From the IMG/VR virus record IMGVR_UViG_3300037042_000775, positions 1-28,017 of that record: a DNA stretch of 28,017 bases, one strand, 5' to 3'. Under the pieces are notes generated by a model. That model did no database searches and was not told the DNA's origin. It saw only the letters and a list, made by a program, of their open reading frames with translations. This document shows, piece by piece, positions 1 to 28,017 of the stretch; the stretch's first letter is position 1; each line of letters opens with the position of its first letter. A program made the position numbers and the translations under genes. The DNA is from a virus.

Positions 1-135
1 ATAGGCAAACTCGGCAGCGGCTTCATGAAACGGACGGCCCACGTTCATATCCACTTCAATATCAGCCAACACCCACGGCAGCACCTTGGCTGCGAAGTAG
101 TCGCGCATCGTCATCTCTGTATCTAAATCAATCAT
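1..135 (-). CDS. Small conserved phage protein, 3' end beyond the window
   Basis: This open frame begins at ATG 135 and runs off the left edge with no stop; 45 codons are visible. The start follows a GGAG ribosome-binding site and overlaps the TGA of the upstream gene (ATGA). The product starts MIDLDTEMTMRDYFAAKVLP. The MRDYFAAK segment is typical of a short protein family found in many phages near early genes; I know of no proven function. No membrane segment is seen in the visible part. The real length is unknown. Confidence 0.7.
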   Translation of the reverse strand, partial: MIDLDTEMTMRDYFAAKVLPWVLADIEVDMNVGRPFHEAAAEFAY

Positions 136-260
136 GTTGTGCTCCAAAAGTAAAATAATACAGCCATCCCTGTGGCAAACACGCCAAGCAGGAACAGCAA
201 GTTAAAAAACCCATCAACCACTACAGACCATAGGGTGAAGTCGTCGTTGTCATTGTCCAT
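132..260 (-). CDS. 42-residue single-pass membrane protein
   Basis: A 42-residue frame starts at ATG 260, sharing one base with the TAA of the upstream gene (TAATG), and ends in TGA overlapping the next ATG. This double coupling supports it as a real gene. The N-terminus is very acidic (MDNDNDDF). A hydrophobic stretch at about residues 17-38 (FFNLLFLLGVFATGMAVLFY) should form one transmembrane helix, and the C-terminus is only a few residues long. It could act in the inner membrane, but nothing ties it to lysis or superinfection exclusion. Function unknown. Confidence 0.65.
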   Translation of the reverse strand: MDNDNDDFTLWSVVVDGFFNLLFLLGVFATGMAVLFYFWSTT

Positions 261-748
261 TATTTCCCCAATGCTTCAGTTAGTTTTGCGTGCAGTGTGA
301 TTGCTTCGCGTATGGTGAGTGTGTCGATCAGCGCGTCAATATCCAACGCCTTACGCAGTATATATTTCGGTGGCTCAGTCGCAGTCTGCGTCTCCAGCGC
401 GGCAATGCCCTGCTTGATGGGCTGCTTTTTCTTAGCTGCCTTGTAGTTGCTTTTGATTGGCGTGTATGCCGACACTATGGCCGTCAGATGCCCGTTCATG
501 GACATCTGTACCAGCCCTTGCTTAACCATTGCCGATATGAGCGATGATGTTGACGATGGCTTATATCCTGCAAGCGCAAGCGCACCCACCACAGTTTTCT
601 TTGTCAGGTGCGGGTTGTCGCAGATGTACTCGAACGTCCCTTTCGCTACGCCCCCAGCTTCTTCTGCCGTGCGTATGGGTATCGGCTTTACAACCTTTGG
701 CTCCCACTCATTCAATGCTTTTGCTAGTGCGGATTTAATGCTGTTCAT
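260..748 (-). CDS. Unassigned 162-residue protein, possible winged-helix fold
   Basis: I chose ATG 748 over the in-frame ATG at 754. AGGAG lies about seven bases before 748 but only one base before 754, and 748 gives an ATGA overlap with the upstream stop. Residues of roughly 35-95 read like a helix-turn-helix followed by a wing (TFEYICDNPHLTKKTVVGAL, then SLISAMVKQGLVQMS and a short strand), as in MarR-like or plasmid-control DNA-binding folds. The middle is Lys/Gln-rich and the C-terminus is helical. A DNA-binding role, even as the factor for the dispersed palindromes, is possible but only a guess from pattern. No family is recognised with confidence. Confidence 0.7.
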   Translation of the reverse strand: MNSIKSALAKALNEWEPKVVKPIPIRTAEEAGGVAKGTFEYICDNPHLTKKTVVGALALAGYKPSSTSSLISAMVKQGLVQMSMNGHLTAIVSAYTPIKSNYKAAKKKQPIKQGIAALETQTATEPPKYILRKALDIDALIDTLTIREAITLHAKLTEALGK

Positions 749-930
749 AGCCATGCTCCTATCTTTTTGTTAATGAAACTTATGATCTTCTGCATGTCGC
801 TTCGCTCACCCAACAAGGCACGCTGAAGCAACCGCGCATCGTCATCCATTGCTGGCGTGCGTGGGTGTGGCACATAACGTATGCCGATCTTTATCCTGCC
901 CGTGTTGTAGGGCACTAGTTTATTGTTCAT
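745..930 (-). CDS. Unassigned 61-residue protein
   Basis: The frame starts at ATG 930 after a clear CAGGAG ribosome-binding site seven bases away, and its TGA overlaps the start of the next gene (ATGA). The product is basic at its C-terminus, with no cysteines and no membrane segment. Residues 27-58 (around MDDDARLLQRALLGERSDMQ) are probably helical. A hairpin at 954-973 lies just upstream. No function can be assigned; it is a typical small early phage protein. Confidence 0.65.
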   Translation of the reverse strand: MNNKLVPYNTGRIKIGIRYVPHPRTPAMDDDARLLQRALLGERSDMQKIISFINKKIGAWL

Positions 931-953
931 TTATTTCTCCTGATTAAAAGTGT

Positions 954-973
954 ACTCCAGATTGCGCTGGAGT
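954..973 (-). terminator. Hairpin between two leftward genes, possible weak terminator
   Basis: A perfect 7-bp inverted repeat (ACTCCAG / CTGGAGT) encloses a 6-base loop, CGCAAT on the minus strand. In the leftward direction it is followed by ACACTTTTAAT, a short T tract, and then by the ribosome-binding site of the gene at 745-930. It could be a weak rho-independent terminator or a leader hairpin in the same place as the CCGTCT hairpins. The loop differs, so I do not group it with them. Confidence 0.35.
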
Positions 974-989
974 GTCTAGTGCTGGACAA

Positions 990-1217
990 CTATTTTTTAA
1001 TAATCGTCCATCCCATTGCCTTAATCACCTTCTTTATACTCGGATCAGGCATAAGACCCTTCGCTATATGCACCTCCTTCTTGCTCTTGTATATCGTTAC
1101 GATCGTGAGGCTGCGCGGTATCATCCACGTACCCCCATCGTTCATGGTTTCAAACAGGCGTTGTGTCCATGCAACTGAGTTCTTCATACCCTCTGCTGTG
1201 TCTATGTCGTAGTTCAT
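990..1217 (-). CDS. Unassigned 75-residue protein
   Basis: The start ATG 1217 overlaps the upstream TGA (ATGA), and AGGAG lies just before it inside the upstream gene. The product is mixed alpha/beta with a basic C-terminus ending TIIKK. It has no cysteine motif and no signal or membrane segment. The visible segment VTIYKSKKEVHIAKGLMP suggests two beta strands. I do not recognise the family. Confidence 0.6.
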   Translation of the reverse strand: MNYDIDTAEGMKNSVAWTQRLFETMNDGGTWMIPRSLTIVTIYKSKKEVHIAKGLMPDPSIKKVIKAMGWTIIKK

Positions 1218-1690
1218 TCATCTTCTCCTGTTAATGCTTCAATGTTGCGGCGTGTTTGCGCCTCTTGCTCTAACGCTTCTTTAATGCGGTTTCTTATAGG
1301 CGCTTTACGTTTTGCGTAATCGCCTGCGTTGTAGCTGGGTTTTAATGTCCCTGCGGCTTTTGCTTTATCTCTCCACTCTTTATGTTTAGCATTTTTGTTA
1401 GCTATTACTTCTGGTTTTTTGCTATATGTTTTTACGTATTCTTTTTGATACTCCTTGTTTTTTTCCGTTGCTCGGTATAGCTTTCGCATAGCCTTGTGCT
1501 TAGGTGTTTGACTATATGCTTTTTGCATCAGCGCAATTTTTTCTGGGTTTCTTGCAACATACCGTGCGTGTGTTTCTCTATTTTCTTTAAGATAGCATTC
1601 ATGGCATTTAGACTGCAAAATACTTCCCGATCTTGTGAGTCGGTACTCACTATCCTCTTTTGTTTCCCCGCATTTGCTACAGGTTTTCAT
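1214..1690 (-). CDS. Zinc-ribbon protein, HNH-endonuclease-like N-terminus
   Basis: This 158-residue protein starts at ATG 1690, with GGAG six bases upstream. Two CxxC pairs (C4/C7 and C29/C32) in MKTCSKCGETKED and KCHECYLKENRE make a compact zinc ribbon of the type often found at the N-terminus of phage HNH or homing-type endonucleases. The rest is Lys/Arg-rich and probably helical, with no HNH or GIY-YIG catalytic motif, so a nuclease activity is not supported. It is more likely a nucleic-acid-binding protein or a decayed endonuclease. The gene is visibly more AT-rich than its neighbours, which suggests separate acquisition. Its leader carries the 1709-1736 hairpin. Confidence 0.7.
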   Translation of the reverse strand: MKTCSKCGETKEDSEYRLTRSGSILQSKCHECYLKENRETHARYVARNPEKIALMQKAYSQTPKHKAMRKLYRATEKNKEYQKEYVKTYSKKPEVIANKNAKHKEWRDKAKAAGTLKPSYNAGDYAKRKAPIRNRIKEALEQEAQTRRNIEALTGEDE

Positions 1691-1708
1691 TTACTTCTCC
1701 TAAGAATT

Positions 1709-1736
1709 CCTCGTGAGACGGCACGAGGATGACCGT
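1709..1736 (-). promoter_or_regulatory. CCGTCT leader hairpin, copy D
   Basis: On the minus strand, ACGG (1736-1733) and a 4-base linker lead to stem CCTCGTG, loop CCGTCT and stem CACGAGG (1728-1709), followed eight bases later by GGAG and the start of the gene at 1690. The stem shares no sequence with copies A-C, yet the loop and the upstream ACGG are kept. ACGG is complementary to CCGT of the loop, so an H-type pseudoknot is possible. This copy has no GTGTCAC palindrome beside it. Confidence 0.65.
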
Positions 1737-1744
1737 TCCTTCTC

Positions 1745-2875
1745 TTACTCTGCGTACGCAGCATCAAACAGTGTAGCCAACACCGAGTCAACATCGTACT
1801 TACCCACCATATCCATAGCTGCCGATATGGCATCGTCGGTTATCCGCTTGCGGTCGATCAGCTTGATAGCCAAGTCCCTGTCTTCAGGGTACACACTCTC
1901 AGCAATCAGTTCAACGAGGTTGGTCTTGAACCCCTGCTCCGCATCAAGCAGACACTCAAGCAGGTACTCGTCGTCGTCAAGCGTATCTAACTTGTCCTCA
2001 TCGAACATTGTCTCCGTGCCCTTGGGGATGTTAGGCGCTGTCTTCCACCACGATGTGTGACAGAAGTCGTAGCTGTCCGTAATAGGTTCAGGCTCCACAA
2101 ACGTAGGGTCACGCTCGGTAGGCAGTCCATCCCAATCAATCGCTATCACCGCAGCCGCAAGCCTGTCGAAGTGCTCAATGTCCAACTCCTCACGCTCACT
2201 GTGCTCATGGTCGTAGCCACATGAGATATTCGTGCACTCGGGGATGATGTCAACGAACTCGGCTGTGTCCGTATACACGCCCGTATCATCAGGTGAGTAC
2301 ATGAATGCATCACAACTTGAATTAAACGCATCAGCCAGCCCTTGCGCAAAATCATCAGAGCAGCACCTACCCCACCCCTGATGGGAGATAACGCTGTCTG
2401 TGCCCCGCCTGTCGAACGCTATGGCCCTATTGAACTCAGCCAGTAGCTGTGGATACTCCCGCGCCAGATGCTTGGCACCAATACCCCCGACCTCCTCGCC
2501 TTGCGTGAACACATAGTACCCCGGCACACCAGCGTGCAGCAGGTGCATGAGCAGCGCACATCCCACGCCATCATCAGCACCCAGCGCAGCCCCGTCCGCA
2601 TACCACATCGTCTTGGTCTTGCGAATCTTGTTGGCCCCTGTTTTGCGGTGCACCGTATCGACGTGTGCTACGAACAGTGTCTTGTGATCGCTGTGCGTAC
2701 GATTGTCAACGTGCAAGTTACCCGCCACGTCGAGCCACACCCCGGCATACAGGTGAGCAGGCAAGTGGTCATACAGCCACTCGGTGAATACCAACACGGC
2801 CATCGTGTTGTGTGGGCGCATCATTGAGAGCGCACGGTTAAGCGTCTTGTAAAGCATTGTGTGTTTCTTATTCAT
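1745..2875 (-). CDS. M20/M28-like zinc metallopeptidase
   Basis: This is a 376-residue predicted co-catalytic metallopeptidase resembling M20 peptidases such as PepT and related M28/M42 enzymes. The expected ligand order is present: H71 and D73 in AHVDTVH, D101/D102 in GADDGVG, catalytic E127 and E128 in GEEVGG, D155 in FDRRG, and H223/H225 in YDHEHS. The catalytic domain fills about residues 25-250. The final 120 residues are an acidic, helical extension I do not recognise. No signal peptide is seen, so it should act in the cytoplasm on peptides or small amide substrates. ATG 2875 overlaps the upstream stop by 8 bases; ATG 2857 is an alternative start. Neither has a strong ribosome-binding site. 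Confidence 0.85.
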   Translation of the reverse strand: MNKKHTMLYKTLNRALSMMRPHNTMAVLVFTEWLYDHLPAHLYAGVWLDVAGNLHVDNRTHSDHKTLFVAHVDTVHRKTGANKIRKTKTMWYADGAALGADDGVGCALLMHLLHAGVPGYYVFTQGEEVGGIGAKHLAREYPQLLAEFNRAIAFDRRGTDSVISHQGWGRCCSDDFAQGLADAFNSSCDAFMYSPDDTGVYTDTAEFVDIIPECTNISCGYDHEHSEREELDIEHFDRLAAAVIAIDWDGLPTERDPTFVEPEPITDSYDFCHTSWWKTAPNIPKGTETMFDEDKLDTLDDDEYLLECLLDAEQGFKTNLVELIAESVYPEDRDLAIKLIDRKRITDDAISAAMDMVGKYDVDSVLATLFDAAYAE

Positions 2876-4316
2876 TTGTTTCTTTCGTTAATTGTTCAAT
2901 AGCTGTCATGCCTGTATCGACGGGAGTCCACACCGTTTTGGTGTCCTCCTCGTCATCCTCCATCTCATACTCATCGGCATGGTCCTCGTGGATCGTCTTG
3001 CCGCACTTGGTCGTCACGCTGTCGCAGTCGCTGTTCGCATAGTAGTCATGGCTGTGCTCACACTGCCAAGCCTCGTCCGTCAAGCACCACTCCCCATTCT
3101 CTAGCTCTACGCAGTCCTCACGCATCTCGTACTCACCATCGACGGTGTGGCAGATGTCATCGCTGTCTACCCTGTGCCATTCGTGATTGCTCTCAATGCA
3201 CACCGCATTATCCTGATGGCAGTACTCCCCATTCTCTAGCTCTACGATGTCATTGTCGGACAGGTACTGATCGTGATAATACTCGCCGTCAACCTCAATC
3301 ATGTCGTCGTCATTTACCACATACTGATTACCTCGCCGTCCATAAACATAGGTGTAATGATCGTGCCTGCAACAATCACAGATACGCACATCCTCATGCG
3401 CCCCTGCCCAATGCCCATCACCATCCCGGATGTTGGCACCGCAGTCCTCACAACTCTCACAATTAACCTCATCGGCTGAACCGTCCGTGTTGTCGCACTT
3501 GTAATTAGCCTCGCCCTCGTCATCCGTGACACGGAAGTAATTGCCACAGTCAATGACATACTTTTCAGCACCGTCCAGATACGGAGCCACGAACCCATTG
3601 TCATTGCGTGCACCTAGCTTGAGTAGCTTGTACCCACTCCAGCCTGATGCCTTGCTGTAGCCCTCCTCTTGCAGCCACGCATTGAGACGCTCATCAGAGT
3701 CCGAATAGCCACTGCCCTCACGTCCCCGGTATGTGCGGACATACTGCTCATCGTTGAGCAACGCACGCCCCGTGTACTTACCACCCTCCATCGTGCATGC
3801 CATGTGCCAGCCAAACTTCGGGTCATACACCTCATACGGATGCTTGTCGTACAGGTACGCGAACCCCTCCTCATCCCCAGACATGCACGAGCTAGGCCCG
3901 TTGACGATGATATCTAGCATCTCCTCCATCGTTCGCACGATCTTGAACGTAGCCTCCACGTATAGAGCCGCGATGTTGCGTATCTGATCTGAGCGCAGCC
4001 TGCTGAAGTGCCGTGTCAGGTACTTGGACACAGATGTCACGGTCTGACGATCCGCTTCACCATGCTCCTCCGTGCGGGTGTAGGCAACCTTGTGATTACC
4101 CTCCTTGCTGTCGTGCGGCCACTCCAACACCAACTCCTGCCAGTTGTCAGGCTTCTCCAATGAGATAGCCCGGTACACCGCATCGTGCATACGCCCCTCG
4201 CTGAACTGCTCACGACGATGCCAGCTACGGCTGTGCAACAGGATGTGCGCTAACTCCCTCATCCAGTTATGGATTAGGTTGTGCGATTTTGTACTCGTCC
4301 ACATTTCGTTACTCAT
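2868..4316 (-). CDS. Large Cys/His-rich acidic protein with internal repeat
   Basis: This 482-residue protein starts at ATG 4316, eight bases after AGGAG. Residues of about 90-235 form a conserved-looking globular part containing PSSCMS, HPYEVYDPKFGW and an LNAWLQEEGY segment. This pattern occurs in unassigned phage proteins. After residue 250 the protein is rich in Cys, His, Asp and Glu: C286/C289/C292 and C313/C315/C316 probably bind zinc. Two VELENGE(Y/W)C units 45 residues apart show a duplication. The C-terminus is strongly acidic. It could be a zinc-binding scaffold or a protein-interaction or DNA-mimic type factor, but no activity is established. The leader carries palindrome 4372 and hairpin A. 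Confidence 0.75.
   Translation of the reverse strand: MSNEMWTSTKSHNLIHNWMRELAHILLHSRSWHRREQFSEGRMHDAVYRAISLEKPDNWQELVLEWPHDSKEGNHKVAYTRTEEHGEADRQTVTSVSKYLTRHFSRLRSDQIRNIAALYVEATFKIVRTMEEMLDIIVNGPSSCMSGDEEGFAYLYDKHPYEVYDPKFGWHMACTMEGGKYTGRALLNDEQYVRTYRGREGSGYSDSDERLNAWLQEEGYSKASGWSGYKLLKLGARNDNGFVAPYLDGAEKYVIDCGNYFRVTDDEGEANYKCDNTDGSADEVNCESCEDCGANIRDGDGHWAGAHEDVRICDCCRHDHYTYVYGRRGNQYVVNDDDMIEVDGEYYHDQYLSDNDIVELENGEYCHQDNAVCIESNHEWHRVDSDDICHTVDGEYEMREDCVELENGEWCLTDEAWQCEHSHDYYANSDCDSVTTKCGKTIHEDHADEYEMEDDEEDTKTVWTPVDTGMTAIEQLTKETNE
3089..3246 (-). repeat. In-frame direct repeat inside the Cys-rich gene
   Basis: An identical 23-base segment occurs at 3089-3111 and 3224-3246, exactly 135 bases (45 codons) apart and in the same frame. 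It encodes VELENGE in both copies, followed by YC or WC. The flanking units share CHxxD/E spacing but have diverged. This suggests an old tandem duplication of a 45-residue module with one segment held constant. Confidence 0.7.
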
Positions 4317-4339
4317 TTTTAATTCTCCTACTTGCTAGT

Positions 4340-4368
4340 GTGATCTGAGACGGCAGATCACTAACCGT
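4340..4368 (-). promoter_or_regulatory. CCGTCT leader hairpin, copy A
   Basis: Minus-strand order: ACGG (4368-4365), TTA, stem GTGATCTG, loop CCGTCT, stem CAGATCAC (8 perfect pairs), then ACTAGCAAGTAGGAG leading to the start at 4316. It lies directly after palindrome 4372-4390 in the direction of transcription. ACGG can pair with CCGT of the loop. Confidence 0.75.
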
Positions 4369-4371
4369 TTT

Positions 4372-4390
4372 GTGTGTCACCGTGACACAC
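4372..4390. promoter_or_regulatory. GTGTCACNGTGACAC palindrome, site 1
   Basis: A perfect 19-bp odd palindrome, GTGTGTCACCGTGACACAC, centred on 4381. It abuts the TAA of the gene at 4391-4678 with no gap and precedes hairpin A. An odd palindrome of this size fits a dimeric repressor operator. Confidence 0.75.
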
Positions 4391-4678
4391 TTAATCCCAA
4401 GGCAAGGTGTCACGACTCCCGCTGTAATTTCCATAGTCGTAGTTGGTCATCACCAACGTCTCAATGGCGTACTTATCCAGCCTATCTCCCCGAAGGAAGT
4501 CGCCCAACATGACACGCCCGTTGATGTACCTGCTCAAGTCAGAGAAAGCAATCCAGCTTTGCATCCGACCTAAATCGGACATGTCACCCGTCAACTCAGC
4601 GCTGTTGTCCCTCACCTCGGCAACCATGCGCTGCCCATCGGCTTCGTACTGCCGACCTGTGTTCCATTGATGTTTCAT
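4391..4678 (-). CDS. Small conserved phage protein (WNTGRQY type)
   Basis: A 95-residue protein starting at ATG 4678, which overlaps the upstream TGA (ATGA) and follows AAGGAG. The N-terminal WNTGRQYEADGQRMVAEV and the middle AFSDLSRYINGRV resemble a short beta-rich phage family usually encoded among early genes; its function is unknown. It is the last gene of a four-gene overlapping run (5254 to 4391), and its stop codon touches palindrome 4372-4390. Confidence 0.7.
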   Translation of the reverse strand: MKHQWNTGRQYEADGQRMVAEVRDNSAELTGDMSDLGRMQSWIAFSDLSRYINGRVMLGDFLRGDRLDKYAIETLVMTNYDYGNYSGSRDTLPWD

Positions 4679-4896
4679 TTCGCTTCTCCTTCAAGTCGTG
4701 CAATACCCATTTCAATGTCATCCATCACCTGCACCAGCACATTCTTGCGGTTGCCTTTGTAGCCCATGCTTCGCAGCATGGACAGTGCGCTAGGTGCTCG
4801 GCTCCTGCTCATCCCGTTTATCTCCAGCTTGAGCATCGTGCGCAGCGTGCACAGCCTGAACAGTTCTATCTCTGCTGGTGTAGTAATCATGCTCAT
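4675..4896 (-). CDS. Unassigned 73-residue protein
   Basis: The frame is open further upstream, but ATG 4896 is chosen because it overlaps the upstream stop as ATGA and has AGGAG seven bases before it. The product is helical, with ELFRLCTLRTMLKLEINGMS at about residues 10-29 and a basic middle (GYKGNRKNVLVQVMDDIE). It has one cysteine and no membrane segment. No function can be assigned. Confidence 0.65.
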   Translation of the reverse strand: MSMITTPAEIELFRLCTLRTMLKLEINGMSRSRAPSALSMLRSMGYKGNRKNVLVQVMDDIEMGIARLEGEAK

Positions 4897-5078
4897 TTCA
4901 TTCTCCTCATTGGTTGTGCTTTCATCTTCTCCAACTCCCACGTCACGGCCATACGCTCGGCTGTATCCTGCGCCTTGCGCTTGCGCTCGGCTGTCACGTG
5001 GCGGTTCATGAACTCATCCCGAAGGATGCGAAGCGCAGCCATTTCAGTGGCCTTGATCGTCATGGTTTTGTACTTCAT
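4893..5078 (-). CDS. Unassigned 61-residue basic helical protein
   Basis: ATG 5078 is preferred over the GTG one codon earlier because GGAGG sits six bases before it and it overlaps the upstream TGA (TGATG). The product is almost entirely charged helix (LRDEFMNRHVTAERKRKAQ, then ERMAVTWELEKMK) and could form a short coiled coil. No family is recognised. It is part of the overlapping 5254-4391 run, so it is probably made together with its neighbours. Confidence 0.65.
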   Translation of the reverse strand: MKYKTMTIKATEMAALRILRDEFMNRHVTAERKRKAQDTAERMAVTWELEKMKAQPMRRMK

Positions 5079-5254
5079 CACAGTCCTCCAGTGGAATGGA
5101 TAACCTGCTGCCCGTCCTTCTCGGCCAACATCACTGTGACCTCGTATGACTTGCGGGTTTTGAATATGGCCGCAGCTTTTTGCTGTGCCTCATAACTTGA
5201 GGTCGCATGGACCTCGATCTGCTTGCCTCGGTAAAAAGCGATATAACCGTTCAT
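5078..5254 (-). CDS. Small conserved phage protein (MNGYIAFYRGK type)
   Basis: A 58-residue frame starts at ATG 5254, six bases after GGAG, and ends in TGA at 5078-5080. MNGYIAFYRGKQIEVHA, SYEAQQKAAAIF and SYEVTVMLAEKDGQQVIHST match a short protein family seen in many phages of Proteobacteria; no function is established. Predicted fold: strand, strand, helix, strand. It opens a four-gene unit whose leader carries hairpin B and palindrome 5308-5326. Confidence 0.75.
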   Translation of the reverse strand: MNGYIAFYRGKQIEVHATSSYEAQQKAAAIFKTRKSYEVTVMLAEKDGQQVIHSTGGL

Positions 5255-5275
5255 CTTCTTCTCCTACTTGCTAGT

Positions 5276-5304
5276 GCAGCCTGAGACGGCAGACTGCTAA
5301 CCGT
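5276..5304 (-). promoter_or_regulatory. CCGTCT leader hairpin, copy B
   Basis: Minus strand: ACGG, TTA, stem GCAGTCTG, loop CCGTCT, stem CAGGCTGC. Compared with copy A, several stem positions change on both sides and pairing is kept, with one U-G wobble. It is followed by ACTAGCAAGTAGGAG and the gene starting at 5254. Confidence 0.75.
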
Positions 5305-5307
5305 TTT

Positions 5308-5326
5308 GTGTGTCACGGTGACACAC
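5308..5326. promoter_or_regulatory. GTGTCACNGTGACAC palindrome, site 2
   Basis: A perfect 19-bp palindrome, GTGTGTCACGGTGACACAC, centred on 5317. It abuts the TAA of the gene at 5327-5467 and leads into hairpin B with the same spacing as site 1 and hairpin A. Confidence 0.75.
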
Positions 5327-5467
5327 TTATTTTTTACTACGCTCTTCTTCGTAGTCGTAGTCACTGCACCCTTCCGAGGGCCAATCGCCACTACTTACAT
5401 CACCATAGTGGTAGTGTCCACAGTGGTAGCAGTACTCTTCACCATCGTCTTCAGTTTCTTCGTCCAT
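5327..5467 (-). CDS. 46-residue acidic Cys/His protein
   Basis: This short frame starts at ATG 5467 one base after the upstream TGA, with GGAG six bases before it, and stops at palindrome 5308-5326. The product is very acidic (MDEETEDDGEEYCYHCGHYHYGD at the start, DYDYEEERSKK at the end). C13 and C16 with nearby histidines (YCYHCGHYH) make a plausible half zinc knuckle; a third cysteine lies at about residue 34. Small acidic proteins like this can bind host enzymes, but there is no direct evidence for that here. Confidence 0.65.
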   Translation of the reverse strand: MDEETEDDGEEYCYHCGHYHYGDVSSGDWPSEGCSDYDYEEERSKK

Positions 5468-5468
5468 G

Positions 5469-5672
5469 TCAGTCTCCGATCATGTTGAGTGCGTCTTGCG
5501 CTATCTTGCGCCACGCCCCCTGATTGATGATGGGCAGTCCATCCCAGTCCTTCGCGTCCAGTTGCTGGACGGCGTACTGGCATATCGCCTCCAGCACGAA
5601 CGCTTCATTTAGAACACCGGACTCCATGAACCGTTTGACCAATGTGGTCTTGTTTACTTTTGCTTTACGCAT
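5469..5672 (-). CDS. Unassigned 67-residue protein
   Basis: Starts at ATG 5672, six bases after GGAG; the leader contains hairpin C. The N-terminus is basic (MRKAKVNKTTLVKRFM), followed by helices around residues 20-40 (NEAFVLEAICQYAVQQL). DWDGLPIINQGAWRKIAQ follows and is amphipathic. It is compact and helical, without membrane segments. No family is recognised. Confidence 0.65.
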   Translation of the reverse strand: MRKAKVNKTTLVKRFMESGVLNEAFVLEAICQYAVQQLDAKDWDGLPIINQGAWRKIAQDALNMIGD

Positions 5673-5693
5673 ATCAATCTCCTACTTGCTAGT

Positions 5694-5722
5694 GTGACCT
5701 GAGACGGCAGGTCACGAACCGT
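5694..5722 (-). promoter_or_regulatory. CCGTCT leader hairpin, copy C
   Basis: Minus strand: ACGG, TTC, stem GTGACCTG, loop CCGTCT, stem CAGGTCAC, with eight perfect pairs. Relative to copy A, one pair changes from T-A to C-G on both sides. It is followed by ACTAGCAAGTAGGAG and the gene starting at 5672. Confidence 0.75.
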
Positions 5723-5727
5723 TTTAA

Positions 5728-5777
5728 AAGTGTGTCACCCTATCTTCGGGTAAACCCTGTGTCACCGTGACACACTT
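5728..5777. promoter_or_regulatory. Palindrome site 3 with an extra half-site
   Basis: The full palindrome TGTGTCACCGTGACACA is at 5758-5774, next to the stop of the gene at 5777. A further half-site AAGTGTGTCAC lies at 5728-5738, in inverted orientation to the distal half GTGACACACTT (5767-5777). The two outer half-sites are separated by 28 bases that contain the inner half-site and a small ACCC/GGGT hairpin. It looks like an expanded version of sites 1 and 2. Confidence 0.65.
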
Positions 5778-6598
5778 TATTCTTTTGGTAGCCGTAGCTT
5801 CTCCAGCGCAGCCATGTGCTTGACTTTCCATTCCTGCATGGCTGTGCGCCTGACCTGTGCGTACTTACGCACGTTGGCCCGGTTCTTGTCCCGTATCGCC
5901 TCCTCTCGCGCCAGTATCAGCGTGTCCCGCAGCGCAAGGTTCTCAGGCGTGGGGTTGAGCATGGCGGCTTTGTCTGCCGCCCTCAACTTGTCCCTGATCT
6001 GCTCAATGACCGTTCCCGGTGGCTTAAGTGTGTCACTGGGACACACTTTTCTTTTCTTGGTGGTCACGGCAAATACGGTATCGGGAAATAGCGCCAGTGG
6101 TCGTACCTCACCCAACCCATCGAACGCTATATGGAAGCGGCGTTTGATTTCTTCAGGCAACCAATCTGCCCAATGCCGCCCTCCGTTGGGTATATTCTTC
6201 TCCTTGGCTAGTTGCATCGGTGTCTTGCCTGCCGTGTCCCGGTGATAGCGCAGCTTGTCCAGAAGTTTTTCCAGCAGGGCTACGTATGCGCGGTATGCGT
6301 CCAGCCGTTCCTGCGCCTCGCCCGTCTCTGCCTCGTAAGGCGTACCCCGTGCGTTATCCATCACCTGCTTGGCACGCCTAACCCGTGCCAGCGGTGTGTT
6401 CAAGGCAATCTCCAACTGCCTGATCATCGCCGTCCATAGCGTAGCGTGTGAGTCCTTTGTTATGCGCTCTACGCGCAGCGCCTCACGCTCGGCAAGGATG
6501 CGTTCCTTCTCGGATATGCGTAGGTCAGGGCTGTTGGGGTACAGCTTGAGGAGTGCATTGTGCACCGCATTCGGAGACAGCTTCGTCCAATTTATCAT
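5777..6598 (-). CDS. Unassigned 273-residue helical, basic protein
   Basis: The frame is open to 6679, but those first codons are encoded by a palindrome. ATG 6598 has GAGGA about seven bases upstream and is the better start. The product is largely helical: ISEKERILAEREALRVERI near the start, a long charged stretch in the middle (QERLDAYRAYVALLEKLLDK), and a basic C-terminus rich in Arg/Lys. KEKNIPNGGRHWADWLPEEI in the centre could be a small domain. Coiled coil and nucleic-acid binding are plausible; no family is recognised. It is preceded by a candidate promoter and palindrome 6663 and contains the degenerate site 6026-6048. Confidence 0.7.
   Translation of the reverse strand: MINWTKLSPNAVHNALLKLYPNSPDLRISEKERILAEREALRVERITKDSHATLWTAMIRQLEIALNTPLARVRRAKQVMDNARGTPYEAETGEAQERLDAYRAYVALLEKLLDKLRYHRDTAGKTPMQLAKEKNIPNGGRHWADWLPEEIKRRFHIAFDGLGEVRPLALFPDTVFAVTTKKRKVCPSDTLKPPGTVIEQIRDKLRAADKAAMLNPTPENLALRDTLILAREEAIRDKNRANVRKYAQVRRTAMQEWKVKHMAALEKLRLPKE
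6026..6048. promoter_or_regulatory. Degenerate palindrome inside a coding region
   Basis: Arms AAGTGTGTC (6026-6034) and GACACACTT (6040-6048) are perfect inverted repeats around a 5-base centre ACTGG, which departs from the usual ACNGT. It lies inside the 273-residue gene, where it encodes KVCPSDTL. It may be a weak binding site or a leftover of a former gene boundary. Confidence 0.5.
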
Positions 6599-6662
6599 TT
6601 TAGTTCCTCGTGGTGCATAGCGTAGTTGTTTCATGTGTATACCGTAGGTGTGTTTTTTAAGC

Positions 6663-6677
6663 GTGTCACCGTGACAC
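6663..6677. promoter_or_regulatory. GTGTCACNGTGACAC palindrome, site 4
   Basis: A perfect 15-bp palindrome, GTGTCACCGTGACAC, centred on 6670, upstream of the gene at 5777-6598. It lies about 15 bases downstream of a candidate TATAAT on the minus strand, where a bound protein would block early transcription. Confidence 0.7.
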
Positions 6678-6690
6678 ACTTTCCACCAAG

Positions 6691-6724
6691 ATTATACACT
6701 TAACGACACCTACGCTATACACTT
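6691..6724 (-). promoter_or_regulatory. Candidate leftward promoter with repeated AAGTGTATA
   Basis: On the minus strand a perfect TATAAT occupies 6696-6691. No good -35 hexamer lies 16-18 bases upstream. AAGTGTATA occurs twice, 23 bases apart (6701-6693 and 6724-6716), about two helical turns, and may be an activator or phage polymerase signal. Palindrome 6663-6677 lies just downstream. The promoter call rests mainly on the -10 and the position. Confidence 0.4.
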
Positions 6725-7103
6725 TGTTCACCTTACACCCTAATCTGGTACTTAAATACCACTACTAAAGATTGCTGCCTAACATTTTCGCCACCTGTTG
6801 GGCCGCATGCACGCTAGGTTTGCGGGGTACTGTACCAAAGTATCCACTGTTTTCGGAGGTATTAAAGCACCCCCCCATATAGAGGTGTGTATAGTGTGTA
6901 CCATACTTACAGGCCCATGTGTATAGCTATATATGCCTTTATTATTATACTTTTCTTTTATATGTATATATATAGGGCTGTTTTGGTACAGTTTGCGCTG
7001 AACCCGCATGGATACTGGGTTTGCGCTAGTACGCACACTAGTACACGCACCTACGTCTGGGGCCGACTTTTTTTGGGCCAAATCTATGCATTTTATGCAT
7101 AAC
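6700..7103. other. Gene-free AT-rich region, possible origin or control region
   Basis: No convincing gene fills this stretch of about 400 bases. It holds a strongly AT-rich core (about 6885-6975, with runs such as TATATATATA and ATTATTATA), a run of seven C, and an 11-bp inverted repeat ACTGTACCAAA (6829-6839) / TTTGGTACAGT (6982-6992). GTTTGCG occurs three times nearby (about 6818, 6991 and 7019), the last two as GTTTGCGCT. An AT-rich core flanked by repeated words would suit a replication origin or a regulatory hub. A TATAAT also occurs on the minus strand at 6949-6944. Function is inferred only. Confidence 0.4.
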
Positions 7104-7118
7104 GTGTCACAGTGACAC
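7104..7118. promoter_or_regulatory. GTGTCACNGTGACAC palindrome, site 5
   Basis: A perfect 15-bp palindrome, GTGTCACAGTGACAC, centred on 7111. The TGA of the gene at 7107-7310 (7109-7107) is part of the palindrome, so the element itself ends that reading frame. Confidence 0.7.
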
Positions 7119-7310
7119 ACTTTTGTCGTCGTAGTGCAGCCTCGCGTAGCGTGCCATTGCCTTGAGTGCCACCTTGCGTGGCATCGTGTACTGCTTCGCT
7201 ATCCCACGGGCGACAGCCGCCAGCACAATGGGTGGGCAGTACGTGAGCAGGTGATGGTGCTCATGGATGATGCGGGTAGCATCGCGTTTGTTTTGGCGTT
7301 GTTGCTTCAT
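7107..7310 (-). CDS. Unassigned 67-residue basic His-rich protein
   Basis: ATG 7310 is preferred over GTG 7352 because GAGG lies eight bases upstream and it avoids overlap with the upstream gene. The product is basic (MKQQRQNKRDATRIIHEHHH) with a helical middle (PPIVLAAVARGIAKQY) and a C-terminus, SVSL, encoded by palindrome site 5. The middle segment is only moderately hydrophobic and is probably not transmembrane. A DNA-binding helix is possible. No family is recognised. Confidence 0.6.
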   Translation of the reverse strand: MKQQRQNKRDATRIIHEHHHLLTYCPPIVLAAVARGIAKQYTMPRKVALKAMARYARLHYDDKSVSL

Positions 7311-7320
7311 TGGGTGAGCC

Positions 7321-7473
7321 TCAGTTAGACGTTGCCAAGAGGAACAATTCACGCAGTGTCATGTCCGACTCCCAAGCCAAGGAACCCCATGCGGACAGCA
7401 TGAAGCCGCTGGCGGGTTGATAGCTGCGCAGGAAGCCCCGGCGAAGGCAGATAAACAAAAGTAATGAACGCAT
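7321..7473 (-). CDS. Unassigned 50-residue protein
   Basis: The frame is open from 7536, but ATG 7473 with AGGAG seven bases upstream is the credible start. The product begins MRSLLLFICLRRGFLRSYQP, a short hydrophobic stretch with a positive tail. It might anchor weakly to the membrane or simply be a small helix. The rest (SAWGSLAWESDMTLRELFLL) is amphipathic. Nothing further can be said. Confidence 0.5.
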   Translation of the reverse strand: MRSLLLFICLRRGFLRSYQPASGFMLSAWGSLAWESDMTLRELFLLATSN

Positions 7474-7612
7474 AATGATTCTCCTAGGCGCATAGATGAA
7501 ACCTATCGACGCGACTTTGCGATAGGGAATAGCCAAAGGCTATGGGATTGCGGATTCGATAGACAGGAAACGAAACCCCGGCCAAGCCCCGCTATCAGGA
7601 CTCGCCGGGAAA
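7474..7612. other. Structured noncoding segment with two tandem hairpins
   Basis: This 139-base interval upstream of the 50-residue gene has no convincing frame. It holds inverted repeats CCTATCG (7502-7508) / CGATAGG (7520-7526) and ATAGCC (7529-7534) / GGCTAT (7538-7543), placed back to back. A tRNA reading was tried and fails. It may be a structured leader or a small RNA. Confidence 0.4.
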
Positions 7613-7631
7613 CTGTGTCACCGTGACACAG
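7613..7631. promoter_or_regulatory. GTGTCACNGTGACAC palindrome, site 6
   Basis: A perfect 19-bp palindrome, CTGTGTCACCGTGACACAG, centred on 7622, two bases beyond the stop of the gene at 7634-8011. Its outermost pair is C/G where sites 1 and 2 have G/C, so the conserved core is TGTGTCAC with its inverse. Confidence 0.75.
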
Positions 7632-7633
7632 AA

Positions 7634-8011
7634 TCAGAATGCTGCCTTCGCAGCTTTCTTGTCACCGCCAAAGGCCAGCAACAGGGCAGCGATAGCAGCC
7701 TTCTGTGCCTTGGTCAACACTACCTCGACGTGCTTGCTCACGGTCGCCTCGCGCCGGGTTGTACCCACCAGATTGTGGTTGATGTCTCGCAGCACATTCC
7801 GAGCACTCGCAGCGCCTTCGCCTACGAACACCAAGCGGCCCGAACCCTGCTCCTTCAACTCAGCGTCAGCAACCCGTGTGACGATCCAAGCCATGATGTC
7901 TGGGCGTGCACTCTCGACGGTAGGATACCCTGCGTCGATCACGGCTTGCACCAGTGAGACGCGTGCAGATACGAAGGCATTGAGGGCGATAAACAACTTT
8001 GCTTTGTTCAT
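7634..8011 (-). CDS. Unassigned 125-residue protein, first leftward gene
   Basis: ATG 8011 is chosen over ATG 8023 because GGAG lies six bases before it. The product is helical and basic at the C-terminus (TKAQKAAIAALLLAFGGDKKAAKAAF). The middle contains GRLVFVGEGAASARNVLRDINHN. It is bracketed by palindromes on both sides (7613-7631 after its stop, 8027-8043 before its start), so it is a single-gene unit. Its position, as the first leftward gene facing the virion operon, is where phage regulators are often found, but no helix-turn-helix is clear. Function unknown. Confidence 0.65.
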   Translation of the reverse strand: MNKAKLFIALNAFVSARVSLVQAVIDAGYPTVESARPDIMAWIVTRVADAELKEQGSGRLVFVGEGAASARNVLRDINHNLVGTTRREATVSKHVEVVLTKAQKAAIAALLLAFGGDKKAAKAAF

Positions 8012-8026
8012 GATGAACTCCATTTG

Positions 8027-8043
8027 TGTGTCACAGTGACACA
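8027..8043. promoter_or_regulatory. GTGTCACNGTGACAC palindrome, site 7
   Basis: A perfect 17-bp palindrome, TGTGTCACAGTGACACA, centred on 8035, lying 15 bases upstream of ATG 8011 on the minus strand. A protein bound here would lie over the leader or promoter of that gene. Confidence 0.75.
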
Positions 8044-8204
8044 GTATCTTATGAAGGGACAGCCCCCTCACTTCGATAACTCTATTTGAACAAATGGGGG
8101 TATATCGGACACCCCACCGTGGGGGTATGCACCACTTATGACGAGGCAATGGCATGCCGCCATAAACACTGTTTCGTAGCCGCACAGAGCATTTTGTAAA
8201 ACAT
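8044..8204. other. Divergent intergenic region, left part
   Basis: No gene is supported between the leftward gene ending its leader here and the rightward promoter at 8205. A GGGGGTAT direct repeat occurs twice, at about 8096 and 8123. Between the copies lies a hairpin-capable CCCCAC / GTGGGG dyad. No clear leftward -35/-10 pair was found for the gene at 7634-8011. Confidence 0.4.
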
Positions 8205-8233
8205 TAGACAAATTCAGCCAACCCCGCTATAAA
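8205..8233 (+). promoter_or_regulatory. Promoter of the virion operon
   Basis: TAGACA (8205-8210) and TATAAA (8228-8233) are separated by exactly 17 bases; each matches the sigma70 consensus at five of six positions. The -10 sits inside an inverted repeat, GCTATA / TATAGC around five A (8226-8242), which could be an operator. Transcription would start near 8240, leaving a leader of about 138 bases before the small terminase gene. Confidence 0.65.
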
Positions 8234-8282
8234 AAATATAGCAAATACCGTTATGGGAATCCCCATATCCCAAACCCACCCC

Positions 8283-8363
8283 CCTTTCTGTAGAAAGGAT
8301 CGGCCTAAAAAATTTCTAAAAAAAACCCCCGGATAGGCCGGGGGTGAAGCCACGCGGGGTGGC
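8283..8363 (+). promoter_or_regulatory. Structured leader of the virion operon
   Basis: Three hairpins follow each other: CCTTTC / GAAAGG with a TGTA loop (8283-8298), CCCCCGG / CCGGGGG (8326-8344) and GCCAC / GTGGC (8349-8363), the last just before the ribosome-binding site. CGGCCTA (8301-8307) is a perfect 7-base complement of TAGGCCG (8334-8340), so an alternative fold excludes the second hairpin. This is the layout of a folding switch, but no ligand or leader peptide is visible. Confidence 0.45.
8318..8344 (-). terminator. Leftward rho-independent terminator
   Basis: On the minus strand, a 7-bp GC stem (CCCCCGG / CCGGGGG, loop CCTAT) is followed at once by eight T. This is a strong intrinsic terminator for transcripts moving left. 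It would stop antisense transcription of the virion genes from entering the early region. Confidence 0.7.
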
Positions 8364-8377
8364 AGTAGGAGAAGCAA

Positions 8378-9070
8378 ATGAACAAAAGCGTTGTGAATTT
8401 GGCTGAAAGCCAAAGTTCAACAACGTGCGTTGCACAGTTACCGCTGTGGAGTGTATACTTAAACGAACGAGGCTTCAAGGGCTTACGCATGCTAGACCAT
8501 TTAATAGATTTTGATCCCGAGGTGTTACCCAACACCCCCAACGCCATACTGAGTGCTGATAAAGCAAGCACAGTAGACACGCTTGATGCAAAAGTACAGA
8601 CATCAAACTGGCTGTCACGCCTTGGTGCGGTAGACACAACCGCTATCGTCAAACCCCTAGAGACAAAGGCCGCGCAAGAAGCGTTCGCCAACATCGTCTC
8701 TGCAGCCCCCGAAGAAATAACCCACTTAGCGCTGGCCAACGTCAAAACGCCTGCGGCCGTACAGCATTTAGTAAGCATGTTGACGGCTTACGACTGGGAA
8801 TTTGTCAATCAGGCAAAGGAACTCAGGGGCTATGTGGTATCTAAACTCGTAGAAGAAACCCAAAGCACCAACGCCAATATCAGACTGAAGGCACTAGGGT
8901 TGCTGGGTAAGGTTACAGAGGTTGGCTTGTTCACCGACAAGATTGAAGTCAAGAAGCAAGAGTTGACGGATAGCGAACTCGACAAGCGCATCAAGGAGAA
9001 GTTGAATCGGTTCATGCAAGTGGTTGATGTGACTGACATTTCCAACACCAGTGCCACACATGAATCTTGA
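8378..9070 (+). CDS. terS: Terminase small subunit
   Basis: A 230-residue protein starting at ATG 8378, six bases after TAGGAG. Small terminase subunits recognise packaging sites on the phage DNA and load the large subunit. The call rests on position directly before the large terminase and on the C-terminal half: NIRLKALGLLGKVTEVGLFTDKIEVKKQELTDSELDKRIKEKL, split here over about residues 166-210, reads like other phage small terminases of this group. The N-terminal half is less conserved and no clear helix-turn-helix is seen. The stop overlaps the large-subunit start. Confidence 0.8.
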   Translation: MNKSVVNLAESQSSTTCVAQLPLWSVYLNERGFKGLRMLDHLIDFDPEVLPNTPNAILSADKASTVDTLDAKVQTSNWLSRLGAVDTTAIVKPLETKAAQEAFANIVSAAPEEITHLALANVKTPAAVQHLVSMLTAYDWEFVNQAKELRGYVVSKLVEETQSTNANIRLKALGLLGKVTEVGLFTDKIEVKKQELTDSELDKRIKEKLNRFMQVVDVTDISNTSATHES

Positions 9071-10601
9071 AAAGTTCTCCACACTAAGTAGAAAAGAGCT
9101 TGAGGCGCTGATGCAGGCGCTACCCACCATGTCGGTAAAAGACAAGATGGAGTTGTTTGAGGATTTGGAAGTGCGCGAACGCCGCGCTAGTCTTTCAGCC
9201 GCCAAGACCAGCTTGCTTGGGTTTGCCAACGCCGTCTACCCCGGCTTCAAGATTGGACCGCAGCACCGGAAGCTGGCAAAGATATTCCAAGACGTGCTTG
9301 ATGGCAACAAGAAGCGGGTCATCATCAACATCGCCCCTCGTATGGGCAAGTCCGAGTTCAGCAGCTACCTGTTCCCTGCTTATTTTTTAGGCAGGTTCCC
9401 AGAAAAGAAGATCATCATGGCCACGCACACGGCGGGTCTGTCGGAAGATTTTGGGCGGCGGGTTCGTAACTTGATTGATTCAGAGGAGTACCATGACATC
9501 TATCCTGACACACGTGTGGCAGCAGACCAGAAAGCTGCAGGCAAGTGGTCCACTGCTGCAGGCGGTCAATACTACGCTGCGGGTGTCGGAGGAGCACTGG
9601 CAGGTCGCGGTGCCGACTTGTTTGTGGTTGACGACCCACATTCAGAGCAGGATGTAAAGATCAACAGCCGACTTGCGTTCGACACGGCATGGTCGTGGTT
9701 CCAGACCGGGCCACTGCAGCGGCTGATGCCGGGTGGGGCGATTATCATCGTTATGACTCGCTGGTCACTTCTTGACCTTACTGGTCGCTTACTAACCTAC
9801 CAGACCAAGAACCCCGACTCCTTGCCGTGGGAGATTGTCGAGTTGCCAGCCATTCTGAACGAGGACACGGAGGACGAGAAGTCCCTGTGGCCCGAGCAGT
9901 GGCCCCTTGAGACGCTCAAGGCCACCAAGGCCAGTATTGAGCCACGGTATTGGAACGCGCAGTACATGCAGCAGCCGACGAGCGAGAACTCAGCGCTGGT
10001 GTCGCGCAAGCACTGGCGGGTATGGGCCAGTGACATACCACCGAAATGCGACTATATTCTGCAGAGTTGGGACACCGCCCACGAGGTTAAGACCACATCC
10101 GACTACAGTGCATGCACGACATGGGGTGTCTTCTACAATGAGGAGGAAGGCGACTCACCGCAGTTAATCCTGCTCGACGCATTCAAAGACCGCATGACCT
10201 TCCCTGAGTTGAAGCAAGTGGCCCTGAAGCACTGGAAGGATTGGGAGCCTGATGCGTTTATTGTGGAGAAGAAAGCGGCGGGTGCGCCCCTGATCCAAGA
10301 GCTACGCAACATGGGGATTCCCGTACAGGAGTTCAGCCCAAGCAGGGGCAATGACAAAATGGTGCGGCTGAATGCCGTAGCAGACCTGTTCACATCAGGT
10401 AAGGTCTGGGCACCGGACACGCGCTGGGCGCGTGAAGTGATTGAAGAAATAGCAGCTTTCCCTGTGGGAGAGAACGACGACTACGTAGATACAACGACAC
10501 AAGCACTGCTACGCTATCGCCAAGGTGGGTTTATTTCGTTAGACTCGGATGAGCAGGACGACCCCTATCGGATGGCACGCAGACCCACAGCATACTATTA
10601 A
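9060..10601 (+). CDS. terL: Terminase large subunit
   Basis: This 513-residue ATPase-nuclease drives DNA into the prohead and cuts it. Walker A is APRMGKSE (residues 92-99), Walker B is LFVVDD (187-192), and VMTRW (231-235) matches the coupling motif. The RNase H-like nuclease domain has D338 in SWDTAH, E403 in FIVEKK, and the late acidic pair in DDYVDTTTQALL (473-484). All expected catalytic residues are present. ATG 9060 is chosen; GTG 9051 is possible. No strong ribosome-binding site is seen, so it is probably translated by coupling to the overlapping small-subunit gene. Confidence 0.96.
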   Translation: MNLEKFSTLSRKELEALMQALPTMSVKDKMELFEDLEVRERRASLSAAKTSLLGFANAVYPGFKIGPQHRKLAKIFQDVLDGNKKRVIINIAPRMGKSEFSSYLFPAYFLGRFPEKKIIMATHTAGLSEDFGRRVRNLIDSEEYHDIYPDTRVAADQKAAGKWSTAAGGQYYAAGVGGALAGRGADLFVVDDPHSEQDVKINSRLAFDTAWSWFQTGPLQRLMPGGAIIIVMTRWSLLDLTGRLLTYQTKNPDSLPWEIVELPAILNEDTEDEKSLWPEQWPLETLKATKASIEPRYWNAQYMQQPTSENSALVSRKHWRVWASDIPPKCDYILQSWDTAHEVKTTSDYSACTTWGVFYNEEEGDSPQLILLDAFKDRMTFPELKQVALKHWKDWEPDAFIVEKKAAGAPLIQELRNMGIPVQEFSPSRGNDKMVRLNAVADLFTSGKVWAPDTRWAREVIEEIAAFPVGENDDYVDTTTQALLRYRQGGFISLDSDEQDDPYRMARRPTAYY

Positions 10602-10610
10602 GGACATCAA

Positions 10611-13145
10611 ATGGCTACCAATGTTGACAAGAGCTTGTACCAAGCACCAAAAGGCATGGAAGAGCTTGCCCAAGACGAAGAACCTATTGAGATTGAGATT
10701 GTTGACCCTGAAGAGGTGCACATCAAGGCAGGCCCATTGGAGATTGACATTGAGCCTGCTGAAGACGAGGATTTTGGCAAAAACTTGGCCGAAGACATCT
10801 CAGACAGTGCCCTTAGTAAACTTGCCAGCGAGTTATCCAGCGACATTGATAACGACCGCAACAGCCGCAAGGACTGGGAAAAGACGTACACCGAGGGCTT
10901 AAAGCTGCTTGGTTTGAACTACGAAGAGCGCACAGAGCCTTGGAATGGTGCGTCTGGCGTGTTCCACCCGATGATTACAGAGGCAGTGGTGCGCTTCCAG
11001 AGCGAAACGATCACCGAAATGTTCCCGGCCGCAGGCCCGGTGCGGACCAAGATTGTGGGCAAAGAGACCCCTGAGAAGCTGCAAGCAGCGGTGCGTGTTG
11101 AAGCGGACATGAACTACGAGTTGACAGAAGTCATGCGCGAGTTCCGACCAGAGCAAGAACGCATGTTGTGGAGCCTCCCCGCCACAGGCTCGGCTTTCAA
11201 GAAAGTCTACTTTGACCCTAGCCTTGGGCGGCAGGTGTCCATGTTCATCCCCGCAGAAGACATCATCCTCCCCTACGGGACTACGGATATGGATAGCTGC
11301 TACCGCATCACCCATGAGATGCGCAAGACGGAGAACGAGATTATCAAGCTGCAGAAGGCAGGGTTTTACTTGGACGTGGATTTGGATAACCCAACCAAGC
11401 AGACTACAGAAATTCAGAAAGCTAAGGACAAAGAGACAGGCTTTAGTGACATCAACGACGACAGGTACACAATGTACGAAGTGCACGTTGACCTAGACAT
11501 CGACGGCTATAACGACGAAGAAGACGGTGAAGAGACAGGCATTGCGCTGCCATATGTTGTAACCATGCTTAAGGGAAGCAACCAAGTTCTGGCAATTCGT
11601 CGGAACTGGTTGGAAGAAGATGAACTCAAACAAAAGCGCCAACACTTTGTCCACTACCAATACATCCCCGGCTTTGGAGCGTACGGCTTCGGACTCTTCC
11701 ACCTCATCGGTGGGTTTGCGAAATCGGCTACCAGTATTATGCGACAGCTTGTGGACGCAGGCACACTTTCCAACCTCCCCGGTGGTCTCAAATCCCGTGG
11801 ACTTAGGATTAAGGGCGACGACACACCCATTGCCCCGGGCGAGTTCCGAGACGTAGACATTGGTTCAGGGGCGCTGCGGGACAACATCCTACCGCTGCCG
11901 TACAAAGAGCCATCACAGGTGCTGTACACGCTGCTGGGTAACATCGTTGAAGAAGGTCGTCGCTTTGCGTCCGCAGGTGATATGAAGGTCAGCGACATGT
12001 CGGCGCAGGCTCCGGTCGGCACCACACTGGCCTTGCTGGAACGCCAGTTGAAAGTTATGTCGGCCGTACAAGCCCGGTTGCACTACAGCTTCAAGCAGGA
12101 GTTGCGCCTACTGGCCATTATCATCCGTGACTACACGGATGATGACTATGACTACGAACCAGACTCGGGCGACTCAAGCGCCAAGAAAACAGACTACGAC
12201 CACGTTGATGTGATCCCGGTCAGCGACCCCAATGCGGCCACCATGAGCCAGCGCGTGGTCCAGTATCAGGCGGTCATGCAGATGGCGCAGTCAGCACCGG
12301 ACATTTACAACATGCCCCAGTTGCACCGCAACATGCTTGAGATTCTAGGCATTAAGAATGCGGACAAGCTTGTACCGTTGCCAGATGACCAGAAGCCGTG
12401 CGACCCGGTGACGGAGAACATGAATATGCTTAAGGGGGAGCCTGTCAAAGCGTTCCTTTACCAAGACCACAAAGCACACGCACAAGTACACATGTCGATG
12501 TTGCAAGACCCTATGGTCATGCAAGCGATCGGGCAGAACCCCAAGTTCCCCATGATCCAAGCTGCGCTCATGGCGCACGTGGCTGAGCACACAGGGTTCC
12601 AGTACCGCAAGCAGATCGAAGAGCAGTTGGGTATGCCGCTTCCTCCCGAAGATGAGAAGCTACCACAGCCGATTGAGCAAGCGCTGTCTGGAATGATGGC
12701 GCAAGCTGCGCAGCAGGCGTTGCAGAAGAACCAACAAGAAGCGGCTCAGCAGCAGGCACAACAGCAGGCGCAAGACCCCATGCTAAAACTGCAGCAGCAA
12801 GAGTTGCAATTGAAACAAAGTGAGTTGCAATTGAAACAAGGCCACTTACAGCTTGAACAACAGATTGCCCAAGCCAACCAGCAGTACAAAGACAAACAAC
12901 TGGCAATGGAAGCGGCTGCAAAATCAGATACGAACAAGATAAAGATGGCAGAGCTTCAGGCAGATATGCAATTGAAAGGCACGCAGATCGGTGCCAAGAT
13001 CAATGAAAGCAAGCAAAAGCAGACCTTTGAACAAGAACACGCAGGTATAAAAATTGGTGCACAGATGGCTAAAGACAAGCGGCAGCAGTCGCTTGAGGCA
13101 ATAAGTGCACTAGAGAAGCCTGAAAATAAAGGAACCACTAAGTGA
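10611..13145 (+). CDS. Portal protein
   Basis: An 844-residue portal forms the ring at the prohead vertex through which DNA enters and to which the tail adaptors bind. Position after the terminase and the segments DWEKTYTEGLKLLG, GASGVFHPMITEAVVRFQ, and GSAFKKVYFDP (residues 88-205) match large portals of podovirus-like phages. The N-terminus is acidic and repetitive (EIEIVDPEE, EIDIEPAEDED). From residue about 700 the tail is Gln/Ala-rich coiled coil, with a near-tandem repeat ELQLKQS / ELQLKQG. Long Q-rich C-terminal barrels are known from large portals. AAGGA precedes the start. Confidence 0.9.
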   Translation: MATNVDKSLYQAPKGMEELAQDEEPIEIEIVDPEEVHIKAGPLEIDIEPAEDEDFGKNLAEDISDSALSKLASELSSDIDNDRNSRKDWEKTYTEGLKLLGLNYEERTEPWNGASGVFHPMITEAVVRFQSETITEMFPAAGPVRTKIVGKETPEKLQAAVRVEADMNYELTEVMREFRPEQERMLWSLPATGSAFKKVYFDPSLGRQVSMFIPAEDIILPYGTTDMDSCYRITHEMRKTENEIIKLQKAGFYLDVDLDNPTKQTTEIQKAKDKETGFSDINDDRYTMYEVHVDLDIDGYNDEEDGEETGIALPYVVTMLKGSNQVLAIRRNWLEEDELKQKRQHFVHYQYIPGFGAYGFGLFHLIGGFAKSATSIMRQLVDAGTLSNLPGGLKSRGLRIKGDDTPIAPGEFRDVDIGSGALRDNILPLPYKEPSQVLYTLLGNIVEEGRRFASAGDMKVSDMSAQAPVGTTLALLERQLKVMSAVQARLHYSFKQELRLLAIIIRDYTDDDYDYEPDSGDSSAKKTDYDHVDVIPVSDPNAATMSQRVVQYQAVMQMAQSAPDIYNMPQLHRNMLEILGIKNADKLVPLPDDQKPCDPVTENMNMLKGEPVKAFLYQDHKAHAQVHMSMLQDPMVMQAIGQNPKFPMIQAALMAHVAEHTGFQYRKQIEEQLGMPLPPEDEKLPQPIEQALSGMMAQAAQQALQKNQQEAAQQQAQQQAQDPMLKLQQQELQLKQSELQLKQGHLQLEQQIAQANQQYKDKQLAMEAAAKSDTNKIKMAELQADMQLKGTQIGAKINESKQKQTFEQEHAGIKIGAQMAKDKRQQSLEAISALEKPENKGTTK

Positions 13146-13336
13146 TTACCCAATTCGCAGACGTATTGCGCAAAAAAATACGTGAAGACATGAACAACTA
13201 TGCGGACGACTTGGCTGGTGGGGCCTGTCGTTCTTTTGACGAGTACCAAAAACTTTGCGGGGTTATTCAGGGCCTAGCCTACGCAGAGTCACACCTAATG
13301 GCCCTGCTAAAGAAAGTTGAAACCTCCGATGAGTGA
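13142..13336 (+). CDS. Small conserved protein after the portal
   Basis: A 64-residue protein starting at GTG 13142, which overlaps the portal TGA by four bases (GTGA). The SFDEYQKLCGVIQGLAYAES segment is typical of small helical proteins encoded next to portal genes in several podovirus-like phages. They have no settled function but probably belong to head assembly. It is acidic to neutral, with no membrane segment, and is probably translated by coupling to the portal. Confidence 0.75.
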   Translation: MITQFADVLRKKIREDMNNYADDLAGGACRSFDEYQKLCGVIQGLAYAESHLMALLKKVETSDE

Positions 13337-13757
13337 AATACTACTACCACCCGGCATTATTTTGCCAAAAGCTATTCAGCCGTATGAAAAACCGAATGAA
13401 GCAGCTAGTGACGAAGAAAAAGCGACACAACTACCCGATCCAGTAGGGTACAAGTTGCTTTGTATTGTCCCAGAAGTGTCAGACAAGATTGAAGGTACGG
13501 ACTTGGTTAAGCCTTGGGCCACCATGAACCGAGAGGAGCAAACCACTACGGTGCTGTTCGTACTGAAAGTTGGACCTGATGCATACGGGGACAAAAACAA
13601 GTTCCCAAGTGGACCGTGGTGCAAAGCCGGGGACTTCATTACAGTGCGTACCTACACAGGCACACGCTTAAAAATGTACGGTAAAGAACTGCGCGTCATT
13701 AATGACGATCAGGTGGATGCCGTAGTCCAAGACCCTCGTGGTATTACAAACGCATAG
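13329..13757 (+). CDS. GroES-like co-chaperonin (Cpn10 fold)
   Basis: This 142-residue protein starts at ATG 13329, overlapping the previous gene by eight bases. After a 40-residue N-terminal extension, GYKLLCIVPEVSDKIEGTD aligns with the first GroES strand and mobile-loop region. VLFVLKVGPDAYGD matches the GroES GEVLAVGNG segment, and CKAGDFITVRTYTGTRLKM...ELRVINDDQVDAVVQ matches the KVGDIVIF...LIMSESDILAIVE end. Phage co-chaperonins such as T4 gp31 replace GroES so that GroEL can fold the capsid protein. Its place between portal and scaffold fits that role. No GroEL gene is in the window, so it would work with the host chaperonin. Confidence 0.75.
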   Translation: MSEILLPPGIILPKAIQPYEKPNEAASDEEKATQLPDPVGYKLLCIVPEVSDKIEGTDLVKPWATMNREEQTTTVLFVLKVGPDAYGDKNKFPSGPWCKAGDFITVRTYTGTRLKMYGKELRVINDDQVDAVVQDPRGITNA

Positions 13758-13765
13758 GAGCTATC

Positions 13766-14689
13766 ATGCCAGAAGCATTTAAATTTCCCCATGAAACAGA
13801 CGATGACACCATCGAAGTAGACATCACAGACGATGGTATTGAGGTTGAAATCGTTGATGACACCCCTGAACGAGACAAAGGCCGCAAGCCTCTCGACAAA
13901 GAAGTAGTTGACCCCACCGACGAAGAAATTGAGTCGTACTCTGCCAATGTGCAGAAGCGCATCAAGGACTTGACCCATGCCCGTCACGACGAGCGCCGGG
14001 TCAAAGAGTCAACAATGCGTGAGAAGCAGGAGTTAGAGACTTTTACCGCCCATTTGCTGGATGAGAACAAGCAACTCCGTGGTTTTGTTGATCAAGGCAC
14101 TAAGCATGTGGCGGCTAATACCCTCTCATCGGCTGAAAACGAAGTAGCGCAGGCTCGTCGTCAGTTCAAAGAAGCGCAAGAGGCTTTTGACACGGATGCC
14201 ATCATTGCAGCACAGGAAGCAATGACGGATGCCAAATTTAAATTGGAGGCTGCAAAGAATTTTCGATACGTTCCTTTACAAGCCGAAGAAAATCAGGTAC
14301 AAACGAGACAACCAGCACCCCAAAAGGTGCAACCCGACGAAAAGTCGCTGCGCTGGCAGGCAAAAAACCAGTGGTTCGGGTCAGAAGGGTTTGAAGACGT
14401 TACCAGCTACTCACTAGGGCTGCATCAAAAGCTAGTAAATTCGGGTGTTGACCCGCAAAGTGATGAATATTACGAGCAAATTAATACTCGCGTAAGAGGT
14501 AAGTTTCCTGAAGTGTTTGGAAATGGTCGGAATGAAGGCACCAAGCGTCCTGTATCGGTGGTCGCTCCTGCGACACGTTCGTCAGGAGTTAGAAAGGTTC
14601 AACTTACGACATCAGCGGTAGCGCTGGCTAAGAAGTTTGGAATGACCCCGCAGCAGTATGCTGCTCAAGTAGCAAAATTGGAGGCTTAA
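13766..14689 (+). CDS. Scaffold / capsid assembly protein
   Basis: A 307-residue protein starting at ATG 13766 after AGGAG. It is acidic and low-complexity at the N-terminus (residues 11-60), then has a long charged coiled coil of about residues 65-165 (RHDERRVKESTMREKQELE and SSAENEVAQARRQFKEAQ). The basic helical C-terminus (ALAKKFGMTPQQYAAQVAKLEA) is typical of scaffolds whose C-terminus touches the capsid protein. Position between portal and major capsid protein supports an internal scaffold that is removed on maturation. Sequence identity to a named family is not clear, so the call rests on architecture and position. Confidence 0.75.
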   Translation: MPEAFKFPHETDDDTIEVDITDDGIEVEIVDDTPERDKGRKPLDKEVVDPTDEEIESYSANVQKRIKDLTHARHDERRVKESTMREKQELETFTAHLLDENKQLRGFVDQGTKHVAANTLSSAENEVAQARRQFKEAQEAFDTDAIIAAQEAMTDAKFKLEAAKNFRYVPLQAEENQVQTRQPAPQKVQPDEKSLRWQAKNQWFGSEGFEDVTSYSLGLHQKLVNSGVDPQSDEYYEQINTRVRGKFPEVFGNGRNEGTKRPVSVVAPATRSSGVRKVQLTTSAVALAKKFGMTPQQYAAQVAKLEA

Positions 14690-14690
14690 T

Positions 14691-15143
14691 ATGGCTGATT
14701 CTCGTACAACTCGTGATCTTACTGCACGCGATAAAAATGCTCGCGCTGTTTACGTCCCTTCAAGCAATTTGCCTGATCCGACCCCTGAACCCGGATATAC
14801 ATACCGCTGGATCGGTACACATGTCTTGGGACAGAGTGACCCTACTAACGTGTCTCGTAAGTTACGCGATGGTTGGGTTCCGGTGAAAGCAATAGACCAT
14901 GAAGAGCTTATGCTAGTTGGTAATGAGAAGACGGGCAACGTCGAAGTTGGTGGGCTGATGCTATGCAAAATGCCTACTGAAAGAGCACAAGCCATTTCTG
15001 ATTATTACAACAACGCAGCACAAACCAACATGGAGTCTGTGGACAATAATTTTATGCGCCAACAAGACCCACGCATGGCGACTTTGTTTTCTGAGAGGAA
15101 ATCAACGTCAACTCGCGGGAATTTTGGTTCCGGTTCTAAATAA
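14691..15143 (+). CDS. Unassigned head-region protein
   Basis: A 150-residue protein starting at ATG 14691, with GGAGG inside the end of the scaffold gene. The visible core YTYRWIGTHVLGQSDPTNVSRKLRDGWVPV followed by a VGGLMLCKMP segment recurs in proteins next to capsid genes of many uncultured phages. The C-terminus is disordered and Ser/Gly-rich. It is probably a minor virion or head-assembly protein. No enzymatic motif is seen. Confidence 0.7.
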   Translation: MADSRTTRDLTARDKNARAVYVPSSNLPDPTPEPGYTYRWIGTHVLGQSDPTNVSRKLRDGWVPVKAIDHEELMLVGNEKTGNVEVGGLMLCKMPTERAQAISDYYNNAAQTNMESVDNNFMRQQDPRMATLFSERKSTSTRGNFGSGSK

Positions 15144-15157
15144 TTGGAGGTTTATAT

Positions 15158-16012
15158 ATGGCTTACCCCATTGTTGACGCCCCTTACGGGCTAAAACCGA
15201 TCAATCTGATCGGTGGGCAAGTATTCGCAGGTAGTACCCGCGAATATGCGATCCCTTACGACTACACAACCGCCATGTTTTATGGTGACTTTGTTTCTTT
15301 GAATCGCGGAGGCGTTAACCGCCGTGCCGTGACCACGGGAACTGTTGGCACTGTAACGGGTATCTTTTTGGGTTGTTCTTACACTAACCCTGTGACGAAA
15401 CAGAAAACGTTTTCGCAATTCTGGCCCGGTTCGCTGGCTGCTGGTGATGGCGTAGCTATTATCTGTGACGATCCTGATACGGTGTTTAAAGTCGCTGTTT
15501 GTTCTGCCACGACAGTCATTGCTTCGATTAGTGAAGCCATGATTGGTCAAAACGCTGCGATGATTAACAACGCTGCGGGTAATGTGAACACAGGTAACTC
15601 GACTAATGCGCTGCAAGCTAACTCGGGTAATGGTGCTCCTGCAACGACTGCAGCACTGCCTATGCGTGTTGTGGGTGTGGTTGGCGAAACGGCACAGGTT
15701 TCCAGCGTTCTCGCTTCCGCTGCTTCTTCGACTGTTACCATTAACTGCGCAGCCTTGCCAGTAGCGTTGACAATCGGTACAGACGTATCCTTTGTTGCTG
15801 CTAACGGTCAAAATGTTGCTACGGGTTCGTATGTTTCTGTCGCCGCCGCTGTGGGAGCTACAACCGTCACTATCAACCAAACTATCCTTAGTTCGACTGC
15901 TGGTGCTGAAATTCCGTCTGGCGCTACTATTGTGTTTACACAATATACCGAGGCACTGGTTAAGATTAACTTTGGTCAGCACCAGTATTACGCTGGCTTG
16001 GCTATTGCATAA
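15158..16012 (+). CDS. Capsid-associated / decoration-like protein
   Basis: A 284-residue protein directly before the major capsid gene, with GGAGG nine bases before ATG 15158. It starts MAYPIVDAPYGLKPINLIGG, and a GDFVSLNRGG...GIFLGCSYTNPVT arrangement follows at about residues 44-80. This beta-rich pattern is common in proteins encoded beside phage capsid genes. The C-terminal half is Ala/Thr/Val-rich beta sequence. Decoration or head-fibre function is inferred from composition and position only. Confidence 0.65.
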   Translation: MAYPIVDAPYGLKPINLIGGQVFAGSTREYAIPYDYTTAMFYGDFVSLNRGGVNRRAVTTGTVGTVTGIFLGCSYTNPVTKQKTFSQFWPGSLAAGDGVAIICDDPDTVFKVAVCSATTVIASISEAMIGQNAAMINNAAGNVNTGNSTNALQANSGNGAPATTAALPMRVVGVVGETAQVSSVLASAASSTVTINCAALPVALTIGTDVSFVAANGQNVATGSYVSVAAAVGATTVTINQTILSSTAGAEIPSGATIVFTQYTEALVKINFGQHQYYAGLAIA

Positions 16013-16023
16013 GGAGCTAAATC

Positions 16024-16935
16024 ATGGCTGTCTCACGCGCACAACTACTTAAAGAGCTACTCCCCGGACTGAATGGTCTGTTTGGTCTGGAGTACGCACG
16101 CTACGGCGAAGAGCACAAGGAAATCTATGTGGTGGAAACCTCAGAGCGTTCCTTTGAAGAAGAAACCAAACTGGCAGGCTTCGGTGCTGCACCAGTGAAG
16201 AACGAGGGTTCTGCCATTGCTTATGACAATGCGCAAGAAGCGTTCACCGCTAGGTACAACCACGAAACCATCGCTTTGGGCTTCGCAATCACGGAAGAAG
16301 CAATGGAAGATAACTTGTACGACTCACTGTCGGCTCGTTACACCAAAGGTCTCGCCCGTGCTATGGCCTACACCAAGCAGGTTAAAGCTGCTGCTGTACT
16401 GAACAACGGCTTTTCTTCCGGGTACACTGGTGGTGATGGCGTATCGTTGTTCTCTACTGCACACCCCTTGGTTAGTGGTGGCACCAACTCCAATCGTCCT
16501 TCCACAGCCGCTGACTTGAACGAGACTTCCTTGGAAGCTGCGGTCATTCAGATTGCTTTGTGGACCGATGAAAAGGGTCTGTTGATCGCTGCTAAGCCTA
16601 AGAAGCTGATTATCCCAACGGCTCTGATGTTCGTTGCTACTCGTTTGCTGGATACCAACCTCCGTGTTGGCACTACAGATAACGACATCAACGCCCTGAA
16701 GAACAACGGTTCCATCCCTGAAGGCTACTGTGTTAATCACTACTTGACCGACACAAACGGTTGGTATTTGACTACTGACGTGCCTGATGGTCTGAAACAC
16801 TTTGTACGTGTGGCTTTGGACACAAAAATGGATGGCGATTTCGATACTGGTAACGTCCGTTACAAGGCTCGTGAGCGTTATTCGTTCGGCTGGTCTGATC
16901 CATTGGGAATCTTTGGTTCACCCGGTTCGTCTTAA
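16024..16935 (+). CDS. Major capsid protein, Mu gpT-like
   Basis: A 303-residue HK97-fold major capsid protein resembling the Mu-like major head subunit gpT family. Supporting segments are FEEETKLAGFGAAPVKNEG (residues 44-62), TEEAMEDNLYD, AYTKQVKAAAVLNNGF (about 115-130), DGVSLFSTAHPLVSGGT and the C-terminal RYKARERYSFGWSDP. Length is usual for the family. AAGGAG precedes ATG 16024, and a strong terminator follows the stop, as expected for a gene that needs high, separate expression. Confidence 0.9.
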   Translation: MAVSRAQLLKELLPGLNGLFGLEYARYGEEHKEIYVVETSERSFEEETKLAGFGAAPVKNEGSAIAYDNAQEAFTARYNHETIALGFAITEEAMEDNLYDSLSARYTKGLARAMAYTKQVKAAAVLNNGFSSGYTGGDGVSLFSTAHPLVSGGTNSNRPSTAADLNETSLEAAVIQIALWTDEKGLLIAAKPKKLIIPTALMFVATRLLDTNLRVGTTDNDINALKNNGSIPEGYCVNHYLTDTNGWYLTTDVPDGLKHFVRVALDTKMDGDFDTGNVRYKARERYSFGWSDPLGIFGSPGSS

Positions 16936-16975
16936 AGTGAGTTAGGGTTGGGGGTTCCCGGCCGCTTACTGAAAA

Positions 16976-16997
16976 GGCTCCTTCGGGAGCCTTTTTT
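16976..16997 (+). terminator. Rho-independent terminator after the capsid gene
   Basis: Stem GGCTCC / GGAGCC with a TTCG tetraloop, followed by six T. The stem is extended by flanking AAAA and TTTT. This closes the packaging-and-capsid transcript about 40 bases after the capsid stop. Confidence 0.9.
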
Positions 16998-16998
16998 A

Positions 16999-17027
16999 TT
17001 GCACACAACAAAAATAAGTGTTATATT
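16999..17027 (+). promoter_or_regulatory. Candidate promoter restarting transcription
   Basis: TATATT (17022-17027) matches five of six -10 positions. TTGCAC lies exactly 17 bases upstream (16999-17004) but matches the -35 only in TTG. It starts just beyond the terminator and about 90 bases before the next gene, so a restart promoter is plausible. The call is weak. Confidence 0.35.
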
Positions 17028-17116
17028 GACAGCACTCCGGGCTTTCCGGTGCATCGAACTGTCCCGGCAGACGACATACCGATTGGTGCACTTCACTTGT
17101 ATGTAAGGAAGATATC

Positions 17117-17608
17117 ATGGGATTCGCAACACACCTTGGCCCTTGGCTGCTCGGCACTGTTAAAAACACTACCGGGTCCACTGCTGGCTCCATCCGTAAT
17201 ATGGGTGCTACCATTGTTACGCAATCCAAAGCTATTCTGTATACAGATATTACTGCGGGTACGGTAGCTTTTACCATCCCTGCAGGCTCACAGATTTTGA
17301 CCGCTGCGTTTAACACCACGGTTGCTTACGCAACTACAACACCTACTTACGCACTTCTTTCTAATGCTGTAGCAATCAATACAGCAGCAAACGGAAGCGT
17401 ATTTACAAACACGGGTATCGTAAACTTATTGCTGGGTAACAACAGCGCTGCTGGTGCAGTGCTTTGTAACAACGTAGGTGCTACCGATGCTATCATCACG
17501 TTTACACAGGCCAACGTCACTGCTACATCTGGTGCAGGTGTACTGACTATGACGTATGTTGTCCGTGACACTGACGGTTCTGCTAACCCAACTAGCACTC
17601 AACAGTAA
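17117..17608 (+). CDS. Unassigned virion-type protein, beta-rich
   Basis: A 163-residue protein starting at ATG 17117 with AAGGA upstream. The start MGFATHLGPWLLGTVKNTTG is a pattern I associate with unassigned proteins encoded after capsid genes in environmental phages. The rest is Ala/Thr/Asn-rich beta sequence without charged catalytic motifs. A structural role, such as head decoration, is inferred from position and composition. Confidence 0.7.
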   Translation: MGFATHLGPWLLGTVKNTTGSTAGSIRNMGATIVTQSKAILYTDITAGTVAFTIPAGSQILTAAFNTTVAYATTTPTYALLSNAVAINTAANGSVFTNTGIVNLLLGNNSAAGAVLCNNVGATDAIITFTQANVTATSGAGVLTMTYVVRDTDGSANPTSTQQ

Positions 17609-17614
17609 TTAATC

Positions 17615-17632
17615 ATGGGGCTTCGGCCCCAT
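17615..17632 (+). other. UUCG hairpin between two virion genes
   Basis: A perfect 7-bp stem ATGGGGC / GCCCCAT with a TTCG tetraloop lies between a stop codon and the next ribosome-binding site (AGGAG). No T tract follows, so it is more likely a processing or stabilising hairpin, or a weak terminator, than a true terminator. Confidence 0.55.
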
Positions 17633-17648
17633 TAACAGGAGATTAATT

Positions 17649-17939
17649 ATGATGCAAACTGATGTACAGTCCGTACACACTTCAGGTGCTCAGACCAATC
17701 AGGCTTTGGTATCGGGGCGAGTTCGACTTAAGTCTGTAATCGTTACAGGGGGCGCAACGGCTGGCATAGCTAAATTTTTAGCTTCCTCTGGTGGTACGAT
17801 TTTGCTTGAGTTGGACACGGGGGCAAACTCCAACATGACCAATGTTATTCTCCCCGGAGAAGGTATTTTGTTTCCAAACGGTATCTGGTACACCTCCGGA
17901 GCAACCACACCTATTGGCATTACGGTGGTCTACGGATAA
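17649..17939 (+). CDS. Unassigned small virion-type protein
   Basis: A 96-residue protein with AGGAG seven bases before ATG 17649. It is beta-rich and nearly free of long helices (RVRLKSVIVTGGATAGIAKF, then ILPGEGILFPNGIWYTSGA). Small beta-barrel proteins of this size and place are often decoration or connector proteins, but nothing here is diagnostic. Confidence 0.65.
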   Translation: MMQTDVQSVHTSGAQTNQALVSGRVRLKSVIVTGGATAGIAKFLASSGGTILLELDTGANSNMTNVILPGEGILFPNGIWYTSGATTPIGITVVYG

Positions 17940-17944
17940 AAGTC

Positions 17945-18142
17945 ATGACTGAACACCATGACACCTTTAAAACAATACTCGACGGACTCTCAATCCTGAC
18001 GGTACTTGGCACACTCAACGAAATGCTCCCATCTATTGCTTCACTGTTCACTATTGTTTGGTTGGGGTTTCGGATTTGGGAGACAGATACAGTGCGTGGT
18101 TGGACAGGTCGCAGAGGAGTAATCCATGCCGTCAACGAGTAA
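17945..18142 (+). CDS. Holin-like small membrane protein
   Basis: A 65-residue protein with two likely transmembrane segments around residues 11-25 and 28-45 (ILDGLSILTVLGTLNEM and LPSIASLFTIVWLGFRIWE), followed by a charged tail. The pattern of a hydrophobic hairpin, a central LP, and a VWLGFRIWET end recalls class II holins of podovirus-like phages. Holins open the inner membrane at lysis. No endolysin or spanin gene is visible beside it, so the lysis role is likely but unproven. It overlaps the next gene by 17 bases. Confidence 0.55.
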   Translation: MTEHHDTFKTILDGLSILTVLGTLNEMLPSIASLFTIVWLGFRIWETDTVRGWTGRRGVIHAVNE

Positions 18143-18887
18143 AAAGCAACATAACTTCATGGCAGCGATTGCACACAGTCCTGCTTTTGCCAAGAAGGTA
18201 GGCATCCCACAATCCGTGGGGCAGGACTTTAACAAGGCTGACAAAGGCCGCAAATTCAAAGAAGGTGGTGATACTATGGCTACGAAAATGAACCCCGGTT
18301 TTATGGCAATGATGGCAAAGAAAAAAGGCAAAATGGCTGACGGCGGTATGCACATGATGCCAGATGGCAAAATGATGAAAAACTCCGCTATGAACAAAGG
18401 CGGCGGCGTTAAAAAAATGGCTATGGGCGGGATGTCCTCACCGGGGATGATGGACCCCGGTAGTCGTTTTGGTAACGGTCAAACCCCTCAAATGCCTCCT
18501 CAAGCATCTCCCCCAATGGGAGGTGCTGGATTATATGCACCAATGGGCACAGGAACTCAAGCTCAAGCTCAAGCTCAACCAGCAGCTATGAAGCGCGGTG
18601 GGACTGTTAAGAAAATGGCTACGGGTGGTATGACAAACATGAAAATGGCTGAAGGCGGGATGACATTTAAGAAAATGGCTATGGGTGGTACGGCAGTTAA
18701 AAAAATGGCTACGGGTGGTATGCCAGCCGCTTTAGCTAAACACGCTGCTAAACCTGCATCAACAGCCCACGCGGGACTCAAGGCGGGTGGTATGGCTAAA
18801 GGTGGCTCGTTCCGTGCTTCGGCTGATGGTATTGCACAGCGCGGCAAGACCCGTGCACAGCAGTTCAAAAGTGGAGGAAAATGCTAA
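18126..18887 (+). CDS. Lys/Gly/Met-rich repeat protein
   Basis: A 253-residue protein with AGGAG six bases before ATG 18126. Residues 4-45 (SKKQHNFMAAIAHSPAFAKK, then VGIPQSVGQDFNKADKGRKF) are a conserved segment found in many phage proteins. The rest is low complexity: (V/F)KKMA(M/T)GG(M/T) appears at about residues 95, 161, 181 and 191. An alternating QA run lies at 145-151. The C-terminus carries ADGIAQRGKTRAQQF. It is strongly positive and probably disordered, so binding to packaged DNA or membranes is conceivable but not shown. Confidence 0.7.
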   Translation: MPSTSKKQHNFMAAIAHSPAFAKKVGIPQSVGQDFNKADKGRKFKEGGDTMATKMNPGFMAMMAKKKGKMADGGMHMMPDGKMMKNSAMNKGGGVKKMAMGGMSSPGMMDPGSRFGNGQTPQMPPQASPPMGGAGLYAPMGTGTQAQAQAQPAAMKRGGTVKKMATGGMTNMKMAEGGMTFKKMAMGGTAVKKMATGGMPAALAKHAAKPASTAHAGLKAGGMAKGGSFRASADGIAQRGKTRAQQFKSGGKC

Positions 18888-19366
18888 TGGCTACCAATCG
18901 TATCGTTTCCAAAAAAGAGTTAGAGGCGTTCAGGGATAAATATGGCGCAGATAAAGAACTGCGCGACCTCCTGAACAAAGAGCGTGGGCTTGTTCGCCGC
19001 AAAGAGGCTAACCCGACACTGGGCGAAGCTAAGGATAAAGGGGCGCAAGAAGCTGCGGATGCTATCGACCCCGGTAGCAACATGATGTTCAAGGACGTTG
19101 CACGCAACCAGTACCGTGAAAGCGGTAAGGAAATGGTTGACAAGCAAGATGCTGAATCAGCAAGGGGTCGTTCTATGTCTGCATACGTACCCCGGCGCGA
19201 CCCCAATGCAGCCGCCCGTGCAATGCTTAGCAGAGGCGAAGGTGACGAAGCAGGTAGTGCAATGAAGCGCGGCGGTGCCGTTAAGAAAATGGCCAAAGGC
19301 GGTGCTGTACGTTCAGCTTCTCAACGTGCCGATGGTTGTGCACAACGCGGTAAAACTAGGGCTTAA
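18887..19366 (+). CDS. Unassigned charged protein with RGKTR end
   Basis: ATG 18887 overlaps the upstream TAA (TAATG) with GGAGG nine bases before it; ATG 18881 is too close to that site. The 159-residue product has a charged helical N-terminal half (SKKELEAFRDKYGADKELRD), a helical middle, then GGAVKKMAKGGAV and the C-terminal ADGCAQRGKTRA. The repeat unit and end motif are shared with the preceding gene, so the two probably share an origin or a partner. Function unknown. Confidence 0.7.
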   Translation: MATNRIVSKKELEAFRDKYGADKELRDLLNKERGLVRRKEANPTLGEAKDKGAQEAADAIDPGSNMMFKDVARNQYRESGKEMVDKQDAESARGRSMSAYVPRRDPNAAARAMLSRGEGDEAGSAMKRGGAVKKMAKGGAVRSASQRADGCAQRGKTRA

Positions 19367-19368
19367 AT

Positions 19369-19611
19369 ATGAAAGCAAGTCGCGGCATGGGGGACATCAA
19401 TCCTGACAAGATGCCGAAGAGTAAACGGCTGGCTAAAGGTGGGGGAGTGAATGCTGCAGGTAATTACACCAAACCAAGCCTTCGCAAGAAGACTGTGTCC
19501 CAAGTAAAAGCAGCAGCTACCCAAGGCACGGGCGCAGGGCAATGGAGCGCGAGGAAAGCGCAGTTGGTTGCGAAGAAATATAAAGCTTCTGGTGGAGGGT
19601 ACAGAGATTGA
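19369..19611 (+). CDS. Small basic protein, GQWSARKAQ type
   Basis: An 80-residue very basic protein starting MKASRGMGDINPDKMPKSKR and ending with GQWSARKAQLVAKKYKASGG and GYRD. The GQWSARKAQ...GGGY(R/K)D pattern occurs in a small family of unknown function found in phages and other DNA viruses. Glycine and lysine content suggests a largely extended, nucleic-acid-binding or virion-internal protein. The stop overlaps the next start. Confidence 0.7.
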   Translation: MKASRGMGDINPDKMPKSKRLAKGGGVNAAGNYTKPSLRKKTVSQVKAAATQGTGAGQWSARKAQLVAKKYKASGGGYRD

Positions 19612-19841
19612 AAGCCCCTCAGAAATCCCTGAAAGATTGGGGCGACCAGAAGTGGCGTACCAAGTCAGGGAAGCCTTCGTCTAAGACGGGGGAAAGGTAT
19701 CTTCCAGAGGCAGCAATCAAGTCTTTGTCTTCTGCAGAATATGCGGCTACGACTAAAGCAAAACGTGTTGGTAAAGCGGCGGGGAAACAATTTGTAGCCC
19801 AGCCAAAAGCAATTGCAAAGAAAACAGCGGGGTACAGGTAA
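19608..19841 (+). CDS. Small basic protein, QKWRTKSGK type
   Basis: A 77-residue protein starting at TTG 19608, overlapping the upstream TGA (TTGA). LKDWGDQKWRTKSGKPSSKT, GERYLPEAAIKSL, AATTKAKR and GKQFVAQPKAIAKKTAGYR belong to a small domain of unknown function seen in phages, some bacteria and giant viruses. It is very basic. The weak start suggests coupling to the previous gene. Confidence 0.7.
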   Translation: MKAPQKSLKDWGDQKWRTKSGKPSSKTGERYLPEAAIKSLSSAEYAATTKAKRVGKAAGKQFVAQPKAIAKKTAGYR

Positions 19842-20095
19842 TGGCTAAGTCACCAGCATGGCAACGCAAAGAAGGTAAAAACCCTGAAGGCGGTTTAAAC
19901 GCCAAGGGACGTGCGTCCTACAATAAAGCAAACCCCGGCAAGCCCGGCCTGAAGGCTCCGCAACCCGAAGGTGGCTCCCGTAAAGACTCCTTCTGTGCCC
20001 GAATGACGGGAATGAAGAAAAAGCTGACTTCTGAGAAGACAGCAAAAGACCCAAATTCACGGATCAACAAAAGCCTCAAGGCATGGAAGTGCTAA
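19841..20095 (+). CDS. Small basic protein, SFCARM type
   Basis: An 84-residue protein starting at ATG 19841 (TAATG overlap). WQRKEGKNPEGGLNAKGRAS, PEGGSRKDSFCARMTGMKKK and DPNSRINKSLKAWKC match a small conserved family of unknown function, widespread in phages and some eukaryotic viruses. Two cysteines (residues 52 and 84) flank the basic C-terminal part. With the two genes before it, it forms an overlapping trio of small basic proteins. Confidence 0.75.
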   Translation: MAKSPAWQRKEGKNPEGGLNAKGRASYNKANPGKPGLKAPQPEGGSRKDSFCARMTGMKKKLTSEKTAKDPNSRINKSLKAWKC

Positions 20096-20788
20096 ATGGC
20101 AGTCTCAGGAACCACAACTTTTAATCTGGACCTCACCGAGTTGGTAGAGGAAGCTTTCGAGCGTGCAGGTTCTGAGATGCGTTCGGGCTATGACCTGAAG
20201 ACAGCACGCAGGTCATTGAACCTGCTGTTTGCAGATTGGGCCAATCGCGGCGTGAACATGTGGACGTTTGAGCAAGGGTCGATCACGTTGATCCCCGGAC
20301 AAGCTACGTATGATCTACCGTCAGACACCGTTGACTTGCTTGAGCACGTGATCCGCACGGGGGCAGGGAGCGCGTCTACGCAGGCTGACCTTACCATCAC
20401 ACGTATCAGCGTCTCCACGTACGCTACGATCCCTAACAAGCTGCAACAAGCACGTCCTATTCAGGTTTGGGTTGAGCGCAGGCAAGAGACACCCCGAGTA
20501 ACGGTGTGGCCTATCCCAGACAACACCCAGACGTACACGTTCGTTTACTGGCGCATGCGCCGTATTGATGATGCAGGTACAGGCGTAAACACAATGGATG
20601 TGCCCTTCCGGTTCATCCCGTGCATGGTGGCAGGCTTGGCATACTACTTGGCACTTAAAGTGCCAAACGGGGTGCAAAGGCTTGATACGCTTAAAGCGCA
20701 GTACGATGAGGCTTGGCAGTTGGCAAGCGACGAAGACCGTGAAAAGGCGGCTATTCGTCTGGTGCCACGGCAGATGTTCATCAACTAA
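20096..20788 (+). CDS. Head-tail adaptor-like protein 1
   Basis: A 230-residue protein directly after the previous stop. ELVEEAFERAGSEMRSGYDL, the following TARRSLNLLFADWANRG and the C-terminal FIPCMVAGLAYYLALKVP pattern match adaptor proteins of podovirus-like phages, which form a ring below the portal. The helix-beta-helix order is as expected. It sits well downstream of the portal, unlike in many phages, but a second adaptor-like gene follows at 21643. Confidence 0.7.
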   Translation: MAVSGTTTFNLDLTELVEEAFERAGSEMRSGYDLKTARRSLNLLFADWANRGVNMWTFEQGSITLIPGQATYDLPSDTVDLLEHVIRTGAGSASTQADLTITRISVSTYATIPNKLQQARPIQVWVERRQETPRVTVWPIPDNTQTYTFVYWRMRRIDDAGTGVNTMDVPFRFIPCMVAGLAYYLALKVPNGVQRLDTLKAQYDEAWQLASDEDREKAAIRLVPRQMFIN

Positions 20789-20791
20789 GTC

Positions 20792-21178
20792 ATGGGAAAT
20801 AGGTTCGCATCAGGCAAGAACTCTATCGCCATGTGCGATAGGTGTGGCCAGCGTTACAAACTGACAGAACTGAAAAAGGAAGTCAAGAAGCAGCGCGTGT
20901 TTGATTTATTGGTGTGCCCTACGTGTTGGGACCCCGATCACCCGCAGCTTATGCTTGGCACCTTTCCAGTTGATGATCCGCAGGCAGTGCGTAACCCCCG
21001 TACTGACACGACATATGTTACATCTGGGCCTATGACGGACGGATACAATAGCGGCGGGTCTAGGGACATCCAGTGGGGCTGGAACCCGGTAGGCGGGGCT
21101 AGTCAGTTCGATGTTGCGTTGACACCCAACTACTTGGTTTCAATGGCAGAACTTGGTACAGTTACAGTTAATCTTTAA
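20792..21178 (+). CDS. Zinc-ribbon virion-region protein
   Basis: A 128-residue protein starting at ATG 20792. CDRCGQRYKLTELKKE and CPTCWDPDHPQLMLGTFPVD (residues 15-60) give a four-cysteine zinc ribbon (CxxC ... CxxC). This pattern is common in phage proteins between adaptor genes. After PVDDPQAVRNPR it turns to a flexible Gly/Ser/Asn region. It is probably a minor virion or tail-assembly protein. Confidence 0.7.
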   Translation: MGNRFASGKNSIAMCDRCGQRYKLTELKKEVKKQRVFDLLVCPTCWDPDHPQLMLGTFPVDDPQAVRNPRTDTTYVTSGPMTDGYNSGGSRDIQWGWNPVGGASQFDVALTPNYLVSMAELGTVTVNL

Positions 21179-21188
21179 GGAGCTAATC

Positions 21189-21377
21189 ATGGCGTATCCA
21201 CAATCAGCAGACGGAATTGCTAAAAAGGGTAGAACCGATGCAGCCGTTCGTGCTAATAGCGGCCCCGCAGTTGCAACTACCACGGGCGGCAAAGGCAGCA
21301 AGGGCGGCAAGACTAATGAAGAAATGATGAAGTTGGGCCGTAATATGGCTAAACTAGCCAATCAGAAACGAGGCTAA
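21189..21377 (+). CDS. 62-residue basic protein
   Basis: ATG 21189 with AAGGAG upstream is the start; the frame is open earlier but lacks a site there. The N-terminus MAYPQSADGIAKKGRTDAAV carries a variant of the ADGxAQRGKTR motif seen at the C-termini of the genes at 18126 and 18887. The rest is Gly/Lys-rich with a helical end (NEEMMKLGRNMAKLANQKRG). Function unknown. Confidence 0.65.
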   Translation: MAYPQSADGIAKKGRTDAAVRANSGPAVATTTGGKGSKGGKTNEEMMKLGRNMAKLANQKRG

Positions 21378-21379
21378 TC

Positions 21380-21646
21380 ATGGCAACACAAAGTATGAAA
21401 CGAATGGGCAAAGAAATTGGCCCAGCAAGTCTTTACGCAAAGCCACACACCATGTCTGGTAAGACGGTAGCGGTGGCTGAAAACCCCGGTAAAGCACCTA
21501 ACCGTAGTCGGGCAGACACGGTTGATATGAGTATTGGCAACATCAGTAAATCAGCAGGTAATGAGCCAACTAAGACTTCTGGTATCAAGATGCGCGGTAC
21601 GGGCGCAGCGACTAAAGGTCTGATGTCACGGGGTCCAATGGCATGA
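21380..21646 (+). CDS. 88-residue protein, RGTGAATKG end
   Basis: Starts at ATG 21380 just after the previous stop. The product is basic and Gly/Ser/Thr-rich, ending SGIKMRGTGAATKGLMSRGP and MA. That end recurs in small proteins of environmental phages. It is predicted to be mostly disordered. The ATGA overlap with the adaptor-like gene suggests coupled translation. Function unknown. Confidence 0.65.
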   Translation: MATQSMKRMGKEIGPASLYAKPHTMSGKTVAVAENPGKAPNRSRADTVDMSIGNISKSAGNEPTKTSGIKMRGTGAATKGLMSRGPMA

Positions 21647-22302
21647 ACTACGCTGCTCTAGTCACGGCAATCTCCACTTACACGGAGAACACCTTTCCGA
21701 CAACCGCGATGAACACGTTCATCACGCAGGCAGAGCAGCGCATTTTCAATACTGTTCAGTTCCCATCGTTGCGTAAAAATGTTACAGGCACTACGTCTGC
21801 AACTAACAAGTATCTGGCGTGTCCGGGAGACTTCCTTGCGGCCCACTCAATTGCTGCAATTGACCCGGTGACGGGTAATTACACGTACTTGTTGAACAAG
21901 GATGTGAACTTTATCCGCGAAGCGTACCCAAACCCCACAGCCACCGGAGCGCCTAAGTACTACGCACTGTTTGGTCCACAGTCTATTAATGAGCAGGAGT
22001 TGGTGTTTATTTTAGGCCCAACACCAAACGCTGTTTATAGCGTTGAGCTTCACTATTTTTACTACCCAGAGTCTATTACTACTACTGCGGGTGGTAACAC
22101 GTGGCTAGGGGACAATCTGGATTCAGTTCTCCTTTACGGGTCTTTAGTCGAAGCATACACGTACATGAAGGGCGAAGCGGACATGATGACGTTGTACGAT
22201 ACCAAGTACAAAGATGCACTGGCAATTGCTAAACGTCTGGGTGATGGTCTGGAACGTACTGACAGCTACCGTACGGGCCAAGTACGTGTAAGGGTTGAGT
22301 AA
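21643..22302 (+). CDS. Head-tail adaptor-like protein 2
   Basis: A 219-residue protein starting at ATG 21643 (ATGA overlap). LVTAISTYTENTFPTTAMNT, FITQAEQRIFNTVQFPSLRK and a central GDFLAAHSIAAIDP segment followed by LHYFYYPESITT match the SU10-type adaptor family, which joins portal and tail in short-tailed phages. C-terminal helices (GSLVEAYTYMKGEADMM) fit as well. It is stronger evidence for a podovirus-like tail than the first adaptor-like gene. Confidence 0.8.
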   Translation: MNYAALVTAISTYTENTFPTTAMNTFITQAEQRIFNTVQFPSLRKNVTGTTSATNKYLACPGDFLAAHSIAAIDPVTGNYTYLLNKDVNFIREAYPNPTATGAPKYYALFGPQSINEQELVFILGPTPNAVYSVELHYFYYPESITTTAGGNTWLGDNLDSVLLYGSLVEAYTYMKGEADMMTLYDTKYKDALAIAKRLGDGLERTDSYRTGQVRVRVE

Positions 22303-22303
22303 C

Positions 22304-22717
22304 ATGTTTGTCCAAACACTAACCACCTCGTTCAAGCAACAGCTTCTGCTGGCGGTACATGACTTTTCCGTTGATACCTTCAAGATTGCCTTGTACACGT
22401 CCAATGCAAACCTGAATGCAGATACGACGATTTATACGGTCACAGGCGAAGTATCTGGTACAGGTTACACCGCGACAGGGAATACGCTTACTGGGACCAC
22501 CGTAACCGTCTCAGGGACTACAGCCTATGTCAACTTTGCCAACGCCGTGTGGAACCCAGCTTCGTTCATTGCCCGTGGGGCTTTGATCTATAACGCCAGC
22601 AAAAGCAATAAAGCGGTTGCGGTTTTAGATTTTGGCGCGGACAAAACTGCTACGACTACATTCACCGTGCAGATGCCTGCCAATGCGGCCACTACTGCAC
22701 TAATCCGCTTACCGTAA
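22304..22717 (+). CDS. Conserved beta-rich virion protein
   Basis: ATG 22304, two bases after the upstream stop, is preferred over TTG 22295. The 137-residue product has SFKQQLLLAVHDFSVDTFKI (residues 9-28), ALYTSNANL, TGEVSGTGYTATGNTLTGTT and ARGALIYNASKSNKAVAV. This arrangement recurs in many phages of Proteobacteria as an unassigned virion or tail protein. Mostly beta strands, no enzymatic motif. Confidence 0.75.
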   Translation: MFVQTLTTSFKQQLLLAVHDFSVDTFKIALYTSNANLNADTTIYTVTGEVSGTGYTATGNTLTGTTVTVSGTTAYVNFANAVWNPASFIARGALIYNASKSNKAVAVLDFGADKTATTTFTVQMPANAATTALIRLP

Positions 22718-22724
22718 GGTCATT

Positions 22725-23234
22725 ATGAACAACGAACTAACAACGCATGCGGCAGGTCGGTTTACCCTGACCTGTACGGACAGCAAGGGCAATTTCAAAT
22801 GGTCAGCGGAAGAACGCAACCTCGTCGTGAATACGGGCCTGCAATCACTGTGTAACACCGGACTAGGTGGACAGACGGTCGCTACGTGGTACGTGGGCTT
22901 ATACGGTTCTGGAGCCTCAAACACACCCGCTGCGACCGATACACTGGCATTGCATCCCGGATGGACAGAGATTACCCCCTACATAGGCACACGGAGAACG
23001 GCTGTGTTTGGTTCGGCAACTGCCGCCAATCCTTCTGTAATATCTAACATTGCATTCCCAGCAGCGTTTAACATCAATGCGACTGCCACGGTTGGTGGAG
23101 CCTTTTTGTGCAGTGTGGCATCAGGCACAGCAGGGACACTGTTTTCAGCAGCAGATTTCTCAGCCCCCGGCAATAGGGTAGTGGTTTCCGGGGATATTTT
23201 GAATGTCGTCTACACTATGAATCAGGCTGGGTAA
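22725..23234 (+). CDS. Conserved beta-rich virion protein
   Basis: A 169-residue protein starting at ATG 22725. It contains WYVGLYGSGASNTPAATDTL (about residues 55-74) and HPGWTEITPYIGTRRTAVFG, then SNIAFPAAFNINATATVGGA FLCS. This type usually follows the previous protein in environmental phages and is likely structural (tail or surface). A terminator follows 24 bases after the stop. Confidence 0.7.
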   Translation: MNNELTTHAAGRFTLTCTDSKGNFKWSAEERNLVVNTGLQSLCNTGLGGQTVATWYVGLYGSGASNTPAATDTLALHPGWTEITPYIGTRRTAVFGSATAANPSVISNIAFPAAFNINATATVGGAFLCSVASGTAGTLFSAADFSAPGNRVVVSGDILNVVYTMNQAG

Positions 23235-23257
23235 CCCACAGCTTCGCGGTACTTTTT

Positions 23258-23283
23258 CACCCGCCTAGCGGGTGTTTATTTTT
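23258..23283 (+). terminator. Rho-independent terminator before the fibre genes
   Basis: Stem CACCCGC / GCGGGTG with a CTA loop, followed by TTTATTTTT. It ends the second part of the virion transcript. The next start lies ten bases later, so fibre genes must be read by read-through or from an unseen promoter. Confidence 0.85.
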
Positions 23284-23292
23284 GGGGACAGT

Positions 23293-23472
23293 ATGATAAT
23301 TGCTTTAGAATTTCCAACCCCTCACGGTGTCTACCGGGACGCAATACACCTGCCTGACAACCATACGTTTACAGAGTCTGAGATTCAACTGATGAAAGAA
23401 AAACGTATTGATGATTGGCTTGCGGCGGTCACCGCTGTTCCTGAAGAGACTGCAATCTCTGAGGAGGAATAA
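23293..23472 (+). CDS. Small protein before the fibre gene
   Basis: ATG 23293 with GGGGA upstream is chosen; an earlier GTG at 23272 lies inside the terminator. The 59-residue product has PTPHGVYRDAIHLPDNHTFT followed by ESEIQLMKEKRIDDWLA, a pattern of short acidic proteins often encoded next to phage tail-fibre genes. A fibre chaperone role is possible but unproven. The start of the fibre gene uses the GAGGAGGA at its 3' end as a ribosome-binding site. Confidence 0.7.
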   Translation: MIIALEFPTPHGVYRDAIHLPDNHTFTESEIQLMKEKRIDDWLAAVTAVPEETAISEEE

Positions 23473-23474
23473 AC

Positions 23475-26400
23475 ATGGCAGATCGTTATTGGGTTGGCGG
23501 GGCAGGCACATGGAACACCACAGATACAACACACTGGTCTGCTAGTTCTGGCGGCGGTGCGGGTGCGAGTGCGCCTACATCTGCTGACAATGTGTTCTTT
23601 GACACGCTTTCAAATGCCACAGCTTATGCTGTCACTATTGGTTTGACTGCGGTTGCAGCTAACGCCGCAGACATCAGCATTGCAGGCCCATTGGTAGGCA
23701 ACGTCACAATTACAAGCGCAGCAACGTCAGTAATTAACTGCTACGGTAGCTGGCTCAATGCGGCAACAGGTGTGGCGTTTACCTCTACAGCTGGATCAAT
23801 TGTTAATTTCTTGGCTACTACCACAGGAAAAACAATAACGAATAATGGTGTTTCGTTAGGTAACTTAAATTTACGTTTTGATTCGGCAACGGGTGGATGG
23901 GAACTCGGAAGTGCCTTGACCCTAACAACCACTATCTCTGTCTTACAAGGTAGTTTTAGCACCAGTACATCGAGTTGGGGGTTAACTTGCGGGTCAATTG
24001 CTACAACAGGTACTGTAGTACGCTCAATCAGCCTCAATTCGTCTTTAGTTTCAATTACGGGTACTAGCCAAATTAATTTTGGCGCAACCACAAACTTGAC
24101 GTTCAACGCTGGCACTTCAAGTATTGTTTGCTCTACTACTACGTCTTCTTTTACTGGTGGTGGGCAGACCTTTTACAACGTATCGTATACCGCACTTGGT
24201 CAGATTTCTGCTTCAATTACAGGTGCAAACACATTCAATAACCTGACGTTTCCAGTTAAAACGGCTGTTTCAGTTGCGAACATAACCATTGCTGCCAATC
24301 AAATTGTAACTGGCACACTCACTATGGCAGGGAGTACTTATGCCGCCCGGTTTCAACTAGTCTCGGCTACTATTGGCACCCCCTTTACTTTTACCGCTGG
24401 CGCTGTAAGCCTTGCGTATGTTGATTTCAGGGATATTGTTGGCGCAGGTACAGCTACATGGACGGGAACAAGTATTGGCGACTGTTTAGGTAATACGAAT
24501 ATTACCTTTGATGCCCCTAAAACAGTATACCGAAATCTTGCAGGGGCGCAGCTTTGGGCAGCTAATGGATGGGCAGCGAGTTCTGGGGGCGCACCAGCAG
24601 TGGCTAGTTACCCACTACCGCAGGATACAGCGGTATTTGATGACGTAGGTGCTGCGGGTACGATTAGTTCGTGGGCAGCTAACACAGGGTCGGTAGACAT
24701 GTCTGCACGCACTCTGTCTTCGCCATTCACTGCCGTCAACACGCTCAGTGTCTATGGGAACTGGATTAACGGCACGGGAACCGTCCTGTCTGGCGCGGGA
24801 ACAATTAATTTTTTGGGTCGGTCATTACAGACCATAACACCAGCGGGGATTACATTTGGCAGCGGGATTACGGTTACTGCCTTTGGTGGCACAGTTAGGA
24901 TTGAGGCTGCGTTAACTGCTACTAGTACGCTTGTGTTAACAAATGGAACGCTTGACCTCAACGACTTCACGTTTACGACTACAACCTTAGTCTCAACAAA
25001 TTCAAATACGCGATCCATTGCTTTTGGCACTGGTGATATTACCGTGACAGCAAACGGAACAACTGTTGTATCTATGTCAATTGTAGCTGGCTTTAGCTAC
25101 ACGGGTACGCCTACCATTAATGCGACCTACTCAGGTTCAACTGGTACGAGAACATACACATTTGGAACTTCAGGGGTGCAAACTGAGTCTCAAGCCATAT
25201 CACTAAATGTAACGGCAGGGGGCGATGCCTTTACATTCACAAATGGAACTCGCATCAACAGCATCGACTTTACCGGGGCTTATACGGGACTTGCCACTTT
25301 TGGCACAGGGACATATCAATGTTACGGAGACTTTACTTTAAACAGTCTAATGACAATCACTGCGGGTGCTATTGGCATATCATTTAGCTCTACGTCTGTT
25401 ACCCCACGCACAATTACCTCCGCAGGACAAACACTGAACTTCGGGATACTTTTCAATGGTATAGGTGGAACTTGGCAGCTTCAAGATACCATGACCGTGG
25501 GCACCGCCTCTCTCACTACCCTTACCTCTGGGACGATTGACTTAAATAACCAAACACTAAGCACAGGGCTATTTACGAGCACTGGAGCACTTACACGCAC
25601 AATTGCGTTTGGTACGGGTAACATGACTTGCACGGGAGTAGGGCAAGTTTTTGCAGCCACTATCACATTAGGTATTACAGGGACTCCCTTAGTAAATGTA
25701 ACCAGTGCAGGTTCTACCCTTATTACAGTAATTCCGGGGCCACTCCTAGAAGCAAACGCTATCAGCTTTAACTTTACAGGTGGTACATACCCCCTGAACT
25801 TTTTAGGCTCATCTGGGAACGCAGCAAGAAGTGTAAACTTCACGGGCTTTGCTGGAACGTGGCTTGATATTGCAGGGACAACTATTTACGGTGACCTAAC
25901 GCTATCAAGCGGTATGGTGATTGACCCAAGCACCAGTACACTTACGTTTGCTTCTACCTCACCCACACCCCGCACGATTGAGTCCAGCGGCAATACGATG
26001 GACTTTCCGATAGCCTTCAACGGGGTCGGTGGGACTTGGCAACTTGTTGACCCTATGACGCTAAATGCTACCCGAACCATGACGCTGACAAATGGCACCT
26101 TGGATGCCAGTCTGGCGGGGTTTACTACGGGTGTGTTTTCCTCATCAAACAGTAATATTCGTAGCCTGATTGTTGGGTCTTATTCCTATACGATACTGGG
26201 TACGGGCACTTCTTGGAACGTAACCGACACCACTAACTTCACGCTAGTCGGGGGATCGTCCGCAAGTATCCTGATGGATTCCGCTGGCTCCAATACGTTT
26301 TCCGGGGGGTTAATTTCCGATGGAAGTGCATGGCCCACAGTACAGCAAAATAACACGGGGACGCTGACTATTGCTGGCGGCGGGACATTCTATGCAATTC

Positions 26401-26843
26401 AAGCCTTCATCGCCCCTAGCACCATCCTGTTTACGGGTGGGGCCAGCTACAGTGCTTTGTTTTACCAACTGGAAGGTTCTGCTGGCAATCTAATCACTAT
26501 TGGATCAACGTCCACTACCCCCACAACGCTTAGCAAACCCACGGCGTGGCTGATGGGCGTTAACAGTGTCGATGCGGGAAACAACACAGGGTTAACGTTC
26601 GGCGTTGGTGACGGGAATATTGACTACGTAAGTGCCAGCTACATTGATGGGCACATCAACACCACGTTTGATGCAGATTGCGCTGAGACAGCGACGAGTA
26701 CGGACATACTTACACCTAACGGCATCTATAAGGTTGTACTCGCAGCGGCATCTGCAACGGCTACAGATAGCACCACGCGAAGCACCCTCTGGAACATAAT
26801 TGACGACACCCAGATACCCGGCTGGACACCAATATCTACTTAA
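23475..26843 (+). CDS. Large beta-repeat fibre or adhesin-like protein
   Basis: A 1,122-residue Thr/Gly/Ser/Asn-rich protein. The N-terminus MADRYWVGGAGTWNTTDTTH and the following SADNVFFDT form a module common in phage and bacterial surface proteins. A related module, LAGAQLWAANGWAASSGG then LPQDTAVFDD, starts at about residue 355. Four diverged copies of a long unit with (F)NG(I/V)GGTWQL-like starts and (T)LTNGTLDL-like cores begin near residues 124, 458, 652 and 840. The sequence should form a beta-solenoid. There is no glycosidase motif that I can see. It is probably a host-binding fibre or virion surface protein. Confidence 0.8.
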   Translation: MADRYWVGGAGTWNTTDTTHWSASSGGGAGASAPTSADNVFFDTLSNATAYAVTIGLTAVAANAADISIAGPLVGNVTITSAATSVINCYGSWLNAATGVAFTSTAGSIVNFLATTTGKTITNNGVSLGNLNLRFDSATGGWELGSALTLTTTISVLQGSFSTSTSSWGLTCGSIATTGTVVRSISLNSSLVSITGTSQINFGATTNLTFNAGTSSIVCSTTTSSFTGGGQTFYNVSYTALGQISASITGANTFNNLTFPVKTAVSVANITIAANQIVTGTLTMAGSTYAARFQLVSATIGTPFTFTAGAVSLAYVDFRDIVGAGTATWTGTSIGDCLGNTNITFDAPKTVYRNLAGAQLWAANGWAASSGGAPAVASYPLPQDTAVFDDVGAAGTISSWAANTGSVDMSARTLSSPFTAVNTLSVYGNWINGTGTVLSGAGTINFLGRSLQTITPAGITFGSGITVTAFGGTVRIEAALTATSTLVLTNGTLDLNDFTFTTTTLVSTNSNTRSIAFGTGDITVTANGTTVVSMSIVAGFSYTGTPTINATYSGSTGTRTYTFGTSGVQTESQAISLNVTAGGDAFTFTNGTRINSIDFTGAYTGLATFGTGTYQCYGDFTLNSLMTITAGAIGISFSSTSVTPRTITSAGQTLNFGILFNGIGGTWQLQDTMTVGTASLTTLTSGTIDLNNQTLSTGLFTSTGALTRTIAFGTGNMTCTGVGQVFAATITLGITGTPLVNVTSAGSTLITVIPGPLLEANAISFNFTGGTYPLNFLGSSGNAARSVNFTGFAGTWLDIAGTTIYGDLTLSSGMVIDPSTSTLTFASTSPTPRTIESSGNTMDFPIAFNGVGGTWQLVDPMTLNATRTMTLTNGTLDASLAGFTTGVFSSSNSNIRSLIVGSYSYTILGTGTSWNVTDTTNFTLVGGSSASILMDSAGSNTFSGGLISDGSAWPTVQQNNTGTLTIAGGGTFYAIQAFIAPSTILFTGGASYSALFYQLEGSAGNLITIGSTSTTPTTLSKPTAWLMGVNSVDAGNNTGLTFGVGDGNIDYVSASYIDGHINTTFDADCAETATSTDILTPNGIYKVVLAAASATATDSTTRSTLWNIIDDTQIPGWTPIST

Positions 26844-26852
26844 GGATTTAAC

Positions 26853-28017
26853 ATGACCGCATATACGACTAGTTTACGCTTAACACTGCCCGTTCAAGGC
26901 ACCGAGGATGGCACATGGGGTGATCTGGTTAACACAGGTATTACGACCCTTACAGACGCAGCCATTGCTGGTACTTCTACGGTAGCCCAAGGCAATGTGG
27001 CTAATTACACCCTGACTAATAACAGCGGGAGTACTGACCAAGCACGTAGTATGTTCTTGAACATCACAGGAGCGTTAACTGCCAACCGAAATGTGGTGTG
27101 CCCTGCGGTGTCCAAACTCTACTTTATCAAAAACAGCACAACGGGCGGTTTTGCAATCACGCTTAAGACATCTGCAGGTACGGGAATTTCAATCCCTAAT
27201 GGCGAAATTATGGCGCTGTACTGTAATGGTACAAATGTGATCAATGCCATCACTCGCATAGATGCACTTACCGCAACCAGCCTGCATGTCTCCGGTGGTG
27301 GGGGGTTTGACACAAATGAGGCAATTGGAGCAGGAGCGTTGACTTCAAACGTGTCAGGCGAGAACAATGTGGCCGTGGGAGATACCGCACTAAACGCCAA
27401 CATTGACGGAAATGACAACACCGCAATTGGAGCAATGGCGCTGTCTTTAAATGTAGATGGTACTGCAAATACTGCAGTGGGACAAGGAGCACTGGAGGCA
27501 GTGGTTTCTGGGACATACAACACGGCCCTAGGCGCATACGCGCTAAACTTAGCTACAGGCGCATATAACACAGCCGTGGGTGCTGCAGCACTACTGAATG
27601 CCACTGCTTGCACTGGTAATGTAGCCTGTGGTACTCAGGCGCTCCAGCTTACAACTACGGGGTCATATAACGTGGCTGTGGGGTATCTTGCAATGCAGGA
27701 GAACCTTACAGGTGGGTACAATGTCGCTGTTGGCGATCATGCCCTCTTTGCCAACACTTCAGGAGAATTTAATAGTGCGCTCGGGTATTATGCGCTGTCT
27801 GCTAACACGATAGGGACAAACAACATTGCAGTTGGTTACCTAGTAATGGGGAACAGTATTGGGGGGGTATTTAACACCGCCATTGGTGATTCGGCTATGC
27901 TCCAGAATACCTATGGAAACTACAACGTAGCCGTTGGAAACGCGGCTCTAAGTGGTGTTACAACGGGTTCTGGGAATATGGGTTTGGGTGGAACAAATGC
28001 GGTAGGGGCATTCAACC
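26853..28017 (+). CDS. Tail fibre with YadA-like repeats, 3' end beyond the window
   Basis: The frame starts at ATG 26853 (AAGGA eight bases upstream) and stays open to the window end: 388 codons are visible. The N-terminus TSLRLTLPVQGTEDGTWGDL followed by VNTGITTLTDAAIAG is a frequent virion-anchoring segment of phage fibres. From about residue 152 (27307) on, 17-residue units with N(T/V)A(V/I)GxxAL follow one another, at least 13 times. Such units resemble the left-handed beta-roll head of trimeric YadA-type adhesins. A receptor-binding or shaft role is likely. The C-terminal tip or chaperone domain is not in view. Confidence 0.85.
   Translation, partial: MTAYTTSLRLTLPVQGTEDGTWGDLVNTGITTLTDAAIAGTSTVAQGNVANYTLTNNSGSTDQARSMFLNITGALTANRNVVCPAVSKLYFIKNSTTGGFAITLKTSAGTGISIPNGEIMALYCNGTNVINAITRIDALTATSLHVSGGGGFDTNEAIGAGALTSNVSGENNVAVGDTALNANIDGNDNTAIGAMALSLNVDGTANTAVGQGALEAVVSGTYNTALGAYALNLATGAYNTAVGAAALLNATACTGNVACGTQALQLTTTGSYNVAVGYLAMQENLTGGYNVAVGDHALFANTSGEFNSALGYYALSANTIGTNNIAVGYLVMGNSIGGVFNTAIGDSAMLQNTYGNYNVAVGNAALSGVTTGSGNMGLGGTNAVGAFN
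27307..28017 (+). repeat. Tandem 51-base protein-coding repeats
   Basis: At least 13 diverged units of about 51 bases encode N(T/V)A(V/I)GxxAL motifs within the last gene. They differ strongly at third codon positions, so this is an old repeat held by protein structure rather than a recent expansion. One unit near 27540 is one residue shorter. Confidence 0.75.

Follow-up and report, generated by a model that had tools for sequence, protein, structure and literature searches.

A repeated 29-nt element between phage genes

Many unrelated genes in several lineages of uncultured phages are preceded by a 29-nt element with the layout of an H-type pseudoknot, which probably acts in cis on translation initiation, either as an insulator or as a docking site for a factor. 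The window, i.e., the whole stretch of 28,017 nt analyzed here (G000), is a 28-kb virus record and a piece of a podovirus-like phage. Its rightward block contains the terminase, portal, and major capsid genes, and its leftward block contains mainly small early genes. The terminase is ~50% identical to those of the Pelagibacter phages HTVC027P/HTVC023P and Phage DSL-LC04. Four copies of the element (A to D) are confined to the leftward block and located on the minus strand, in agreement with the initial annotation, which had listed four copies with the order ACGG, stem, and CCGT loop.

Copy A (4368-4340, minus strand) reads ACGG TTA GTGATCTG CCGTCT CAGATCAC ACTAGCAAGTAGGAG...ATG. The 5' strand of the crossing helix S1, ACGG (4368-4365), is followed by the linker L1 (TTA, 4364-4362), the 5' strand of the long stem S2 (4361-4354), the loop CCGTCT (4353-4348), and the 3' strand of S2 (4347-4340). 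Within the loop, CCG is the 3' strand of S1 and TCT is L3. The Shine-Dalgarno (SD) sequence AGGAG (4329-4325) and the start codon ATG (4316-4314) of a 482-aa gene lie behind this copy. Copy B (5304-5276, minus strand), which has one G.U among its 8 stem pairs, precedes a gene of 58 aa (5078-5254), and copy C (5722-5694, minus strand) precedes a gene of 67 aa (5469-5672). Copy D (1736-1708, minus strand) reads ACGG TCA TCCTCGTG CCGTCT CACGAGGA, with TCA as L1, and stands before a 158-aa gene (1214-1690, minus strand) of the endonuclease family phrog_2340. As had been noted initially, this copy keeps both ACGG and CCGTCT despite its unrelated stem. The four copies share one layout with differing stem sequences, and each has an 8-bp stem. 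The linker, given earlier as 3-4 bases, is 3 nt in all four.

CCGTCT by itself shows no enrichment in the window (15 matches vs ~10 expected). The compound element, judged by its recurrence at at least ~80 phage loci with identical spacing and a full 7-8-bp stem, far exceeds chance.

Distribution of the element

The family follows the pattern NCGG-TTN-(8-bp stem)-CCGNYT. A pattern scan of IMG/VR, in which the stem was left free, returned at least 80 stretches. Real copies had a match length of 24, a stem of at least 8 bp, and an SD and start codon behind them; chance matches varied in length, and their stems had 2-5 bp. After further scans, the nonredundant set comprised 89 copies having 7 or more stem pairs, including two spurious GTDB matches. 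Identical cores were dropped and cores with a changed S1 were added, resulting in 56 distinct cores from IMG/VR phages. The order S1a-L1-S2a-S1b-L3-S2b is present in all 56 and in the loop-length variants.

From these cores, we built a covariance model in which only the hairpin was paired. It detects the element at E ~1e-7 in 1.3 Mb, where it gave 122 matches, a figure that includes repeat counts of overlapping loci. The window copies reach E values of 6e-7 to 2e-5 under this model and are themselves among its building sequences. In the weakest real matches, the loop is 5 nt (CCGAC) or 7 nt (CCGTTCT) long and CCG is intact.

At least three lineages of uncultured phages carry the element. One is the phrog_38-terminase group, which includes the window. 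The second (G008) has a T7-type head-tail connector, an internal virion protein, and a different terminase, and the third is represented by G012. In Rfam 15, no family matches at the gathering score, and none matches positions 4250-5800 at E<=10. A BLAST search of GenBank phages with a 50-nt consensus gave no match, and the 15 pattern matches in GTDB genomes included no real copy; both searches are insensitive to distant forms. Stem defects and the lack of a common context rule out the GTDB matches as host-genome copies. No matching phage element was found in the open-access literature.

Position relative to the next ribosome-binding site

The element is intercistronic and always points towards the next ribosome-binding site (RBS). 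The stop codon of the preceding same-strand gene usually lies 4-6 nt before the element, or ~20-30 nt before it where a palindrome (see below) intervenes; ~5 and ~21 nt are frequent values. On the other side, 75 of 102 copies have an SD that starts 8-10 nt past S2, and the start codon follows 13-29 nt past S2.

We propose that the element folds between the cistrons of a polycistronic early mRNA and acts on translation initiation of the following gene. The folded RNA would sit at the 5' edge of the 30S footprint, between the stop codon and the next RBS. As an insulator, it would stop upstream sequence from masking the SD and shield the SD from upstream ribosomes or nucleases. Alternatively, a single trans-acting factor would dock on the element at each gene of a small phage regulon. 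We consider the two functions almost equally probable, with the insulator slightly favored. The predicted accessibility of the SD is 0.48 with the element and 0.40 with its 29 nt shuffled (56 leaders, Wilcoxon p ~1e-4), computed without the pseudoknot pairing. The higher value with the element mildly supports the insulator function.

An intercistronic position in operons would also suit a processing or stability element, in which the knot guards a 5' end left by endonuclease cleavage or stops a nuclease from moving between cistrons. There is a precedent in T4, where RNase E cuts the gene 32 mRNA near its pseudoknot (PMC3014915). Nevertheless, the near-fixed spacing to the SD indicates initiation, and a conserved cleavage site was not seen upstream of the element. 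Hence, we regard this explanation as rather unlikely.

The crossing helix S1

The initial annotation had proposed a pseudoknot between ACGG and CCGT. Across the 56 cores, the proposed outer pair of A1 with loop base 4 is A:U in 30, G.U in 5, and unpaired in 21; the fourth pair was therefore rejected. C2 pairs with loop G3 in every core (C:G 53, U:A 2, A:U 1, broken 0). The two G:C pairs are invariant and thus uninformative either way.

We scanned IMG/VR exhaustively for double mutants in which both C2 and loop G3 are changed. Nine combinations are possible, of which three are Watson-Crick. Four stretches were obtained; three are real copies, and all three are Watson-Crick. L158 and L161 carry ATGG:CCAT and L159 carries AAGG:CCTT, with stems of 8-9 bp and an RBS and ATG present. 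These are the paired changes in relatives by which the initial annotation had proposed to check the knot. L158 and L161 share an orthologous position behind one upstream gene, so they may represent a single event and L159 a second.

Two sites that change independently are expected to show far more single than double changes. The scan for mutants of the loop base only returned one stretch (L162), and that for the upstream base only returned one as well (L163), a chance match. L162 (8788-8816) combines ACGG with CCCTCT, giving a C.C mismatch in S1, and has a 9-bp stem without an SD. It could be a true S1 mismatch. As this copy is doubtful, there is no clear instance of a loop change without an upstream match, which had been named at the outset as evidence against the knot. 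It comes from an 87-kb phage record that is otherwise dissimilar, where a stop codon lies on one side of it and the ATG of a gene for an HNH endonuclease on the other; an endonuclease gene thus follows both L162 and copy D of the window.

When the loop was left free in 40 whole phage records, the core CCG was found in all real copies except L158, L159, and L161. The double-mutant scan for the middle G:C pair gave chance matches alone (stems 2-5 bp). A paired change at this pair is at most possible in L022 near 9588, which has ACAG:CTGT and a 7-bp stem, lies at an atypical distance from the SD, and was not reported by the covariance model.

On these comparative grounds, the knot is a 3-bp CGG:CCG helix, with S1 supported by covariation at the C:G pair in a few events. 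Hence, the initial proposal stands for CGG:CCG but not for the outer A:U pair. The loop length is 5, 6, or 7 nt across copies while CCG is constant, which fits three pairs. In H-type pseudoknots, the nucleotides after S1 have to cross the shallow groove. A three-pair S1 leaves 3 nt (range 2-4) for this crossing, and so the fourth position is free of pairing. In the proposed fold, CGG would pair with the first three loop bases CCG, the 3-nt L1 (UUN) would cross the deep groove of the 8-bp S2, L3 would comprise 2-4 nt ((N)YU), and S1 would probably stack on S2.

The bases of S1, L1, and L3 are strongly conserved in the 56 cores. This could reflect a protein that recognizes two single-stranded stretches, the upstream CGGUU and the CCGNYU loop, i.e., a hairpin operator with no knot. 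Such operators occur in phages, e.g., at T4 gene 43 (PMC3014915), and both the loop and CGGTT are strongly conserved here. We judge this explanation unlikely because of the paired ATGG:CCAT and AAGG:CCTT changes with hardly any singles, and because CCG stays constant while the loop length varies from 5 to 7.

The long stem S2

Seven of the eight S2 pairs are altered on both sides in the 56 distinct cores, with pairing in 99.6% of the cells. Scored over the whole structure, covariation reaches 0.510, compared with 0.143 for shuffled and at most 0.123 for slid controls. Among nonredundant copies, the imperfect S2 pairs are G.U in 12 cases and A.C in one. This bias indicates that S2 folds in the RNA of the motif strand, which reads towards the next gene. 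As far as sequence comparison can demonstrate it, S2 forms at the RNA level.

The same bias bears on the idea that ACGG-N11-CCGT is a DNA-level inverted repeat, a dimeric operator for a DNA-binding protein. Paired changes in both halves would be expected from such a dyad, too. However, the excess of G.U over A.C shows RNA-type selection on the interleaved 8-bp stem, the outermost pair is not conserved, and the orientation towards the next RBS is constant. A DNA operator at this site is thus very improbable.

All distinct cores but one have U as the first base of L1 and U-A as the second S2 pair. The exception, ACGGCCTGTAGCCCGCCGTTTTGGGCTAC, which is common to L133 and L142, has CC instead of TT in L1 and C-G as S2 pair 2. 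The geometry of an H-type fold puts the beginning of L1 in the deep groove, beside the second S2 pair. Owing to this proximity, U.A-U and C+.G-C triples would be isosteric. The change in L133/L142 may be the swap of a major-groove triple; it comes from one lineage and is a lead, not proof.

Palindromes at gene boundaries

The palindrome GTGTGTCACNGTGACACAC is present in eight near-identical copies at gene boundaries of the leftward block, five of them without a pseudoknot. As GTGTGTCACCGTGACACAC, it lies 3 nt 5' of copy A (4372-4390) and, identically, 3 nt 5' of copy B (5308-5326); further copies are at 5757-5775, 6025-6046, 6658-6679, 7099-7120, 7610-7631, and 8023-8044. Relatives carry their own palindromes at the corresponding place (GTGTTGCACNGTGCAACAC, GTGGGACANNTGTCCCAC, GGGTCACAGTGACCC, and others), sometimes several kinds per phage. 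The palindromes show no G.U bias and are orientation-neutral, which suggests that they are probably DNA operators separate from the pseudoknot. Possibly, they belong to a co-diverging repressor/operator system. We rejected the palindrome as an obligatory part of the RNA unit because it is absent in many copies of the element, five window palindromes are knot-free, and a G.U bias is lacking.

Genes behind the element and possible function

The genes behind the element fall into ~30 unrelated clusters. The biggest are homologs of the 482-aa gene (24), a MLKLTHIRE-type family of 60-66 aa (15), and a family of 50-70 aa (10). The 482-aa gene behind copy A (2868-4316, minus strand) matches phrog_6980 weakly, and its homologs also lie downstream of the element at 23 other copies. 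Distant homologs occur in Autographiviridae as well, e.g., in Klebsiella phage fHeKpn01, where the homolog is virion-associated. The 482-aa protein has no Pfam family, and its AlphaFold model (pLDDT 80, pTM 0.44) gave no significant PDB match. The Foldseek matches are acetyltransferase-like but weak (E 0.02 or worse) and not interpretable. An M28-type peptidase gene comes after this early gene.

H-type pseudoknots also occur among small riboswitches (e.g., preQ1-I), and a protein or metabolite sensor had been suggested initially. We dismiss a metabolite riboswitch as extremely unlikely because the ~30 unrelated families of small genes have no metabolic theme, the SD lies outside the fold at a near-fixed distance without an expression platform, and Rfam gave no match.

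Docking of a factor is supported by base conservation in S1, L1, and L3 that exceeds the requirements of folding, and by the regulon-like repetition before unrelated genes in several lineages. More tentatively, this minimal 29-nt knot might define a novel class of cis-regulatory RNA in several phage lineages, tagging otherwise unrelated intercistronic genes as one regulon and gating their translation gene by gene. One phage or host factor, or the 30S subunit directly, might recognize it via the CGG:CCG helix and loop triples. A knot with covariation in both helices, standing before many unrelated genes and outside Rfam, would provide a small testable model of initiation, addressing how a pseudoknot adjoining the SD influences this step. 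The element may also serve as a portable 29-nt part for expression work.

Comparison with known pseudoknots

The gene 32 pseudoknot of T4/T2/RB69 is an autogenous translational operator; in the T4 mRNA, RNase E cuts 71 nt upstream of the start codon and the pseudoknot is at -67 (PMC3014915). Like our element, it belongs to a polycistronic phage mRNA, where an H-type pseudoknot stands 5' of an RBS. However, it lies 67 nt from one start codon instead of ~13-29 nt, and it precedes an A+U-rich coating region and the gene of a ssDNA-binding protein instead of many unrelated genes. Its S1 is unlike the 3-bp S1 found here. Distance, genes, size, and multiplicity exclude membership in this operator class. 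No Pfam or PHROG match to an ssDNA-binding protein was obtained among the window genes searched.

STAXI (RF01728), from Enterobacteriales, is likewise a small repeated pseudoknot candidate tied to mobile or phage-type genes; it is made up of two or three pseudoknots in tandem, frequently with UUCG loops (PMC2864571). The present element differs in occurring as single copies before RBSs and without UUCG. Judged by the Rfam model, which it does not match, the element is not STAXI.

The E. coli rpsO (S15) operator resembles the element as a pseudoknot at initiation on the 30S subunit. Its SD belongs to the fold, whereas here the SD lies 8-10 nt outside the fold in most copies and no ribosomal protein gene follows. 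ToxI RNA of type III toxin-antitoxin systems also consists of short H-type pseudoknots (~30-40 nt). It is a tandem repeat adjoining a toxin gene, unlike the single intercistronic copies here, at which no such gene was noted.

A different structured leader is conserved within the pseudoknot-carrying phages. It consists of a hairpin, CAAGCGCA-GCRYGC-TGCGCTTG, followed by GGGGCGATCTTGCCC, an SD, and ATG, and is found in L011 (~8992), L017 (~5723, minus strand), L050 (~11046), and L062 (~14118).

Follow-up and report, generated by a model that had tools for sequence, protein, structure and literature searches.

How does a virus come to carry the same short peptide at or near the ends of several neighbouring and otherwise different proteins, and what could such a peptide be for? 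The question is raised by the window, the whole stretch of 28,017 nt of viral DNA analysed here, in which the initial annotation noticed a motif of the ADGxAQRGKTR kind in three neighbouring genes and proposed a shared terminal tag with a common docking partner, such as DNA or the inside of the capsid. In this study, we describe the copies of the tag in the window, follow the tag family through related phage sequences, and weigh the explanations that have to be considered for it. A literature search, which covered neither bioRxiv preprints nor most subscription journals, found no printed account of the tag.

Tag Copies and Their Neighbourhood in the Window

The peptides ADGIAQRGKTRA, ADGCAQRGKTRA and ADGIAKKGRT are all in frame, in genes 1, 2 and 3 respectively (Table 1). 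The expression ADG.A.[KR]G[KR]T gives three matches in the six frames of the window, against an average of 0.0 in 300 codon-shuffled windows, and a chance origin of the three copies is rejected. The first description of their positions was correct in part. Gene 2 does end in the motif at its very C-terminus, whereas in gene 1, also thought to end in it, nine further residues (QQFKSGGKC) come after ADGIAQRGKTRA and the tag is thus sub-terminal; in gene 3, said to begin with the motif, it lies near the N-terminus but not in the first residues. Similarly, the KKMAxGG units reported as recurring in the first two genes recur in gene 1 and are represented by a single copy in gene 2.

Table 1. Features of the tagged locus and its surroundings, in window coordinates.
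Feature	Position	Strand	Remarks
Peptidase-family protein	1745-2875	-	phrog_4191, E 1.7e-70; in the other gene block
Major capsid protein	16024..16935	+	phrog_371; anchor of the tagged clade
Gene 1	18126..18887	+	253 aa; SKKQHNFM module at the N-terminus; four KKMAxGG units; tag sub-terminal; last residue Cys
SKKQH module of gene 1	18126..18284	+	phrog_16759
KKMAxGG units in gene 1	18411, 18609, 18669, 18699	+	four copies
Tag copy 1, ADGIAQRGKTRA	18822..18857	+	sub-terminal class, nine residues after it
Gene 2	18887..19366	+	159 aa; tag at end; AlphaFold confidence mostly low
KKMAKGG unit in gene 2	19283..19303	+	a short way upstream of the tag
Tag copy 2, ADGCAQRGKTRA	19328..19363	+	true C-terminus of gene 2
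DUF6321 protein	19841..20095	+	PF19846; without tag in the window
SU10-type tail adaptor	20096..20788	+	DSL-LC04 relative annotated 'Pam1 adaptor protein'
Gene 3	21189..21377	+	62 aa; tag at residue 7
Tag copy 3, ADGIAKKGRT	21207..21236	+	N-terminal class
88-aa protein, end SGIKMRGTGAATKGLMSRGPMA	21380..21646	+	looser tag-like C-terminus
Second SU10-type adaptor	21643..22302	+	gene 3 lies between the two adaptors

The AlphaFold model of gene 2 has a mean pLDDT of 55.8 and about 50 in the tag region, which is weak evidence of disorder because the underlying alignment has seven rows. Relatives of gene 3 retain its C-terminal half (GRNMAKLANQ) with a different N-terminus, and the looser C-terminus of the 88-aa protein recurs within the clade of the window. 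The DUF6321 gene scores 71.1 bits against a Pfam gathering cutoff of 28.5, and although the copy in the window has no tag, at least five other records have homologues that bear it at the C-terminus. The structure model of the capsid protein, with a mean pLDDT of 40, was too poor to use. In sequence this protein also matches two long profiles, phrog_133 (head maturation protease) and phrog_4523 (major head and protease), in each case towards the C-terminal end of the profile, and no dedicated prohead protease was recognised. PDB sequence searches with gene 1, DUF6321, capsid and portal returned no significant relative.

Form and Position of the Tag Family

Scans with the tag pattern (at least 120 stretches, all used) and scans anchored on the capsid (the best 80 of at least 600 candidates each) together yielded at least 313 non-redundant tagged proteins in at least 151 records. 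Family counts come from one strict expression; residue invariance was read from an earlier expression and the 53 cassette matches given below from a looser one, while last residues, charge and the agreement of tags within a genome were taken from the C-terminal class of a set made with a looser expression, this class having 206 proteins in both sets. Among the matches listed, 206 of the 313 have exactly 5 residues (184 proteins) or exactly 2 (22 proteins) between the core and the C-terminus, a typical tag reading ...SASxRADG[IC]Ax[RK]GKT[RK]G[KR]M[VC]. In another 82 of those listed the core is sub-terminal, and here a GG unit followed by a final Cys or Lys mostly closes the protein; in 25 the core lies further upstream, 22 of these starting at residue 7 and belonging to one small family. 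The last residue of the C-terminal class (n = 206) is V in 94, C in 46, A in 21, I in 18 and L in 11.

Within the core there is hardly any variation at D, G, A, G, K and T; at distance 5 the earlier expression finds K in 143 of 144 tags and T in 144 of 144, and one recurrent variant has H in place of K. The invariant K is encoded by AAG 88 times and by AAA 87 times across 175 tags. Codon third positions vary, and therefore selection acts on the peptide.

Turnover of the Tagged Proteins

The proteins that carry the tag have little in common beyond it. Among the matches listed, 303 bodies of at least 30 aa fall into 111 groups, 83 of them singletons (E<1e-5). Together with the fixed distance of the core from the C-terminus in 206 of 313 proteins, this strongly supports the proposal that proteins differing in all else have one terminal tag in common. 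The opposite outcome, in which the motif would be part of one larger domain without positional preference, is excluded by the fixed positions of the tag and the unrelated bodies. Turnover is also seen between close relatives: no C-tagged body is common to the two genomes in 700 of 741 pairs (median capsid identity 0.86), nor in 9 of the 14 pairs at capsid identity of at least 93%, repeated tagged proteins being kept in these counts. Their removal, which favours the outcome 'no shared body', gives 558 of 595 pairs and 7 of 11 at high capsid identity.

One hundred proteins of the tagged set (98 with the strict motif) were scanned for domains and no effector or enzyme domain was recognised; Pfam assigned DUF6321 to three of them, besides four weak single hits. 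An ADP-ribosyltransferase-like cargo analogous to T4 Alt, suspected by eye in one contig (L123, 4798-5214), was abandoned, as the protein was among those scanned and this family is absent from the Pfam and PHROG tallies.

Tags on non-homologous proteins of the same genome (67 pairs) resemble each other more than shuffled pairs do, namely at position 6 (agreement 0.57 vs 0.28) and at the last residue (0.54 vs 0.33), values reached in 0 of 2000 shuffles each. Four other positions agree more weakly (4, 13, 27 and 83 of 2000 shuffles). Part of this agreement could come from copying or shared ancestry. Divergence of the tag showed no overall covariation with that of the capsid (Mantel r 0.052-0.054, with 316-334 of 2000 permutations as high).

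Near-Restriction to One Clade and One Gene Block

Where does the tag occur? We compared capsid-anchored loci with at least 3.5 kb of downstream sequence, which left 33 of 74 loci in the clade of the window and 35 of 80 and 26 of 80 in its sister clades, typified by DSL-LC04 and HTVC023P; the 74 had been fetched first by the capsid scan, and six already found by the tag scan were excluded. In the clade of the window, the strict tag is present in 27 of the 33 loci (the best of a longer candidate list) and missing from six. Of the sister-clade loci, it is present in one of 35 in the first clade and in none of 26 in the second. An apparent count for the DSL-LC04 clade with a looser expression was dropped as false (7 of 8 matches), that expression also catching GAGLTAKGRA of DUF6321. 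The core genes of the lineage are present in 117 of 120 tag-selected loci among the matches listed.

The place within the genome is also narrow. In 14 records of 26-87 kb, two of which have one DNA-pattern match only, all such matches of a record fall inside a single region no longer than 4.6 kb. With the loose pattern, 28 capsid-anchored cassettes gave 53 matches, of which 51 are placed between capsid and second adaptor, the SU10-type adaptor at 20096 marking the far border of the main cassette in the window. Among five records from a scan of genome contigs, tags were found in three contigs of uncultured bins (L122, L123 and L125) and a match at a contig end in a fourth (L126); the match in a Simplicispira record (L124), 81 residues from the stop, looks like chance. 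A tblastn search of cultured-phage records with the consensus tag and gene 3 gave no match, although the tag may have been masked by the low-complexity filter.

Possible Roles of the Tag

The tag is thus portable, fixed in position, under selection as a peptide, attached to hypervariable bodies and nearly confined to a single capsid clade and, in the genome, to a single place. The reading we prefer, with a probability of about 0.5, is that ADGxAx[RK]GKT is a portable virion-targeting tag on a hypervariable payload, acting much as the capsid targeting sequence of the T4 internal proteins does, though mostly from the opposite end. Phages of this podovirus-like clade keep, between the capsid and tail-adaptor genes, a cassette of usually one to four small and rapidly replaced proteins, most of which end in (and one family begins with) a basic tag of approximately 16 residues, usually after a KKGG-type linker. 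The tag may be read by a conserved virion component from the same block, such as shell, scaffold or portal, and the tagged proteins may be loaded as cargo of the head; some may then leave it along with the DNA and act in host takeover or counter-defence, in which case their fast change would reflect an arms race.

Indirect support for a virion role comes in two ways. That tags are found in essentially one capsid clade, and there in the morphogenesis block, points in this direction, and so does the N-terminal module of gene 1, which also heads a virion protein of a jumbo phage. The N-terminus of gene 1 is 72% identical to phiKZ PHIKZ165.1 over 43 aa and 54% identical to CBB gp322 over 49 aa, the SKKQH module heads GAP32_317 and RaK2 ORF156 as well as CBB gp322, and the last of these is a virion protein of a jumbo phage by mass spectrometry, with 30 unique peptides. 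In the jumbo phages, unlike in gene 1, the module either makes up the protein by itself or begins a larger virion protein of another kind. No ADG tag was noticed in PHIKZ165.1, in Eowyn 00244 or RaK2 ORF156, or at either end of GAP32_317.

A wider version of the cargo reading, which we put forward tentatively and regard as rather less than probable, is that of a lineage-wide, mostly C-terminal 'postcode' for exchangeable injected payload, in which acquiring the tag turns a gene into cargo, as would have happened to DUF6321 in at least five records. If true, effectors would be discoverable by regular expression alone. Were the tag a loading signal, virion cargo could be called from sequence for any gene that bears it, phages without cultured members would supply candidate proteins for host takeover or counter-defence by the hundred, and the T4 internal-protein strategy would have an independent example; capsid engineering, too, could make use of the tag as a handle for loading.

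Among other explanations, binding of nucleic acid is unlikely. Here the basic, glycine-rich tag and the KKMAxGG units would bind packaged or host DNA with no protein reader, and the tagged proteins would be DNA-condensing virion proteins or early proteins. The C-terminal class has a median net charge of +10 per whole protein and of +4.3 per 100 aa in 192 bodies, and the tag core matches the Walker A (P-loop) consensus GxxxxGKT, which even bare might bind phosphate. However, the near-invariance of the six core residues and the mostly fixed distance of 5 or 2 exceed what non-specific charge needs, and the recurrent variant replaces K by H. As for a P-loop NTPase, no such domain surrounds the tag, the chain of the C-terminal class stopping 5 or 2 residues later, and no NTPase family appeared among the 100 scanned proteins.

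It is quite improbable that the tag is a device for recombination or gene capture, a peptide of little function whose shared ends let phages exchange cassette genes. Ends that stay constant while bodies turn over are consistent with such exchange, as is a synonymous third-position identity somewhat higher within genomes than between them (0.49 vs 0.38), but a fixed peptide with free third positions is the opposite of what DNA homology arms need, and the tags are in frame and at exact distances from the stop. We also see little prospect for structural docking, by which the tagged proteins would be minor head-vertex, connector or decoration parts on one hub near the adaptor: tagged genes do directly precede the adaptor gene, and gene 3 lies between the adaptors, but the unrelated replacements in 9 of 14 pairs at high capsid identity are not what we would expect of structural parts. 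A degradation or processing signal, with the basic C-terminus and its terminal hydrophobic residue or Cys (as in the last-residue counts above) read by a host ClpX-like or phage protease, is highly improbable, since the N-terminal and sub-terminal classes expose other ends and a dedicated prohead protease was not recognised, although the window has a peptidase-family gene, in the other gene block.

Comparison With Known Systems

The closest parallel to head cargo is found in phage T4, whose proteins IPI, IPII, IPIII and Alt are, according to passages in PMC9026906 and PMC3012670, small, basic and diverse between related phages, with only a short targeting peptide in common. Judged from sequence, the proteins described here are alike in having one short shared peptide on diverse small basic proteins. 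The T4 capsid targeting sequence is N-terminal, 10-19 residues long and cleaved by gp21, while the present tag is mostly C-terminal, approximately 16 residues long, with no known cleavage and unrelated in both sequence and phage lineage; the T4-like placement is not seen in the position counts (206 C-terminal, 82 sub-terminal and 25 further upstream of the 313 among the matches listed). In encapsulins, cargo-loading peptides are short C-terminal motifs on non-homologous cargo that are read by the shell protein. The tag resembles them as a C-terminal motif on non-homologous proteins, and differs in that its carrier is a tailed phage whose cassette encodes several tagged proteins.

Nearer relatives share the architecture of the block. 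DSL-LC04 ('Dishuiviridae') has the same gene order of terminase, portal, GroES-like, capsid, small genes and adaptors, HTVC023P is similar, and the reference capsid proteins of these two types are 63-64% identical to that of the window, yet the tag is absent from the regions of DSL-LC04, HTVC023P and CRP-902 examined. Whether the sister clades share some other tag at their C-termini was considered and set aside, the enriched tail patterns looking like those of homologous families. The DSL-LC04 clade does have an element of the RGMGxATRGG type, which is N-terminal in 38 of its 39 matches.

Gene Order and Motif Copies in the Window

The window record is 28,017 bases long, and the gene order of its + strand block is identical to that of phage DSL-LC04 and similar to those of HTVC023P and CRP-902. 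Its three motif copies lie in the small-gene stretches that flank the first adaptor on both sides. The initial annotation had the motif ending the products of genes 1 and 2 and beginning that of gene 3. This is exact for gene 2, whose copy is the very C-terminus, whereas in gene 1 nine more residues follow ADGIAQRGKTRA, and in gene 3 the copy stands near the start, beginning at residue 7.

Features of the window, by start position or range
Feature	Position	Strand	Remarks
phrog_4191 (peptidase) match, E 1.7e-70	1745-2875	-	outside morphogenesis block
Terminase	9051	+	morphogenesis block
Portal	10611	+	after terminase
GroES-like	13317	+	then three genes of unknown function
Major capsid protein	16024	+	then small genes
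65 aa protein, holin-like by eye	17945-18142		hydrophobic stretch, then RIWETDTVRGWTGRR; matches in 9/74 clade loci
Gene 1	18126-18887	+	motif at 18822
SKKQHNFM module, ~43 residues	18126-18284	+	within gene 1
Gene 2	18887-19366	+	motif at 19328
DUF6321, stand-alone	19841-20095	+	among small genes between capsid and first adaptor
SU10-type (first) adaptor	20096	+	then more small genes
Gene 3	21189-21377	+	motif at 21207
Protein ending RGTGAATKGLMSRGPMA	21380-21646
Second adaptor	21643	+	after small genes 3' of first adaptor
1,122 aa protein	23475-26843

Scale, Position and Make-Up of the Tag

IMG/VR was scanned with a degenerate DNA pattern for ADGxAx[KR]GKT, which returned at least 120 stretches, many of them holding 2–5 matches each. 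These stretches, the window, the capsid-anchored loci and three GTDB loci were searched with one strict expression, a stop codon being required, and gave at least 313 non-redundant motif proteins in at least 151 records. Among the matches listed, the core ends 5 residues before the C-terminus in 184 of the 313 and 2 residues before it in 22 (C-class); a sub-terminal class of 82 proteins has it 7–26 residues away. In the gene-3 family the core lies mostly 44–48 residues from the C-terminus, and in the N-class the motif stands at residue 7 in 22 of 25 proteins. The D, both core G's and the T are invariant among 144 distance-5 tags and the K is present in 143, position 4 holds I (85) or C (58), and the chain ends mostly in V (72) or C (37). 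In 204 of 206 C-class proteins a GG precedes the motif by no more than 14 residues; thus a KKGG-type unit, of the kind already noticed in the initial annotation, belongs to the usual linker of the tag. The core conforms to the P-loop consensus GxxxxGKT; a P-loop domain is opposed by C-class chains stopping 2–5 residues past the core and by the lack of any NTPase family among 100 scanned proteins. At one locus (L126:1-220) the tag ends a 656-residue open frame close to where a Patulibacter MAG contig stops, and the contig end there may be chimeric.

Clade and Genomic Place

Core genes of the window's lineage were found in 117 of 120 tag-selected loci among the matches listed, the other three being stretches of at most 3.2 kb that match other window genes. 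Because picking by tag would be circular, loci were also chosen by capsid protein (the best 80 of 600 candidates listed per clade, counted only with at least 3.5 kb downstream). Among these best candidates the strict tag occurs in 27 of 33 loci of the window's clade, in 1 of 35 of the DSL-LC04 clade and in 0 of 26 of the HTVC023P clade, sister clades whose reference capsid proteins are 63–64% identical to that of the window. A looser expression matched 23 of 28 complete cassettes, a set overlapping the capsid-chosen loci, and inspection by eye shows degenerate forms in the remaining five, SKDGVAVKGKTKGKMV and RADGCIRKGHTRGRKV among them. In each of 14 longer records (26–87 kb) every exact pattern match falls inside a single stretch no longer than 4.6 kb. 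The sole tagged protein of the DSL-LC04 clade (locus L252) looks like gene 2 over its N-terminal part when judged by eye, and a tblastn search with gene 2 gave one match among 80 loci of that clade; this suggests that body and tag were transferred together.

Clade homologues of the 21380-21646 protein share its type of ending; 24 of 74 clade loci, a set with many truncated members, have the gene, against 0 of 80 loci from either sister clade, so this ending may be a second, looser tag. The 1,122 aa protein has no PHROG match at E 0.01 and a match in 1 of 74 same-clade loci, many of which end before that region; it is perhaps a hypervariable fibre or receptor-binding protein.

Turnover of Bodies and Conservation of the Peptide

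Clustering of the 303 bodies that still reach 30 residues once stripped of the tag yields 111 groups at E<1e-5, 83 of which are singletons; at E<1e-3 there are 84 groups, 67 of them singletons, and a single chained group takes in 183 bodies. The comparison of genomes drew on 52 records that have both a capsid and, downstream of it, an adaptor or zinc-ribbon gene. Of their 741 pairs with C-tagged proteins, 700 have no tagged body in common (E<1e-5) at a median capsid identity of 0.86, and neither do 9 of the 14 pairs with capsids at least 93% identical. Two neighbouring products, in a smaller record set, have median identities of 0.73 (DUF6321) and 0.77 (gene-19608 product). DUF6321 is untagged in the window and tag-bearing in at least five other records. 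In genomes that lack the strict tag, relatives of gene 3 retain the GRNMAKxANQ half joined to a different N-terminus. No functional domain was found in the bodies of 100 scanned proteins, 98 with the strict motif. DUF6321 itself matches the C-terminal end of PHROG families of up to 928 aa and contains GGLNAKGRASY, which is tag-core-like by eye; the two may be versions of one idea.

In 175 tags with an RADG core the invariant residues draw on all their codons (K: AAG 88, AAA 87; T: ACC 82, ACT 60, ACG 17, ACA 16). Synonymous-site identity is 0.49 within genomes versus 0.38 between them, with 0.39 expected from composition; therefore recent copying or a shared codon bias probably plays some part, and DNA conservation is not what drives the sameness of the tag.

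Possible Match Between Tag and Genome

Where two tags sit on non-homologous proteins of the same genome (67 pairs), they agree at position 6 in 0.57 versus 0.28 when shuffled, and at the last residue in 0.54 versus 0.33, neither value being reached in 2000 shuffles; four other positions are weaker (reached in 4, 13, 27 and 83 of 2000). Tag identity is 0.80 within genomes (31 pairs) and 0.84 between genomes with capsids at least 93% identical (57 pairs, non-homologous bodies); it is 0.67–0.68 where the capsids are more distant, and homologous bodies from different genomes give 0.75. This fits tags suited to their resident genome, but an overall Mantel test of tag against capsid was not significant (r 0.052; 334 of 2000 permutations as high), and tag likeness at close range could come from shared ancestry, copying or missed homology.

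Comparison With Known Virion Proteins

According to a passage of PMC9026906, the first 10 residues of IPIII are needed for incorporation, and the T4 targeting sequence is a possible evolutionary mechanism for taking in various proteins. The tag system has this pattern in common with the T4 internal proteins but differs in sequence, usual terminus and lineage; by analogy, it may act in the manner of that family while standing outside it.

Residues 1–43 of gene 1 share 72% identity with PHIKZ165.1 of jumbo phage phiKZ, and this module also heads GAP32_317, RaK2 ORF156 and CBB gp322, all three annotated as virion structural proteins. Table 4 of PMC5259590 gives CBB_322, taken as gp322 because numbers and annotation match, 30 unique peptides and 43.57% coverage in virions; a search by number for ORF156 in the main text of the RaK2 paper found nothing. 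The module is thus, as judged from these homologues, a virion-protein module in other phages, and gene 1 itself only a candidate virion protein. The tiny SKKQHNFM module is unusually conserved between the podovirus-like window phage and phiKZ, and matched 124 phage records at E ≤0.1.
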